A stretch of 58,404 nt of DNA from Clostridia bacterium (GTDB taxonomy: Bacteria > Bacillota > Peptococcia > DRI-13 > UBA5745). The stretch covers positions 1 through 58,404 of the forward strand of contig JAHDPO010000001.1 of assembly GCA_018434325.1 (NCBI GenBank), in the 5' to 3' direction. Below, in pieces: positions 1-58,404 of this stretch; position 1 is the stretch's first letter; each line of letters starts with the position of its first letter. The position numbers and the translations under genes were made by a program. The notes under the pieces are model-generated. The model did not search any database. It had not been told where the DNA came from and worked only from the letters and a program-made list of their open reading frames with translations.

Positions 1-58
1 CCCGGATGGCTGATTCAGCCATGGCGGCGTTGCCTTGCATAAAGACTTTTTCTCCCAC
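1..58 (-). CDS. 2-oxoacid:ferredoxin oxidoreductase alpha subunit, N-terminal fragment
   Basis: Only the first 19 codons lie in the window. A GTG start at 58 follows a GGAGG ribosome site that overlaps the stop of the ferredoxin gene upstream. The peptide begins GEKVFMQGNAAMAESAIR, the usual opening of KorA/VorB-type alpha subunits, which bind the pyrimidine end of thiamine diphosphate and oxidise 2-oxoacids to acyl-CoA with reduction of ferredoxin. The 11-nt spacing from the two-cluster ferredoxin subunit supports one operon. Which 2-oxoacid is used (2-oxoglutarate, branched-chain or other) cannot be told from this fragment. Confidence 0.75.
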   Translation of the reverse strand, partial: MGEKVFMQGNAAMAESAIR

Positions 59-69
59 GTCGATTCCTC

Positions 70-288
70 CTATGCTTCCTTTACTTCCTTATAGACTTCG
101 ATAGCGCCTTCGGGGCAGACTCTGGCACAGATACCGCAGGCAATACAGGCCTCCTGCTTTACCGGCGCCGGCGGATAATATCCCCTTTTGTTGACCTTAT
201 CACCGAAGGCCAGCACTTTTTTGGGGCAGAATTCCACACAATACCCGCATTCCTTGCAGCGCTCAAATTCGATTACCGTCCGGTTCAT
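70..288 (-). CDS. 2x[4Fe-4S] ferredoxin subunit of 2-oxoacid:ferredoxin oxidoreductase
   Basis: A 72-residue protein with two complete CxxCxxCxxxCP motifs, [12 protein letters not shown] near residues 11-22 and [12 protein letters not shown] near 48-59, so it should carry two [4Fe-4S] clusters. Size and position directly before an alpha subunit match the KorD/VorD delta subunit, which takes electrons from the thiamine-diphosphate core and passes them to soluble ferredoxin. A GGGGGAA-like ribosome site precedes the ATG at 288. The 97-nt gap to the upstream LarA-like gene is AT-rich and could hold a promoter, but I see no convincing one. Confidence 0.85.
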
Positions 289-385
289 GGGCTTCCCCCT
301 TTCAGTTGTCGGTTTATTTGGAATAATATTCTATTTCACAGGGCAATAAATATTCGTCCAAGCTGTTATATTTTTACCGTACCGT

Positions 386-1642
386 TTAAAAGGTGAATAA
401 AAGCCGGCCGGCGGCGTCATATCTCATTTCTTCCGGCTCTTTTATTCCCCTGACCCTTCCCCTGTCCCGCAGCCGTTCAAACAAAGGCTGGGAAATAGCC
501 AGCCGTTCAAGGCAAAGGGTGTTTTTGATCAGAATAATGTCCAGCTCTTCCGGGCCTTCGCAGCCTAAGGACAGGGCAGCCCCTTCCACGGCAGCCTTAT
601 CATGTTCCGCGACACAAGGTATCCGTCCCTGTTCCGGCGCCATGGAAGAAATGCTGTTCAGCGCCGTGGCCGCCAGGTCAATTTTTGCTAACACCTGCCG
701 GGTAGTGATATCCGCTAAGCCGATGCCGATGGCATTGCCATGGGACTCCTCCGTTAAGCCCAGCACCGCGATCCGTCCGATCCTTGGTTTATCCGGTTCC
801 TTTTGCCCCTTCACCATAATCCTGCCGACAACCTTTGTATCCATACCGGTGCCGGAAATATTTTTGCCTATTTCCTGTACCAGCAGCACATCCAATTCCT
901 CCACCGGCAACCCGCAGCTTTCGGCTTTCACCTTCTGCAAAAGCCGTTTTTCGGCGGCCAGGAAATCTTTTGGCCAAAGGGCCTCCACCCCGGCTAGCTC
1001 TCCCTGGCTGTTTTCCGTCACCGCAATGCCGAAGGCCACAGGCAGGCGTTCCAGCATATAGCCGGCCACCGATTGAATGGCTTCCGCATAGCCCTTTTTT
1101 AAAGCAAAGCCATGGACGGCCCGGCAGCCCCGGGGATTGCCCAGGCCGATAGCCAGCATTTTCAGCAGACCGCTTTCCGTCTCCCCGGAAAAATCCGTAT
1201 GGTACTTGATCCTGTTCAACAATACAATTTGATCCGCCGTCTCATATAAAGGATTGATGTATACGGGGCAGCCGTCGCCGGTAATGCCCAGCAGAGTGCT
1301 TTCAGCGCTGCAAACCACCGGGGCCCCCACCCCTTCCTCCGTTATGCCCAGATCTGCCAATATGGCCTGCTGGCCTGAAGCCCTGCCGCCCCCATGGCTG
1401 CCCATGGCCGGGAAAATCACCGGCTGGCCGCCGGCCTCCCTGATCATGGCCGCCGCTTGCTTGACTAACCCAGGAAGCTGATGGATACCCCGGCTGCCCA
1501 CAGCTAAAGCTACCCTTTGCCCTTTCAATTTGGTTAGGCTGCCGGAAAGATTGATTACGGCTTGCTCCAAGGCCTTGCCTCCCTCTGGCAAGCAGGGAGA
1601 AAAAGGCGCTATTCGCTCCGCCAATACCAGTTTTACCGCCAT
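386..1642 (-). CDS. LarA-like (DUF2088-type) protein, divergent subgroup
   Basis: 418 residues, about the length of nickel-dependent lactate racemase LarA. Four residues known in Lactiplantibacillus LarA to act in catalysis or hold the nickel-pincer nucleotide (His108, His174, Lys184, His200) have candidate equivalents: H83 in PAMGSHGG, H148 in RIKYHTDF, K161 in GLLKMLAIGLG and H177. The K-to-H distance is 16, as in LarA. The DxTR segment of true LarA is replaced by GSRG, so this is a separate subgroup shared with the protein at 18363-19634 (same PAMGSHGG and ESGL.KM blocks). Substrate is unknown; 2-hydroxyacid racemisation or epimerisation is inference. A 33-codon ORF lies immediately upstream. 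Confidence 0.7.
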   Translation of the reverse strand: MAVKLVLAERIAPFSPCLPEGGKALEQAVINLSGSLTKLKGQRVALAVGSRGIHQLPGLVKQAAAMIREAGGQPVIFPAMGSHGGGRASGQQAILADLGITEEGVGAPVVCSAESTLLGITGDGCPVYINPLYETADQIVLLNRIKYHTDFSGETESGLLKMLAIGLGNPRGCRAVHGFALKKGYAEAIQSVAGYMLERLPVAFGIAVTENSQGELAGVEALWPKDFLAAEKRLLQKVKAESCGLPVEELDVLLVQEIGKNISGTGMDTKVVGRIMVKGQKEPDKPRIGRIAVLGLTEESHGNAIGIGLADITTRQVLAKIDLAATALNSISSMAPEQGRIPCVAEHDKAAVEGAALSLGCEGPEELDIILIKNTLCLERLAISQPLFERLRDRGRVRGIKEPEEMRYDAAGRLLFTF

Positions 1643-1655
1643 GCTTTGCCACTCC

Positions 1656-1757
1656 TCAGAAACAATTTTTTACAGCGTCACACCCCAGCCCGCCAAATAC
1701 TGCAGCTCCTTCTGCGGTCATGATGCGCAGAATTTTTCCGGGCAAGGTTGATTTCAT
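1656..1757 (-). CDS. Small ORF, 33 codons, leader of the LarA-like gene
   Basis: ATG at 1757 is preceded by a strong GAGGAGG site at normal spacing. The peptide starts MKSTLPGKILRIMTAEG, contains two cysteines near its end and stops 13 nt before the LarA-like start, with its TGA touching the next ribosome site, so translation may be coupled. I do not recognise the peptide. It could be a leader peptide, a small subunit or a decayed gene end. Its ribosome site and position are the only support. Confidence 0.4.
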   Translation of the reverse strand: MKSTLPGKILRIMTAEGAAVFGGLGCDAVKNCF

Positions 1758-1899
1758 TATCTATCCCTCCTCTTTATCGTTCTAAATATAGGCATGCCGG
1801 TCTATTCACACAATAATATATTCACACCCTTTTGCTTTGTCCTCATTTTATTTCAAAAAAATTCTTTATAGATTCTAATATTTAACAGAAATTGGGGAA

Positions 1900-1937
1900 C
1901 AAAAAGACAAAGTATGTTTTAAAAAACTTACTTTGTC
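1900..1937 (-). terminator. Hairpin with U-tract, possible second terminator or operator
   Basis: GACAAAGTA and TACTTTGTC form the outer arms of an inverted repeat (1906-1937). On the minus strand it is followed by TTTTTG, as in an intrinsic terminator downstream of the IclR gene. It may equally be a regulator site upstream of the 33-codon ORF and the LarA-like gene. Confidence 0.45.
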
Positions 1938-1960
1938 CCTCTGCTTACAAGAAAACTTAT

Positions 1961-1995
1961 AAAAAAACACCGCCAGGATCTTTTTCTCCCGACGG
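1961..1995 (-). terminator. Intrinsic terminator of the IclR gene
   Basis: On the minus strand CCGTCGGGA and TCCTGGCGG form a 9-bp stem (two G-T pairs) with an 8-nt loop, followed by TGTTTTTTTAT. It lies about 40 nt after the IclR stop codon. Confidence 0.75.
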
Positions 1996-2033
1996 CGCCT
2001 TGCTGTGTGCGGCAATATAAAATTCAGCGGAAC

Positions 2034-2840
2034 TTAAGACGGGCTGCGTAAATTCTTTTCCTGATAGCCCAGAATTTTGGATATTTTGCCGCTGTATTCC
2101 TTTAAATATTCCAGCGTTTCTTTGATTTTATTCTCATTGATCCTGGCATAAGGCGTGCTGACGCTAAGGGCGGCAATAATCTTGCCCGTATAATCCCGAA
2201 GAGGCATTGCCATGCAGTACAAACCGATGCAAAATTCCTCGTTATCCACCGCATATCCTTGTTTTTTTGTTTTTTCAATCTCCTTGATCAAATCCTCCAC
2301 ATTGGTGATGGTGTTATGGGTCAGCTTTTTCAGCCGGCCTCTGTCCTTATCCATCATGGCGCGGATAACCTCTTCTTCCAGCTCGCTGATCAGTATTTTG
2401 CCCAATGCTGTGGCATGAAGAGCTTCGTGCTCACCGGGCTGCAGGTTTACCCGCAGATTCTCGGCGGAGCCCTCAATTTTGGAGATGATCACAACCTCGC
2501 TGCCGCTGATCACTCCTACATTTACTGTTTCCTTCACCCTCTGGCTCAATTCGATCAAAAGCGTATTGTCCAGATTATAAAGCTGGTTTTGCCTGGGCAC
2601 CACCTGACCGATATTGTACAGGGACCAGCCCAGACGATAACGGTTAGTTTCCTCATTCTTGTCAATAAAACCGTAATATTTTAATGTCTCCAATATCCGG
2701 TGAACCGTACTTTTGCCTAAATCCAATTTGCGGCTAAGTTCGCTGATTCCTACACCTCGATTGCTGCTGTCCTGGGATAGTACTTCAATAATTTCTAAAG
2801 CTTTCATTACAGTCAGCACAGGGTATTTTGGCTTATCCAT
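2034..2840 (-). CDS. IclR-family transcriptional regulator
   Basis: 268 residues. An N-terminal winged helix (about residues 8-70, with the typical ISELSRKLDLGKSTVHRILETL recognition region split by a turn) is followed by the GAF-like effector domain of the family (about 85-255; motifs HATALGKI and the late PLRDYTGKIIAALSVS block). IclR proteins are homodimeric regulators of small-acid or aromatic catabolism and often repress their own gene. The gene stands alone with its own promoter and terminator, between a LarA-like gene and nhaC, so either neighbour could be a target. A candidate operator overlaps its own promoter. Effector unknown. Confidence 0.9.
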   Translation of the reverse strand: MDKPKYPVLTVMKALEIIEVLSQDSSNRGVGISELSRKLDLGKSTVHRILETLKYYGFIDKNEETNRYRLGWSLYNIGQVVPRQNQLYNLDNTLLIELSQRVKETVNVGVISGSEVVIISKIEGSAENLRVNLQPGEHEALHATALGKILISELEEEVIRAMMDKDRGRLKKLTHNTITNVEDLIKEIEKTKKQGYAVDNEEFCIGLYCMAMPLRDYTGKIIAALSVSTPYARINENKIKETLEYLKEYSGKISKILGYQEKNLRSPS

Positions 2841-2864
2841 AAATAAGTCACTCCATGCACTTTA

Positions 2865-2904
2865 TTTGTTTTCTATCATAGCATTGGTAGAAACAAAAAA
2901 GCAA
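2865..2904 (-). promoter_or_regulatory. IclR gene promoter with overlapping inverted repeat
   Basis: Minus-strand -35 TTGCTT (2899-2904), 18-nt spacer, -10 TATGAT (2875-2880). The inverted repeat TTTGTTTCTA...TAGAAAACAAA (2865-2897, one extra base in one arm) covers the -10 and spacer, as expected of an autoregulatory operator. Binding by the IclR protein itself is inference. Confidence 0.6.
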
Positions 2905-2920
2905 GAGTATTTATTATATT

Positions 2921-2937
2921 TTTCTAATTATAGGAAC
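2921..2937 (-). promoter_or_regulatory. 17-bp motif shared with the promoter of the 8.5-kb operon
   Basis: Minus strand reads GTTCCTATAATTAGAAA just upstream of the IclR promoter. Position 8380-8396 on the plus strand reads GTTCCTATATTAAGAAA, upstream of the promoter of the twelve-gene operon. Only the central four bases differ in part. A common regulator, possibly the IclR protein, is inferred. Confidence 0.4.
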
Positions 2938-2956
2938 ATTTCCCTTAATTATTTCT

Positions 2957-2997
2957 AAAAAGAAGCTTGCCCCCGGCTTACAGGGACAAGCTTCTTT
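2957..2997 (-). terminator. Intrinsic terminator of nhaC
   Basis: On the minus strand AAGAAGCTTGTCCC and GGGGGCAAGCTTCTT form a long stem with a short loop, followed by TTT. It starts right after the nhaC stop codon. Confidence 0.85.
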
Positions 2998-3000
2998 GGC

Positions 3001-4392
3001 TTACAGCGACTTGTTGTTATCCAATTTCTCTATGGTAAATCCGGTGTAGCCGTAAATGGCTGAGACAATAGGCGTAATATAGCAGAAGAAGGCAAAGGGG
3101 GCATAGGCGAAGGCCGACACGCCCAGGGTCGAAGCCATAAAAGCGCCGCAATTATTCCAGGGGATCAAAGGCGAGGTTACCGTGCCGCCATCCTCCAGGC
3201 ATCTGGAGAGATTCTTCGGGTGCAAGCCCTTTTCCGCGTAACGCTCCCTGTACATGTTGCCGGTTATCACTATAGAGAGATATTGGCTGGCCGTAAGAAT
3301 ATTGACGGCTATACAGGTAAGCAGCGTGGCCAAAATCAGAGAGCCCGTACTGTTGGCCGCCGCCAGAACTTTATCGATGATAACGTCTAACATGCCGGTT
3401 TTCTGAACAACGCCGCCAAAGGCCATGGCTACAAAGATCAGGGTTATTGTCCAACCCATGCTGGACATGCCGCCGCTGGACAGCAAACTATCCACCATCT
3501 CATTTCCTGTCTGAGACGCATAACCGGAAAACGATACTTTGATCACATCGGCCAGACCGGCGCCTTGTATAAGCAGAGCGAAAACAGCTCCCAAAAAAGC
3601 TCCGGCAAACAAGCCCGGCAAGGAAGGGATCTTTTTGATGACCATTGCGATAACCAGAATAGGCGGTATCAGAAGGATAGGCGTGACGGTAAACTTATCG
3701 GCAAGCAAAGCCATGATTTCATTGAGGCTTGTAGGATCTATGGAATTATTGCCATATTTGAAACCTAAAACGGTGTAAAGAACTAAAGTGATCAACAGAC
3801 TCGGCGTAACCGTATAGACCATGTGCTTGATGTGCTCAAATAATTCGGAACCTGCCACGGCCGGCGCCATATTCGTCGTATCCGATAAAGGCGACATTTT
3901 ATCTCCAAAATAGGAGCCGCTTATAATAGAGCCGGCTACCAAAGGCAAAGGTATGTTCATGGTTTGACCTATGCCCATTAAGGCTATGCCTACGGTACCC
4001 ACCGTACTCCAGGAGCTGCCGGTAGCCAGGGCAACAATACCGCAGAGAATACAGGCAATCAGCAAAAAGGCTTTTGGAGAAATGATCATCAGTCCGTAAT
4101 AAATCATCGAGGGAACCACGCCGGATAAAATCCAGGTGCCGATCAAAGCACCGACGATAAGCAATATAGCTATAGCCTGCAGCGAAGAAGCCATTGTCTC
4201 CAGAATATATTTTTCAATATCATCCCATTTGTAGCCGGCTTTTACCGCTACCAGAGCGGCCACCGCAGTAGAAAATACGATGGGGATATGAGGCCCGGCG
4301 TCTAAAATCCTTAATGAAATGTAAAGACAGCCGACCAGAGTCACCAAAGGAATTAATGCTAAAATCAATGATATCTTTTTGCGCTCCGACAT
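3001..4392 (-). CDS. nhaC: NhaC-family Na+/H+ antiporter
   Basis: 463 residues and about eleven to twelve hydrophobic segments. Family motifs are visible: GSSWSTVGTVGIALMGIG near residue 125, and SGSYFGDKMSPLSDTTNMAP near 160, which holds the conserved acidic residues of the NhaC exchange path. NhaC proteins exchange cytoplasmic Na+ for H+ or, in related members, metabolites such as malate for lactate. An AAGGAGA ribosome site lies 7 nt before ATG. It follows the PLP-lyase gene by 39 nt and both appear to share the MerR-type promoter at 5663-5693. Pairing with a lyase and with Na+-coupled decarboxylase genes elsewhere in the window suggests sodium-linked energetics. Confidence 0.88.
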   Translation of the reverse strand: MSERKKISLILALIPLVTLVGCLYISLRILDAGPHIPIVFSTAVAALVAVKAGYKWDDIEKYILETMASSLQAIAILLIVGALIGTWILSGVVPSMIYYGLMIISPKAFLLIACILCGIVALATGSSWSTVGTVGIALMGIGQTMNIPLPLVAGSIISGSYFGDKMSPLSDTTNMAPAVAGSELFEHIKHMVYTVTPSLLITLVLYTVLGFKYGNNSIDPTSLNEIMALLADKFTVTPILLIPPILVIAMVIKKIPSLPGLFAGAFLGAVFALLIQGAGLADVIKVSFSGYASQTGNEMVDSLLSSGGMSSMGWTITLIFVAMAFGGVVQKTGMLDVIIDKVLAAANSTGSLILATLLTCIAVNILTASQYLSIVITGNMYRERYAEKGLHPKNLSRCLEDGGTVTSPLIPWNNCGAFMASTLGVSAFAYAPFAFFCYITPIVSAIYGYTGFTIEKLDNNKSL

Positions 4393-4431
4393 ATAATTCT
4401 CTCCTTCTTACTTTAGCGGTATTTTCGGTAT

Positions 4432-5622
4432 TTAATTGAATATTTCCAGGGCTTGCATAAAATCGTTAATCAGATCATCGGCATTTTCAACGCCCACGGA
4501 GACCCGGATCATGCCCGGCGTTATACCCCTTTGCCGCCGGATATCATCAGGCACATTATAATGGGATGAAGTAACGGGATGGCTTAAAGAGGTCCGTATG
4601 CCTCCTAAAGTAGGAGCATAATGAGCAAAATGAAGGCGTTCCATAAACTTATCGATTTTTTCCCTATCTTCGGCAACGCAAAAGCTTAGCATAGCGCTGC
4701 AGCCTTTATCGATAAACATCTCGTCTGCCAGTTGCCTTTGGGGATAATCCGCTAAACTGGGGTGGTTTACCGTGATTACATGCTTATTGGTCTGCAATGC
4801 TTTAGCCAGCTTTGCCGCCGTTGCCATCTGCTTGGGCACCCGCAGCTCCACCGTATGCAGACCCCGATAAATCAGCCAGGAGCTGAAAGGATCGCCGGGG
4901 GTACCGCAGAGCATGGAAAAAGGCTTGATTTTATCGATTATTTCTGTTTTTGCCGTAATGGAACCTCCCATGGCATCGCTATGGCCGTTAAGGAACTTGG
5001 TCAGGCTGTTCATCACCAGATCGGCGCCAAAATCCAGGGGACGAATAGCCAGCGGGGTAGTAAACGTATTGTCCACCATCAGTAAGCCTTTTGTTTCATG
5101 AATGATTGCCGCCAGAGACTTCAAATCCGCCAAGGCTAATGTGGGGTTGCTGATCACCTCCGTATAGATCATTTTTGTTTCGGGACGAATTGCTTTTTTG
5201 ACTGCAGCCAGATCTCCTAAATCCATAAACTCTACATCAATCGACATTTTGCCCAATACCTTGGTCATGGTTTCAAAGGTTTCCCCATAAATGTCGGCAT
5301 TGCAGATCACGTGATCTCCCGGCGCCAGCAGCGCAATCAATGTGGTGGTAATGGCTCCCATGCCGGAAGAAAAGATCAGAGAACCGGCGCCGCCCTCCAG
5401 ATAACTGATAGCCTGGGCCAGCACCGTCCGGTTGGGGTTGGCGGTTCTGATATAGGTATAGCCCTTTTGCTTCGTTACCTCCTGGACTTCACTGAGGCTA
5501 TCCGTCACAAAGGCCGTCGTCAAAAAACAGGGTACTGTTTCCGGCTTTAGCCCAAGCCCCGGAATCCTGCCGCCCTCGTATAAGATTTCCGACTCCCTTG
5601 TATATCCTGTTGCATCCTTCAT
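4432..5622 (-). CDS. PLP-dependent trans-sulfuration-type lyase (Cys/Met metabolism family), copy 1
   Basis: 396 residues, the normal length for cystathionine gamma-synthase, cystathionine lyases and methionine gamma-lyase. The PLP lysine lies in NSLTKFLNGHSDAMGG (about residue 210), the cofactor aspartate in MVDNTFTTPLA, and the phosphate-binding block in IFSSGMGA. The usual NPT of this family is NPNR here. The position of the active-site cysteine of classical methionine gamma-lyase (YGCTF) reads YGETF, so a standard methionine gamma-lyase is doubtful. A close paralogue is encoded at 8505-9710. Expected reaction: elimination of a beta or gamma substituent from an amino acid, giving ammonia and a 2-oxoacid. 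Exact substrate unknown. Confidence 0.82.
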   Translation of the reverse strand: MKDATGYTRESEILYEGGRIPGLGLKPETVPCFLTTAFVTDSLSEVQEVTKQKGYTYIRTANPNRTVLAQAISYLEGGAGSLIFSSGMGAITTTLIALLAPGDHVICNADIYGETFETMTKVLGKMSIDVEFMDLGDLAAVKKAIRPETKMIYTEVISNPTLALADLKSLAAIIHETKGLLMVDNTFTTPLAIRPLDFGADLVMNSLTKFLNGHSDAMGGSITAKTEIIDKIKPFSMLCGTPGDPFSSWLIYRGLHTVELRVPKQMATAAKLAKALQTNKHVITVNHPSLADYPQRQLADEMFIDKGCSAMLSFCVAEDREKIDKFMERLHFAHYAPTLGGIRTSLSHPVTSSHYNVPDDIRRQRGITPGMIRVSVGVENADDLINDFMQALEIFN

Positions 5623-5662
5623 TGTTTAGGTCAGCTCCTTTTCCATGCTATTGCGCAGGGTT

Positions 5663-5693
5663 ATCCTATCATTTCAGTTAACTATAAAGTCAA
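5663..5693 (-). promoter_or_regulatory. MerR-type promoter with 19-bp spacer for the PLP lyase and nhaC
   Basis: Minus strand: -35 TTGACT (5688-5693), a 19-bp spacer and -10 TAGGAT (5663-5668). An over-long 19-bp spacer with a central palindrome (AGTTAACT) is the hallmark of promoters activated by DNA distortion by MerR-family proteins. A MerR-family gene is encoded divergently at 5952. Regulation by that protein is inferred. Confidence 0.6.
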
Positions 5694-5783
5694 TGGGGAC
5701 AAACCTCAAAAAACAGAGAATATTCTTTTTTATTTTTGCTGTTTCTTGTACCTTGCCTGCTTTGCACAGGAGCTTTTTCCGAT

Positions 5784-5820
5784 AAAAAACCCGGCCTTTT
5801 CCCTCTTCTGCCAAGGCCGG
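5784..5820 (-). terminator. Minus-strand intrinsic terminator without an obvious gene
   Basis: CCGGCCTT and AAGGCCGG (5791-5798, 5813-5820) form a stem; reading on the minus strand it is followed by GTTTTTTATC. No annotated minus-strand gene ends here: the nearest upstream one is the fumarase operon, a kilobase away beyond its own terminator. It could end a small RNA or a transcript antisense to the MerR gene. Confidence 0.55.
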
Positions 5821-5828
5821 ACGGCTAA

Positions 5829-5848
5829 CCTTATAGCAAGCTATAAGG
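5829..5848. repeat. Perfect inverted repeat, 9-bp arms
   Basis: CCTTATAGC-AA-GCTATAAGG, in the gap between the divergent PLP-lyase and MerR promoters. It may be an operator or the first hairpin of a transcript that ends at the 5784-5820 terminator. The rest of this 329-nt gap holds only the two promoters described here. Confidence 0.5.
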
Positions 5849-5873
5849 CTGATTCTCAGTAAAGATTAACCAA

Positions 5874-5902
5874 TTGAATTCATTTGTTTCCTGCGCTAAA
5901 AT
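5874..5902 (+). promoter_or_regulatory. Promoter of the MerR-family gene
   Basis: -35 TTGAAT (5874-5879), 17-nt spacer, -10 TAAAAT (5897-5902), about 50 nt before the start codon. Confidence 0.6.
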
Positions 5903-5951
5903 AGGCTTGACTTTAACCCACGCTGATCATTTTTGGCTTAAGGAGGCCTTT

Positions 5952-6782
5952 ATGAAGGAATTATATTTTATCGGTGAAGTCTCATCTCTTTTGGGCATCT
6001 CGGCTCAGACTCTCCGTTATTATGACAAGGTAGGTTTGGTTCAGCCGGCGGTTATCAACGAGCAAACGGGCTACCGCCAATATACCTATGACCAGATTCA
6101 CTTCATTGAGCGGATCAAGTACCTTCAGCACCTGGGCCTTAGCCTGACGGATATTCAGAAGGCCTTAGCCAGTTCCAACCCCAAAGATCTGGTGCAGGTT
6201 CTCAATAATCAAAAATATTCTTTACAAGCTAAAATAAAAAAATTGCAGGAAATCGAAAATTGCATCGATTGGTATGTGGAATATTATCAGCACATCGGAA
6301 AAAACCACTATCCCGATATCCCTTTCAAGGTACAAGAACCGGAGCGCCACATATTGGCCGCCCCTTTTTTCCCCGGCGACTCCACCTATGGTTCCGCAGG
6401 CTACCGACTGACCAAAGAAAAAAGCAAGAAAGAGTTCGAGGAAGTCTCTTTCTTGCGTCAGGTCGGTTATATTTTAGATTTTCAGGAGCTTTTAGAAGGC
6501 AATATCCGCCCCCAGGCTTATTTTGTCTACCTGAAAGATAAGCCGCAGCTGGATCATGCTTTTATTCGCAGTATTCCCGCCGGCGAATACTTATGCTTTC
6601 GCGGCAAAATCCTCACGGAAGATTTCCAGCCCGGTTATATCCGCAAATATTTTGAAAATGAAACCGGCAATAACAAGAAGGCGACGGACCGGCTTGCGGA
6701 TCGCCTTGTCGTTGCCAACGAATATGAGGATAATTTCCATCAATTTATGGAATGCGTATACGAAATACAAATATTGCTATAA
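5952..6782 (+). CDS. MerR-family regulator with GyrI-like effector domain
   Basis: 276 residues from the ATG at 5952, chosen because AGGAGG lies 5 nt before it; an upstream in-frame extension lacks a ribosome site. The N-terminal MerR helix-turn-helix is clear (GEVSSLLGISAQTLRYYDKVGLV, residues 6-28 in two parts), followed by a coiled-coil dimer helix (about 85-115) and a C-terminal region of the BmrR/GyrI type (about 125-276) that usually binds hydrophobic or cationic small molecules. MerR proteins activate promoters with over-long spacers; such a promoter drives the divergent PLP lyase and nhaC genes. Ligand unknown. Confidence 0.87.
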   Translation: MKELYFIGEVSSLLGISAQTLRYYDKVGLVQPAVINEQTGYRQYTYDQIHFIERIKYLQHLGLSLTDIQKALASSNPKDLVQVLNNQKYSLQAKIKKLQEIENCIDWYVEYYQHIGKNHYPDIPFKVQEPERHILAAPFFPGDSTYGSAGYRLTKEKSKKEFEEVSFLRQVGYILDFQELLEGNIRPQAYFVYLKDKPQLDHAFIRSIPAGEYLCFRGKILTEDFQPGYIRKYFENETGNNKKATDRLADRLVVANEYEDNFHQFMECVYEIQILL

Positions 6783-6786
6783 AAAG

Positions 6787-6809
6787 GGAGGCAGATTCTT
6801 TCTGCCTCC
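6787..6809. terminator. Bidirectional terminator between MerR gene and fumarase operon
   Basis: GGAGGCAGA and TCTGCCTCC flank a 5-nt loop. Minus strand continues CTTTTTATA, plus strand TCTTCATTTTTT, so it can serve both convergent genes. Confidence 0.8.
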
Positions 6810-6812
6810 TCT

Positions 6813-7373
6813 TCATTTTTTATTTTGGTATTCTTTTCGGCCTGTCTCATAAAGATTATTACCGTGGCTGTCAATGGCCACAATAACGGGAAAATCCTTC
6901 ACCTCCAAGCGGTGAATGGCCTCGGTGCCTAAATCTTCATAAGCAATAATTTCCTGGGAAATAATGGATTGGGCAATCACTACGGCCGCGCCTCCCGTAG
7001 CGGCAAAGTAGACCGCCTGATGAGCTTTCATGGCCTCAATTACCGCCGGGCCTCGCAGTCCCTTGCCAATCATTCCGGTTAAGCCTTTTTCAATCAGAAG
7101 CGGAGCATAACGATCCATCCGATAGCTGCTGGTAGGACCGGCAGAGCCGATAGCCTTGCCCGGCGGCGCCGGCGCCGGGCCCACATAATAAATGATTTGA
7201 TCCCGGAGATCCAGCGGCAATTCCTTTCCTTCCTCCAAAAGAGCAACCAATCTTTTGTGAGCCGCGTCCCGGCCGGTATAGATCGTTCCACTGATCAGCA
7301 CCCTGTCGCCGGCAGTCAGCCCGGCGACCTTTTCCTTTGTCAGCGGCGTTTGTATTCTTTTGGCCTCTGCCAT
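6813..7373 (-). CDS. Class I fumarase / L-tartrate dehydratase, beta subunit
   Basis: 186 residues from the ATG at 7373 (MAEAKRIQTPLTKE), which matches family starts; the longer frame runs back into the alpha subunit. Typical motifs: AGDRVLISGTIYTGRDAAHKR split around residue 30, GPTSSYRMDRYAPLLIEKG near 85-105 and AVYFAATGGAA near 130. The subunit supplies the substrate-binding swivelling domain of the oxygen-sensitive [4Fe-4S] hydro-lyase that interconverts malate and fumarate or dehydrates tartrate to oxaloacetate. It follows the alpha gene by 17 nt. Sequence alone does not separate fumarase from tartrate dehydratase. Confidence 0.88.
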   Translation of the reverse strand: MAEAKRIQTPLTKEKVAGLTAGDRVLISGTIYTGRDAAHKRLVALLEEGKELPLDLRDQIIYYVGPAPAPPGKAIGSAGPTSSYRMDRYAPLLIEKGLTGMIGKGLRGPAVIEAMKAHQAVYFAATGGAAVVIAQSIISQEIIAYEDLGTEAIHRLEVKDFPVIVAIDSHGNNLYETGRKEYQNKK

Positions 7374-7390
7374 AGTATCTTCCCCTTTCC

Positions 7391-8236
7391 TCATATTTCT
7401 ACAGTGCCGTGGCGCACCGCGTGGCAGCAAATGTTTACCGCTACCGGCAAGCCTGCGATATGGGTGGGATACCAATCAATATGTACCGCCAGGGCAGTGG
7501 TAAGGCCGCCTAAACCGCCGGGGCCGATGCCTGAAGCATTGATCTGCTCCAGAGCCTTTTCTTCCAAGGCCTGGTAGCGGGCGTCAGGATTGAGAGAGCC
7601 CAGCCGGCGCATCGTGGCCTTTTTCGCCAATTGGGCTGCTTTATCCATGGTGCCGCCTACACACACGCCCACCACCACCGGCGGACAGGGATTGGGCCCG
7701 GCCAGGGATACCGTCTCGACGATGAAATCCAGGACGCCCTGCTGGCCGTCGGCGGGCGTCAGCATTTTGAGCCGGCTCATGTTTTCGCTGCCAAAGCCCT
7801 TGGCCGTCACCGCCAGCTTAACGCTATCGCCCGGCACGATATCCGTATAAATTACTGCCGGCGTATTATCCTGGGTATTTTTTCGGTCAAATAAGGGATC
7901 GGACACCACAGATTTGCGCAGGTAGCCCTCGGCGTAAGCTTCCCGCACGCCCTGATTGATGGCCTGCTGAAAATCACCTTCCGTGATATGAACCTCTTGG
8001 CCCACCTCCGCAAAGACTACCGCCATGCCGGTATCCTGGCAAACAGCCATCCCCTCTTTAGCCGCCAAGGTATCGTTTGCAATGATCTCTTCCAGTATTG
8101 CCTTGCCGATAGGGGATATTTCCTTGTCTTTACCTGCTCTGAGACCGCACAATACATCGTCGCCAATCTCATAGCTGATTTTCAAAAAAAGCTGCTTTAC
8201 CTTTTCTGTAATCAGCGCTGCCTTGATCTCCCGCAT
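7391..8236 (-). CDS. Class I fumarase / L-tartrate dehydratase, alpha subunit
   Basis: 281 residues from MREIKAALI. An ATG four codons earlier (8248) has no room for a ribosome site, and MREI is the common family start. All three cluster cysteines are visible: CQDTG (near residue 65), NPCPP (near 185) and NICCHAVRH (near 270), so a [4Fe-4S] cluster with one open iron site is expected. The usual GVGIGG reads GVCVGG. Forms the catalytic core with the beta subunit downstream. Beside PLP lyases and a peptide-type importer it may process a C4 product of that pathway, but it could also be the housekeeping fumarase. Confidence 0.88.
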   Translation of the reverse strand: MREIKAALITEKVKQLFLKISYEIGDDVLCGLRAGKDKEISPIGKAILEEIIANDTLAAKEGMAVCQDTGMAVVFAEVGQEVHITEGDFQQAINQGVREAYAEGYLRKSVVSDPLFDRKNTQDNTPAVIYTDIVPGDSVKLAVTAKGFGSENMSRLKMLTPADGQQGVLDFIVETVSLAGPNPCPPVVVGVCVGGTMDKAAQLAKKATMRRLGSLNPDARYQALEEKALEQINASGIGPGGLGGLTTALAVHIDWYPTHIAGLPVAVNICCHAVRHGTVEI

Positions 8237-8300
8237 AAGCTTCACCATCCCTTGCTATCTACTCTGTGTCATTAATCTTTATGACTGGCCTATATGACTG

Positions 8301-8329
8301 ATGATATCACGGACTTTTACCATAGGCAA
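8301..8329 (-). promoter_or_regulatory. Promoter of the fumarase operon
   Basis: Minus strand: -35 TTGCCT (8324-8329), 17-nt spacer, -10 TATCAT (8301-8306). Two ATGACTG direct repeats lie just downstream. Confidence 0.55.
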
Positions 8330-8379
8330 CGTTAATTCAGCCCTCGCTGCCATCGCATAGGAGCCGATTTAAAAATAGT

Positions 8380-8396
8380 GTTCCTATATTAAGAAA
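8380..8396 (+). promoter_or_regulatory. 17-bp motif shared with the IclR promoter region
   Basis: GTTCCTATATTAAGAAA, 16 nt upstream of the -35 box of the twelve-gene operon. The near-identical copy is at 2921-2937 (minus strand). Candidate binding site of a shared regulator. Confidence 0.4.
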
Positions 8397-8411
8397 GCTA
8401 TTCCAAAATCA

Positions 8412-8440
8412 TTGACAAAGTAGAATATTTCCGCTAAATT
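8412..8440 (+). promoter_or_regulatory. Sigma-A promoter of the twelve-gene operon
   Basis: -35 TTGACA (8412-8417, consensus), 17-nt spacer, -10 TAAATT (8435-8440). The start site should fall near 8447, inside the palindrome at 8444-8459. Confidence 0.75.
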
Positions 8441-8443
8441 AGT

Positions 8444-8459
8444 AATACAGTGTTGTATT
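8444..8459 (+). promoter_or_regulatory. Operator-like palindrome at the transcription start
   Basis: AATACA-GTGT-TGTATT is a perfect inverted repeat placed over the predicted start site, the position of a repressor operator. The cognate regulator is unknown; the nearby IclR and MerR proteins are candidates. Confidence 0.55.
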
Positions 8460-8504
8460 GCATATCAGTCAAATCTCATATCGTTGTTTAAGGAGGTAAT
8501 GCAA

Positions 8505-9710
8505 ATGAATCATGTTATGGACAGAGATGGCCTCCACAGAGACACCTTGATTTTGGGTGAAGGCGCAGTCCTCTGCGATCGCCGGGTTGACACGCCAATC
8601 AATCCCCCCATCTATCTGTCCACCGCCTTCTGTGTAGATACTTTGGACGAGCTAAAAGAACTGCACAAGGCTCAAGGCTACAGCTATATCCGTACCCGCA
8701 ACCCCAACCGCAATATGCTCAGCGAGATGATTTCTTATCTTGAGGGCGGTGAGCAGACCATTGTGTTCTCTTCCGGCATGGCTGCCATCACCACCGCCAT
8801 TTCTGCCAACGTGAAGGCCGGCGACCATATCCTGGCCGATGACACTCTGTATGGCGAGACCATGCAGTTCATTGAGGATGTCATGCCCACCTACGGCATC
8901 GAGGTGACCATGACGGACTTTACGAACATCGAAAACGTGAAAGCAAATATCCGCCCCAACACCAAGGTGGTCTACAGTGAGGTTGTGACAAACCCTACCA
9001 TTAAGATCATCGATATAGCCGCCGTGGCAGAAATCGCCCACGCCGCCGGCGCTTGCTATATTGTTGACAATACCTTTACCACCTCTTTTGTAATCAAACC
9101 GCTGAACCTGGGCGCCGACGTATCCGTCAACAGCCTGACCAAGTTCGCCAACGGCCACAGCGACGTCTGCGCCGGCTCCGCCACCGGCAATGCCAAATCC
9201 ATCGGCATGATCTGGGAGCGGCAGAAATTGGTCGGCGGCATCCTGGACCCCTTCAGCGCCTACTTGTGTCAGCGGGGCATGCGGACCATGGATGTCCGTC
9301 TGGAGCGGCAGTGCAGAAATGCCGTGGCTCTGGCCAAGGCCTTAGCCTCCTGCCCCTATGTCGAGAAGGTTCTGCATCCCAGTTTGGAAGACCATCCCCA
9401 GAGGGCAACCGCCCGCAAGCAATTCAAGGGCGATGTCTGCGGCGCTATGCTATCCTTCTATATGTCTGAGAATTGGGAAAAGATCAACGAATTCATGGCT
9501 AAACTGCGAGTACCCCATTACGCCATGACCTTGGGCGGCTATCGTACCTCCTTGTCCTATCCCATTATCTCCTCGCACTCCGGTGTACCCAAAGAGGAGC
9601 GGGAAGCTTTGGGCATTACCGAAGGCATGATGCGGATCTCTGTCGGCATGGAAAACACCGAGGATCTGGTCAGCGATTTCCTGCAGGCCCTGGAGGTTTT
9701 CGGCAAATAA
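8505..9710 (+). CDS. PLP-dependent trans-sulfuration-type lyase (Cys/Met metabolism family), copy 2
   Basis: 401 residues from the ATG at 8505, 8 nt after AAGGAGG; a TTG at 8484 and ATG at 8499 are poorly placed. The PLP lysine is in NSLTKFANGHSD (about residue 210), the cofactor aspartate in IVDNTFTTSFV, and the phosphate loop in VFSSGMAA. Like copy 1 it has NPNR and YGET (not YGCT), so the two form a subgroup apart from classical methionine gamma-lyase. As first gene of the importer operon it probably acts on the imported compound or its hydrolysis product, releasing a 2-oxoacid and ammonia. Thiol, cysteine conjugate or homoserine derivative substrates are all possible. Confidence 0.82.
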   Translation: MNHVMDRDGLHRDTLILGEGAVLCDRRVDTPINPPIYLSTAFCVDTLDELKELHKAQGYSYIRTRNPNRNMLSEMISYLEGGEQTIVFSSGMAAITTAISANVKAGDHILADDTLYGETMQFIEDVMPTYGIEVTMTDFTNIENVKANIRPNTKVVYSEVVTNPTIKIIDIAAVAEIAHAAGACYIVDNTFTTSFVIKPLNLGADVSVNSLTKFANGHSDVCAGSATGNAKSIGMIWERQKLVGGILDPFSAYLCQRGMRTMDVRLERQCRNAVALAKALASCPYVEKVLHPSLEDHPQRATARKQFKGDVCGAMLSFYMSENWEKINEFMAKLRVPHYAMTLGGYRTSLSYPIISSHSGVPKEEREALGITEGMMRISVGMENTEDLVSDFLQALEVFGK

Positions 9711-9777
9711 TCAGGCAGCAACGTCACCCTGCAGCTTGTGGAAGCTGTAAAAATATTATAGTTAGGAGAGAAGATTC

Positions 9778-11370
9778 ATGAAAAGGTTTGTCTCTTTATC
9801 CCTGGCGCTGGCAATGTTACTCAGTCTTATCACTTTCGGCCTGGCCGGCTGCGGCGGCGCCGCCGGTACTGCCGGCAGTACTCAAGCTACCGAGGCCCAG
9901 AAGAGCGGGTTCTCCTTTAATACCGGTGATCCCGACACCCTGAGCGTTATTCAGAACTTTGACCCCGAGGTCTTCCAGCCTGGCAACAACGACGAACAAG
10001 GGTACAACCGTATCGCCCGTCAGATCTATGAGACTTTGTTCATGATGACCCCCGAAGGTGAGGTTACCCCTTGGCTGGCCACCGGCTACACTTGGGAAAC
10101 GCCTACCCGCATGGTCATTACCCTGCGGGATGACGTTAAGTTCAGCGACGGTTCCGGCTTCACTGCCGAAGACGTAGCCTGGACCATCAACTACGCCAAG
10201 GAAATCACCCTTCCCGTGGCTCACTATAACGTCATCACCGACGCCGAGATAGTTGATACCTACACAGTAGCGCTCAATCTCAAGGAGCCCTGCATGACCA
10301 TGGCTGCCCATCTGTGCAACAGTCAATGCACCATCGGCTACAAGAAAGCCTTTGAAGAAGGCAAGGGCGACTGGCTTGGCGCCTCCGTCGTCGGCACCGG
10401 CCCCTACAAACTGGTCAAATACACCCCCGGCGACATGGTCAAGCTTACCGCTAATGAATACTATTGGCGTCAGGGCGAACCCAAAGTTAAAAACATCGAC
10501 ATGCGGATAATCAAAAGCAATGAATCCGCCGCCACCGAAGCCAAGACCCTTAATTATGATATCGTCATCGGCGCCAACACCCGGGAATTCGACGCCATTG
10601 ACGCTATAGACGGCGTTCACATGGATAAGCATCAGAGTGCCAACACCGTATATCTGCTGCTGAACACCGCCAAGGCTCCCATGGACAACGTGAAGGTTCG
10701 TGAGGCTTTTGCCCGGGCCGTCAACATTCCCGCCACTGTTAAGCTGGCCTACGGCAATTTCGGCCAGCCTGCTTCCGCCCTGATCTCGCCCAACATCCTG
10801 GGCCGTAACGAAGCTACTTATCAGAAGTATTACGGCGCCGGCCATGACGTGGAAACAGCCAAGAAATTGCTGACTGAAGCCGGTTTCCCCAATGGCGTTG
10901 ACCTGGAAATCACCGTCGAAAGCACCGATACCCAGCGCTGCGATATGGCTGAGGCCCTGCAGGCCCAGGTTGCCGCCGCCGGCATCAAGCTAAAGGTCAA
11001 CAAGATGGAATCCGCCCCCATGCGGGAATATCTGGCCCGGGGCAACCATCAGATCTGCATCTATGGCTTCACCTCTTTGACCATGGAAGCCGACGGCTTT
11101 CTGGCGCAGCTGCAGCCCGGCTCCTCTGCCCTGGCCCGTATCGGCTATGACAACAAGAACTTCTTCAAGAGATATTCCGAAGGCGCCGCCACCGAGGATA
11201 TCACCGCCCGGGGCAAGGTTTGGGAAGAGTGCTGCGAGATGCTGATGCAGGACTACACCATGATCCCCCTGTGGCATAAAGCTCTGGGCGCTGCTGTCAG
11301 AGACAATGTCAAGGGCTTCTACTGGGCCAGCGACTATGAGCAGGTTTACTACCAGTTCATATCTAAGTAA
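9778..11370 (+). CDS. ABC importer substrate-binding lipoprotein (peptide/nickel family 5)
   Basis: 530 residues. Residues 1-24 form a lipoprotein signal peptide with lipobox LAGC (cysteine near 25), followed by a short Gly/Ala/Ser/Thr linker. The mature part has the size and layout of family 5 binding proteins (DppA/OppA), including the early block YNRIARQIYETLFMMTPEGE (two-part), the DDVKFSDGSGFTAEDVAW motif near 120 and GTGPYKLVKY near 205. It captures a solute outside the membrane for the permeases encoded next. The family includes di/oligopeptide, nickel, opine and glutathione binders, so the ligand cannot be named. A perfect hairpin downstream may raise its expression above the permeases. 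Confidence 0.9.
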   Translation: MKRFVSLSLALAMLLSLITFGLAGCGGAAGTAGSTQATEAQKSGFSFNTGDPDTLSVIQNFDPEVFQPGNNDEQGYNRIARQIYETLFMMTPEGEVTPWLATGYTWETPTRMVITLRDDVKFSDGSGFTAEDVAWTINYAKEITLPVAHYNVITDAEIVDTYTVALNLKEPCMTMAAHLCNSQCTIGYKKAFEEGKGDWLGASVVGTGPYKLVKYTPGDMVKLTANEYYWRQGEPKVKNIDMRIIKSNESAATEAKTLNYDIVIGANTREFDAIDAIDGVHMDKHQSANTVYLLLNTAKAPMDNVKVREAFARAVNIPATVKLAYGNFGQPASALISPNILGRNEATYQKYYGAGHDVETAKKLLTEAGFPNGVDLEITVESTDTQRCDMAEALQAQVAAAGIKLKVNKMESAPMREYLARGNHQICIYGFTSLTMEADGFLAQLQPGSSALARIGYDNKNFFKRYSEGAATEDITARGKVWEECCEMLMQDYTMIPLWHKALGAAVRDNVKGFYWASDYEQVYYQFISK

Positions 11371-11427
11371 TACCGATCTGCAATAAGGAACCAATGCTGC
11401 AGCTTATTTCGGAAGCATCTGAAAGGA

Positions 11428-11461
11428 AGGTGGGAAAAGTAAATATTTACTTTTCCCACCT
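11428..11461 (+). terminator. Perfect 34-bp palindrome between binding protein and permease genes
   Basis: Two 17-nt arms (AGGTGGGAAAAGTAAAT and its complement) with no spacer. The plus strand continues CTTTAACC, a weak U-tract. Such a hairpin after a binding-protein gene typically stabilises the upstream message or gives partial termination. Confidence 0.65.
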
Positions 11462-11499
11462 CTTTAACCGCCTTACAAAAGAACTTTGGTTTTTTCTAT

Positions 11500-11515
11500 T
11501 CTATCTTAAGATAGA
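11500..11515. repeat. 16-bp palindrome just upstream of the permease ribosome site
   Basis: TCTATCTTAAGATAGA, ending directly before GAGGAAG. It could be an operator or an RNA hairpin that affects translation of the first permease gene. Confidence 0.4.
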
Positions 11516-11529
11516 GGAAGGGTACTAAT

Positions 11530-12519
11530 ATGCTTCGTTATATAATCAAGCGTTTAATTTACATGGTTGTTACGCTGTTGGCTACCGTTGTTTTCCTGTT
11601 TACCTTAATGGAATTCGTTCCCGGCGACCCGGCGCTGGTCGTCCTGGGCGAGGGAGCAACGGACGAAAACATTGTAGCCATTCATAAGGAGTTAAAGCTG
11701 GACGACCCCTATATTGTCCGCCTGAGCAGATATGTGGGCAATTTGGTTCAGGGCGATATGGGCAATTCCTATAAAACCCGGCAGCCTATCGCTCCCGCCC
11801 TGTTTGCCCGCCTGCCCTTGACGATGACTATTGCCGTCTGGGGCATTATCTTCGGTACGATCATCGGACTGGTCGCCGGCGTTGTATCGGCGGTGAAGCA
11901 GTACTCCTTGTTTGACCGGGTATTGACGGCTATCTCCTTATTCGGCGCCTCAGCCCCCTCCTTCTGGCTGGCCATGCTCTTCGTCCTGATTTTCACGCTG
12001 AAGCTGGGCTGGCTGCCGGCTACCGGCAGCTATACGTTTAAACACTGGATCTTGCCCATTGCCACCATCGGCCTGCAGGCCAGTGCCAGCATTACCCGCA
12101 TGACCCGCTCCAGCATGCTGGAGGTCATCCGCCAGGATTACGTCAGAACAGCCCGGGCCAAAGGCCAGACCCAGTTTCGCGTCGTCGTTTCCCACGGGCT
12201 GCGCAATGCCTTTATCCCCATCCTGACGGTTATCGGCACCAATATCAACGGTTATTTGGGCGGCACCGTTTTGGTTGAATCGGTTTTTGCTATTCCCGGT
12301 CTCGGCAACTACGTTCTTGACGGGGTAAAGACAATGGATACTCCCGTTGTGTTGAACGGCGTCGTATTCATTTGTTTTATGTGCACCATTGTCACCTTCC
12401 TGGTGGATATGGCCTATGCCTTTATCGATCCCCGGATCAAATCGACTTATGGATTCGGCACAAAAAAATTCAAAAGAGCCCGGCTGGCAAAAGCAATTGA
12501 AGGAGGTACTGCCGGATGA
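11530..12519 (+). CDS. ABC importer permease, DppB/OppB type
   Basis: 329 residues with six predicted membrane helices. N-terminal family motif (MLRYIIKRLIYMVVTLLATV, residues 1-20), then the FVPGDPA motif near 30 and the cytoplasmic EAA loop RTARAKGQTQFRVVVSHGLRNA (about 205-226, in two parts) that contacts the ATPases. Forms the membrane channel with the next gene, whose ATG overlaps this stop codon. Confidence 0.9.
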   Translation: MLRYIIKRLIYMVVTLLATVVFLFTLMEFVPGDPALVVLGEGATDENIVAIHKELKLDDPYIVRLSRYVGNLVQGDMGNSYKTRQPIAPALFARLPLTMTIAVWGIIFGTIIGLVAGVVSAVKQYSLFDRVLTAISLFGASAPSFWLAMLFVLIFTLKLGWLPATGSYTFKHWILPIATIGLQASASITRMTRSSMLEVIRQDYVRTARAKGQTQFRVVVSHGLRNAFIPILTVIGTNINGYLGGTVLVESVFAIPGLGNYVLDGVKTMDTPVVLNGVVFICFMCTIVTFLVDMAYAFIDPRIKSTYGFGTKKFKRARLAKAIEGGTAG

Positions 12520-13385
12520 GCGTCTACGACAGAAAAAAAGAGTATGGCAATAGCCAATGGGCCCTTGTCTGGATGAAGTTAGGCGAAAACAAGTTTGCCA
12601 TGGTCAGTTTCTGGCTGATCATTGCCGTGATTCTTCTGGCCATTTTCGCTCCTCTGATCGCTCCTTATCCTTACGACGCCCAGGACTACGACAACATCAT
12701 GGTTCAGCCCAACCTGCAGCATCCTTTCGGCACCGATCAGTTCGGCCGGGATATCCTCAGCCGCATTATTTACGGCAGCCGTTACACCGTAATCATCGGC
12801 TTTGGCACCATGACCGGTTCCTGTATTCTCGGCGTTACCCTGGGTATTTTTGCAGCCTATTATCCCAAGCTGGATAATCCCATTATGCGTTTTTTAGAAA
12901 TCTTCAGCAATATTCCCGACATGCCTTTGCTGATGTGCTTAGTTATTATCATGGGTACCAGCCTGAAGAATCTGCTGATCTGTCTGATTTTGTACTACAC
13001 CCCCGGCTATGCCCGCATTGCCAGGGCAAAGGTGCTGACGCTGCGAAACGAAGAATATGTGGAAGCCTCCATCGCCTTAGGCGCCAGTGACGGCCGCATC
13101 CTGCTGCATCATATCCTGCCTAACTCCCTGGCTCCCATTATTGTTCGCTTCACCCTCTCTACCGGCGGTTCCATCCTGGAGGCCGCCGCCCTATCCTACA
13201 TTGGCCTGGGCATCCAGCCCCCGGAGCCCGAGTGGGGCCTGATGATCTCTCAAGGCCGCCAATTCCTGGGTACTTATTGGTACTATTCCATTATTCCCGG
13301 TCTTTGCATCGTCTTCCTGACCTATATTCTGAATTACGTGGGAGACGGCCTGCGGGATGCCCTGGATCCCCGATTGAACCACTAA
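12516..13385 (+). CDS. ABC importer permease, DppC/OppC type
   Basis: 289 residues. Family features include the first helix (MVSFWLIIAVILLAIFAPLI), the HPFGTDQFGRDILSRIIYGS motif near residue 70-90 and the EAA loop EASIALGASDGRILLHHILPN near 185-205 (in two parts). Second half of the translocation pore. ATGA overlap with dppB-type gene gives translational coupling; the first ATPase gene follows after 23 nt. Confidence 0.9.
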   Translation: MSVYDRKKEYGNSQWALVWMKLGENKFAMVSFWLIIAVILLAIFAPLIAPYPYDAQDYDNIMVQPNLQHPFGTDQFGRDILSRIIYGSRYTVIIGFGTMTGSCILGVTLGIFAAYYPKLDNPIMRFLEIFSNIPDMPLLMCLVIIMGTSLKNLLICLILYYTPGYARIARAKVLTLRNEEYVEASIALGASDGRILLHHILPNSLAPIIVRFTLSTGGSILEAAALSYIGLGIQPPEPEWGLMISQGRQFLGTYWYYSIIPGLCIVFLTYILNYVGDGLRDALDPRLNH

Positions 13386-13408
13386 TTTATATGTGAGGAT
13401 AAAAGCGT

Positions 13409-14395
13409 ATGCGAGAAAACGAACTTTTGTCGGTTGAAAATCTCGAAGTCAAATACTTTCTGAGAAGATCAACCGTTAAGGCAGTAAACGGCGTTTCTTT
13501 CACGATCAATAAGGGCGAGCGGGTCGGGCTTGTAGGCGAAACAGGAGCCGGCAAAACCACCACCGCTTTGTCTATTCTAAGGCTGATTCCCGAACCACCC
13601 GGCAAGATCACTAACGGTACCATTACGCTAAACGGCAGGAATCTGATGGAGACCTCCGAGAAGGACATGCGCAAGATCCGCGGCAACGACGTGTCCATGA
13701 TTTTTCAGGATCCCATGACCTCTCTGAGCCCTGTGATGACCGTCGGCGACCAAATCAGAGAAGTGATTTCTCTGCATAGCGACATGAGCAAGGCTCAAAC
13801 TATCGAGCGGGCCAAAGAGATGCTGGAGCTGGTAGGTATACCCGGCGAGCGTTATGGCGAATATCCTCATCAATTCTCCGGCGGCATGAGGCAGCGGGTG
13901 CTGATCGCTATTTCCCTGGCCTGCAATCCCAAGCTGCTGATTGCCGACGAGCCAACTTCCGCCCTGGACGTTACCATTCAAGCTCAGGTTCTGGAGCTGA
14001 TCGCCGATTTGCGAAAAAAATTCAACATGTCCCTGCTGTTGATCACCCACGATCTGGGTGTTGTCGCAGAAACCTGCGATCGCATCATGATCATGTATTC
14101 CGGACGTATCGTCGAGTCCGGCCCCGTCCGCACCGTATACAAAAACATTCAACACCCTTACACCGTCGGTTTGTTTAACTCTCTGCCCAGACTGGATATT
14201 GATACCGACCGTCTTGAACCCATCAAAGGCATGATGCCCGATCCCAACGATCTGCCGCCAGGCTGCACTTTTTATGACCGCTGCCCCTATGTGATGGAGA
14301 GGTGCAAGCAGGAGCTGCCGGTTTTATCCGAAGTAGGAGAAGGCCATTTCGTCGCCTGTTTCCATGCATGCAATAAGGAGAGTTCAAATGGATAA
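13409..14395 (+). CDS. ABC importer ATPase, DppD/OppD type
   Basis: 328 residues. Walker A GETGAGKTT (about 45-53), Q-loop FQDPMTSLSPV, ABC signature FSGGMRQRV (about 158-166), Walker B LLIADEPTSALD and switch His in LLITHDLG. The C-terminal extension specific to the peptide/nickel importers has the four-cysteine pattern (CTFYDRCPYVMERC ... C). One of two ATPases powering solute uptake. The next ATPase start overlaps its stop by 8 nt. Confidence 0.92.
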   Translation: MRENELLSVENLEVKYFLRRSTVKAVNGVSFTINKGERVGLVGETGAGKTTTALSILRLIPEPPGKITNGTITLNGRNLMETSEKDMRKIRGNDVSMIFQDPMTSLSPVMTVGDQIREVISLHSDMSKAQTIERAKEMLELVGIPGERYGEYPHQFSGGMRQRVLIAISLACNPKLLIADEPTSALDVTIQAQVLELIADLRKKFNMSLLLITHDLGVVAETCDRIMIMYSGRIVESGPVRTVYKNIQHPYTVGLFNSLPRLDIDTDRLEPIKGMMPDPNDLPPGCTFYDRCPYVMERCKQELPVLSEVGEGHFVACFHACNKESSNG

Positions 14396-15356
14396 CAACG
14401 TGATGCTCAGCGTAAAAAATCTCAGCAAGCACTTTCCTACTCCCAGCGGCACGCTGCATGCCGTGGACGGCGTGACCTTTGATATCAAAAAAGGCACGAC
14501 CTTGGGCGTCGTCGGCGAATCTGGCTGCGGCAAGTCCACCCTGGGCCGGGTAGTGCTTCACCTTCTTCCTGCCACCGCCGGCCAGATTGCCTTTAACGGC
14601 AAAGACATCACCAACGTCAGCCGCGGAGAATTGTATAATCTGCGCAGGCAAATGCAGATTATTTTTCAGGATCCCTTCTCCTCTATCGATCCCCGTATGT
14701 CGGTGAAACAACTGCTTTCCGAGCCTTTGAAAATTCATAAATTAGCCAAAAGCAAGGAAGAAATGGAAAAGAAGGTCAAAGAAATCATGGATATCGTAGG
14801 TCTTGCCAGCAGGATGGCCGACTCCTATGCCCATGAACTGGATGGCGGCCGCCGGCAGCGCATCGGCGTAGGCCGGGCTATTATTCTGAACCCCTCCTTT
14901 ATCGTTTGCGACGAGCCCGTCTCCGCCCTGGATGTGTCAATCCAAGCCCAAATTCTGAATCTGATGCAGGATCTGCAGCAAGAGCGCAAGCTGACCTATA
15001 TTTTCGTCACCCACAACCTGAGCGTGGTCAAGCACATCTCTACTGAAATCATGGTGATGTATTTAGGCTGCACCGTGGAGAAAACCAATGCTAAAGAACT
15101 GTTCTCCCATCAATATCACCCTTATACCAAAGCGCTGATATCCGCTATCCCCCATGTTAATCCCGATGATAACAGTAAGCGTATTTTGCTGAAGGGCGAG
15201 CTGGCCTCACCCATCAATCCGAAAGAAGCCTGCCGTTTTGCACCTCGCTGCAATTACGCTTGTGATAAATGTCACTGCCAGGTTCCCCCTTTGGAAGAAA
15301 TAGAGCCGGGTCACTTTGTTGCCTGTCACCTTGTGCGGGAGATCAATGGCTTATAA
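14388..15356 (+). CDS. ABC importer ATPase, DppF/OppF type
   Basis: 322 residues from the ATG at 14388, preceded by AAGGAG; an upstream in-frame ATG has no such site. Walker A GESGCGKST, Q-loop FQDPFSSIDPR, Walker B FIVCDEPVSALD and the switch region FVTHNLS are normal. The ABC signature, usually SGGQRQR, reads LDGGRRQRIG, with Asp for the conserved Ser and Arg for Gln. C-terminal cysteine cluster CRFAPRCNYACDKCHC fits the peptide/nickel family. The signature change suggests asymmetric ATP sites or a distinct subfamily; the partner ATPase keeps the normal motif. Confidence 0.9.
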   Translation: MDNNVMLSVKNLSKHFPTPSGTLHAVDGVTFDIKKGTTLGVVGESGCGKSTLGRVVLHLLPATAGQIAFNGKDITNVSRGELYNLRRQMQIIFQDPFSSIDPRMSVKQLLSEPLKIHKLAKSKEEMEKKVKEIMDIVGLASRMADSYAHELDGGRRQRIGVGRAIILNPSFIVCDEPVSALDVSIQAQILNLMQDLQQERKLTYIFVTHNLSVVKHISTEIMVMYLGCTVEKTNAKELFSHQYHPYTKALISAIPHVNPDDNSKRILLKGELASPINPKEACRFAPRCNYACDKCHCQVPPLEEIEPGHFVACHLVREINGL

Positions 15357-15393
15357 TAAAAGGTTTTGAATTATTACTATGGGAGGTTTGTAT

Positions 15394-15786
15394 ATGAAAC
15401 TGATGCATACCAGACTGCCTGATTTCTATGATAAGTTAAAGGCCGCCGTCCGCCGGGGCCGCCCGGAGGCGGAGGTCGCCATCACCGGCATGGAAAATGT
15501 GAAGACGGCAAAGCTGGCTTCCCTGCGGGTGGGACGTATTGAGAATAGCATCTATCAGCTGACGAAAGAAGACCCCGGTATCGAAAAGGTGGAGATCTCC
15601 ATTCATCCCCATCACCCCGAAACCGCCCATACCGTGCTCATTAAAGGCATTCAGAAAGACGGCAGCTGCAAGAAGGCTATTATGGAGACTGTCTATGTGA
15701 GTACGCCCGGCGTCGACTGCCGGCTGGCCGGCGTTGATGAAGTTATTGATAATCGGGCCCAGCTGCCCCTGGATGACCCCCGGTAA
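15394..15786 (+). CDS. Uncharacterised 130-residue protein of the importer operon
   Basis: ATG at 15394 lies 6 nt after GGGAGG. I do not recognise the family. The protein is soluble-looking with mixed alpha/beta character, no signal peptide or membrane segment, a His-rich stretch (ISIHPHHPETAH, near residue 73-84) and two cysteines (near 98 and 112). It is the first of five unnamed genes between the ATPases and the LarA-like gene and is followed after 28 nt by the 342-residue protein. A small subunit of an enzyme with that partner is possible. Confidence 0.75.
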   Translation: MKLMHTRLPDFYDKLKAAVRRGRPEAEVAITGMENVKTAKLASLRVGRIENSIYQLTKEDPGIEKVEISIHPHHPETAHTVLIKGIQKDGSCKKAIMETVYVSTPGVDCRLAGVDEVIDNRAQLPLDDPR

Positions 15787-15814
15787 CAAATCGGACTGGA
15801 GGAGGAATACAACA

Positions 15815-16843
15815 ATGGCTAAATTAAAATATCGCCTGATACCCGAAGGCGCCGCCCAGGGCATGGTTCCTATTAATCTGGTTTTCATTGATAAAAAAGA
15901 CATTGACGAGTGCGGTATATTGATGGTTGAGGCCTGCCGCATTATTGCAAAAGAGCTGAATGAACCCGCCGCCATCGACGTTATGGATATGGACGCCATC
16001 ACCGTCACCAGCGACGGCATCCTGGCCGACGGCGCCGTGGTGGCCTTTGCCTCCGCCGATTATGGCGTCGTCAATCGGGAGTTTGGCTTTTTGGGCGTTT
16101 CCGAGATGCCTTATTCGCGCAAGCTGCTGGATGAAGAACCCCACATGAAGCAGTGGGACGCCAATTACCGGGGCAAGCGCCTGTATCGGGGCTCCTACGG
16201 CGATGATATGCGTCCCCGTGATCCTTTGAATGAGCGCCAGACCATCACCGGGCGGATCGCCAACAACAACACCGGCTCCGAGATGATGAACGTGGTGGAT
16301 ATGACGGAGATCCTGACTCCCATGTATGGCATATTGGCCGTCATGCGCGACGGCGAGGTCCTGATCGGCCACAGCGGCCCCGTGATCTCTGTGGGCATCG
16401 GCATGGTGGTCCGGGAACGGGCCGGCCGCATCTTTGGCTGGGGTTATGGAGCCGGCCAAACGGCTCACGCTTCCGGCGACTATGCCAAGACCATCAAGAG
16501 TGACTGCTGGGCCCTCTGCGGCACGAAAGAGGATCTGGCGGAGTATACCATCCGGGCTTTGGAAATCGGCATGATTCCCGGCCGGCACATCGCCTGCTCC
16601 CCCGCCAATCTCTGTCTTGCTCACGCCATGGGCCTGCCCATCGATCTGGACGGTATTTTCGCCAACGCCTGGGAAGAGTTGGAGAGCATCGGCATCACCC
16701 GGGCTGATTTAGAGAAGCCTTGTGATAAGCCCATGAGCCGGGAGGAAGCCATCGCTCATGCCGCCGAAATCATACCCGGCATCGAGGACGGCAAGCGCTT
16801 CAAGGTCTCCGACATCTGCCAGATCCGCTATGCGGAGTGTTAG
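15815..16843 (+). CDS. Uncharacterised 342-residue protein of the importer operon
   Basis: ATG at 15815 is preceded by GGAGGAGG. No family is recognised. It is soluble, acidic and motif-rich: DVMDMDAITVTSDGILADG near 52-70, RIANNNTGSEMMNVVDMTEI near 147-166, a glycine-rich block HSGPVISVGIGMVVRERAG near 188-206, WGYGAGQTAH near 211 and IPGRHIACSPANLCLAHAMG near 252-271 with two cysteines. The dense, conserved-looking Gly/His/Cys blocks suggest an enzyme. It is the largest unnamed product of the operon and the best target for structure prediction. Confidence 0.75.
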   Translation: MAKLKYRLIPEGAAQGMVPINLVFIDKKDIDECGILMVEACRIIAKELNEPAAIDVMDMDAITVTSDGILADGAVVAFASADYGVVNREFGFLGVSEMPYSRKLLDEEPHMKQWDANYRGKRLYRGSYGDDMRPRDPLNERQTITGRIANNNTGSEMMNVVDMTEILTPMYGILAVMRDGEVLIGHSGPVISVGIGMVVRERAGRIFGWGYGAGQTAHASGDYAKTIKSDCWALCGTKEDLAEYTIRALEIGMIPGRHIACSPANLCLAHAMGLPIDLDGIFANAWEELESIGITRADLEKPCDKPMSREEAIAHAAEIIPGIEDGKRFKVSDICQIRYAEC

Positions 16844-16846
16844 AAG

Positions 16847-17209
16847 ATGGAACGCCAGTATATTATTGTCCATGCCGATAAGTCCGTTCTGAAAATTTCC
16901 GGTCTGGCCATTAAAGGGCTGAATACCGCACAGATCGAAAGCATTCTGGGAAGCCGGCTGAAAACCTCTGTCCGCATCATCGGCGTGACAGGCGACGCCC
17001 TTGAAATGGACGTCTATAATATAGATCCGGAGCAGATCCGCCGGGATGAGGCCGGTCTTATCGAGGCCGTATCTCTGGCAGAGGGCATCACGCTGACGGA
17101 CTTAACGAGGATGGTTTGCAGCGAGAAAATCATTGACGTAGACTTCGACTCTATTCCCGATCAGCCCCTCTCCGCCTGTGCCAAGGAAAGGTGGACAAAA
17201 TGGCAATGA
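16847..17209 (+). CDS. Uncharacterised 120-residue protein of the importer operon
   Basis: ATG at 16847 lies 3 nt after the previous stop, with GGAG in the end of that gene as ribosome site. The sequence looks like a small alpha/beta domain (VLKISGLAIKGLNTAQIE, then VRIIGVTGDALEMDVYNI, two-part). Two cysteines occur, near 88 and 110. No family recognised. Its stop overlaps the start of the molybdopterin-binding-like gene, so the two are probably made in fixed ratio. Confidence 0.7.
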   Translation: MERQYIIVHADKSVLKISGLAIKGLNTAQIESILGSRLKTSVRIIGVTGDALEMDVYNIDPEQIRRDEAGLIEAVSLAEGITLTDLTRMVCSEKIIDVDFDSIPDQPLSACAKERWTKWQ

Positions 17210-17763
17210 ACCGCATCTTTATCGCCCCCACCGGTGATGAAATCTTAAACGGCATTGTACGGGACATCGACTCTCCGGAAATTATCAGCCAGAGCCTGGC
17301 CGCCTTTCCCCAGGCGGAGATAACCCGCATTAAACCTATTCCGGACATTGAACATGCTATTTTGGCGACTATCGAGGTCTTGAAAGAGCAACAGCCCGAT
17401 CTGATTATTTTCATCGGCGGCAGCGGCGGCGGTCACCGTTTCAGCAAGTCGCTGAGTGCGGACTATACCCACAGCGCTTTGGAAAAAGCCTTGGACGAAT
17501 ACTCGTCTTATGAGATTTACGGCAAAAACGGCCATATGTGGTGCAAGCTGGTCATCGGCAAGCTGGTCATTGGGCAACTGGACATCGGGCAAAAGAAAGA
17601 TACCATTTTGCTCAACGTACCCGGTCCCTATGTTGAGGCAAAAGCTGCTTACGGGGCTTTTTTAAAAAGCATGACCTCAGGTCTTAATTTAAAAGAAATC
17701 AATCGTGCCATGGCCGAGGCGGTGCTGACTTTATACCCGGATCAGACCGAACAGCCGGTATGA
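17200..17763 (+). CDS. MoaB/CinA-type molybdopterin-binding-like domain protein
   Basis: 187 residues from the ATG at 17200. The opening FIAPTGDEILNGIVRD (residues 7-22) resembles the TGDE block of MogA/MoeA/CinA domains and FIGGSGGGHR (71-80) resembles their TGG(T/S)G nucleotide-binding loop, so the fold is probably the molybdopterin-binding type. It lacks the extra domains of MoeA or CinA. A short internal repeat (KLVIGKLVIGQLDIGQK, near 123-139) is unusual. In this operon it may bind a nucleotide-like cofactor; a link to the nickel-pincer nucleotide of LarA is speculation. Confidence 0.65.
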   Translation: MAMNRIFIAPTGDEILNGIVRDIDSPEIISQSLAAFPQAEITRIKPIPDIEHAILATIEVLKEQQPDLIIFIGGSGGGHRFSKSLSADYTHSALEKALDEYSSYEIYGKNGHMWCKLVIGKLVIGQLDIGQKKDTILLNVPGPYVEAKAAYGAFLKSMTSGLNLKEINRAMAEAVLTLYPDQTEQPV

Positions 17764-18359
17764 GCGGCTGTGAATATGAAGGCGTAGCCTTGCGCATCGC
17801 CGCCCGGGACGGTCTGCAGATTGCCGCCGGCGGCATCTGCCAAAAGGGCTGGGGGGCTTATTGGCGGCAGCGGTTCCAACGGCTGGAGCGGCTGGGTCTC
17901 CATACGGCCTATGACGTCTGCGACGTGGACCAGATACTGGCCCTGGCGCTGACCAGCCTCAGTACCGCCAGCCTGCTGCTGGCAGGGGCCTCCGCTTATG
18001 CACCGGGCCTTCAGAAAACCCGCGGCCTCAGCAGCGGCGGCGTCCTGGGTGATCCCCGGCAGGAAAGCAGCTCCGCTGAGGACAGCTGCCAGATGCTCTC
18101 CCACGGCTTTTCCATGTACACCGCAGCCGGCGGGCCGGGCCTGGCCGCCATTGCGGACTTTGCCACCCTGCGGGAGCTGGCCCAGCGGGGAAAGGATGAT
18201 TTTCTGTACTGCGGCGGCAGGAATTGGCAAGCACTGCTGCAGCAATATCAGGTGGATACCGGCATCCTGGTTTTAGACGGAACAGGGGTTGGGCCAGGCT
18301 GCTTATCCGTCTTTTGCCGGGGTTGTCCGGAAACCATTTTGTTAGAAAAGGAGACGTAG
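17760..18359 (+). CDS. Uncharacterised 199-residue protein of the importer operon
   Basis: Starts by ATGA overlap with the preceding gene. No family recognised. Rich in Gly, Ala, Ser and Cys (about seven cysteines, including CDVDQ, DSCQM, YCGG and CRGC near the end), with a hydrophobic stretch ALALTSLSTASLLLAGASAY near 60-80 that could be a buried helix or a weak membrane segment. The C-terminal CLSVFCRGCPE could bind metal. The LarA-like gene begins 3 nt after its stop. Confidence 0.65.
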   Translation: MSGCEYEGVALRIAARDGLQIAAGGICQKGWGAYWRQRFQRLERLGLHTAYDVCDVDQILALALTSLSTASLLLAGASAYAPGLQKTRGLSSGGVLGDPRQESSSAEDSCQMLSHGFSMYTAAGGPGLAAIADFATLRELAQRGKDDFLYCGGRNWQALLQQYQVDTGILVLDGTGVGPGCLSVFCRGCPETILLEKET

Positions 18360-18362
18360 AAA

Positions 18363-19634
18363 ATGTCCGGTATTACAAAACTGGTTGAGCATGCGAAAAT
18401 CCCCCGCTTTGTAAAGGTCCGGCAGTATTTTCCCCATAATGAGCTGGCGGAAGAGCAAATTGTTCGTCTTATCAAAGAGAATTTCCGGCGTCCGGAGCTG
18501 AAAGAACGTATAAAAGAAGGCCAGCGCATCTGCATCACTGCCGGCAGCCGTGGCCTGTCCAATATTGTTTTGATCCTTCGGGAATTGGTGAACCAGGTAA
18601 AGGCCTTGGGCGCCCAGCCCTTTATCATCCCCGCTATGGGCAGCCACGGCGGAGCTACGGCTGAAGGCCAGCTGGATATCCTGGCCAGCTATCACATTAC
18701 AGAGGCTTCCATGGGCTGTCCCATCTATTCTTCAATGGAGACGGTTGTCGTCAGCCAGGTCAACGGTCTCGCCGTCAACCTGGATAAGTATGCCGACGAA
18801 GCAGACGGCATCATCGTCGTGAACCGCATCAAGGCCCACACCGGCTTTAAAGGCGTCTATGAAAGCGGTCTGATGAAGATGATCACCATTGGTTTGGGCA
18901 AGCAAAAAGGCGCCTACCTCGCCCATTCCGCCGGCGACGATAACATGCCGGAGCGGTTGTTCCTCATCGGCAGCGAGATGATCAAAAAACGTAATATTAT
19001 CCTGGGCGTGGGGCTATTGGAAAACGCCTTCGACCAAACGTATAAAATCGCTTTTTTGCCCGGCGGGCAAATTCCCGAAGAGGAGCCTAAGCTGCTACTG
19101 GAGGCCAAAGCCGCCATGGGCAGAATCTTCCTTGACGCCTGTGATGTGCTGGTGCTTCAGAAGATCGGCAAAAACTACAGCGGCGGTGGTATGGATACCA
19201 ATGTAGTGGGCCGCTCCCGTCTGCCTATCGGCATCAAATCCGAGAGAATGGCTATTTTTGAGCTCAGCGCCGAATCCCACGGCAATGCCACCGGCATGGG
19301 CCGGGCGGACGTAGCCACCAGGAAATTTCTTAGCCAGCTTTCCTTTGACGCCACCTATCCTAACGCCGTCACCGACCACGACAGTTCGACCTATAAGATC
19401 CCTCTGATTGTGGACAATGAGCGGGAAGCTATGCAAACGGCCATGGCCATTTGCCTGAATATCGATTACGAAAATCCCAGAATTATTATTTTGAAAAACT
19501 CTCTGGAAATCGAAGATATCCTGATTTCCGAAGCCCTGGTTCCCGAAGCGAAGCTCCAGGAAAATCTCACGATGATGAGCCAGCCCTTCGACCTGGAATT
19601 TGACGATGAGGGTAATCTTTGTACAATGCTTTAA
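18363..19634 (+). CDS. LarA-like (DUF2088-type) protein closing the importer operon
   Basis: 423 residues; AAGGAG lies 9 nt before ATG. It belongs to the same divergent LarA-like subgroup as 386-1642. Candidate cofactor and catalytic residues are H95 (PAMGSHGG), H159 (RIKAHTGF), K172 (GLMKMITIGLG) and H188, with the LarA K-to-H spacing of 16. A later GGGMDTNVVGRSRLP block is also shared with the first copy (GTGMDTKVVGR). The position at the end of a lyase-plus-importer operon suggests racemisation or epimerisation of a 2-hydroxyacid formed from the imported compound. No LarB, LarC or LarE maturation gene is present in the window. Confidence 0.75.
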   Translation: MSGITKLVEHAKIPRFVKVRQYFPHNELAEEQIVRLIKENFRRPELKERIKEGQRICITAGSRGLSNIVLILRELVNQVKALGAQPFIIPAMGSHGGATAEGQLDILASYHITEASMGCPIYSSMETVVVSQVNGLAVNLDKYADEADGIIVVNRIKAHTGFKGVYESGLMKMITIGLGKQKGAYLAHSAGDDNMPERLFLIGSEMIKKRNIILGVGLLENAFDQTYKIAFLPGGQIPEEEPKLLLEAKAAMGRIFLDACDVLVLQKIGKNYSGGGMDTNVVGRSRLPIGIKSERMAIFELSAESHGNATGMGRADVATRKFLSQLSFDATYPNAVTDHDSSTYKIPLIVDNEREAMQTAMAICLNIDYENPRIIILKNSLEIEDILISEALVPEAKLQENLTMMSQPFDLEFDDEGNLCTML

Positions 19635-22093
19635 GTGATCTTTCCATAAATATCGTCATAGATGGAACCATAAATTTTTATTTTGGCCGCCTTACAGGTA
19701 TGAAGACCCTGAAGGCCGGCCCCTTCTACTTTCACCAATAGCTGAAACTCCCCGTCCGGCAGATCCGGCTTCGTATAAAACCAGGGTTTTTGACTGATGC
19801 TGCCATCGTGATACGTATGCTCCGCAACCGGCAGCTGCCATAAGCTCCGGCCGGTTTGCTTATCGTCTTGCTTTTTCTCCAGGGCGATGGCTTTTACGAA
19901 AACGCCCCGGGTATCGTAGAGCTCCGCCGTTACTTTGTCCGGTCCTGTCAGCACCCCGCCGATGGCCTCAGCCTTGGCGGGTATTTTTGTTTCCCAATCC
20001 GTCTGATAGACAGTCTCCACCTGCAAGGTGAAGCCTGCTCCCGCTCTCGTAACCTGGTTAGGATCCCAGCCTTTTTTTCGGGCATAGGGTATGATCTCCC
20101 AAGCGCCCCGGCCATCCCGGTCCTCGACAGCCGGCTTTGCCGGATCAGGCAGCCTGCCCTGGCCGGTATAGAGGGTGACGGCAGCAGACAGACTCTCTTT
20201 GTAGGGTACCTCCACATAATGATAAATAGGGCTGTTGTAATCCGTGTAAGTGCTGGTTGAACAGCTTGTCCCCGCCGGCGTCGTATGACAGCTGGTGCGG
20301 GATCTGGTTTGATAGCCGGCCAATACGGCATAGGTCACTGTCCAATCTCCCTTTTCCTTGACTGCGGCGCAATCGATTTTGGCCGGGAGCCTGCCGATTT
20401 GAATATAAGTCCAACGGCGGTTATTGCTTTCGTCAAGATCAAGCAGCCCTTCCGGCGGCTCCACCCAAACCTCGGCCCGCAGGGGCCCCGGCTTTGCCGC
20501 TCCCGGCCAGCGATAATCCAGCTTAAGACTGGCTTTGCTCTCAATATCCAGCCGCTGGCGATGAAGAACCCGGCCATCCTGAGCCCAGCAAATCAGGGCC
20601 TGCTTCACGTCCTCCTCCCCCAGATTGACCACCTCAGCCTGCCACAGCTGCTCTTGCCCCGGCAGCACATCAGCCGCCGCCAAAAACTCCCTGACAGCCA
20701 AATCGGTAGTGACCTCCAACTCCTGCCCCTTGCCCAGATAGGCATGGAGAACACCTGCTCCGTCGGTCAGCAGCAAGTAGTTTTCCCCGATGATGGGCTC
20801 CGGCGCTTTGAGGCCGGCGGGAGCATAGGGCAGCATAATCTCTTTAAGAAGTTTGCCCTGCTCATCCATGAACCCGCTAACCGGCCGCAACGTCCCGGCA
20901 TCCAGCAGCCGGGTATGGCCGGAAGCTTCATAAACCAGCAGGAATTCCCTGTCACTGTCTGCCGGCTGCCAATAGACAACATTGGAACAAAGCTGGCTGT
21001 CAAAGGCCAAGGTCAGAGCTATGGCGCCGCTTTCTTTATCGTAGGCGGCCAAAAGGCCGCTTTTGGCGCCGTACTGGCGGATAGGCAAATAAACGTATTG
21101 GCTGCCCAGGGCCGGCGAATTCAAATTATAGCTGCCGGCATTGCCCGGCGGCGGCGTCTGCCAAAGCAGCTGAAAACCGCTGCCGCCGGCGCTGTCATAA
21201 CAGTACAGATGACCCTGCCGGTCCGCCAGATAAAGCCGTTTGCCTTCTGCCGCCGGCGAGCCGGGTATGCCCCTTGGCGTCCGGGGGCAATCCTGCCACT
21301 CCTTTTCTGCCGCCAAATCATAGCAGATCAGCAGATTCTCTTCCTCACCGCCGGCGCCGGCAGCGATGTTTTGGGTGGCCACCACCAAATCCCCCACCAA
21401 GAGAGGACTGCCGGTAACCTCGCCGCGAGCCCGGCGACAGTAGGTCACCTGACTCTTTAGCCCCTGATCCTCCAAGAGGAAAAAACCGTTATCGGCATAC
21501 TGGCCGGGCCTTTCCGTCTGATCACCGTTAGCCGTGCCGATAGCCAGCAGAGTTCTGCCCCGGTGATTGACCACCAAGGGGCTGGCCGTCACCCGGTAAT
21601 GGAGCTCCGGCCGGCCACCGGCACTGAGGATAAGATAATCCTCCTGCCATAAAGGCTCCAGGCTTTCCGGGTCCAAAGCCCAAAGCCGGTGATCTCTGGT
21701 CGCCTGGTATATTCTTTCCCCAAATACCGTATGGGCAAAGGTCGGGCTGGAGCCTGAAGGCAAAGGGCTATCACTTAAAACCGGCGATTGGGCTTTGACG
21801 CCGCCCTCCATATCCAGCCGCAGAAGACGGCCGCCGGCCTGTACGTAGATGCGGCCGCCGCAGACAATGGGCTGGCTTTCCACTTCCCCACCCAGATCGG
21901 TCTGCCATTTTTTTTGAAAGGGAAATCCCGTCTCCGCCAGACTATCGACGATCCGCCGGCTGTTTTGCTGGTCGACGCCAAAGCGGGGCACCGCACCCCG
22001 CAAAGGGCCGGCCGCCGGGCCGGTAATCAAGACGGCAATCAATATAACAAACAGGGCAGCAGACATTAACGGACCTCTGCCGCTTTGCTTCAT
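19631..22093 (-). CDS. Exported PQQ-type beta-propeller protein with CARDB-like region
   Basis: 820 residues from the ATG at 22093, which overlaps the stop of the upstream gene (ATGA) and follows AAGGAGG. A signal sequence or N-anchor (about 8-30) is followed by a long region of BamB/PQQ-type blades, seen as repeated short blocks such as GGRIYVQAGGRLLRLD, GERIYQATRDHRLWALD and GKRLYLADRQGHLYCYD. After about residue 470 comes a part resembling CARDB adhesion domains (VVNLGEEDVKQALICW ... DESNNRRWTYIQ), then a Cys/Thr/Tyr-rich segment. Probably an extracellular scaffold or binding protein, not a dehydrogenase. Its 3' end overlaps the convergent LarA-like gene by 4 nt. Confidence 0.75.
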   Translation of the reverse strand: MKQSGRGPLMSAALFVILIAVLITGPAAGPLRGAVPRFGVDQQNSRRIVDSLAETGFPFQKKWQTDLGGEVESQPIVCGGRIYVQAGGRLLRLDMEGGVKAQSPVLSDSPLPSGSSPTFAHTVFGERIYQATRDHRLWALDPESLEPLWQEDYLILSAGGRPELHYRVTASPLVVNHRGRTLLAIGTANGDQTERPGQYADNGFFLLEDQGLKSQVTYCRRARGEVTGSPLLVGDLVVATQNIAAGAGGEEENLLICYDLAAEKEWQDCPRTPRGIPGSPAAEGKRLYLADRQGHLYCYDSAGGSGFQLLWQTPPPGNAGSYNLNSPALGSQYVYLPIRQYGAKSGLLAAYDKESGAIALTLAFDSQLCSNVVYWQPADSDREFLLVYEASGHTRLLDAGTLRPVSGFMDEQGKLLKEIMLPYAPAGLKAPEPIIGENYLLLTDGAGVLHAYLGKGQELEVTTDLAVREFLAAADVLPGQEQLWQAEVVNLGEEDVKQALICWAQDGRVLHRQRLDIESKASLKLDYRWPGAAKPGPLRAEVWVEPPEGLLDLDESNNRRWTYIQIGRLPAKIDCAAVKEKGDWTVTYAVLAGYQTRSRTSCHTTPAGTSCSTSTYTDYNSPIYHYVEVPYKESLSAAVTLYTGQGRLPDPAKPAVEDRDGRGAWEIIPYARKKGWDPNQVTRAGAGFTLQVETVYQTDWETKIPAKAEAIGGVLTGPDKVTAELYDTRGVFVKAIALEKKQDDKQTGRSLWQLPVAEHTYHDGSISQKPWFYTKPDLPDGEFQLLVKVEGAGLQGLHTCKAAKIKIYGSIYDDIYGKIT

Positions 22094-22830
22094 GGCGCCT
22101 CCTTCAGCAAAGCGCAAGGCTCACAGCCCTCAGCCAACAGCTGCTTCCAGCTGTCGGGAGGCAGGAGCCGCCGCCAGCCGGGATAGGTATCCTGAATATC
22201 CACCAACTGCTCCGGCTCCAGCCAGGCTACCTTATAAGCAAAGGTCTCCAGCAAAACCCGCAGGGGCAAATATACTCTGCCTTCTTTCATCATCGCAGGC
22301 ACATCCAAAGGATAGCCTCCCGTTTGGCCGCCGGCCTCAATAACCTCATAGCTGCTTTCTCCCGGCCGAAAAATCACCTGCCGGCCCTTTTGATCCGTCA
22401 CTACGGCCTGCCGATTCTCCTCCTGCCAGCTTACCCGGCATTGCACATATTCGCTTTCCAACAAGGCCCGCAGAGGCACTAAGACCCGGCCTTTTTCCAA
22501 AAGCGGCTGCCGGTCGGGAAAATCAACTTCCTGACCGTCCACCCGCACCCGGATACCTTGACCTGCCCGCCTTGCCCCGGCCAACTCCTCCGCCATCCGG
22601 GGTGTCAGGCCCGATACTGCCTGGCCGTCGGCTGCCGTCACTCCCCATACGGTATTTTCGTAACCGGGCAAAAGCTGTCCGGCTTCCGCTGAAGCGCCCC
22701 TTTCCTGATTTGCTTCTATCGCTGTGCCGCTCTCCCCATTTACATCAGCCGCCGCCAGCTGATTGCCAATAAAAAAGCAACCGCTAAATACGACAATTGC
22801 CAGTAAAATACGCCAAGTTCTTCCTTCCAT
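22090..22830 (-). CDS. Exported protein with copper-amine-oxidase-N-like (stalk) domains
   Basis: 246 residues from the ATG at 22830, 9 nt after a GGAAGGGGG ribosome site. An N-terminal signal segment (RILLAIVVFSGCFFIGNQLA, about 6-25) precedes two copies of the motif found in copper amine oxidase N-like domains of Bacillota surface proteins (RVLVPLRALLESEY near 120 and RVYLPLRVLLETFAYKVAW near 195). These domains are structural or peptidoglycan-associated, with no copper chemistry implied. Overlap with the beta-propeller gene indicates that the two act together at the cell surface. A strong operator palindrome sits on its promoter. Confidence 0.8.
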   Translation of the reverse strand: MEGRTWRILLAIVVFSGCFFIGNQLAAADVNGESGTAIEANQERGASAEAGQLLPGYENTVWGVTAADGQAVSGLTPRMAEELAGARRAGQGIRVRVDGQEVDFPDRQPLLEKGRVLVPLRALLESEYVQCRVSWQEENRQAVVTDQKGRQVIFRPGESSYEVIEAGGQTGGYPLDVPAMMKEGRVYLPLRVLLETFAYKVAWLEPEQLVDIQDTYPGWRRLLPPDSWKQLLAEGCEPCALLKEAP

Positions 22831-22866
22831 ATATCTATTCCCCCTTCCTATTTCATTATTTACCAT

Positions 22867-22906
22867 ATAATACCATTTATCTCTATTTCTGGCAAGAGAT
22901 AAATGG
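22867..22906 (-). promoter_or_regulatory. Promoter and long operator of the surface-protein pair
   Basis: Minus strand: -35 TTGCCA (22890-22895), 17-nt spacer, -10 TATTAT (22867-22872). The inverted repeat CCATTTATCTC-N12-GAGATAAATGG (22873-22906, perfect 11-bp arms) covers the spacer and -35, a classic repressor position. Confidence 0.7.
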
Positions 22907-22932
22907 CTAGACTCCAACGAAATTTCTTTCCA

Positions 22933-22961
22933 TTGGAATCAACAAATATTTGGTATATAAT
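22933..22961 (+). promoter_or_regulatory. Promoter of the sigma-54 activator gene
   Basis: -35 TTGGAA (22933-22938), 17-nt spacer, -10 TATAAT (22956-22961, consensus). The operator at 22873-22906 lies just upstream and may affect both divergent genes. Confidence 0.7.
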
Positions 22962-22992
22962 GAAGTTAATTGATTTCCAGGAGGTACACCCC

Positions 22993-24717
22993 ATGTCACC
23001 TGACTTTTCCCGGCAATTTCTCTTGGCCCTGGCCAATACTTTTTTGCACGGCGTCCTGATCGTCGATCCTTCAGGCGCTATCCTTGTGATCAACCAAGCC
23101 TTTGAGGAAATCCTGCAGGTAAAAGAAAAAGATGTCCTGGGTATGGACATCCAATCGGTGGTGCCTAAATGCCAATTAAAGCGGGTGATGGCCGCCGGCC
23201 TGCCCAGCACCAATAATATTTATAAGATGAACGGCCGCATCTATAAAGCCAATTATTTTCCCCTGAAAATTGAGGAGGCTTTATTGGGCGGCGTGGCGGT
23301 CTTCTATGATATCACCACCACGGAGAAGATCAGCAGCGAATTGACAGCCGTCAATACCTATAAATCCATTCTCGAAACCATCCTGCAAAATGTCACCGAG
23401 GGTATCGTGGTCGTGAATAAGGAAGGCAATATTCTGATGTTTAACGGCGCCTACGCCGACTTCCTGGCCATCTCGCCGGAAAAAGCTCTGGGCAAGCCGA
23501 TTTCTGAGGTTTTTCCCGACAGCCGGGTCACGGAGGTCATGGAAAAAGGCATATCCAATATCAGCATGGTGCAAAAAATCGGCGACCACAATGCCGTCGT
23601 CAAAAGCATGCCCATCAAAATCGACGACGAAGTAGTGGCCGGGGTCAGCAACATCTGGTTTCGGGATTTAAAAGATATGCAGCACCTTTACCGCCATCTG
23701 TCAAGCTTAGAGGACGAGCTGGCTTACTATAAAGAAGAATTGCGCCGCAAGCAGGGCAGCAAATATACGTTGAACCATATCATCGGCAAAAGTTCCGCCA
23801 TCGCCACTTTGAAGCATTGGATTCAGACGGCGGGCCGTTCCCCTTCCACCGTATTGATTCTCGGTGAAAGCGGCACCGGCAAGGAGCTGGTGGCCCATTC
23901 CATCCACGATTCCTCGGGCCGCCGCCATCAGCCCTTCGTGCGCATCAACTGCGCCGCCATCCCCGAAGCCATACTGGAATCGGAGCTTTTTGGCTATGCC
24001 GGCGGCGCTTTTACCGGCTCCCAGAAAGGCGGCAAAATCGGCAAGTTTGAAATGGCCGACAAAGGCACCGTGTTTTTAGATGAAATCGGCGACATGTCCT
24101 TTCATATGCAGGCAAAGCTGCTGCGCTTCCTGCAGGAAAAAGAATTTGAGCGTCTGGGCGAAAACAAAATGCGCCAGGTGGATGTGCGGGTCATTGCCGC
24201 CACCAACCAAAACCTGGCCCAAAAAATCATCGACGGCACCTTCCGGGAGGATTTGTTTTACCGCCTGCAAGTAGTCACCATCGACATGCCGCCTTTGCGG
24301 CAGCATAAGGAAGATATTCCTCTGCTCTTCAGTCATTTTACGGAAAAATACAGCCGGGAGCTGCTTTTGCCGCAGCCGCAGATCACGCCTCAATCCATGG
24401 CACTGCTGGAAGCCTACCACTGGCCCGGCAACGTGCGGCAGCTGGAAAATGCGGCGGAGCGGGCCTGCAACCTCTTGGGCAGCCGGGGGGAAATCACCCC
24501 GGATATGCTGCCCTCCTATCTGCAGCAGCCGGCCTCTGCCGCCGCCATTCCCGGCAGCAATTCCTTTGACCTGTCTGCCAGCAAGCAGGAAGCAGAAAAA
24601 GCCAGCGTTTTGCTGGCTTTGGAAAAAAGCGGCGGCAACCGGACGCAGGCAGCTGCGCTCCTGGGCATCACCCGTACCGCCTTATATCAGAAACTAAAGA
24701 AATATCAGATCAGCTGA
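22993..24717 (+). CDS. Sigma-54-dependent transcriptional activator with two PAS domains
   Basis: 574 residues from the ATG at 22993 with AGGAGG 8 nt upstream. Two PAS domains (about 10-105 and 120-225) and a coiled-coil linker (about 232-255) precede a complete AAA+ domain with Walker A GESGTGKE (near 290), the sigma-54 contact loop GAFTGS (near 338), Walker B FLDEIGDM and the R-finger region LFYRL. The C-terminal Fis-type helix-turn-helix is NRTQAAALLGITRTALYQKL. There is no receiver domain, so it probably senses a small molecule through PAS. The divergent sigma-54 promoters at 27.7-27.9 kb are the nearest likely targets; a third sits before the decarboxylase operon. Confidence 0.93.
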   Translation: MSPDFSRQFLLALANTFLHGVLIVDPSGAILVINQAFEEILQVKEKDVLGMDIQSVVPKCQLKRVMAAGLPSTNNIYKMNGRIYKANYFPLKIEEALLGGVAVFYDITTTEKISSELTAVNTYKSILETILQNVTEGIVVVNKEGNILMFNGAYADFLAISPEKALGKPISEVFPDSRVTEVMEKGISNISMVQKIGDHNAVVKSMPIKIDDEVVAGVSNIWFRDLKDMQHLYRHLSSLEDELAYYKEELRRKQGSKYTLNHIIGKSSAIATLKHWIQTAGRSPSTVLILGESGTGKELVAHSIHDSSGRRHQPFVRINCAAIPEAILESELFGYAGGAFTGSQKGGKIGKFEMADKGTVFLDEIGDMSFHMQAKLLRFLQEKEFERLGENKMRQVDVRVIAATNQNLAQKIIDGTFREDLFYRLQVVTIDMPPLRQHKEDIPLLFSHFTEKYSRELLLPQPQITPQSMALLEAYHWPGNVRQLENAAERACNLLGSRGEITPDMLPSYLQQPASAAAIPGSNSFDLSASKQEAEKASVLLALEKSGGNRTQAAALLGITRTALYQKLKKYQIS

Positions 24718-24727
24718 CGGCCCAATC

Positions 24728-26026
24728 CTATTGCTGTTTTTCGACTCTGGGCACCGTTTCGCCGCCGCACAAAAGTACAGCAATCTGCTGTGCTTTTGTT
24801 TTCTCCAGAGCTTTGGCGATAGCCGCCGCCGGTTCCGCTTCGTGACCTAAGCCTACTTTAAGGCAGGTCTCTTTGGCAATGCCTTTAGTCGCCAGGATAC
24901 AGGACTTGACCGAGAGAATCTTCCCTACCGTCGTCATATTGCCGGCGGCCACATAGTCGTCGACGACGCCTTCCCTGATCAGCCGGTCGGCTTCGGCAAA
25001 GGGGATATAGCCGTATTCCTCAATAATCGGATGATCCGGTACGAAGCCTTCCGGACAGGGGGTAATCAAAACCACCGTTCCGCCTTCCCGGCATAACAGC
25101 TCTGCATTGCGCAGGGCTTTATTGGCTTGCCAAAAGCTGATATCCGTGGGATAAGATTCGGCAATGACAAGGTCATATTGCTGAGAGGCCTTGACGCATA
25201 AGCGCTCTCTGGCAATTCCCACCCCCTGCCGGAAAGCGGTGATGGGATGGCCAAAAACAGCGGCGATCATTTCCCCTGCGGTATTTTGGATCACATTGAA
25301 TATGGCAGTCAGACCGGCCTCCATGCCCACGGCCTCCAGCTCCCGGCGCATGGGATTGGGGTCTTCTCCCTCCTCACCCGGCCCCGCCGTCAAACAAACC
25401 AGATTGCCCAATTCGTCGGTAGCTTTAGCTCCCAGCCAGTGAATCTGATCCGCCGTCAGCTTGCTGGAAACACCGGGCATAACCATTTTGCAGCCGCCGC
25501 CCCAGCCGGCCAGGGGATGAGGCGATATTTGGCCCACAGCCAGGATGATGCTGAATTCTTCCAGATGCCTGTTGATTTCAATATCCACGCCTCCCGGTGT
25601 TTTTCCGATATGGCGCAGGCAGCTTTTATCATGGTAATCGTGATCCAGCACCTCATAACGCTCCACGATGTCCCGGCCCAGCTTTTGTATTTTTTCCGCC
25701 TGGGTCATGGCGCGGTGGGTGCCGTAGGCGATCATGATTTTAATGTTCTCGTCTTTGATCCCTCTGGCTTTGAAATAAGGGATCAGCAGAGGCAGGATCA
25801 GATCCGCCCGGGTCTGGCGGGTCAAATCATCGCAAAGCAGCAGCAATCTGTCCGACGGCTTGACGCCGTCAAAAAACGCCGGCAATCCTATGGGGTTTTC
25901 CAAGGCCTGACGAATAAGGATTTCCGGATCCGGCGCCGCCGAAGGCGCCAATTCGTAAACATGGACTTCTTTATCTTCCGGCAGCTCAATAAAAGGCTGA
26001 TCTTCATAATGCAGCTTGATTCTCAT
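24728..26026 (-). CDS. LarA-family nickel-dependent 2-hydroxyacid racemase/epimerase
   Basis: 432 residues. This is the canonical LarA type: DDLTR (66-70), H104 in YGTHRAMT, H170 in ISPHPLAGW, K180 in GGGCKMVMPG and H196, each exactly four residues below the Lactiplantibacillus LarA numbers (H108, H174, K184, H200). Lys184 carries the nickel-pincer nucleotide there. LarA homologues racemise or epimerise lactate, malate, other 2-hydroxyacids or gluconate. Its ATG overlaps the stop of the IlvD-family gene, so an aldonic or dihydroxy acid is a sensible substrate class, but that is inference. Maturation genes (larB, larC, larE) must lie elsewhere. Confidence 0.85.
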   Translation of the reverse strand: MRIKLHYEDQPFIELPEDKEVHVYELAPSAAPDPEILIRQALENPIGLPAFFDGVKPSDRLLLLCDDLTRQTRADLILPLLIPYFKARGIKDENIKIMIAYGTHRAMTQAEKIQKLGRDIVERYEVLDHDYHDKSCLRHIGKTPGGVDIEINRHLEEFSIILAVGQISPHPLAGWGGGCKMVMPGVSSKLTADQIHWLGAKATDELGNLVCLTAGPGEEGEDPNPMRRELEAVGMEAGLTAIFNVIQNTAGEMIAAVFGHPITAFRQGVGIARERLCVKASQQYDLVIAESYPTDISFWQANKALRNAELLCREGGTVVLITPCPEGFVPDHPIIEEYGYIPFAEADRLIREGVVDDYVAAGNMTTVGKILSVKSCILATKGIAKETCLKVGLGHEAEPAAAIAKALEKTKAQQIAVLLCGGETVPRVEKQQ

Positions 26027-27681
26027 TCCATCACCGCTCCTTTGTTGGCCGGGCCTACATGCTTGCTGTATCTGGCCAAATAGCCTCTTGTAAATTTAGG
26101 GATAAAGGGAGCTAAGCTTTGCCTTCTTACGGCCATTTCCTCCGGCGTCAGCAGTACATTGAGGGTTTTTTTAGCCACATCGATCTCTACGATGTCGCCG
26201 TCCCGAAGCAAGGCGATGGGGCCGCCGTCTGCCGCTTCCGGACAGATATGGCCGATGCAGCAGCCCCGGCTGGCTCCGGAAAAACGGCCGTCGGTAACCA
26301 GGGCTACCGTTTCCTTCAAGCCCATACCTACAATAGTAGAGGTGAGGCCCAGCATCTCCCGCATGCCCGGACCGCCTTTTGGCCCTTCAAAGCGCAGGAC
26401 GATAATATCGCCGGCTTTGATCCGGCCATCGTATACGGCCTGAATGGCTTTTTCTTCGCTGTCAAAAACCTTGGCAGGGCCCTTATGCTGTCTCAGACCG
26501 GCAGGAATAGCCGATTGCTTGGCGACGGCGCCGCCGGGGGCCAAGTTGCCCCAGAGCATGATCACACTGCCCTGCTCCAGGAAAGGATCGGATAAAGGCC
26601 GGATCACCTCGTCCCGGTAAACTTCCGCACCCTCGATATTTTCGCCGATGGTCTTGCCGGTGACCGTCTGCTCCTCTAAATGCAGATGCCGGCGAATCCT
26701 GTTCATCACTGCCGGAATGCCCCCCGCTTCATCCAAATCAGGAATGTGGTAAGGCCCGGCGGGGTCGATGGGGCATAAGGTGGGAACTTGGGCGCTGATT
26801 TTATTGAACACCTCCAGAGGCAAGTCGATTTCCGCTTCATTGGCAATAGCCAGCAGGTGCAAAACCAGATTGGTGGAACCGCTGATGGCCATGCCTACGC
26901 TGATGGCGTTTTCAAAGGAGCGCTCCGTTACGATCTGCCGGGGCGTGACGCCTTTTTCGATAAGGCGGCAAACCAGCTCCCCTGCCTGCCGGCAAAAGCG
27001 CAGGCGTTTGGAACGCATAGAGGGCGTCGTCGAAGAAAAGGGCAGGGATAAACCCAATGCCTCGGCCAAGGCAGCCATGGTGCCAGGCGTATACATGCCG
27101 GCGCCGTCTCCGGCGCTGGTCAGGGCAGCTTCCTCCATTTCATGGACTTCCGCCTCGGTGATCTTGCCCGATTTGTATTCGGCTACCGACTCCATAACAT
27201 TGGTAAAGCTGACCGGCTTTCCTTTAAACGAGGCCGGAATCATGCTGCCGCCGTTGATCAGCACCGCCGGCAGGTTCAGCCGCATTATCGCCATCATGGC
27301 TCCGGGTATCGGCTTATCTCCCGAAGCCAAAATCACCATACCGTCCATTCTGTGGGCATTGACCAGGGTTTCAATGGAATCGGCGACAATTTCCCGGCTG
27401 GGCAATACATAGTGCATGCCTTCATGAGCTTCCGTATAACCGTCGCTGACGGCGATGGTGTTGAATTCAAAAGGTATGCCGCCGGCGGCCAGGACGCCGG
27501 CCTTGATCTGCTGGGCCAACGCATTTAAATGGGCATTGGGCAAAGAGGATTCGTTCCAGGTATTGACCACGGCTACAAAGGGTTTCTGCAAATCGGAGCC
27601 GTTAAGGCCCAGGGCGTGAAGATAAGCCCGTTGAGGGGCTCTTTCGATTTTCTCTATAATCTCATTGCTGCGGTATACCAA
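26023..27681 (-). CDS. IlvD/Edd-family protein lacking all Fe-S cysteine ligands
   Basis: 552 residues, normal IlvD length; a TTG start at 27681 lies 7 nt after AAGGAGGG. The fold family is clear (VSDGYTEAHEGMHYVLPSRE in parts, GDKPIPG, TDGRFSGASRGCCIGH). In dihydroxy-acid dehydratase three cysteines hold the cluster (NSWNEITPCN, GGCDKxxPG, GACGGMYTANTM). Here they read NTWNESSLPN, ASGDKPIPG and GDGAGMYTPGTM, so Pro, Gly and Gly replace them. The Asp-Lys of the Mg site and the catalytic Ser of GRFSGA remain. It probably does not make 2-oxoacids by the normal cluster-assisted dehydration. Coupled to the LarA-family gene and under a sigma-54 promoter. Confidence 0.82.
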   Translation of the reverse strand: MVYRSNEIIEKIERAPQRAYLHALGLNGSDLQKPFVAVVNTWNESSLPNAHLNALAQQIKAGVLAAGGIPFEFNTIAVSDGYTEAHEGMHYVLPSREIVADSIETLVNAHRMDGMVILASGDKPIPGAMMAIMRLNLPAVLINGGSMIPASFKGKPVSFTNVMESVAEYKSGKITEAEVHEMEEAALTSAGDGAGMYTPGTMAALAEALGLSLPFSSTTPSMRSKRLRFCRQAGELVCRLIEKGVTPRQIVTERSFENAISVGMAISGSTNLVLHLLAIANEAEIDLPLEVFNKISAQVPTLCPIDPAGPYHIPDLDEAGGIPAVMNRIRRHLHLEEQTVTGKTIGENIEGAEVYRDEVIRPLSDPFLEQGSVIMLWGNLAPGGAVAKQSAIPAGLRQHKGPAKVFDSEEKAIQAVYDGRIKAGDIIVLRFEGPKGGPGMREMLGLTSTIVGMGLKETVALVTDGRFSGASRGCCIGHICPEAADGGPIALLRDGDIVEIDVAKKTLNVLLTPEEMAVRRQSLAPFIPKFTRGYLARYSKHVGPANKGAVME

Positions 27682-27728
27682 TCTTTTTCCCTCCTTAACG
27701 TGTGGTTATCGCTTTTCATTAAAAGCAC

Positions 27729-27744
27729 TGCAAAATATATGCCA
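27729..27744 (-). promoter_or_regulatory. Sigma-54 promoter of the IlvD-like/LarA operon
   Basis: Minus strand TGGCATATATTTTGCA: GG and GC are separated by exactly 10 nt, as the -24/-12 consensus requires. Predicted start near 27717, 36 nt before the TTG start codon. Confidence 0.75.
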
Positions 27745-27789
27745 AGGTCTGGTTTTCACAAAACAGGCCTTTTTCTCTCGCTTTTTTTG

Positions 27790-27815
27790 TTAATAAGTTG
27801 ATTATAACTTATTAA
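27790..27815. promoter_or_regulatory. Palindromic candidate activator site between divergent sigma-54 promoters
   Basis: TTAATAAGTT-GATTAT-AACTTATTAA, perfect 10-bp arms. It lies about 60 bp from the minus-strand -24 box and about 120 bp from the plus-strand one, the usual range for an upstream activating sequence. Binding by the activator at 22993-24717 is inferred. Confidence 0.6.
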
Positions 27816-27920
27816 TAAGACGTTTTATACTCAATCGGTCAACGGTGACTTTGCTGCCCGGGATAGGCAGGTGAGAGGATTGGACGGAAAACCCTTGATC
27901 CCGGCTGACGTCTTCGGCTC

Positions 27921-27936
27921 TGGCATGATTTTTGCT
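27921..27936 (+). promoter_or_regulatory. Sigma-54 promoter of the permease gene
   Basis: TGGCATGATTTTTGCT with GG-N10-GC spacing. Predicted start near 27948, 36 nt before the TTG start codon. The rest of this 302-nt gap (27682-27983) holds the opposite promoter and the palindrome only. Confidence 0.78.
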
Positions 27937-27983
27937 GATATGATGATCAGATTGGCCAACGAACAAAAAAAGGAGGGAGTTCA

Positions 27984-29375
27984 TTGATTACCGTTATCGT
28001 ACCTATTTTACTATTGCTGCTCATTGTGCTGATTCCCAAGATCCCTTATATCGGCGGAAGCGTGTCCGTAGCTCTGATCACAGCCGGCATAGCCGCTCTG
28101 ATCATGGGCGGTTTCTACAATCCTGTCAGTTGGCTCTTAGCCTGGATCGACGGCGTCGACCGCATTGCCTGGGTCATGCTGCTGGCCCTTGTAGGCTGTA
28201 TTTATGCGGAGACCCAAATCGAAATCGGTACCCTGGATACGGTTTTACGCAGCTTGCGGGCTAAATTCGGCCATTCTCCCCGAGGCCTGGTGGCCTGCAC
28301 CATGATCGCTCTGGGCCTGGCCGGCGCTCTTTTGGGCGAAGCCATTGCTTCTGCCACCATCGTCGGCATCCTGGCCGTCAAATCCATGGATGAGCTAGGC
28401 TTAAACGGCGACCTGATCTGTGCGATCTTAGTCATCGGCGGCAGTATGGGTTCCGTCATGCCCCCCATCAGCCAGGCCATCTTCCTGTCGGCCTCCCTGC
28501 TGAATGTGAATCCCGACGTAGTCGTCAGCCACGCCTATATCACGGTGGGTATTGGTATTATCTTTACGATCAGCTTCGTCTGCTTAGTCTACATCAAAAA
28601 GGATTTGAAATTTGATGAAAGCCTGATTCCCAAGGAAACCGCTTGGGAGATCCTCAGCAAAAACTGGATCACCCTGGTCCCTCTGACCATTCTCACCATC
28701 CTGATTGTTTTCCGTTCCCTGCCTATCGAATCTCTCAAATTCGACTTAGTGCCTTCTATGCTGAATTTGATCACTATCGGCGGCAAACCTTTCCTGACCT
28801 GGCTGGGCGGCATTCTTATCTTGAAAGGCTTCACCAACGGCATCGTCCTGACCATGCTGTTCGTCTCTATCCTGACCTTATTCTTTAAGGTCGTCAGGAA
28901 AAACGTCAAAGGTATTTTGGTCAGAGGCTTAAAAAGCGTTTGGGCCTGCACCAGCGTGCAGCTGGCAGCGGCAGTCATGCTGGGCGGCTTCTATGCCGGC
29001 GGCCAAATCGAAGCCGTTAAAGCCTTTGCCCAGACCCTCAATGCCAACGTCATCAAAATAGGCGGCGCCGCTGCCATGTCTTTGATGGGCATGCTTACCG
29101 GTTCTCAGGCTACTGCCCAAAATACGATTTTCAGCTTCTTCGGCCCCATCTTGATGGATATGGGCTACACCGCCGGTCAAGCCGGCATCATCGGCTCTCA
29201 CATGGCCGCTGCCGGACAAGGCCTGCCGCCTGCCGACCTGGTTACCTTTGCCGTAGCCGGCGTAGTCGGCGGTATCCTGGGCCGCAAGATCGATCCGCTC
29301 AAATCTATGCTTTATTCTTCCGTATTCTGCTTCTATCTGATTTTGGTCTCCTTCATTTACCTCTACCTGCTGTAG
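27984..29375 (+). CDS. DctM-like ion-transporter-superfamily permease (organic acid uptake)
   Basis: 463 residues; TTG start 6 nt after AAAGGAGGG. About twelve hydrophobic segments in two related halves. The block GEAIASATIVGILAVKSMDE followed by GGSMGSVMPPISQAIFLSAS resembles the helix-hairpin substrate loops of TRAP large permeases (DctM), and a second, GSQATAQNTIFSFFGPILM ... GLPPADL, repeats it in the C-terminal half. No TRAP binding protein or small permease gene is nearby, so it is probably a stand-alone secondary carrier. Co-control by sigma-54 with the LarA/IlvD-like operon suggests it imports their hydroxyacid substrate. Confidence 0.75.
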   Translation: MITVIVPILLLLLIVLIPKIPYIGGSVSVALITAGIAALIMGGFYNPVSWLLAWIDGVDRIAWVMLLALVGCIYAETQIEIGTLDTVLRSLRAKFGHSPRGLVACTMIALGLAGALLGEAIASATIVGILAVKSMDELGLNGDLICAILVIGGSMGSVMPPISQAIFLSASLLNVNPDVVVSHAYITVGIGIIFTISFVCLVYIKKDLKFDESLIPKETAWEILSKNWITLVPLTILTILIVFRSLPIESLKFDLVPSMLNLITIGGKPFLTWLGGILILKGFTNGIVLTMLFVSILTLFFKVVRKNVKGILVRGLKSVWACTSVQLAAAVMLGGFYAGGQIEAVKAFAQTLNANVIKIGGAAAMSLMGMLTGSQATAQNTIFSFFGPILMDMGYTAGQAGIIGSHMAAAGQGLPPADLVTFAVAGVVGGILGRKIDPLKSMLYSSVFCFYLILVSFIYLYLL

Positions 29376-29433
29376 ATGGTCCGAGAAAAACCGAAGCAGC
29401 CAGAATAAGTAAAAGCCGGCCAGAATCGGCAAA

Positions 29434-29465
29434 ACCCGGTCAGATCTCATCTGAACCGGGTTTTT
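29434..29465. terminator. Bidirectional terminator between permease and etfA
   Basis: CCCGGT and ACCGGG with inner AGAT/ATCT pairs form a stem, followed by TTTTTG on the plus strand and TTTTGCC on the minus strand. Confidence 0.8.
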
Positions 29466-29498
29466 GCCCTATCGCCTGATCATGAAAGCCTTTATGGC

Positions 29499-30485
29499 CT
29501 AGTTGAATCTTGCCAGCATGCCGTCCAGAACCTTATTCAGATCCATGGTTACGGCCACGTCGGATACTTCAAATACCGGCGCATTTTCATCTTTGTTAAC
29601 GCTGATGATCAAGCCGGAATCCTTCATGCCACAGATGTGGTGGGTGGCGCCGGAGATGCCGAAGCCCACATACACCTTGGGCCGGATGGATTTGCCGCTG
29701 GTGCCTACCATCAAGTGCTCGCCGCCGGACCAGCCTTCGTCCACCGCCGGACGGGTGCAGGCGGCAGCGCCGCCAAAGATAGCCGCCAGCTTCACCAGCT
29801 TATCCCAGTTTTCCTTGCTGCCCAAGCCGTAACCGCCGCAAAATACGATATCCGCTTTCTCCAGGGGCACGCCTTCCACTTCCTTCTTCTCAAGGCTGAG
29901 CGCCTTAAGAGGCAGTTCGTTTCGGGGCAGCAGGGACAGATCCATTTTTACTACATTTAACGGCTGAGGCCGGGCCGGGCCCTGAACAAAAATGCCCGGT
30001 TTGACGGAGGCCATCTGCGGCCTGTTGTCAGGACAGAGAATCTCGCCCAGTATCTTGCCGCCGAAAGAAGGTACGTCGGCCACCAGGAGCTTGTCGCTGT
30101 TGATCCGCATATCCACGCAATGGGCGGCCACGCCGGTGGCCAGACCTGCCGCCACCGTGGGCCCCAGCTGGGAGCCGATGGCCGTAGCGCCAAAGAGGAA
30201 GATCTCCGGCTGCTCTTTTTTGGCCAGCTCCACAATCAGCGGGGCATAAAGCATGGGATTGTACAAACCCAGGGCGGGATCATCAGCCAAATAGACCACT
30301 TCCGCCCCCTGCTCTGCCAATTGGCCGCAGAAGGGTTCTACGCCGTCGCCCAAAAGCACGGCTCCTACTTCTGTTTCTCCGCCCAACTCCGCCGCCAGCT
30401 CACCGGCCTTGGTCAGCAATTCAAAGACCACAGGATCCAATCCGCATTTAACTTGTTCGGCAAAAACCCAAATTTTCTTTTTCAT
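29499..30485 (-). CDS. etfA: Electron transfer flavoprotein alpha subunit
   Basis: 328 residues from the ATG at 30485, which overlaps the etfB stop. The C-terminal FAD site is typical: MVGTSGKSIRPKVYVGFGISGATHH in parts (about 250-275) and SVNKDENAPVFEVSDV near 290. EtfAB carries electrons from the acyl-CoA dehydrogenase encoded just upstream, or takes part in flavin-based bifurcation; the sequence alone does not decide. It is the last gene of the decarboxylase operon. Confidence 0.92.
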   Translation of the reverse strand: MKKKIWVFAEQVKCGLDPVVFELLTKAGELAAELGGETEVGAVLLGDGVEPFCGQLAEQGAEVVYLADDPALGLYNPMLYAPLIVELAKKEQPEIFLFGATAIGSQLGPTVAAGLATGVAAHCVDMRINSDKLLVADVPSFGGKILGEILCPDNRPQMASVKPGIFVQGPARPQPLNVVKMDLSLLPRNELPLKALSLEKKEVEGVPLEKADIVFCGGYGLGSKENWDKLVKLAAIFGGAAACTRPAVDEGWSGGEHLMVGTSGKSIRPKVYVGFGISGATHHICGMKDSGLIISVNKDENAPVFEVSDVAVTMDLNKVLDGMLARFN

Positions 30486-31321
30486 TTGCCGCCCCCCCAT
30501 TCACAGCTGCCATCCAGATCAATGCTGATACCGCCGGCCCGCAAACGCTGCAGCAGTTCTTCTACAATCTGTTCCGGGTCGCCTTTCAGCACTTCTCCTT
30601 TGCGCTTTAAATCGGGAGTGAAAACACCGCCGGCTTTGGTCGGAGAACCGTCAAGACCCAAGTGGCTGTCTTCGACCAAAAGGTCGTTTTTACCCCAAGT
30701 GCTGATGGGCTTATTTTTGGCCTTAATGATACCCATAGCGGAAATGAACCGGGGCTTATTGATTTCTCTGGCTACGGCCAAGAGGCAAGGCGTTTTGATT
30801 TCCCATTCCATAGCGCCGTTTTCGATCTTGGTTTTAACCCGCAGACGCTTTTCTTCCGGCGCCTCCATGGCAAAGACATTCCAGAGATGGGGCACGCCCA
30901 GCCACTCGCCCAATTGGGAGGATACCTGGGCCGTAGCTCCGTCGGCGCTTTCGGCGCCGCAAAATACGATATCAAAGGCGTCCAGCTTCTCAATGCCCTT
31001 GGCCAGCGTATAAGAGGTAGCCAAAGTATCGGCGCCGCCAAAGGCCCGGTCGGAAAGCAGTATGCCCTCGTCAGCTCCCATGGCCAAGGCCTCCCGCAGA
31101 TTCTCGGTGGCATTGGGAGGAGCCATCGTGACTACCGTGACTTTACCGCCGTAGGTGGTCTTCAGCTGTAACGCTGCTTCGATAGCGTTTTTATCCACAG
31201 GATTGATGATGGTGGGAATTCCTTCCCGGGTGATCCGCTTCGTGACAGGGTCGATGCTGACCTTGTCGTAATAGGCCGGATCAGGCACGGGCTTAATGCA
31301 TACAACGATGTTTAATGCCAT
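30482..31321 (-). CDS. etfB: Electron transfer flavoprotein beta subunit
   Basis: 279 residues. Opening LNIVVCIKPVPDPAYYDKVSIDP is typical (in two parts), with the nucleotide-binding block FCGAESADGATAQVSSQLGEWL near 120-142. Slightly longer than mammalian EtfB, as in anaerobic Bacillota. Pairs with EtfA; 17 nt after the dehydrogenase stop. Confidence 0.92.
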   Translation of the reverse strand: MALNIVVCIKPVPDPAYYDKVSIDPVTKRITREGIPTIINPVDKNAIEAALQLKTTYGGKVTVVTMAPPNATENLREALAMGADEGILLSDRAFGGADTLATSYTLAKGIEKLDAFDIVFCGAESADGATAQVSSQLGEWLGVPHLWNVFAMEAPEEKRLRVKTKIENGAMEWEIKTPCLLAVAREINKPRFISAMGIIKAKNKPISTWGKNDLLVEDSHLGLDGSPTKAGGVFTPDLKRKGEVLKGDPEQIVEELLQRLRAGGISIDLDGSCEWGGGK

Positions 31322-31338
31322 AGCTCAGATGATCCTTT

Positions 31339-32493
31339 CTAGGCTTTGAAGTCTGCCAGAGTGCTGCCGGCAATGATCAGCTGCTGAATGTGAGAGGTGC
31401 CGCCGGAAGGAATGGAAGCCAAAGCATCCCGGAGGAAACGGCCTACGGGGTACTCATTGATTACGCCATAGCCGCCCATGAGGTCCATGCAGCGCTTGGA
31501 AGAGCGGACAGCTGCTTCAGAAGAGAAATACTTGGCCAGGGCAAAATCCGTAGTAGCCGGAATTTTGGCGTCTTTCTTGGCGAAGGCCGCATAGGTCAAA
31601 TACTTGGCAGCTTCATAATCCGTACGGATGTTGGCCACTTCGAATTGGATAGCCTGCAGCTTGGCAATGGGCTTACCATAGAGGATGCGCTCGTTGGCAA
31701 ACTTGACGGCTTCTTCCACACAGCCCCGCAGAATACCGACACAAATGGCGCTCATGCCGGCCCGGCCGACTTCGCCGATGGCTGCCATGCCGATTTTGAC
31801 GCCGGCTCCTACTTTACCCAGCACATTGGCTTCCGGCACCTTGACGTCGTCCATGATGGTGTCGCCGGTGATGGAGCCTCTCAGGCCCAGCTTGTTTTCG
31901 TGGCGTCCCGTGTTAAAGCCGGGGGTGCCTTTTTCGATGATGAAAGTGGTAATCATGTTGCGGCCTTTTTCATCCTGGCCGTTAACGGCCGTCACTACAT
32001 TGACGTCGGCCTGGTGATTGGTGATGAAGCATTTGCGGCCGTTGATGATCCAGAAGCCGTCCTCCAGCTTGGCCGTGGCCTTCTGTCCCGTGTAATCGGA
32101 GCCGCCGCCGGGCTCGGTGGTGGCCAGGCCGGCCAGCTTCTTGCCGGCGCAGCAGTCCGGCAGATATTTTTGCTTCTGTTCTTCACTGCCGGCGTCCAGG
32201 ATAGCGGACATGCCCAGGTGATGGGTCATTATGGCAATGGCCAGACCAGCGGAATGACGGGCGATTTCTTCCAGGCAAATAGCCCTTTCAATGTAGCCCA
32301 TACCGGCGCCGCCGTACTCTTCCGGTACGAAAATACCGCAAACACCCAGCTCACCCAGAGCCGGCAGCAATTCGGCAGGAAAATGGTCCTCTTCATCCCA
32401 TTTGGCGGCATGAGGGGCGATCTCCGTTTCAACAAACTCTCTGACGGCTTTTCTGAGCATTTCCTGCTCTTCGGTAAATTGGAAAAATTGCAT
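31339..32493 (-). CDS. Short-chain acyl-CoA dehydrogenase
   Basis: 384 residues from the ATG at 32493, 8 nt after AAGGAG. Family blocks: GGAGMGYIERAICLEEIAR near 60-80, TEPGGGSDYTGQKATA near 126-141 for FAD and substrate, and MDLMGGYGVINEYPVGRFLRDA near 345-365 where the Glu of NEYP is the catalytic base of butyryl-CoA-type enzymes. It interconverts a short acyl-CoA and its 2-enoyl-CoA with EtfAB as partner. Beside a methylmalonyl- or glutaconyl-type decarboxylase, propionyl, butyryl or glutaryl-CoA are the substrates to consider. Confidence 0.9.
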   Translation of the reverse strand: MQFFQFTEEQEMLRKAVREFVETEIAPHAAKWDEEDHFPAELLPALGELGVCGIFVPEEYGGAGMGYIERAICLEEIARHSAGLAIAIMTHHLGMSAILDAGSEEQKQKYLPDCCAGKKLAGLATTEPGGGSDYTGQKATAKLEDGFWIINGRKCFITNHQADVNVVTAVNGQDEKGRNMITTFIIEKGTPGFNTGRHENKLGLRGSITGDTIMDDVKVPEANVLGKVGAGVKIGMAAIGEVGRAGMSAICVGILRGCVEEAVKFANERILYGKPIAKLQAIQFEVANIRTDYEAAKYLTYAAFAKKDAKIPATTDFALAKYFSSEAAVRSSKRCMDLMGGYGVINEYPVGRFLRDALASIPSGGTSHIQQLIIAGSTLADFKA

Positions 32494-32565
32494 GTAAATC
32501 ACTCCTTAATTTATTTTTAATTTTATTGTACAACCAATTTATGTAAAAACAAAACCCTTTTGGTT

Positions 32566-33813
32566 TTATTTAAACAAATTGAGTAATACGCCGGCGGCTA
32601 CCGCCGAACCGATAACCCCAGCCACGTTGGGCCCCATGGCGTGCATCAGCAGGAAATTCTGCGGATCCTCTTTTTGGCCTACCACCTGGGATACCCGGGC
32701 CGCCATTGGTACTGCCGATACGCCGGCCGAACCGATCAAGGGGTTAATCTTTTTGCCGCTGAGGTAATACATGACTACGCCCAGCAGGACGCCGCCGGCC
32801 GTGCCAACCCCAAAGGCAACCAGGCCCATGACGATAATACTGATGGTTTTAGGGCTTAAAAAGGTTTCTGCATTAGCTGTCGCCCCCACCGTAACCCCAA
32901 GAAAAATAGTGATGATATTGATCATGGCATTTTGAGCCGTTTCGCTGAGGCGGCCTACTACGCCGGACTCCCGGAACAAGTTGCCCAGCATCAGCATACC
33001 CACCAGCGGCGCTGCGTCAGGCAGCAGCAAGATTACGGCAATGGTGACGACGATGGGGAAAATGATCTTTTCTTTTTGGCTCACTACTCTCAGCTGCCCC
33101 ATGCGGACCAACCGCATTTCCTTCGTCGTTAAAAGGCGCATAATCGGCGGCTGGATGATGGGCACCAAAGCCATGTAAGAGTAAGCAGCCACAGCGATAG
33201 GCCCCAGCAGATGAGGCGCCAGCTTTGAGGTCAAATAAATAGCCGTGGGACCGTCGGCGCCGCCGATGATGGCCGTGGAAGCCGCCTCCCTGACATCAAA
33301 GCCCAGATATAAAGCCACGATGAAGACGAAAAATATTCCTAACTGAGCCGCCGCACCCAATAAAAAAGTTTTGGGATTAGCAATCAGGGGCCCGAAATCC
33401 GTCATGCAGCCGATGCCCAGAAAAATCAAAGGCGGATAGATGCCCAGCTTAACCCCTTGATAAAGGTAATAAAGCAAGCCGCCGGGGGCCAGCTTAGAGG
33501 CATACAAGACGTATTCGCCGCCCTCTTTAATCTTCCAAAGATGCTCGCCTGAGGCCAGCTCCGCTGCATCAGCTATCGGTCTGAGGCTTTCTATTCCCGG
33601 CGACATCAGGCCCCCATCCAAAGGCCCGGGCAGATTAATCAACAGCATGCCAAAAGCAATCGGCAAGAGCAATAAGGGTTCAAACTTCTTAACGATGGCC
33701 AGATAGATCAGAATCAGGGATATAACGATCATAATAATCTGTTTATACGTAATCATCATGATTCCCGTACTCATCCACAGGCCTTTTAAGGCTTCTACTA
33801 CATTGATATCCAT
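32566..33813 (-). CDS. mmdB: Na+-pumping decarboxylase beta subunit (membrane)
   Basis: 415 residues and about ten hydrophobic segments. Contains the family hallmark GGADGPTAIYLTSKLAPHLLG (near 185-205, in parts), where the Asp and nearby polar residues form the sodium path, plus AGVIGSAVAAGVLLNLF at the C-terminus. This subunit decarboxylates carboxybiotin and exports Na+. Equivalent to OadB, MmdB or GcdB; assignment to the methylmalonyl type follows the alpha subunit. A thioesterase gene separates it from the biotin carrier. Confidence 0.9.
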   Translation of the reverse strand: MDINVVEALKGLWMSTGIMMITYKQIIMIVISLILIYLAIVKKFEPLLLLPIAFGMLLINLPGPLDGGLMSPGIESLRPIADAAELASGEHLWKIKEGGEYVLYASKLAPGGLLYYLYQGVKLGIYPPLIFLGIGCMTDFGPLIANPKTFLLGAAAQLGIFFVFIVALYLGFDVREAASTAIIGGADGPTAIYLTSKLAPHLLGPIAVAAYSYMALVPIIQPPIMRLLTTKEMRLVRMGQLRVVSQKEKIIFPIVVTIAVILLLPDAAPLVGMLMLGNLFRESGVVGRLSETAQNAMINIITIFLGVTVGATANAETFLSPKTISIIVMGLVAFGVGTAGGVLLGVVMYYLSGKKINPLIGSAGVSAVPMAARVSQVVGQKEDPQNFLLMHAMGPNVAGVIGSAVAAGVLLNLFK

Positions 33814-33869
33814 ATCATTACTCCATCCCTTAGATTTGCTTCATAATTACTGAGGAGCTATAACGCTTG

Positions 33870-34286
33870 TTATAGCAAGGCGGCCTTCTGCCTGATCTGC
33901 TCTTCCTTATCGTCGGCGGCCGGGTCCAATTTAAGCCCGTGAGGCAGCTTTTTGCCCTCGGCGTCCACATGAATAAACGTAATGAAGCCTTCAATGGGCT
34001 GAATATCCCGGTTAACTACCGTAATCTCCCCATGGACGACAAGGCGGGTGTTGCCCAGAGCTGCAATTTGTGACTTGATGGTAATGATCTCACCCGGATG
34101 CACAGGATTGCGAAAAACTAAGCCATGAATATTCAGACAAACAATGGACGAAGAATCGCCTACTTCCGTAGCCGCCGCAATAAAAGCAGTCTCTACAAAC
34201 CATTCTGCAGCCCTGCCGGCAAATAAGGTGCCATGGTGATTCAGATCTCCCTGCTTCACCAGGCGATTTGTCACATGGGTCTTCAT
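33870..34286 (-). CDS. Hotdog-fold acyl-CoA thioesterase (YciA type)
   Basis: 138 residues. The motif NHHGTLFAGRAAEWFVETAFIAA (near 15-37, in two parts) is that of YciA/BACH acyl-CoA hydrolases, with a later VHPGEIITIKSQI block. It hydrolyses acyl-CoA to acid and CoA. Its start overlaps the stop of the biotin-carrier gene (ATGA), so it is integral to the decarboxylase operon, perhaps relieving CoA trapping or releasing the product acid. Confidence 0.85.
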   Translation of the reverse strand: MKTHVTNRLVKQGDLNHHGTLFAGRAAEWFVETAFIAAATEVGDSSSIVCLNIHGLVFRNPVHPGEIITIKSQIAALGNTRLVVHGEITVVNRDIQPIEGFITFIHVDAEGKKLPHGLKLDPAADDKEEQIRQKAALL

Positions 34287-34696
34287 CCGATGACCACCAA
34301 AACATCGCCGGGGTTCACGGCGGCGCCGGCCGACACTCGGATATCCTTGACCTCTCCGGCAGCATTGCTGAAAATCTCATTGTCCATTTTCATGGCCTCC
34401 AGAATCAATACCAAATCGCCGGCATTGACTTTATCGCCCACCTTAACGGCAACGCTCTGGATTTTGCCGGGCATCGGGGAGGTAATGGCTTCCCCTCCGG
34501 TAACGGCGGCCGCCGGGGCCGGGGCGACAGGGGCTGCCGCAGCAGCAGGAGCTGCCACAATAGGTGCAGCAGGAGCGAGGGCCGCAGGAGAGGGCGCAGC
34601 TTTTTTCACTTGGCCAATTGCGGGCCGGCTGCCGCCGATTTCTTCAACCTCCACCTCATAAGCCTGACCGTTTACTTTTATGTTGAATAAACGCAT
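34283..34696 (-). CDS. mmdC: Biotin carboxyl carrier subunit of Na+-pumping decarboxylase
   Basis: 137 residues from the ATG at 34696; an in-frame ATG four codons earlier abuts the AAAGG site. N-terminal part MRLFNIKVNGQAYEVEVEEIG, a linker of about 40 residues almost purely Ala and Pro, and a C-terminal biotinyl domain with the biotinylation lysine in EAMKMDN. The flexible linker lets biotin move between the alpha carboxyltransferase and the beta membrane subunit. Confidence 0.9.
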   Translation of the reverse strand: MRLFNIKVNGQAYEVEVEEIGGSRPAIGQVKKAAPSPAALAPAAPIVAAPAAAAAPVAPAPAAAVTGGEAITSPMPGKIQSVAVKVGDKVNAGDLVLILEAMKMDNEIFSNAAGEVKDIRVSAGAAVNPGDVLVVIG

Positions 34697-34735
34697 ATTA
34701 CTACTCATCCTTTCGTTATCAAATAATCAAGGTTA

Positions 34736-35179
34736 CTATACTGTCAGTCTTTTTGCCATCAGGGCTTCCCGGCCTTTTTGGGCCCAGGCTTTACCGGCGA
34801 AGGCCCCTTGCTTTTCGATCATGCCGCATGGCCTTTTCTCCTCTTCCAGCATTGCATATACCGCCGCCGTAATTACGGCCAGCACTTGAGGATCAATAGC
34901 CTCTGCCTGATCATTGCTGCCAGCCTGCTCTGCCTCAGTCCGGATCGGCTGGCCGGCGGCGGCCGGGGCAGCTTGAGCAGCTTGAGCAGTTTGAGCAACG
35001 GCTAAAGCCGGGGCCGGCTTTTCCTTTGTTCCAAAAGCGATGCCCATAAGCTTAATAATACCGATCAACATAACCAAGGCTACAAAAACCACAGCCATGC
35101 CGACAAAAGCTGTTTTGATTCCATACCAACCGGTGCCTAAAGCACCCAGATGATTAATTACGACTAAATCAGGATTCAT
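34736..35179 (-). CDS. mmdD: Decarboxylase delta/gamma (OadG-like) membrane anchor subunit
   Basis: 147 residues. One membrane helix near residues 20-45 (FVGMAVVFVALVMLIGIIKL), then an Ala/Pro/Gln-rich linker and a C-terminal segment (VLAVITAAVYAMLEEEK) that in this family binds the alpha subunit. OadG/MmdD proteins hold the carboxyltransferase at the membrane. Located between alpha and biotin-carrier genes as in Veillonella-type mmd clusters. Confidence 0.85.
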   Translation of the reverse strand: MNPDLVVINHLGALGTGWYGIKTAFVGMAVVFVALVMLIGIIKLMGIAFGTKEKPAPALAVAQTAQAAQAAPAAAGQPIRTEAEQAGSNDQAEAIDPQVLAVITAAVYAMLEEEKRPCGMIEKQGAFAGKAWAQKGREALMAKRLTV

Positions 35180-35218
35180 TTACCTTTTGCTCCTTTCAAT
35201 GCCTGCCATAGCGCTTCG

Positions 35219-36769
35219 TCACATCGGGATATTGCCGTGCTTTTTGGCAGGGCGGCTTTCCCGTTTGGTCGACAGCATCCGCAAAGCATTGATCAGCACC
35301 GGCCGGGTCTCCGCCGGCTCAATGACCAGATCGGCCAGACCGCTTTCTGCCGCCACATAAGGAGTGGCAAAGCGTTCTTTATACTCGTCGATCAGCCTCT
35401 GGCGGGTGGCTTCCGGGTCGTCAGCAGCATCGATTTCCTTGCGGAAAATAATATTGGCTGCACCCTCGGCGCCCATAACGGCGATTTCCGCCGTAGGCCA
35501 GGCGATGACCTGATCAGCCCCCAAATCCTTGGAGCACATGGCCAAATAAGCGCCGCCGTAAGCTTTTCTCGTCACCAAAGTGATTTTCGGCACGGTAGCT
35601 TCGGAATAGGCATAAAGCATCTTGGCGCCGTGGCGGATAATACCGCCGTATTCCTGGTTGACACCGGGCAAAAAGCCGGGTACATCCACCAGATTCAGCA
35701 CAGGAATATTGAAGGCGTCGCAGAATCGAATAAAGCGGGCTGCTTTATCGGAAGCGTTAATATCCAGGCAGCCGGCCATCACCTTTGGCTGGTTGCCGAT
35801 AATGCCTACAGATTGTCCGTCAAAACGGGCAAAGCAGGTAATGATATTGCCGGCATAGTATTCCTGTACCTCAAAGAAATCACCATTGTCCGCAATAGCC
35901 GCGATAATCTTCTTCATATCGTAAGCCGCATTGGGATTATCGGGGATAACACTGTTTAACAGCTCCTCCTGGCGCTGAGGATCGTCCTGGCATTCATAAG
36001 CCGCCGCCTCTTCCAGATTATTGGAGGGCAGAAAAGACAGCAGCCGCCGGATCTGATCAAAGCACTCGGTTTCCGTATCCGCCGCAAAATGGGCTACACC
36101 GCTGATTTTATTGTGGGTCATAGCGCCGCCCAAGGCTTCCGCCGACACATCTTCGCCGGTAACCGTCTTAATGACCTGCGGGCCCGTAATAAACATTTTG
36201 CTGATATCCTTCACCATAAAAACGAAGTCCGTTAAAGCGGGTGAATAAACGGCTCCGCCGGCGCTGGGTCCCAGAATTACAGAAATCTGAGGCACCACGC
36301 CGGAAGCTATGGTATTGGCATAGAAGATTTTGCCGTAGCCTGCCAAAGCATTGATAGCTTCCTGAATACGGGCGCCGCCGGAGTCACTGATACCGATGAT
36401 GGGCGCTCCCATTTTCATGGCCATATCCATTACTTTACAGATCTTATTGGCATGCATTTCTCCCAGGGAACCGCCCAGCACCGTAAAGTCCTGCGCATAA
36501 ATAAAAATCAGGCGTCCGTCGATAGTACCATAGCCGGTGATCACTCCTTCTCCGGGAGCCTCTTTTCCGGCCATGTCAAAATTACTGCAGTGATGGGCCA
36601 CGAATTTGTCCAGCTCCGTAAAGCTGCCTTCGTCCAGCAAGGCCAATACCCGTTCCCGGGCCGTTAGCTTACCCAGGCTATGCTGCTTATCGATAGCTGC
36701 CTGGCCGCCGCCGGCCTCCACTTTGCGGCTGAGTTCCCTCAGCTTTTCCATCTTTTTCATTGTTGTCAT
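35219..36769 (-). CDS. mmdA: Methylmalonyl-CoA decarboxylase alpha subunit (carboxyltransferase)
   Basis: 516 residues from the ATG at 36769, 9 nt after AAGGAG. N-terminal LGKLTARERVLALLDEGSF, the acyl-CoA oxyanion block SDSGGARIQEAI, a second carboxybiotin oxyanion region RKAYGGAYLAMCSKDLGAD and the C-terminal KKHGNIPM are typical of MmdA and PccB. It moves CO2 from malonyl- or methylmalonyl-CoA to biotin. Length and C-terminus fit the methylmalonyl type and not the longer glutaconyl-CoA decarboxylase. First gene of an eight-gene operon with a sigma-54 promoter. Confidence 0.9.
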   Translation of the reverse strand: MTTMKKMEKLRELSRKVEAGGGQAAIDKQHSLGKLTARERVLALLDEGSFTELDKFVAHHCSNFDMAGKEAPGEGVITGYGTIDGRLIFIYAQDFTVLGGSLGEMHANKICKVMDMAMKMGAPIIGISDSGGARIQEAINALAGYGKIFYANTIASGVVPQISVILGPSAGGAVYSPALTDFVFMVKDISKMFITGPQVIKTVTGEDVSAEALGGAMTHNKISGVAHFAADTETECFDQIRRLLSFLPSNNLEEAAAYECQDDPQRQEELLNSVIPDNPNAAYDMKKIIAAIADNGDFFEVQEYYAGNIITCFARFDGQSVGIIGNQPKVMAGCLDINASDKAARFIRFCDAFNIPVLNLVDVPGFLPGVNQEYGGIIRHGAKMLYAYSEATVPKITLVTRKAYGGAYLAMCSKDLGADQVIAWPTAEIAVMGAEGAANIIFRKEIDAADDPEATRQRLIDEYKERFATPYVAAESGLADLVIEPAETRPVLINALRMLSTKRESRPAKKHGNIPM

Positions 36770-36817
36770 TGACAGTAGCTCCTTACTTCCACAGTGATTT
36801 TTACTGATTTTTTTACT

Positions 36818-36835
36818 TTGTGCCATTTGACACAA
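36818..36835 (-). promoter_or_regulatory. Rex/Crp-like palindrome at the decarboxylase operon start
   Basis: TTGTGTCAAATGGCACAA on the minus strand: TTGTG-N8-CACAA, the arrangement of Rex (NADH/NAD+) and Crp/Fnr sites. It covers the predicted start site of the sigma-54 promoter, so a repressor role is likely. Confidence 0.5.
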
Positions 36836-36843
36836 ATATAATA

Positions 36844-36859
36844 AGCAAGTTTCGTGCCA
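36844..36859 (-). promoter_or_regulatory. Sigma-54 promoter of the decarboxylase/Etf operon
   Basis: Minus strand TGGCACGAAACTTGCT: an essentially perfect -24/-12 element with GG-N10-GC. Predicted start near 36833, about 65 nt before the mmdA start codon. Confidence 0.85.
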
Positions 36860-36973
36860 AGAAAATTCAACGCCGGTTTTCCGGCCAAAAGGTTAGACAA
36901 ACCTCATCGCACCGTCATTTCTTTGAAAAACTGCCTTTTTGCCTTACCGGCAAAAAAGGGCATATCGTCCACT

Positions 36974-37007
36974 TGTAAAGTTATGTTTACGTTAAGTAAA
37001 GTTTACA
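36974..37007. promoter_or_regulatory. Candidate enhancer site for the decarboxylase operon
   Basis: A 34-bp region bounded by TGTAAA and TTTACA with internal GTAAA-C-TTTAC and GTAAA-N6-TTTAC pairs (minus strand). It lies about 115-150 bp upstream of the -24 box, where sigma-54 activators bind. The rest of the 433-nt gap 36770-37202 holds the promoter and the pta terminator, with no gene seen. Confidence 0.45.
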
Positions 37008-37083
37008 CTGTTTGCGTTTCTCTTCACAAAACAGTCTGGCCGGCATAGGCTAGAGTAGGCGGCTTGATTTGCGACGGATCTTA

Positions 37084-37141
37084 AAAAAAAGCTGCCGGCA
37101 AAGGATAGGATTCCCTTTGAACGACAGCTTTCATATCAGAA
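37084..37141 (-). terminator. Intrinsic terminator of pta
   Basis: On the minus strand AAAGCTG ... CAAAGG and CCTTTG ... CAGCTTT form a long stem with small internal mismatches, followed by a run of T. Confidence 0.8.
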
Positions 37142-37202
37142 AAGTTTCAATGCTTCAATAAGCCGATGGTTCAACCGGCTCATTGAATTCGGCAATTGCC
37201 TG

Positions 37203-38195
37203 TTATTGCTGGCAGCAAACCATAGCTACGGTATTGACCACATCCTCGATGCTGCAGCCCCTGGACAAGTCGTTTACCGGCTTGGCCATACCTTGGAGTA
37301 CGGGACCTACGGCTTCCACACCGCCAAAACGCTGAGCCGTCTTGTAAGCGATGTTGCCGGCTTCCAGACTGGGGAAGACCAGAACATTGGCTTGTCCGGC
37401 CACATTGCTGCCGGGAGCCTTGGATTTGCCTACGGAAGGCACCACGGCGGCGTCCAGCTGCATCTCACCGTCCAGCTCCAGCTCGGGATAACGCTCGTGG
37501 GCGATTTTGACAGCCTCTACAACCTTGTCCACAGCCTCATGGCTGGCGCTTCCTTTAGTGGAGAAGGATAGCATAGCAATCTTGGGCTGGGCGATACCGG
37601 CAATTTCCTTAGCGGTCTGAGCGGAGCAATAAGCAATTTCAGCCATCTGCTCGGCAGTGACGGTAGGATTGACGGCGCAGTCGGCAAAAACGCTGATACC
37701 ATTGTCGCCCAGATCTTTGTTATTAGAAATCATCAGGAAAGCGCCGGAAACAGAAGATATGCCGGGCTTCGTCTTGATGATCTGCAAGGCGGGGCGCAAA
37801 ACATTGCCCGTGGAATTCTCAGCGCCGGCTACCATGCCGTGGCACTGGCCTGTATAAACCATCATCACGCCGAAATACAGAGGATCCTTCATGGTGGCCT
37901 CGGCTTTCTCCGGCGTCATGCCTTTTTTCTCTCTCATTTTAAAATAGCTGTCGGCAAAGCTCTGGAAATCCGCGGCCTTAACGGGATCGACAATCGCCAC
38001 ACCCGTCAGGTCAGCGCCGACTTCAGCTGCCACTTTGCTGATGGCCTCCGGATCGCCCAATAAAGTAATCTTGGCAATCCCTTCTTTCGTAATAATTTCT
38101 GCCGCCTTTACGGTTCTCTTCTCCGTACCCTCGGGCAGAACGATATGTTTTTGGTCCGCCTTGGCTTTTTCCCTGATTTTTGTAATCAAATCCAT
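37203..38195 (-). CDS. pta: Phosphate acetyltransferase
   Basis: 330 residues, the normal length of the short Pta. Motifs: VLPEGTEKRTVKAA near 20, GMVAGAENSTGNVLRPALQI near 125-145 and KAPGSNVAGQANVLVFPSLEAGN near 260-283 (in parts). It interconverts acetyl-CoA and acetyl phosphate for ATP formation with acetate kinase (gene not in window). Monocistronic with its own terminator; AGGAGG precedes ATG. Related phosphotransbutyrylases are less likely given the motifs. Confidence 0.9.
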   Translation of the reverse strand: MDLITKIREKAKADQKHIVLPEGTEKRTVKAAEIITKEGIAKITLLGDPEAISKVAAEVGADLTGVAIVDPVKAADFQSFADSYFKMREKKGMTPEKAEATMKDPLYFGVMMVYTGQCHGMVAGAENSTGNVLRPALQIIKTKPGISSVSGAFLMISNNKDLGDNGISVFADCAVNPTVTAEQMAEIAYCSAQTAKEIAGIAQPKIAMLSFSTKGSASHEAVDKVVEAVKIAHERYPELELDGEMQLDAAVVPSVGKSKAPGSNVAGQANVLVFPSLEAGNIAYKTAQRFGGVEAVGPVLQGMAKPVNDLSRGCSIEDVVNTVAMVCCQQ

Positions 38196-38437
38196 CTTTT
38201 ATCAACCTCCTGTGATATAATAGGCTATACTTGGCATATGATTTATGTCTTATTAATAATATCTCATTTTCCTCTCCCTTTCAATCATTTGGGATGAGAA
38301 AATCCTCCTATAGCCCTCGACAGCGTCTGCCTGACTGCGCTATGGCAGCGACTCGCAAACGGTACGTAACCCCATCGCTGCGCCTATCTGATCGCCGCTT
38401 AAATCAGCACATTAAAAATCCGGGAGGCCCCTTCGCA

Positions 38438-39874
38438 ATGAAAATAGCCGGTATCGTATGTGAATATAACCCTTTTCATGAAGGTCATTGGCTGCAAATC
38501 AGCAAGCTGCGCTATGAGCATGGCGTAGATGCTATTGTCTGCGCCATGAGCGGGCATTTTATGCAGCGGGGCGAGCCCGCGGTAATCAGTAAGGAAAGGC
38601 GGGTCAAGATGGCTTTAGCCGGCGGGGCGGACCTGGTGGTGGAGCTGCCTGCCCTTTACGCCACCCGCAGCGCCTATTGGTTTGCTTTAGGCGGCGTCCT
38701 GCTGCTGGCTGCGGCCGGCGCCACCCACATAGCCTTCGGGGCGGAAACCGACGATCTGCCGGCCTTCCAGGCCACCGCCGCCAGGCTGGCCAATCCCGAC
38801 CGGCTGTACATCGATGCTCTCCATCGCTTTCTTGACGCCGGCCTGCCGTTTCCCGAGGCACAGGCCAAAGCCTTAAGCTACGGTCAAGGCGGCAGCCAAG
38901 CCGGCAGCCGAAGCGCTGGCCAAATCAGCTTTGCCCCCGCCTTGCCCAACGACCGCTTAGCCTTGTCCTATCTTCAAATCATTGCCGAAAAAAGCCTTTC
39001 TCTGGAACCCATACTGATCCCCCGCAGCGGCAGCGCCTATCATGAAACGCAACTGCCGGACAATCAGTTGTCCGGCGGGCGACTTGCCTCCGGGGGCTTT
39101 GCCGGCAGCAGCGGCAGCTTGGGCAGTTCCGGCAACTTGCGCAGCTCCGGCAGCCCGGGAAGTACCGGCAACTTGGGCAGCCACCGAGCCTCAGGCAATC
39201 CCGCATCTTTAAGCGGCTTGCCGCCGGCCTCAGCCACCGCTTTGCGCCGCCGCCTCCAGGAAGGCATCCGCCTTTACGATTACCGCAAACTCAGCGCCTC
39301 TCAGTTAACCACTTTGGGCGTGGCCAAGCATATCCCCGAGGCTGCCTTGCCTTATCTGTCCAACACCAGCCTGGTTTTCCCCGCCGATCTGGCTCCCACC
39401 CAAATGGCTCTCCTGCGGCGGGCCGATCAACAATCTCTCCTTGCCCTGCCGGACGTGACCGAAGGCCTGGAAAACCGCATTATGGAAGCAGCCTGCCGGG
39501 CCGGCAGCCTGGAGGAGTTTTACCGGCTTCTGAAAACCAGGAGATATCCCCTGACCCGTTTGCAGCGGCTGGTGACTCATCTGCTTTTAGACTATCGGGA
39601 AGTCCATGCTCAAGGGCTGGCCGGCGGCCCGCCTTATCTTCGGGTCCTTGGCGCCAATCCCACCGGCTGCCGTCTCCTTCATCAGGCCAAAAAAACATCG
39701 CCTCTGCCTGTGATCTCCAGAACGCGGCAAATGAAAGAGCTGATCCGACAAAACCGCCATGCCGCTGCCGCTTGGGAACTGGAAACCCGCAGCGCCGCTC
39801 TTTACAGCTTATTTAGCGGCGGTGAATCTGCCGACGGCAATCCGGAGTATCTCTTCAATCCTATTATGGGCTAA
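38438..39874 (+). CDS. tmcAL: tRNA(Met) cytidine acetate ligase (YlbM family) with Gly/Ser insertion
   Basis: 478 residues from the ATG at 38438 (MKIAGIVCEYNPFHEGH), the standard family start after GGGAGG; the upstream frame extension has no support. The HxGH-type nucleotidyltransferase motif is FHEGH. TmcAL makes N4-acetylcytidine at the wobble base of elongator tRNA-Met from acetate and ATP. Family members are about 400 residues; the extra length is a low-complexity Gly/Ser/Asn region (about 205-260) with a six-residue tandem repeat. In Bacillus this gene (ylbM) is near ylbJ and rsmD, as here. Confidence 0.88.
   Translation: MKIAGIVCEYNPFHEGHWLQISKLRYEHGVDAIVCAMSGHFMQRGEPAVISKERRVKMALAGGADLVVELPALYATRSAYWFALGGVLLLAAAGATHIAFGAETDDLPAFQATAARLANPDRLYIDALHRFLDAGLPFPEAQAKALSYGQGGSQAGSRSAGQISFAPALPNDRLALSYLQIIAEKSLSLEPILIPRSGSAYHETQLPDNQLSGGRLASGGFAGSSGSLGSSGNLRSSGSPGSTGNLGSHRASGNPASLSGLPPASATALRRRLQEGIRLYDYRKLSASQLTTLGVAKHIPEAALPYLSNTSLVFPADLAPTQMALLRRADQQSLLALPDVTEGLENRIMEAACRAGSLEEFYRLLKTRRYPLTRLQRLVTHLLLDYREVHAQGLAGGPPYLRVLGANPTGCRLLHQAKKTSPLPVISRTRQMKELIRQNRHAAAAWELETRSAALYSLFSGGESADGNPEYLFNPIMG
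39113..39184 (+). repeat. Four 18-bp tandem repeats inside tmcAL
   Basis: Units encode GSLGSS, GNLRSS, GSPGST and GNLGSH. They form the core of the Gly/Ser-rich insertion and probably arose by slippage. Confidence 0.8.
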
Positions 39875-40039
39875 AAACAGGCGCCAATCGCTGCTTCGTT
39901 CCGCACCCCTGGTGTATGGCGCTGCCCCCTGGGCTGCAGCTTCAATTTTCACTACATTTGGCGATGCAGCGCCCAACAGCTCCGGCCAGCCGTCAGCCCC
40001 ATAACCCACATTTGCAGAGAATAACATATTCATCCCAGT

Positions 40040-40078
40040 CCCGCCATAAGATATGAGGAAGAATCTCTTATTGGCGGG
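40040..40078. repeat. Strong hairpin upstream of ylbJ
   Basis: CCCGCCATAAGA and TCTTATTGGCGGG form a long stem without a U-tract. It may stabilise the ylbJ leader or end tmcAL transcription. The rest of gap 39875-40140 shows no gene. Confidence 0.5.
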
Positions 40079-40140
40079 GCTTGTCCTGCCATAAGATAAG
40101 ATGATGAGATGATCAATCTTTCTTTTGGGAGGGCTTTTGT

Positions 40141-41220
40141 GTGAAAAGGGAGCATAGACGCTACCTGCTGGGCTTAGCCGCCGCCGGCTTTTTTATCTGC
40201 ATGGCCCTTTTTCCCGGCAGCATATATGCGGGAGCCCGCCGGGGCCTGGATCTTTGGGCAGGCATCCTGGTGCCGGCCATGCTGCCCTTTTTCATCTTAG
40301 CTGAAATCCTGATGGCCTCAGGTATCCTGCGGCTTTTAGGCCGGCTGCTCAGTCCGGTGATGGGCCCTTTGTTTAACCTGCCCGGCGCCGGCGGCCTGGG
40401 CATAGCGCTGGGCTATACCAGCGGTTTCCCTATGGGAGCCGTCATCAGCAGCCGCCTGTATGAGGAAGGCTTTCTGCGGCGGGACGAAGCCGGCCGCCTG
40501 CTGGCCTTCACCAACAACTCCAGTCCCGGCTTTTTGCTGACCAGCCTGGCTGCCGGTATGCTGGGCAACCCCGCCTTCGGCCTGCTGTTCGTCATTTGCC
40601 ATTACGGCTCTAATTTACTCTTTGGTATGCTTCTGGGCATCGCCAGCCGCTTCCCTTTTAAAAGGGCAGCAAAAAAAGGCGGCAAATCAGCCGGCGGATC
40701 CTGGGTCAAGGAAGGCGGCTGCCGGCAGGAGGCCGGGAAGGCCGAGGCCATTGGAGATACGCCCCGCCGGTCTGACTCAGGCCTCTCCTTCAGCAAAATC
40801 ATTACCGAAAGCATCAGCGCCGCTATTCAAAGCATTCTGGCCCTGGGCGGTTTCGTGCTGCTGTTTGCCGCCGCTCTGCAATTGCTGGAAGACCTCTATC
40901 TCCTGGACCGGCTGGCCCAATTATTTGCCTTCTTTTTGCCCTCCGGCCTTTATCTGGCCCCTTTATCTAAGGCTTTGGCCACCGGCTTTATCGAGCTCAC
41001 TTTAGGCTTGAGGCAGCTCACCGCTATTCCCCTGGCAGCCGCCGATATGGTTACATATTGCTTGATTATACTGGGCTGGAGCGGCCTGTCCATTCAGGCT
41101 CAGGTCATGGGCCTGGCCGGCACCGCCCGGCTGCCTCTGAAATATTATCTCATCGGCTGCATCGCCCAGCCTCTGCTTTCCCTGCTGCTGCTCCGGCTCT
41201 GCCTTTTCTTGCTTGCCTAA
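40141..41220 (+). CDS. ylbJ: Sporulation integral membrane protein YlbJ
   Basis: 359 residues, GTG start 8 nt after GGGAGG. Eight or so hydrophobic segments and the nucleoside-recognition/Gate pattern: GYTSGFPMGAVISSRLYEEG (near 96-115), FTNNSSPGFLLTS and CHYGSNLLFG. YlbJ is under sigma-E in Bacillus and is needed for proper spore cortex or heat-resistant spores. A charged, Lys/Gly-rich cytoplasmic loop separates the two halves (near 175-215). Its presence is the best marker of endospore formation in this window. Confidence 0.88.
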   Translation: MKREHRRYLLGLAAAGFFICMALFPGSIYAGARRGLDLWAGILVPAMLPFFILAEILMASGILRLLGRLLSPVMGPLFNLPGAGGLGIALGYTSGFPMGAVISSRLYEEGFLRRDEAGRLLAFTNNSSPGFLLTSLAAGMLGNPAFGLLFVICHYGSNLLFGMLLGIASRFPFKRAAKKGGKSAGGSWVKEGGCRQEAGKAEAIGDTPRRSDSGLSFSKIITESISAAIQSILALGGFVLLFAAALQLLEDLYLLDRLAQLFAFFLPSGLYLAPLSKALATGFIELTLGLRQLTAIPLAAADMVTYCLIILGWSGLSIQAQVMGLAGTARLPLKYYLIGCIAQPLLSLLLLRLCLFLLA

Positions 41221-41240
41221 AAATAGGTATCCGGCTTATG

Positions 41241-42560
41241 TTATTCGTCGATAAGCCAATCAATGAGGCTGATGGATTTGATTCCATCATAGGAGGAATC
41301 TATTCCACCATCCATAGACAGCACAATTTTTTCGTAATTATCGTTTATCTTCTGCAGCGATGCCAATTCCCTGCGGCGAACTTCTTCGCTTATCATGCTC
41401 TCCGTGACCTGTATATACAGCCTATCATCAACTTTTGTTGCGATGAAATCAACCTCAGCATGATCAACCTTGCCGATTGCCACATCGTAACCTCGGCGCA
41501 GGAGTTCAAAATACACTGTATTTTCCAAAGCATGGCCATTGTCGCGATTACGAAAGCCCAGAAGATAGTTCCGCAAACCGATATCTGCAATGTAGTATTT
41601 TCCGAGGGTTCGTAAATACTCCTTTCCCTTGATATCAAACCGTTTAATCTCATAAAAAAAATACGACTCTAAAAGTGCATTCACATATGCTTGAACTGTA
41701 TGGACACTCGGTATACCTTTTCGTTTCCCGTCTTCTAAAAGCCCCTCGTTCACGAGGGTATTTCCAATGGAAGAAACGGATATACTGCTGCCGATATTAT
41801 CCGCCAGGAAAAGAATAATCTTGCGCAGAAGAACGGGATCGGCAATTCGCTTCTGACCTCGCCGGCTTTCCCGTTCCAGAATATCCCGAACAACAACGCT
41901 GGAATAGATGCCATCCAGCAGAACCAGCACTTTTTCCTGATCAAGTCCCACATCGGCAATACCCGGCATACCGCCAAAGCGCATATATGCCCCAAACGCA
42001 TCCCTGAGCTCGTATTCTTCACCGTTCTTATCAAATAACCGCTTGCGTGTTCCGCCCAGCGAGCTTTTGGTTTCTCTGATTTCAAAGTTATGGAAATATA
42101 AAAATTCGCGAAATGACAGAGGAAGCATTTTAATCTCAACGCATCTGCCGGACAGATAGGTGGAATACTCCGATGAGAGCAAGTAAGCATTGGAGCCTGT
42201 AATATAGATGTCGCAGTTGAAATCTATACGGAAGGAATTGACGGCATCCTCCCAATTCGTCACACGCTGCACTTCATCAAAAAAGAGATACATTCGTTTC
42301 TGCGGAAGGATACGCTCTTTTACATAGTTATAAAAATCATCGGTGGACATCTTTTTGAATGCGTAGGACTCGAGGTTCAGCTCAATGATCTGTTCTTCAC
42401 TAATTCCCTTTTCTTTCAAATGAGCCACCATTAGCTTCAACAGACTGGACTTGCCGCAGCGACGAATGCCGGTAACAATCTTCACCGGTTCGGTATCTCG
42501 GAAAGCGATTAGCTTGTTCAAATAAAGATCTCTTTTTTTGAGTGTCTGGGTATCAATCAT
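41241..42560 (-). CDS. AAA ATPase with DUF4143 (PD-D/ExK nuclease-like C-terminus)
   Basis: 439 residues from the ATG at 42560, 8 nt after AGGAGG. N-terminal ATPase with Walker A GIRRCGKSSLLK (near 35-46) and Walker B YLFFDEVQRV (near 95-104), then the DUF4143 region, ending with VDFIATKVDDRLYIQVTESM that keeps the D...QV pattern of PD-(D/E)XK nuclease folds. This abundant family is found in mobile or accessory positions and has no firmly established role. It stands alone between ylbJ and gltD and its codon use looks more AT-rich than its neighbours, which suggests transfer. Confidence 0.85.
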   Translation of the reverse strand: MIDTQTLKKRDLYLNKLIAFRDTEPVKIVTGIRRCGKSSLLKLMVAHLKEKGISEEQIIELNLESYAFKKMSTDDFYNYVKERILPQKRMYLFFDEVQRVTNWEDAVNSFRIDFNCDIYITGSNAYLLSSEYSTYLSGRCVEIKMLPLSFREFLYFHNFEIRETKSSLGGTRKRLFDKNGEEYELRDAFGAYMRFGGMPGIADVGLDQEKVLVLLDGIYSSVVVRDILERESRRGQKRIADPVLLRKIILFLADNIGSSISVSSIGNTLVNEGLLEDGKRKGIPSVHTVQAYVNALLESYFFYEIKRFDIKGKEYLRTLGKYYIADIGLRNYLLGFRNRDNGHALENTVYFELLRRGYDVAIGKVDHAEVDFIATKVDDRLYIQVTESMISEEVRRRELASLQKINDNYEKIVLSMDGGIDSSYDGIKSISLIDWLIDE

Positions 42561-42582
42561 TGTCCACACCTCCTTCTAGCCA

Positions 42583-42588
42583 AGTATA
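42583..42588 (-). promoter_or_regulatory. Extended -10 promoter of the DUF4143 ATPase
   Basis: Minus strand TGCTATACT (extended TG plus -10 TATACT), about 22 nt before the start codon. No good -35 box is seen. Confidence 0.45.
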
Positions 42589-42601
42589 GCACAAACCTTT
42601 C

Positions 42602-42645
42602 AAAAATAAAACTTTCTGCACTCAAGTGCAGAAAGTTTTATTTTT
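42602..42645. terminator. Bidirectional terminator after gltD
   Basis: Perfect 21-bp arms with a 2-nt loop; the core is CTTTCTGCACT/AGTGCAGAAAG and A/T runs on both sides give U-tracts in each direction. Confidence 0.85.
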
Positions 42646-42661
42646 CGATAATTTTTGCATT

Positions 42662-44143
42662 CTACAGGTTCGTATAGCCCATAAGATATTCGTCAACCTC
42701 CTTGGCCGCCAGGCGGCCTTCCGCAATAGCCCAAACAACCAGGGACTGGCCCCGGCGCATATCCCCGGCAGCAAAAACCTTATCCACTCCCGTACTGTAT
42801 TTGCCTTGGACGGTTTGCACATTGCTCCGCCCATCCCGCAAAAGACCGAAGGCTTCAGGAATGTAATCCTCGGGACCGAGAAATCCTGCCGCAATCAGCA
42901 GCAAATCACAGGGCACCTCTTTTTCCGTACCGGGAACTTCCGTCATAACGGTGCGACCCTCTTTGCTTTCCGGCTTAAGCGATACCGTAAGTATAGACTT
43001 TATATTGCCCCCATCGTCTGCCATCAGCTCCTTAACCGTGGTCTGGTAAACGCGGGGGTCTTGGCCAAACAGCGCAATGGCTTCCTCCTGGCCGTAATCG
43101 GTCTTGCAGACGAAAGGCCACTGGGGCCAGGGGTTGTTTTCTCCCCGTTCATCAGGAAGCTTCGGCATCATTTCAATTTGCACAACGGACTGGCAGCCCT
43201 GGCGTATCGAAGTACCAACGCAGTCGTTGCCCGTATCGCCGCCGCCGATGATAACCACCTGCTTGCCCTTGGCGCTTATATATTTTCCGTCCTTCAGGCC
43301 TGAGTCCAGAAGACTTTTCGTGGTTGCCCCGAGAAAATCCACCGCAAAATGGACGCCATTTACCTCCCCGTTTTTTGCGGCCAGGTCCCGGGGCTTTTTA
43401 GCGCCGCAGCATAGTATCACCGCATCATAGGCTTGCAGCAGAGCCTCTGCTTCTGCGTCCTTGCCGACGTTTACGCCTGTGCGGAATTCAACGCCTTCCG
43501 CCCCCATCAGCTTTACCCGGCGCTCCACGATCTCTTTTTCCAGCTTCATATTTGGTATGCCATACATGAGAAGCCCGCCGATACGGTCCTCTCGCTCAAA
43601 TACGGTTACGCTGTGGCCTCTCAGGTTAAGCTGATCTGCGGCGGCAAGGCCCGCCGGCCCCGAGCCCACCACAGCCACCTTTTTCCCGGTACGCACTTTG
43701 GGTATCCGGGGAACCATCAGGCCCCTTGAGAAGCAGTCCTCAATTATGCCCAGCTCATTTTCTTTGATGGTTACCGGGCTGTCGTTTAATCCGCAGGTAC
43801 AGGCCGCCTCACACAAGGCGGGGCAGACCCGTCCCGTGAACTCCGGGAAATTATTCGTCTTATGCAGCCTTTTAAGGGCCTGACCAAAGCTGCCGTTATA
43901 CACCAGGTCATTCCACTCGGGAATCAGGTTATGCAGTGGACAGCCGGATACGGCGCCACCCAGCAGCACCATGCCGAACTGGCAGTAAGGCACTCCGCAT
44001 TCCATACAGCGGGCGCCCTGCTTTTGCCGCTGCTCTTTGGGGAGCATCGGGTGGAATTCTTTCCAGTGCTTGATTCTCGCCAGCGGCTCCTGGGCAGGAT
44101 TGGCGCGGCGTTCATATTCCAAAAAACCAGTAGGCTTTCCCAT
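42662..44143 (-). CDS. gltD: Glutamate synthase small subunit
   Basis: 493 residues. N-terminal cysteines for two Fe-S clusters ([12 protein letters not shown] near 42-53 and the [12 protein letters not shown] region near 108-119), then the FAD motif [15 protein letters not shown] near 155 and the NADPH motif [14 protein letters not shown] near 292. It oxidises NADPH and passes electrons to GltB for ammonia assimilation. Two nt after the gltB stop, so one operon; terminator at 42602-42645. Confidence 0.95.
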
Positions 44144-44145
44144 AA

Positions 44146-47100
44146 TTACTCCCTCCCTCCCTTTGTATTCGCATAAAACGCTTCGATTTTCGCCTGTTCC
44201 GCATCCATTCCCTTCTCCTCAAAACCGGCTATGGAGCGAAGCATTTTATCATAATCATGAGGCAATATCTTCTTAAAGCAATGGGCTTTTTCAGCCAGCT
44301 TAGCAAGAATCTCCCTGCCCTTTGCCGATCCTGTCATGGCCACATGCTCTTCAATCATGGCCCTGATTTCCTCAATATCCTTCCTGTCGCTTACCGGCGC
44401 AACATGAACCATTTCTTTGTTAACCCGCATATACAGCGTACTGTCCTCATCCCAAACATAGGCGATGCCTCCGGACATGCCGGCGGTAAAGTTTTTGCCT
44501 GTGCCTCCCAACACTACCACCCGGCCGCCGGTCATATATTCGCAGCCATGATCGCCGACGCCTTCCACAACAGCGTAAGCGCCGGAATTTCTGACGGCAA
44601 ACCGTTCCCCGGCCACGCCGCAGATAAAGGCTTTTCCCGACGTGGCGCCATACAACGCCACATTACCAATAATGATATTCTCATCCGCTTTATATTTTGC
44701 GGTTTTTGGCGGAAACACGGCAAGCTTGCCTCCGGACAGCCCTTTGCCGAAATAATCGTTGCTGTCTCCCTCGAGAATGATCGTCAGCCCTTTGGGAATG
44801 AAGGCCCCAAAGGATTGGCCGCCGCCTCCCTCTCCGTTTATGGTAAAGGTATCGTCGGGCAATGCTCCGCCGTGATAACGGGTAATATCCGAGCCCAGAA
44901 TCGTCCCCAAAGTACGGTCTGTGCTGGAAACCTTTGCGGATACCGACTTTTTCTTGCCCTTTTCCAGGGCGGCCCCCAGTTCCTTTAAAAGCACCTTCAT
45001 ATCCATGGTTTCCTCAAGCTTGAAGTCATAGATATCGGCGCTGTCAAAATGGGTTTTAGCCTTCGTTCCCTGATAAGGATTATGCAAAATAGCGGACATG
45101 TCCACCGTAGCGGCCCTTTCGTTGACGGCATTTTCCCGCACCTTCAAAAGATCGCTGCGGCCCACCAGCTCTTCCACAGTTCTCACGCCAAGTCCTGCCA
45201 TATGCTCCCGCAGCTCTTCCGCGATAAAGCGCATGAAGTTTACCACATATTCCGGCTTACCCTTAAAGCGCCGGCGCAGCTCCGGGTGCTGGGTAGCGAC
45301 CCCGACGGGGCAGGTATCCAAATCACATACCCGCATCATCACGCAGCCCATAGTAACCAGAGGCGCCGTAGCAAAACCGAATTCCTCCGCCCCCAGCATA
45401 CAGGCAATAGCCACATCCCGGCCGCTCATCAGCTTGCCATCGGTCTCGATGACAATTCTTGAACGCAGGCCGTTCTGCATAAGAGTCTGGTGAGTTTCGG
45501 CAAGCCCCAGCTCCCAGGGCAGCCCCGCATTATGAATGGAGCTTTGAGGCGCCGCTCCCGTTCCCCCGTCATAGCCTGAGATAAGCACCACCTGAGCCCC
45601 GGCCTTGGCCACGCCGGAAGCAATCGTGCCTACCCCCGCCTCGGAAACCAGTTTAACGGATATTCTGGCAAGCCTATTGGCGTTTTTCAGGTCGTAGATC
45701 AGCTGAGCCAAATCCTCAATGGAGTATATATCGTGGTGAGGCGGCGGCGATATCAGGGTAACCCCGGGAGTGGAATAGCGGGTTTTGGCAATCCAGGGAT
45801 ATACCTTTTTGCCGGGCAAATGGCCGCCCTCGCCGGGTTTGGCGCCCTGAGCCATTTTTATTTGAATCTCCTTGGCGTTAACTAAATATTCGCTGGTCAC
45901 TCCAAAGCGACCCGAGGCCACCTGCTTAATAGCGGAACACTTGTCGGAATGGAGCCTTTCCGGCTTTTCTCCTCCTTCGCCGCTGTTGGACTTGGCCCCA
46001 AGGCTGTTCATTGCCACAGCCAGACATTCATGGGCTTCCTGGGATATGGAGCCATAGCTCATCGCCCCCGTCTTAAACCGCTTGACAATGGAGTCAACGC
46101 TTTCCACTTCCGCAAGAGGAATTGGCTCATCCAGGTATTTCATGGCAAGCAAGCCCCGCAGGGTATGGGGTATAGTCTCGTCATCCACCAGCTTGCTGTA
46201 TTGCTTAAACAGCTGATAATCCCCCCGCTTTGCAGCCTCCTGAAGCAGGTGTATCGTCTGGGGGTTGTACATGTGGTCTTCCTGACAGGCCCGGGATTTG
46301 TGCCCGCCCCTGCTGTCCAGGGTTTCGTCAACGCCCAGGCCAAGGGGATCAAAAGCTCTTGTGTGGCTGTTATCCACCAGCGCTTCAATCTCTTTAAGGC
46401 CAATACCGCCCACCCGGGATATCGTATTGGTGAAATATTCCTCCACAACGGCCTTGTCTATACCAACAATCTCAAAAATCTGGGCCGATTGGTAAGAATG
46501 TATGGTGGATATGCCCATCTTGGAAGCGATTTTGACTATGCCGTGAAGTATAGCGTTGTTATAGTCGTCCACAGCCGTATGATAATCCTTATCCAGCAGT
46601 TCCTCTTCAATCAGCTCCCCAATGGTTTCCTGGGCAAGATAAGGATTAATGGCCCGGGCGCCGTAACCCAAAAGGGTGGCAAAATGATGGACATCCCGGG
46701 GCTCTGCGCTTTCCAGAATGATCGATATGGCTGTACGCTTTTTTGTACGGACAAGATATTGCTCCATAGCCGATACCGCCAGCAGGGAAGGAATGGCCAG
46801 ATGGTTTTCATCGACGCCCCTGTCCGACATAATAATAATATTCGCTCCATTACGGTAAGCCCTGTCCGCCGCCATAAACAGATGATCAAGAGCCCGCTTC
46901 AGCGGAGTATTTTTATAATAGAGCATGGATATAGTCTCCACATGGAAACCCGGCTTCTTCATATCCTTTATCTTCATCAGATCCACAGAGGTTAAAATCG
47001 GGTTTCTGATCTGGACCACCCGGCAGTTTTCCGGCCTTTCCTCCAGCAGGTTGCCGTCATCCCCTATATATACGGTAGTATCCGTAACGATTTCTTCTCT

Positions 47101-48690
47101 AATGGCATCAAGGGGCGGATTGGTCACCTGGGCAAAAAGCTGCTTAAAGTAGTTAAACAAGGGCTGCTCATGGCTTGAAAGCACGGCAAGAGGTATATCT
47201 ATACCCATGGCGGCGGTGGGCTCGGCGCCGTTTTTAGCCATAGGCAAAATGCGCCTGTGCACATCCTCGTGGGTATAGCCAAAAGCCTTTTGCAGCTTAA
47301 TCCGCTGATCCTTCGGGCTGACCTCCACCTTGCGGTTGGGGATTGTTAAATCCTTAAGCCTGATCATATAACGGTCAAGCCATTCCCCGTAAGGCTTTGC
47401 CGATGCGTAGGTTTCTTTAAGCTCTTTATCATCCACAATACGGCCCTTGATGGTATCAACCAGCAGCATTTTTCCCGGCTGCAGCCTTGATTTTTTAACG
47501 ATATGGGCCGGATCGATATCCAGCACCCCCACCTCCGAGGAAAGGATAAGCTGGTCTTTATCCGTCACATAATAGCGGGACGGCCGCAGTCCGTTGCGGT
47601 CCAGCACAGCCCCTACGCTGTCCCCGTCTGAGAACAGTATGGAAGCAGGGCCGTCCCAGGCTTCCATAAGTATTGCGTAATATTGATAAAGATCCCGCTT
47701 GATTTTGCTGATATTTTCGTCGTGGGTCCAAGGCTCGGGAATCGTGATCATAACGGCTAAGGGAAGCTCCATGCCGCTCATCATCAGAAATTCCAAAGTG
47801 TTGTCAAGCATAGCCGAGTCTGAACCTTCTATATTAATAACGGGGAATACCTTATCCAGCTCCTTTTGCATAACCTGGCAGGACATGGTTTCTTCACGGG
47901 CCAGCATCCGGTCCGCATTGCCCCTTATGGTGTTGATTTCGCCGTTATGGCAGATAATGCGGTTGGGGTGGGCCCTCTGCCAGGTTGGGGTTGTGTTTGT
48001 TGAAAAACGGGAATGCACCGTGGCAATAGCCGTCTCATAGTCTTCATCCTGTAAATCCAGATAAAAACGGCGCAGCTGGCCCACCATGAACATGCCCTTA
48101 TAAACGATAGTCCTGCTTGAAAAAGAAGGCACATAGGTATTATCGTTGGATTGCTCGAAGATCCGGCGCACCACATAAAGCTTCCTGTCAAAAGCTAATC
48201 CCTTTTCGACATTTGCAGGACGTTTAACAAAAGCTTGCTCAATGCAAGGCATTTTGTCCAAGGCCTTTTGACCAAGTATGCCGGGCTGCACGGGCACCTG
48301 GCGCCAGCCCAAAAGCTCCATGCCCTCTCTTTCGACGATCAGCTCAAGCATTTTTTTGGCCTGATTGCGCTTAAGGGTATCTTGGGGGAAAAAGAACATT
48401 CCTACACCGTAATCACGCTCTCCTCCGATGAAAAAGCCGCATTTCTCAGTAGCTTTTTTAAAAAACCTGTGGGATATTTGCAGCAAAATGCCGACGCCGT
48501 CGCCGGTCTTGCCTTCCGCGTCAAGCCCTGCCCGATGCTCCAGTTTTTCCACGATCTTCAAAGCGTCGTCAAGGGTCTGGTAGCTTTTAACGCCTTTGAT
48601 ATTTACCACGGCTCCGATGCCGCAGGCGTCGTGCTCAAACGCAGGATCATATAGTTTTTGCCGCCGGATGAGTTCTTCCTTTTGTGCCAT
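44146..48690 (-). CDS. gltB: Glutamate synthase large subunit
   Basis: 1514 residues from the ATG at 48690 after AAAGGGG; the longer frame starts inside the leader. The class II glutamine amidotransferase nucleophile is the Cys of FEHDACGIGAVV (near 22). The central and FMN domains have GEGGEKPERLHSD and SGYDGGTGAAPQSS, the 3Fe-4S cysteines lie in CVMMRVCDLDTCPVGVATQ, and the C-terminal GXGXG beta-helix domain is present (YEYMTGGRVVVLGGTGKNF region). It makes glutamate from 2-oxoglutarate and glutamine. Confidence 0.96.
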   Translation of the reverse strand: MAQKEELIRRQKLYDPAFEHDACGIGAVVNIKGVKSYQTLDDALKIVEKLEHRAGLDAEGKTGDGVGILLQISHRFFKKATEKCGFFIGGERDYGVGMFFFPQDTLKRNQAKKMLELIVEREGMELLGWRQVPVQPGILGQKALDKMPCIEQAFVKRPANVEKGLAFDRKLYVVRRIFEQSNDNTYVPSFSSRTIVYKGMFMVGQLRRFYLDLQDEDYETAIATVHSRFSTNTTPTWQRAHPNRIICHNGEINTIRGNADRMLAREETMSCQVMQKELDKVFPVINIEGSDSAMLDNTLEFLMMSGMELPLAVMITIPEPWTHDENISKIKRDLYQYYAILMEAWDGPASILFSDGDSVGAVLDRNGLRPSRYYVTDKDQLILSSEVGVLDIDPAHIVKKSRLQPGKMLLVDTIKGRIVDDKELKETYASAKPYGEWLDRYMIRLKDLTIPNRKVEVSPKDQRIKLQKAFGYTHEDVHRRILPMAKNGAEPTAAMGIDIPLAVLSSHEQPLFNYFKQLFAQVTNPPLDAIREEIVTDTTVYIGDDGNLLEERPENCRVVQIRNPILTSVDLMKIKDMKKPGFHVETISMLYYKNTPLKRALDHLFMAADRAYRNGANIIIMSDRGVDENHLAIPSLLAVSAMEQYLVRTKKRTAISIILESAEPRDVHHFATLLGYGARAINPYLAQETIGELIEEELLDKDYHTAVDDYNNAILHGIVKIASKMGISTIHSYQSAQIFEIVGIDKAVVEEYFTNTISRVGGIGLKEIEALVDNSHTRAFDPLGLGVDETLDSRGGHKSRACQEDHMYNPQTIHLLQEAAKRGDYQLFKQYSKLVDDETIPHTLRGLLAMKYLDEPIPLAEVESVDSIVKRFKTGAMSYGSISQEAHECLAVAMNSLGAKSNSGEGGEKPERLHSDKCSAIKQVASGRFGVTSEYLVNAKEIQIKMAQGAKPGEGGHLPGKKVYPWIAKTRYSTPGVTLISPPPHHDIYSIEDLAQLIYDLKNANRLARISVKLVSEAGVGTIASGVAKAGAQVVLISGYDGGTGAAPQSSIHNAGLPWELGLAETHQTLMQNGLRSRIVIETDGKLMSGRDVAIACMLGAEEFGFATAPLVTMGCVMMRVCDLDTCPVGVATQHPELRRRFKGKPEYVVNFMRFIAEELREHMAGLGVRTVEELVGRSDLLKVRENAVNERAATVDMSAILHNPYQGTKAKTHFDSADIYDFKLEETMDMKVLLKELGAALEKGKKKSVSAKVSSTDRTLGTILGSDITRYHGGALPDDTFTINGEGGGGQSFGAFIPKGLTIILEGDSNDYFGKGLSGGKLAVFPPKTAKYKADENIIIGNVALYGATSGKAFICGVAGERFAVRNSGAYAVVEGVGDHGCEYMTGGRVVVLGGTGKNFTAGMSGGIAYVWDEDSTLYMRVNKEMVHVAPVSDRKDIEEIRAMIEEHVAMTGSAKGREILAKLAEKAHCFKKILPHDYDKMLRSIAGFEEKGMDAEQAKIEAFYANTKGGRE

Positions 48691-48776
48691 GCTCTGGGCC
48701 CCTTTCTTATGGGTGTCCACCCCCATAAATAAAAATAGCATATAAAAAAACAAGCATGCGCCTGCCTCCCCGGCAG

Positions 48777-48810
48777 GAACACCCTTGTTCGCCTTTGAAC
48801 ACCTATGTTC
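48777..48810 (-). promoter_or_regulatory. Tandem operator-like repeats in the gltB leader
   Basis: Two GAAC-N6-GTTC palindromes (48777-48790 and 48797-48810) start 20 bp apart, two helical turns, so both face the same side of the DNA. They lie just downstream of the -10 box and may bind a nitrogen regulator or fold in the RNA. Confidence 0.55.
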
Positions 48811-48824
48811 ACCTTTATAGTAGG

Positions 48825-48853
48825 AGTATACGGTTTTTGCCTCTCTCTGTCAA
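48825..48853 (-). promoter_or_regulatory. Sigma-A promoter of gltBD
   Basis: Minus strand: -35 TTGACA (48848-48853), 17-nt spacer, -10 TATACT (48825-48830). Near-consensus; the leader is about 130 nt. Confidence 0.8.
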
Positions 48854-48886
48854 GCCGTTTATTCTTTCGAATGGATAGCATAATAA

Positions 48887-48939
48887 CCCAGCGGCCTTGA
48901 CGGCTTTCACCGTCGACTAAACCGCTGGGATTATTTTTT
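48887..48939. terminator. Two-stem terminator after the collagen-like gene cluster
   Basis: Outer CCCAGCGG/CCGCTGGG and inner GACGG/CCGTC stems. The plus strand ends ATTATTTTTTC; the minus strand ends TTATTATG. It separates the surface-protein cluster from gltB. Confidence 0.7.
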
Positions 48940-48950
48940 CGCCTATTTTG

Positions 48951-49871
48951 TCAGCTTAAACGAATAATCATCATCGATGCGCCAAGGCTGCCGCCCAAAA
49001 GGGTAGCCGCTCCGACGATCAATGGAGCATACATCTGCAGCACTATGGTGGCCCCCGCTCCCAGGCTGACTTCTATCTCATTATAGAACTGGGATAAGGC
49101 CAAAGCCGGCGGAATCGTAGATTGAAGAATGTTGCCGCCGTTGATCACCAGACGGGTGCCCAAGATAACGCTGGCAGTGGTATTGACATGATAAGAAACA
49201 CGGTAATAGCCGGGGGTATTAACCGTAAACGTGGTATTGCCGTTAGTGAGCGTGATATCGGGAGACAGTAGCTGAACGCTGGGAAAGGAGAGATTGGTGC
49301 CGGCCACCAATACGGTGATCAAGCCGCCGGCTGTATTGGCGGCAAAGCCTGCTGTAACTGAAGGCGGTGGTGTAGGTGCGGCGGCGGCGGCAGCGCCGGT
49401 AGGACCGCTGGCGCCGGCGGGACCGGTGGAGCCGGTGGGGCCGGCAGGCCCTTCAGGGCCGACGGGGCCCGGCAGCCCTTCCGGACCGGTAGCCCCAGCT
49501 TCTCCTATGGGGCCCGCAGGTCCCGTGGGGCCTGTATCTGTGCCGGTGGGACCGGTGGAGCCGGTGGGGCCCGTTGCTCCCAAAAATACAGGTGCTCTTA
49601 AAGCTTGAGTCAACTTGCCATTTAATACAATTTGATTTTCCAGTACGGTGCCGAGCATATTGCCGACGCCATTATTGATATCCGTAACATCGGCAATGGT
49701 AGAGCCGCCGATCAACCCGGGAAGCGTGCCTATGGCATACTGGATTTTTTCCCCTTCCGTATTGATAATATGGCTGAGGGCCAACTCCTCCGAGGCAATG
49801 GAGGAAATAACCTGGTTAATTGCACTTTGTCTGTCCAGATCAGGAGTTAAGGGAAATTGCGGTTGTGACAT
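48951..49871 (-). CDS. Collagen-like surface protein (BclA-like), copy 1
   Basis: 306 residues. Residues 1-95 form an N-terminal domain shared by three neighbours ([20 protein letters not shown] near 23-42). Residues 98-159 are Gly-X-Y repeats, mostly GPT, GPA and GPE, with one four-residue break near 110. After an Ala/Pro linker the C-terminal 130 residues look like the beta-rich trimer-forming domain of BclA-type exosporium glycoproteins ([19 protein letters not shown]) and end in MMIIRLS. Thr in GPT is a likely glycosylation site. Spore-surface location is inferred from family and the sporulation gene nearby. Confidence 0.85.
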
Positions 49872-49883
49872 AGTCTTTCCTCC

Positions 49884-50789
<906 letters not shown>

Positions 50790-50835
50790 AACTAGCACCT
50801 CTCAATTTTTTATTTTATAAGGTCTAGGATCTTTA

Positions 50836-51720
50836 CTACAGCTTAGTAAAGACTATCCGACCTCGGCGCACACGTATTTCCCTTTGGGCGCATAGGAAAA
50901 GAGATATGTAAGGGGGGCAGCAGGAACAGGGCATCCGGGCAGTTGTTTGTTTATATGAAGTACTTGGGCGTCCGCAAATATCCGGGTAGAGTCTCGTCAT
51001 AACAGGCTGCAAGCCCTTACAATGAGCGGCCAGCTTTGCTTCACCGCAAAAATATGTTGAGGGGTCGGTATCCAGGTGAAACTCGACCATATATGAACCT
51101 GCCGGGGGCACCTGTATTTGGGTGCAGTCAGCTGACGGTGAGGCTGAATTACCGGTTTTGCCGCATTTTCTCCACTGCAGCGGCTCATTACTGCGATAAG
51201 CCTTAGGTACTACCTCAAAGCTGATGGACTCGCATGAGCAGGGGGGCTGGGGAGGCCAAGGCGGCTTCGGCGGCCTGGGTGGTCTGGGTGGTGGGCAGGG
51301 CGGCTCCGGCGGCCAAGGCGGCTTCGGCGGTCTGGGCGGCCAGGGCGGCTCCGGCGGACAAGGCGGCTTCGGTGGCCAGGGTGGCTTCGGCGGTCTGGGT
51401 GGCCAGGGCGGTTCCGGCGGCCTGGGTGGACGGGGCAAGTGTTCCAGAACCTTTTCCATTTTATTTTTCAGGATCAGCTGATTTTGCATCACCATTTCCA
51501 GCAAGCCTGCCACACTTTTGTTCACTGCCAGAACATCGTCGATATCGGCAGGACATCTGCCGCAACTGGTCTGACCTAAGGCGTACTGGATCTTTTCACC
51601 TTCTGCATTAATAATGTGACTAAAAGCCACTTCTTCCAAAGCAATGGATGACAATATCATTGTTAGAGCCTGCTCCTGTGTTAAATCAGGATCTAACTTG
51701 GGAAATTCAGGCATTGACAC
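50836..51720 (-). CDS. Proline/tryptophan-repeat paralogue of the collagen-like proteins
   Basis: 294 residues, GTG start 9 nt after AGGAGG. The N-terminal domain is that of the two collagen-like neighbours ([20 protein letters not shown] near 24-43), but the middle (about 96-161) is an array of PPX triplets in which X is Arg, Lys, Glu, Trp or Cys (for example PPWPPRPPKPPWPP). This should form an extended polyproline rod instead of a collagen helix. The C-terminal 130 residues differ from the paralogues and hold about ten cysteines, suggesting disulfide crosslinking. First gene of the operon. Function unknown; a spore coat or exosporium component is likely. Confidence 0.8.
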   Translation of the reverse strand: MSMPEFPKLDPDLTQEQALTMILSSIALEEVAFSHIINAEGEKIQYALGQTSCGRCPADIDDVLAVNKSVAGLLEMVMQNQLILKNKMEKVLEHLPRPPRPPEPPWPPRPPKPPWPPKPPCPPEPPWPPRPPKPPWPPEPPCPPPRPPRPPKPPWPPQPPCSCESISFEVVPKAYRSNEPLQWRKCGKTGNSASPSADCTQIQVPPAGSYMVEFHLDTDPSTYFCGEAKLAAHCKGLQPVMTRLYPDICGRPSTSYKQTTARMPCSCCPPYISLFLCAQREIRVRRGRIVFTKL

Positions 51721-51888
51721 TATTGGGCACCTCCTACAGCAAGTATATTCCCGAAAGGGACGGGATGTGTACGAAAGGCTCAGACTTTTCCTGCTTTTTG
51801 CTCATTGATTTCCCGAGAGATTAAACCATACGGGAATGAACGCCTTTTTAGCAGACTCGGTTTGGAGGGGCCACTCGGCCATTTTTGC

Positions 51889-52035
51889 GCAAAATTGCAA
51901 GTTTAAAGTGTCCTTGACATGGGGTATACACATCATTGGCGGCTGTATTTGGTTGCATTTGGCTATATCTAGTGCAACATCCAGGATATGCACGCTATTC
52001 TTAAGAGGCAGTACACTTTAAACTTGCAATTTTGC
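51889..52035. mobile_element. 147-bp inverted-repeat element (MITE-like), copy A
   Basis: Perfect 23-bp terminal inverted repeats, beginning GCAAAATTGCAAG and ending with its complement. The interior carries GCATTTGGCTATATCTAGTGCA, in parts shared with copy B at 58082-58226 in the same orientation. No ORF and no clear target duplication. The gap 51721-52351 otherwise holds no gene, only this element and the T-rich repeats that follow. Confidence 0.65.
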
Positions 52036-52165
52036 TCATTTTCTAAGGTTGTGGAGGACTAGGCTCCCAGGTTGACCTGCCTTCCCTTTAAAATAGAAAA
52101 AACTCCTTTCTACAGCAGTGTTTTTACACTATCTGCGAAAGAAGTTTCAAAAAGTGTCTATGTTT

Positions 52166-52267
52166 TTTACCTATTGTTTTTCTATATGTTTACCTATTAT
52201 TCTTCCTATCGTTTCCTCTTTTTTACCTATTGCTTTTCCTCTTGTTTACCTATCGTTTTCCCTCTTG
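52166..52267. repeat. Imperfect 23-bp pyrimidine-rich tandem repeats
   Basis: Units beginning TTTACCTAT start at 52166, 52189, 52222 and 52245, each 23 bp, with a 10-bp partial unit at 52212. No convincing gene crosses them. They lie downstream of the coiled-coil gene that ends at 52352. Confidence 0.65.
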
Positions 52268-52351
52268 GGTTTCGGTTTTCCTTCTATTTCACTTATTGCT
52301 CAATCAAAACCGCTACCAGCCCCCGCGTCCTTATCATGCCGGAGCAGGCCA

Positions 52352-52849
52352 TCAATCTTCGTCTAAAGCAGAATTGCGCTGCAGTTCGTTGAGGCTTACC
52401 GGCGGCAGCTTCGTCCTGATGGCTTCCCGGCCGCTGCGAATCGTCTTCAGGGAGGACTCCAGCTCTTTTTGCAGCATCGCCATTACCTCTTCGGAATAGC
52501 TGTAGGCGCCGGTGATCAGGCCTTTGGCCTCTTGCTTGGCGTTGCTGATGATTTGCTCTCCCTGGGCAATAGCCTGCTTAACGATCTCGCTTTCGCCGAC
52601 AATGCGCTGGCATTTTACCTTGGCGCCTTCAATAAGGCCCTCGCCTTCCCGGGCCGCCTCGGCAACGATCCTTTCTTTTTCCCGGATAATATATTCGGCA
52701 TCCCGGATAGACTGAGGCAAATAGGCCCGAAACTTATCTAAATAGTTATACAGAACCTCCTCATGGATGACGACTTTGCCCGTCATGGGAATACGGCCGC
52801 TCCCCTCAATAATTGCTTCAAATTCCTCCAGAAGATCCAGAATGTCCAT
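52352..52849 (-). CDS. Coiled-coil protein resembling ATP synthase subunit b (no assigned role)
   Basis: 165 residues from the ATG at 52849 (MDILDLLEEFEAII), preceded by GGAAAGG. After a short N-terminal part, residues about 45-150 form one long charged helix (REKERIVAEAAREGEGLIEGAK, in two parts; SNAKQEAKGLI) like the peripheral-stalk b or E subunits of rotary ATPases, but without a membrane segment. A gene of this type often follows rsmD and coaD in Clostridia. Here it follows rsmD by 22 nt. A division or envelope role is possible, not shown. Confidence 0.7.
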   Translation of the reverse strand: MDILDLLEEFEAIIEGSGRIPMTGKVVIHEEVLYNYLDKFRAYLPQSIRDAEYIIREKERIVAEAAREGEGLIEGAKVKCQRIVGESEIVKQAIAQGEQIISNAKQEAKGLITGAYSYSEEVMAMLQKELESSLKTIRSGREAIRTKLPPVSLNELQRNSALDED

Positions 52850-52871
52850 GCTGTACACCTTTCCTTTCCAA

Positions 52872-53453
52872 CTACTCTGTTGGCTCGCTAAAAACATAAT
52901 AGCTGATTTTCGTATCGCCATATATTTTGCTTTTATTCAAATACAACTTGCCTTGCCTTTCCGGCAGCTCCTGGCGGGCTCCGCTTTCTAAAACCAGGAT
53001 ACCGGAGGGAGAAAGCAGCCTGCTTTGGGACAATAAAGCAAGAATCTCTTCTTCATAGCCCTTTTGATAAGGGGGATCGGCCAGAATAATATCATACGCC
53101 TCTGCCCCTTGCAGAGCCTCGCGGCAACCGGCTTGCAGCCAGCTTAAGGCATCCTGCTGCTGCAGCCGGATCGACGGCGAAAGCTGCCAGCCGCAGGCAA
53201 TCAGATTCTCTTTAATCAAGTTTGCGGCCTGACCGTCTTTTTCCACGAAGGTAACGGCACTAGCCCCCCTGCTTAACGCTTCTATACCCAGGGCGCCGCT
53301 GCCGGCAAACAAATCCAAAACCCTGCTGTCCGGCAAGCGCAGCATCAAACTGCTGAAAATAGCTTCCTTAACCCGATCCTGAGTAGGGCGGATCCGCCTG
53401 TCTTTCAAACACTGCAGCCGGCGGCCCCGGGCACTGCCGGCTATCACTCTCAT
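52872..53453 (-). CDS. rsmD: 16S rRNA (guanine(966)-N2)-methyltransferase
   Basis: 193 residues from the ATG at 53453 (MRVIAGSARGRRLQ), the standard family start. SAM-binding motif VLDLFAGSGALGIEALSRGA near 45-64 and catalytic DPPY in ILADPPYQKGYE near 128. It methylates G966 of 16S rRNA in assembling 30S subunits. In Bacillus the gene (ylbH) is followed by coaD; here a coiled-coil gene follows. Confidence 0.92.
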   Translation of the reverse strand: MRVIAGSARGRRLQCLKDRRIRPTQDRVKEAIFSSLMLRLPDSRVLDLFAGSGALGIEALSRGASAVTFVEKDGQAANLIKENLIACGWQLSPSIRLQQQDALSWLQAGCREALQGAEAYDIILADPPYQKGYEEEILALLSQSRLLSPSGILVLESGARQELPERQGKLYLNKSKIYGDTKISYYVFSEPTE

Positions 53454-53637
53454 ATCGTCATCACCTATGCTTTTTCTATCATTAACAATTATTATACTAT
53501 AGATTTTTACTGGGGTAAAATACTTTTCCACAAATTTACGATTGCTTTAGACATTGCTTTCGAGATTGCCTTAGCTAATTCCAGAAAAATTTGATGATTG
53601 GCTATTGTTTTTCATTTTGGCCGATGCTATAGTTAAT

Positions 53638-53666
53638 TTGTCGACAATTTTCGACATTTATATAAT
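53638..53666 (+). promoter_or_regulatory. Promoter of the orphan sigma factor
   Basis: -35 TTGTCG (53638-53643), 17-nt spacer, -10 TATAAT (53661-53666). CGACA occurs twice, 10 bp apart, across the -35 and spacer and could be a regulator site. Confidence 0.6.
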
Positions 53667-53687
53667 ATGAATGTTCCTTAAAGGCAG

Positions 53688-54239
53688 GTGGTTGTGTTGG
53701 ATTATGCCGATTTGTACAAAAGGGATTTTAATACCGTGTACAAGCTCTGCTTAGCTCATTTTCGCAGGCCGGATTTTGCCATGGATATAACTCAGGATGC
53801 TTTCGTTCAAGCTTATATTAAGTTTTCTCAGTTACGAGACGAGACAAAGTTTCTGCCCTGGGTAAGCACCATTGCCATGAATCTCGGCAGAACCGCTATC
53901 GTTAACGAAAAGGAACGTTATAATGAATTGCCAAAAATTGAGGGGGTTGAAATGGCCTGGGAAGCTTTTTATACCGATGACGCCGAAGAAATTATGGGTG
54001 CTAATAATATAAGACGCTGGATTTTGACCTTACCTTGGGAAGATCAAGAAATCTTACTTCTAAAATATTATTATACAATGTCCGATGCGGAAATTTCCGA
54101 GGTAATGGAGAAGCCTATGGGAACGGTAAAAATCAGGCTGCACCGCTGCAAGCATCTATTATACGAATCCATAAAAGCCGAAGAGGAAGGCCGCGCGCCA
54201 GGGCCGAACCGTTCCAACATCCGTTATTTCCCATCGTAG
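53688..54239 (+). CDS. ECF-type RNA polymerase sigma factor
   Basis: 183 residues from the first of several possible starts (GTG 53688; GTG 53694 and TTG 53697 are alternatives near the weak AGG site). Sigma region 2 is seen at about 10-75 (HFRRPDFAMDITQDAFVQAYIKF, in parts, and WVSTIAMNLGRTAI) and region 4 at about 115-165 (LPWEDQEILLLKYYYTMSDAEIS and GTVKIRLHRCKHLL). No anti-sigma gene is next to it; a terminator follows at once. It may be controlled by transcription or by a distant partner. Confidence 0.88.
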   Translation: MVVLDYADLYKRDFNTVYKLCLAHFRRPDFAMDITQDAFVQAYIKFSQLRDETKFLPWVSTIAMNLGRTAIVNEKERYNELPKIEGVEMAWEAFYTDDAEEIMGANNIRRWILTLPWEDQEILLLKYYYTMSDAEISEVMEKPMGTVKIRLHRCKHLLYESIKAEEEGRAPGPNRSNIRYFPS

Positions 54240-54248
54240 ATAAATAAG

Positions 54249-54290
54249 AAGGACGCCGCCGCTGCTAACTGGCCGGTGACGTCCTTTTTT
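54249..54290 (+). terminator. Terminator of the sigma-factor gene
   Basis: AAGGACGCCGCC and GGTGACGTCCTT pair in 11 of 12 positions around a loop, followed by TTTTTTATAT. Confidence 0.8.
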
Positions 54291-54305
54291 ATATGCCCTT
54301 TAATA

Positions 54306-55973
54306 TTAATTGATTTTTATAATTACAATACCCTCCACCATAGCTACGGATCCATTTTTAGGCCAAAGCGGCATGGCCTTCACCTCGGGCCAGGCCATGA
54401 TTTCCTTCTTTTGTCCGTCGTCATCCCTGATCAGATTCAATTGCCGGCCCAAGTAGTTTTTATAAAAGCCATTGTAATTATAGTAATGATGAACCAGATT
54501 GCCATTGATGCCTACCAGGCCTTTGACAATATCCTGGGTATGATAGGGATATAGAGACATATTCTCATTGGGGAAGGCGCCAATGACGCAGACGGGAGTA
54601 TCCGGCCGGTAGTCCGGCAGCCCCTCGATGCGGTCTAAAATCCTGAGTTCAGTGGCATAGGTGATCTCATATTTGAGATGAAGGTGAAGATAGCTGATAT
54701 TCACCGTTAAAAAGAAAAAATAGAACATCGCCGCTGCCGAACCTAACAGCAGCCAGCGGGAAAGGCTTTGGAAAAGCGTGACGCCTTGGTTTGTGGGGAG
54801 AGGATTCGCCGCTGGCGGATAAGCCAGCTCATAAAACATTAACGGCATCAGCCAAAACAAAGCGTATTGAGGCTGCATCAGGCTGTGAAGAAAAGCGTCG
54901 GGGGCCATAAAATAAATCAAGTTATAGGCTAATGGCAGAGCGCCGAGAAAAAGCAAGCAGAGCAACAGCCGGCCTAAACCCGCTGAGCGTTTGCCGCCGC
55001 CGCTTACGCGAAGAATCCGGGACGCCGCCAGAGTCAGCCAGGCCAGACTCAGCCCCAGCAGCAGAGTATAGACTACTTTGATGATCAAAGGGCTGGTGAA
55101 AAACTGATCCCGATAAAAATAACCGAAAAAGTTTGTATAGGCTTTTTCAACGAAGCCTATTAACGCGGCAGCTCCCAAGGGAGCAAGCCCCATACCCGCT
55201 ATCCCCTGATAATGGGACAGCTCTGCGGCAAAAAACTGCAAAGCCCATTGCAGGATCAGGGAGTAAAGCAGATAACCCAGCCCTCCCATAGCCAGACAGC
55301 GCAAGGTCAGCACCAGGATCTCACCCGGTGTTTTTTTTGCTTTCAGACAATCTGCGGCCAAAGTCAGCAGGCAAAGCACTGCCGTCACCCCTAAATAAGC
55401 CTGATAATTGCCTAAAACCAAGGCCAGCAGGCAGGCGCCGGGTAAAAAGCCCCACTTGCTGCGGCGGCAAAGCCACACCGCCCAGACGCTGAAAAGCAGG
55501 GTCAGCATATATAAATCCATATAGTACAAATAAGAAAAATAAGAGGCCATGGTGGGAAAAGCCGCCAGAACAGCAGCGGCAGCCAAAACCCCGGATTTCT
55601 GCCGGATACCCAGCAGGCTGCAAATCAAGGCGCAGGAAATAGCCAGCAAGAGAAGACAAACCAAACCGCTGGCCCAGGGAAGGCTGTAATAGGAAGTAAG
55701 GCCCTTTGAGAGAATATCCAGCCAGCGGCCGCTGGAAATCATGCTGTTGTAATGGTAGAGCTCCGAAAGATCGTCGCCGTTAGGCAGCTTATTGACCAGA
55801 AAAAACATGTGGGTAATCAGGCCGATGATAAAGGCACTCCCAAAAGCCCAGCGGCAATAGGAAGGAATCCGGCCGTAGATTCTTTTGACGGCTTCCTCCG
55901 GCAGCAAAAGCTTGGGCGACTGAGGTTTGGGGGGCTGAACCTTTGCACTGGTTTTTTCTATTTTATTCGCCAT
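54306..55973 (-). CDS. GtrII-like membrane glucosyltransferase
   Basis: 555 residues from the ATG at 55973 after GGGAGGA. About eleven hydrophobic segments after a Pro/Lys-rich N-terminus. The early loop NKLPNGDDLSELYHYNSMISSGRWL (in parts) carries the acidic pair typical of glucosyl_transferase II (GtrII) proteins, which move a sugar from polyprenyl phosphate to a surface polymer. Its start overlaps the GtrA-type gene by 11 nt. With GtrA and GtrB it forms a complete three-gene modification cassette; the target polymer is unknown. Confidence 0.78.
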   Translation of the reverse strand: MANKIEKTSAKVQPPKPQSPKLLLPEEAVKRIYGRIPSYCRWAFGSAFIIGLITHMFFLVNKLPNGDDLSELYHYNSMISSGRWLDILSKGLTSYYSLPWASGLVCLLLLAISCALICSLLGIRQKSGVLAAAAVLAAFPTMASYFSYLYYMDLYMLTLLFSVWAVWLCRRSKWGFLPGACLLALVLGNYQAYLGVTAVLCLLTLAADCLKAKKTPGEILVLTLRCLAMGGLGYLLYSLILQWALQFFAAELSHYQGIAGMGLAPLGAAALIGFVEKAYTNFFGYFYRDQFFTSPLIIKVVYTLLLGLSLAWLTLAASRILRVSGGGKRSAGLGRLLLCLLFLGALPLAYNLIYFMAPDAFLHSLMQPQYALFWLMPLMFYELAYPPAANPLPTNQGVTLFQSLSRWLLLGSAAAMFYFFFLTVNISYLHLHLKYEITYATELRILDRIEGLPDYRPDTPVCVIGAFPNENMSLYPYHTQDIVKGLVGINGNLVHHYYNYNGFYKNYLGRQLNLIRDDDGQKKEIMAWPEVKAMPLWPKNGSVAMVEGIVIIKIN

Positions 55974-56403
55974 TGGCTCCTCCCTCCTCTCCCGCTTCCT
56001 CCGGAAACACAAAAAACCGCTGGCCCAGATAATTAAGGCCGGTAAACATCACCATGCCGGTCAGCATGGCCAATTGATCCAGCAGCTCGGCAGAAAGGCC
56101 CAGGCCCAGGCCGGCAAAAGCCAGCCGGCACAGAGGCTTGGCTATCAAATAAGCCAAGCCGTAGCATACCGCGATATTGGCGGCAAAGCGCAGGCCGGAA
56201 CGGATATAGCCGGCCTGACTGCCGAAGGTGAAATGTCTATTTAAAAAATAAGATACAACGCTGCAAAGAAAATAAGACAAAGCGCTGGAACCCCAATAGC
56301 CCAGCCCTAAAAACTGATAAAAGCCGAACATGGTAGCCATGCCCAGCCCGGTGTTGAACAGCCCTACCAGCAAAAACCGGCCCAGCTTACGGTCGAAGAT
56401 CAT
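55963..56403 (-). CDS. GtrA-family membrane protein (polyprenyl-sugar flippase)
   Basis: 146 residues from the ATG at 56403 (MIFDRKLGRFLLVGLFN), the normal size; upstream in-frame sequence lies in the neighbouring gene. Four membrane segments and the family blocks FLLVGLFNTGLGM near 11-23 and FLNRHFTF near 58. GtrA proteins are thought to flip the polyprenyl-phosphate sugar made by GtrB. Overlaps the glycosyltransferase gene upstream by 17 nt. Confidence 0.88.
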   Translation of the reverse strand: MIFDRKLGRFLLVGLFNTGLGMATMFGFYQFLGLGYWGSSALSYFLCSVVSYFLNRHFTFGSQAGYIRSGLRFAANIAVCYGLAYLIAKPLCRLAFAGLGLGLSAELLDQLAMLTGMVMFTGLNYLGQRFFVFPEEAGEEGGANGE

Positions 56404-57325
56404 GATCTTCCCCTCTCCCTGCGGTTTTTTCGATAATATATGAAGGCCGGGCTTTGACCTCGTCATAGATTTTGCCAATATAATGGCCAATGATCCCCAA
56501 GCTGATGGATAAAGTGCTGGCAATAAAAAGCAGCAGCAGAATTACGGTGGTAAAGCCGGCCACCGCCTGCCCCGTAGCGAAGTTGTATAAGGTTTGCAGG
56601 CCCAGCAAGAGAAACAGCCCAAGCATGATGATACCCAGAAAGGTGGTAAATTGCAGGGGAAAGGCGGTAAAGGAACTGATGCTGTCCAGGGCATAGCGAA
56701 AAAGCTTTGTTAAGCTCCAGTTGGTTTGGCCGGAAGCCCGGGGAGCTACGGCAAACTCTATCTGGGTCTGGGGAAATCCGTAATATACCGACAGGCCCCG
56801 GAAAAAACGGGTCTTCTCCGGCAGCTTCACCAGAATATCTACGATTTTGCGATCCAACAGCTTATAATCAGAAGCCTGGCGAAAATCGATTTTTGTAAAA
56901 CGGCCGATAATCTTATAAAAAAGCCCGGCACAAAACCGGTAAAACCAGCCCTCTTGACCTCTTGTCTCTTTGACGGCCTGGACGATCATGGAACCCTCTT
57001 GCCACAGCCTGTACATCTCCGGCAGCAGCGCCGGCGGATGCTGCAAATCGGCGTCCATCACGGCACAGCAGCGTCCCCTGCCGGCCTCCAGACCTGCCAG
57101 GATAGCCGCTTCCTTGCCAAAATTCCGGGAAAGCTTCAACCCGCGAACCCTCTCGTCTGCCGCTGCCGCTTTTTCGATGGCGGCAAAGGTGCCGTCCCTG
57201 GAGCCGTCGTCTACCAACAGTATCTCATAATTGATGGCGGCCTGGCTGAGGATTTCTTTTATGGCCGCCGCCACCAAGGGGATATTTTTTTCTTCATTAT
57301 GGGCGGGAACAATCACCGAAAGCAT
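56387..57325 (-). CDS. GtrB-type polyprenyl-phosphate glycosyltransferase (GT2)
   Basis: 312 residues from the ATG at 57325, 7 nt after AAGGAG. N-terminal GT-A domain with VIVPAHNEEKN, LLVDDGSRDGT (near 36-46) and CCAVMDADLQHPP (near 90-102), followed by two C-terminal membrane helices (FTTFLGIIMLGLFLLLGLQ and TTVILLLLFIASTLSIS). Makes polyprenyl-phosphate-glucose or a similar donor for the GtrII-like enzyme. First gene of the cassette. Confidence 0.9.
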   Translation of the reverse strand: MLSVIVPAHNEEKNIPLVAAAIKEILSQAAINYEILLVDDGSRDGTFAAIEKAAAADERVRGLKLSRNFGKEAAILAGLEAGRGRCCAVMDADLQHPPALLPEMYRLWQEGSMIVQAVKETRGQEGWFYRFCAGLFYKIIGRFTKIDFRQASDYKLLDRKIVDILVKLPEKTRFFRGLSVYYGFPQTQIEFAVAPRASGQTNWSLTKLFRYALDSISSFTAFPLQFTTFLGIIMLGLFLLLGLQTLYNFATGQAVAGFTTVILLLLFIASTLSISLGIIGHYIGKIYDEVKARPSYIIEKTAGRGEDHDLRP

Positions 57326-57438
57326 CAGCCCACTCCTTATCTTTTTGGGGTTTTTACGTTCTGATTTTACCATCAAAGAGCCAAACCGGCAACTGAGAAA
57401 CCATTCATATCTCCTGGTCGCTCAGCAGTAGCTTAATA

Positions 57439-57945
57439 TTATGCTAAATGCGGATTCCTTTCTTCTTTGGCCCTGACATACTCGATGGCTTCCTTGCCGG
57501 TTATCTGCTCCACATCAATGGCGACAAGACAGGCCCGGGTGCAGCCGGCCACCTTTTTTTGTATGACTTCTTCGGGCAGGCTGCCTGAATATTTCTTAGT
57601 CAAGGCCTCCAAAGCCGCCAGCCTTTCCTCATCTTCCGTAATTCGGGCCTTGCCGAAAGCCACCACACTGCGGAAGTAGGAGGTGTATTCCTCTGCTACG
57701 ATGGTATCTTCATCAACCACCGCAAAGGACACCTTGGCATGCTTGGCAATGGCGTCTATTTTGTGACCCTCTTTGGCGGAATGAAAGTAGATTCCACCAT
57801 TAAAATAGACGAAGTTTAACGGAACGGCATAAGGGTAATCTTCGTCACCCAAGCAAGCTAAAACGCCGTTTGTACATCTTTCCATTACCCCTGTGATATC
57901 CTGGGGTGATAATAATTGTTTATTCCTTCTCATTTCTCGAAACAT
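57439..57945 (-). CDS. Pyridoxamine 5'-phosphate oxidase-like flavoprotein (NimA type)
   Basis: 168 residues; ATG 7 nt after GGGAGG. The block YPYAVPLNFVYFNGGIYFHSAKEGHKIDAI (in parts, near 37-66) is typical of NimA-like split-barrel FMN proteins that reduce nitroimidazoles or have unknown reductase roles. A cysteine pair (CTRAC, near 135-139) lies near the C-terminus. Stands alone. Function in drug tolerance should not be assumed from family alone. Confidence 0.87.
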   Translation of the reverse strand: MFREMRRNKQLLSPQDITGVMERCTNGVLACLGDEDYPYAVPLNFVYFNGGIYFHSAKEGHKIDAIAKHAKVSFAVVDEDTIVAEEYTSYFRSVVAFGKARITEDEERLAALEALTKKYSGSLPEEVIQKKVAGCTRACLVAIDVEQITGKEAIEYVRAKEERNPHLA

Positions 57946-58081
57946 AAGGCTTCCTCCCTTCGTATCATCTCATTTTACCAGCCTTACAGGAAATTTGCTA
58001 TCGGCCCTATAGAAAAAGCTTGGCTGGCCTTGCAAAGGAAGGCGCCAAGCTTCGGCAGACGATATAACCTCTAAAAAATGA

Positions 58082-58226
58082 GCAAAATTGCAAGTTTAAA
58101 GTGTCAGAACAGTGTTTTGGCGAATGTATTTGCTTGCATTTGACTGCATTTGGCTATATCTAGTGCATCTGCAAGATGATAGACCATATTTTGAATAGGC
58201 GACACACTTTAAACCTGCAATTTTGC
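58082..58226. mobile_element. 145-bp inverted-repeat element (MITE-like), copy B
   Basis: Terminal inverted repeats of 23 bp with one mismatch, the same as those of copy A. Internal TGTATTTG, TTGCATTTG and GGCTATATCTAGTGCA are shared with copy A; a 10-bp CATTTGACTG-like duplication is specific to this copy. Gap 57946-58404 otherwise holds only a doubtful partial ORF at the right edge. Confidence 0.65.
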
Positions 58227-58298
58227 GTATTAAGCTGAGACTTGGCAACTTTTTCAGTGGCCCCGTCGGTGTCAAGTTGTTGTAGGAGAAAAAATAAA

Positions 58299-58404
58299 AT
58301 GGGCAGCAAACAAGGGTGGGAGGAAAAGATCCCGCCACTTGAGGGAAGTTCAGCGGGAAAAGGAGTAGATGGCAGAAAAAGCAGGCGTCTTTTTGCCCAG
58401 ACTA
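58299..58404 (+). CDS. Possible start of a gene running off the window
   Basis: ATG at 58299 lies 10 nt after GGAG and the frame stays open for 35 codons to the edge (MGSKQGWEEKIPPLEGSS...). A second frame opens at 58369 after AAAGGAG. Neither peptide is recognised, and an open frame this short could occur by chance. Confidence 0.22.
   Translation, partial: MGSKQGWEEKIPPLEGSSAGKGVDGRKSRRLFAQT

Follow-up and report, generated by a model that had tools for sequence, protein, structure and literature searches.

How is transcription controlled in an operon that sets the subunits of a probable Na+-pumping decarboxylase beside a thioesterase and an Etf-linked acyl-CoA reductase? An earlier note on this DNA had proposed a near-ideal sigma-54 promoter, enhancer-like repeats upstream of it and a Rex-like site over the transcription start. 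We examined these elements in the window, the whole stretch of 58,404 nucleotides that was analyzed; it is one complete contig, C51, and belongs to a genome of 3.83 Mb (G000). We compared them with a congeneric genome (G004), two genomes of a sister genus in the same family (G007 and G008) and a further genome of that family (G006). At 3.8 Mb, G000 represents an anaerobe rich in sigma-54 regulators: it encodes one RpoN and has 28 matches to the Sigma54_activat domain, 24 of them strong (E < 1e-39; loci L002 to L025), with the GAFTGA motif in 19 of the 28 loci. Elsewhere in the window, positions 48951-51720 encode three neighbouring proteins, two with collagen-like GPTGPTG repeats and one with a long PPxPP repeat, which as judged by eye have a common N-terminal domain.

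The operon and its promoter

The operon lies on the minus strand in the order mmdA-OadG/MmdD-biotin carrier-thioesterase-mmdB-acd-etfB-etfA. Its genes and the elements around its start are as follows.

37203-38195, minus strand: pta, upstream of the mmd operon and in the same direction
37083..37130, minus strand: intrinsic-terminator-like hairpin and T run that follow pta, read from the sequence by inspection
36844..36859, minus strand: predicted sigma-54 promoter (-24/-12) TGGCACGAAACTTGCT, from a motif scan and conservation
36833, minus strand: predicted transcription start (+1), placed by spacing 12 nt past the C of the -12 GC
36779..36784, minus strand: Shine-Dalgarno sequence AAGGAG
35219..36769, minus strand: mmdA-type carboxyltransferase/decarboxylase alpha subunit (TIGR01117 mmdA, 898.7 bits, under the curated cut-off of 998.8)
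34736..35179, minus strand: OadG/MmdD-type small membrane subunit (PF04277)
34283..34708, minus strand: biotin carrier subunit of the MmdC type (NCBIfam biotin carrier families, below their cut-offs)
33870..34286, minus strand: hotdog acyl-CoA thioesterase-like protein (PF03061, 4HBT)
32566..33813, minus strand: Na+-pumping decarboxylase beta subunit, MmdB (TIGR01109, 515 bits, cut-off 190.6; PF03977)
31339..32502, minus strand: acyl-CoA dehydrogenase/reductase (best NCBIfam match acryloyl-CoA reductase AcrC, below cut-off; short-chain acyl-CoA dehydrogenases in the PDB)
30482..31321, minus strand: EtfB (NCBIfam; nearest solved relative CarD of caffeyl-CoA reductase-Etf)
29499..30500, minus strand: EtfA (NCBIfam; nearest solved relative CarE)

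The alpha, beta, biotin carrier and small membrane subunits make a complete Na+-translocating decarboxylase set, and the operon probably encodes such a pump. Among solved proteins the mmdA-type protein is closest to propionyl-CoA carboxylase beta and transcarboxylase 12S, and because it misses the TIGR01117 cut-off, the decarboxylase substrate is not certain. Decarboxylase and Etf-linked reductase could plausibly both lead to propionyl-CoA and then propionate. For comparison we assembled 110 mmdA-type loci, 80 named and 30 further ones. Neither EtfB nor the thioesterase was found near mmdA in any of the 80 named loci (52 of which have at least 15 kb of DNA; the shorter ones count less), and an acyl-CoA dehydrogenase, at 35-40% identity, was found near mmdA in five. 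The mmdA annotation therefore needs care, as acyl-CoA dehydrogenase, Etf and thioesterase form a set here that is not seen beside the other mmdA genes compared.

Since the terminator-like hairpin ends pta, positions 36770-37080 can be taken as the operon's own promoter region. Within it, TGGCACGAAACTTGCT matches TGGCACGN4TTGCW without mismatch and is the sole exact match in the window, with GG and GC 12 bp apart within TGGCAC-N5-TTGC. Scored with a sigma-54 weight matrix, TGGCACGAAACTTGCT ranks highest of all contig positions (19.8 bits; runner-up 17.5). At up to two mismatches the pattern is not enriched in the window (7 sites versus a shuffle mean of 10.65), and TGGCACN5TTGCW occurs six times in the 3.83-Mb genome versus once for a reversed control pattern. 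The promoter proposed earlier thus proved to be the best box of the contig, on the strand then given, and a start at 36833, as predicted from spacing, puts GG at -25/-24 and GC at -13/-12 just as had been claimed.

Upstream regions could be placed by tblastn-anchored starts for 107 of the 110 loci, the other three having no upstream DNA. A box of at least 14 bits within 350 bp upstream of the mmdA-type gene was present in 4 of the 107, namely G000, G004, G007 and G008, which belong to a single family; no shuffled 350-bp sequence reached 14 bits (0/1100). All four family genomes that carry the mmd-acd-etfBA operon retain the box; the copies of G000 and G004 agree at 15 of 16 positions. In G006, whose mmdA is 67% identical, an upstream scan found no such sigma-54 box or enhancer wiring. 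On this sequence comparison, the sigma-54 and enhancer wiring of the mmd operon is real and restricted to one family, and TGGCACGAAACTTGCT is almost certainly the operon's sigma-54 promoter.

A probable tandem-dyad enhancer and its candidate activator

Upstream of the promoter lies an element conserved in all four genomes, and a gene for an enhancer-binding protein (EBP) lies in the same window.

36974..37007, minus strand: predicted enhancer (UAS), two abutting 16-bp GTAAAC-N4-GTTTAC dyads, from a four-genome alignment
22993-24717, plus strand: proposed activator, a PrdR-like EBP with PAS-PAS-sigma54 AAA+-Fis HTH architecture and a GAFTGS loop, from domain and family profiles and orthologues

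The GTAAA/TTTAC palindromes reported 115-150 bp upstream are present, at 115-148 bp, and are better described as a single 34-bp element with two dyads, which with their outer bases are of the TGT-N12-ACA type. The two-dyad match covers 23 of 26 positions, whereas the best in 1.17 Mb of shuffled sequence (the window mononucleotide-shuffled 20 times) was 18. The element aligns across the four genomes over 34 bp without gaps and with 20 invariant columns. Against G004 it is 31/34 identical, while its flanks have diverged to 53% (63/118 columns of the spacer to the box) and 27% (72/271 columns of the region up to pta). It stands 115 bp from the box in G000 and 115, 117, 132 and 136 bp across the four genomes, the 132-136 bp spacings being those of the sister genus; these distances fall inside the 100-250 bp upstream range recorded for most Clostridiales EBP sites (PMC6615313).

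Across nine family genomes, zero-mismatch sites for the enhancer pattern were the four mmd promoters, one each, and two more in a G008 cluster. The pattern was built from these six copies and fits them perfectly by design; what counts is that no seventh site was found in the nine genomes. A covariance-style model (R1) gave good E-values at the four mmd sites only; as in three genomes it scored 150 of 312-611 candidates, this search was not exhaustive, and it missed the two G008 copies that were later found by script and pattern. Taken together with its position, this conservation makes the 34-bp element very probably the enhancer of the TGGCACGAAACTTGCT promoter. The two further G008 copies (L158:1464-1714 and L158:8145-9579) precede methionine gamma-lyase-like and oligopeptide-transporter-like genes; one lies behind an mmdB-like gene that is itself preceded by a sigma-54 box, the other behind what appears by eye to be a degraded mmdB remnant. 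Between enhancer and promoter, window positions 36930-36965 also hold an inverted repeat, CCTTTTTTGCC/GGCAAAAAGG, which is not conserved in G004.

The product of 22993-24717 is the sole EBP on the contig (sigma-54 AAA+ domain, 2.8e-69). Its orthologues in G004 and G008 are 94% and 72% identical; all three carry GAFTGS, not GAFTGA, with the Thr kept, and are nearly identical in the DNA-recognition region GNRTQAA.LLGITRTALYQK. In G008 the orthologue immediately follows etfA and is convergent with it. A larA-ilvD pair and one or more DctM-like transporter genes lie between operon and activator in G000 and G004, and the gene is 12 kb from the mmd promoter in G000. The best NCBIfam match of the protein is PrdR (NF041552), the proline reductase activator, at 497.8 bits and under the curated cut-off of 795; PrdR has other target genes. 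Enhancers of the TGT-N10-12-ACA form have been described for regulators of the PrdR and MdeR groups (PMC6615313).

The intervening genes have divergent sigma-54 promoters of their own (window 27729-27936), for larA-ilvD at 27744 on the minus strand and for the DctM-like transporter at 27921 on the plus strand. These surround a dyad at 27794, TAAGTT-N6-AACTTA, that is unlike the mmd enhancer, and a related dyad, CAAGTT-N6-AACTTG, precedes an ilvD-type operon adjoining another EBP gene (L023, contig C13); the two sets of genes probably form one regulon. We rejected the linked EBP as regulator of the larA-ilvD and transporter promoters since they carry this other dyad, common to the L023 operon. 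The two enhancer types can thus be divided between the linked EBP and L023, which leaves the linked EBP as the best candidate for the mmd operon. We consider it the likely mmd activator, one that would plausibly sense substrate through its two PAS domains.

Could another regulator bind the 34-bp element? Its dyad fits TGTAAA-N6-TTTACA, the TyrR box, and from this likeness we had first preferred a TyrR-type (HTH_50) EBP such as L019, whose HTH_50 match is above cut-off; HTH_50 counts as such do not discriminate, all four genomes having several weak matches. L023, a paralogue 43% identical to L019, adjoins an operon with AAGTT-N6-AACTT dyads, not GTAAAC, which speaks against the TyrR-type reading. 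An IclR-type protein encoded at 2034-2840 is the other candidate, and one resembling it (names compared by eye) is encoded between the G008 enhancer copies. Linkage favours the PAS-PAS EBP in G000, G004 and G008, and we regard either substitute as improbable. With the box and element conserved, RpoN and EBPs present in the genome and a conserved EBP linked to the operon, sigma-54 control with an enhancer is well supported, as well as sequence evidence allows.

A Rex-like palindrome at the predicted start site

The claimed Rex-like site over the start was found, and its assignment to Rex is less firm than that of the promoter.

36818..36835, minus strand: Rex-like operator TTGTGTCAAATGGCACAA, positions -2 to +16 relative to the predicted start, from a pattern scan and identity in G004

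TTGTGTCAAATGGCACAA is the sole exact TTGTG-N8-CACAA in the window and one of four in G000 (control, one), or about one per Mb; the chance of finding such a site no more than 50 bp from any one promoter is about 1 in 10,000. Exact counts in the other genomes, with controls in parentheses, were 7 (0) in G004, 1 (1) in G006, 0 (0) in G007 and 0 (1) in G008. Among the 107 mmdA-type loci an exact site occurs upstream in two, G000 and G004, and in none of the other 105. Like known Rex operators, TTGTGTCAAATGGCACAA is an 18-bp dyad with TTGTG...CACAA ends that lies over a promoter; unlike them, it has TC/GG in place of the inner AA/TT and overlaps the +1 of a sigma-54 promoter (PMC3441419). Against the general consensus TTGTGAAN4TTCACAA (PMC3441419), its ends agree and 10 of 14 positions match overall. 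In the comparison with related operons that the earlier note had proposed, promoter box and enhancer are kept in four family genomes; of the three other genomes with the operon only G004 keeps the palindrome before it. The palindrome is absent from the mmd upstream DNA of G007 and G008, although the Rex DNA-binding domain has five matches in either genome. In G004 it is identical at 18 of 18 positions; this carries little weight, since the leader that follows is also 92% identical (44/48), and we dropped the conservation as proof of Rex.

G000 has two rex genes above curated cut-offs. Only two of its TTGTG-N8-CACAA sites recur in G004 by sequence and flanking genes, TTGTGTCAAATGGCACAA and TTGTGTCAATATTCACAA, which have the half-site TTGTGTCA in common. 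TTGTGTCAATATTCACAA precedes nuoE-nuoF-[FeFe] hydrogenase A6 genes in both genomes. This operon for an NADH-dependent [FeFe] hydrogenase (A6), whose Rex-type site is conserved in two congeneric genomes (L220:11452-15545; L038; L163), is a natural Rex target.

Two other explanations of the palindrome deserve weight. TGTG-N8-CACA is also the core of CRP-type sites, and G000 encodes several HTH_Crp_2 (CRP/FNR-type) proteins, so the promoter and enhancer might be real while the +1 palindrome binds a CRP/FNR-family protein or nothing, without redox repression by Rex. The genome-wide number of exact sites, rare as they are, is near chance (4 versus 1 for the control), and the palindrome is not conserved outside the genus; both points favour this reading. 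It has to account for the fact that both sites recurring in G004 precede natural Rex targets, the hydrogenase and the mmd operon, and have a half-site in common, and we think it unlikely on balance. The palindrome might otherwise act as a stem-loop at the mRNA 5' end that protects the transcript and be no operator at all: a stem of 5 bp would form from a start at 36833 and of 7 bp from 36835, and one of the positions at which the DNA dyad is not complementary becomes a U-G pair in RNA. Yet the leader folds only modestly better than shuffled sequence, with z-scores of -1.5 and -1.8 for the window and -2.5 for G004, a start at 36833 would leave the outer TT/AA pairs out of the transcript, and identity in G004 leaves no compensatory change, which makes a purely RNA-level role very improbable. 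For binding of Rex to TTGTGTCAAATGGCACAA the odds seem to us slightly favourable. The proposed repression by NADH state is accordingly plausible, given two rex genes, and not established, given a site confined to one genus, a weak consensus match and the presence of CRP/FNR-type proteins. G000 also contains a CRP-type helix-turn-helix frame with one in-frame TGA (L233; G000:C1:37566-37751).

A model of dual control and its precedents

In the model that we favour, mmdADC-thioesterase-mmdB-acd-etfBA would be transcribed from one sigma-54 promoter, with RNA polymerase-sigma54 poised at 36859..36844. An oligomer of the PAS-PAS-AAA+-Fis activator (22993-24717) would sit on the tandem dyad (37007..36974) and, by DNA looping over ~115 bp, open the promoter once its PAS domains sense a branch substrate. 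Rex on -2 to +16 would block the start at low NADH/NAD+ and release it as NADH rises, and the operon would be on only with substrate present and NADH to dispose of. We put the probability of the whole, sigma-54 promoter, tandem-dyad enhancer, linked EBP and Rex layer, at roughly 0.6. In its favour, enhancer, box, palindrome and leader have been kept relative to G004 while spacer and upstream DNA diverged, box and enhancer are also kept in the sister genus, and the activator orthologue adjoins etfA in G008. Against it stand the palindrome's partial consensus match and its absence from G007 and G008 despite their Rex-type proteins; the CRP/FNR-type proteins; the activator's GAFTGS loop, its distance from the promoter in G000 and its missed PrdR cut-off; and the two extra G008 enhancer copies (b and c), downstream of which a search at 100-140 bp found no convincing sigma-54 box. 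That the operon is on only with substrate and surplus NADH has, in our estimate, just under an even chance. More tentatively, the redox-gated sigma-54 promoter could act as an AND gate, with the EBP reporting substrate and Rex on the poised start reporting NADH surplus, and the operon could be an undescribed propionate-forming energy module. Such a gated, family-specific operon possibly links a Na+-pumping decarboxylase and a thioesterase with an acyl-CoA reductase that works through Etf and is perhaps electron-bifurcating.

Control of this kind has precedents: regulation by sigma-54 has been published for hadAIBC-acdB-etfBA and crt-bcd-etf (PMC6615313). In the LeuR system of C. difficile, acdB-etfBA likewise stands behind a predicted sigma-54 promoter and EBP enhancer, and sigma-54 binding was demonstrated there by EMSA (Nie et al. 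2019, PMC6615313). That system differs in serving leucine reduction, in lacking a Na+-pumping decarboxylase and in belonging to another enhancer motif group, and the main text of the paper makes no mention of Rex. The crt-bcd-etf operon resembles ours in its sigma-54 promoter, TGT-N10-12-ACA type enhancer and bcd-etf genes, but leads from acetyl-CoA to butyryl-CoA without a decarboxylase (PMC6615313). A precedent for dual sigma-54/Rex control is adhA1/adhA2 of C. beijerinckii, under AdhR-SigL (sigma-54/EBP) control and in the Rex regulon; these genes encode alcohol dehydrogenases, however, and the effect of inactivating rex was no more than modest (PMC7017808). The layout had been thought new among methylmalonyl-CoA decarboxylases. 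This holds for the loci compared, where it occurs in 4 of 107 and in one family, whereas other fermentation operons have it already (PMC6615313, PMC7017808). Our full-text search returned no paper on sigma-54 with methylmalonyl-CoA decarboxylase, and our literature search none on Rex with Negativicutes and sigma-54, with subscription papers possible in both cases. The new part is the target operon and the Rex-like site on a sigma-54 start.

These data define a promoter where control by substrate, through a sigma-54 activator, and probably control by NADH, through Rex, would converge on one start; the operon behind it would conserve the energy of decarboxylation in a Na+ gradient. If the model is true, the activator gene of the mmd operon can be named, and the control by sigma-54 and enhancer that acd-etf fermentation operons have would reach Na+-pumping decarboxylases, in one family only.
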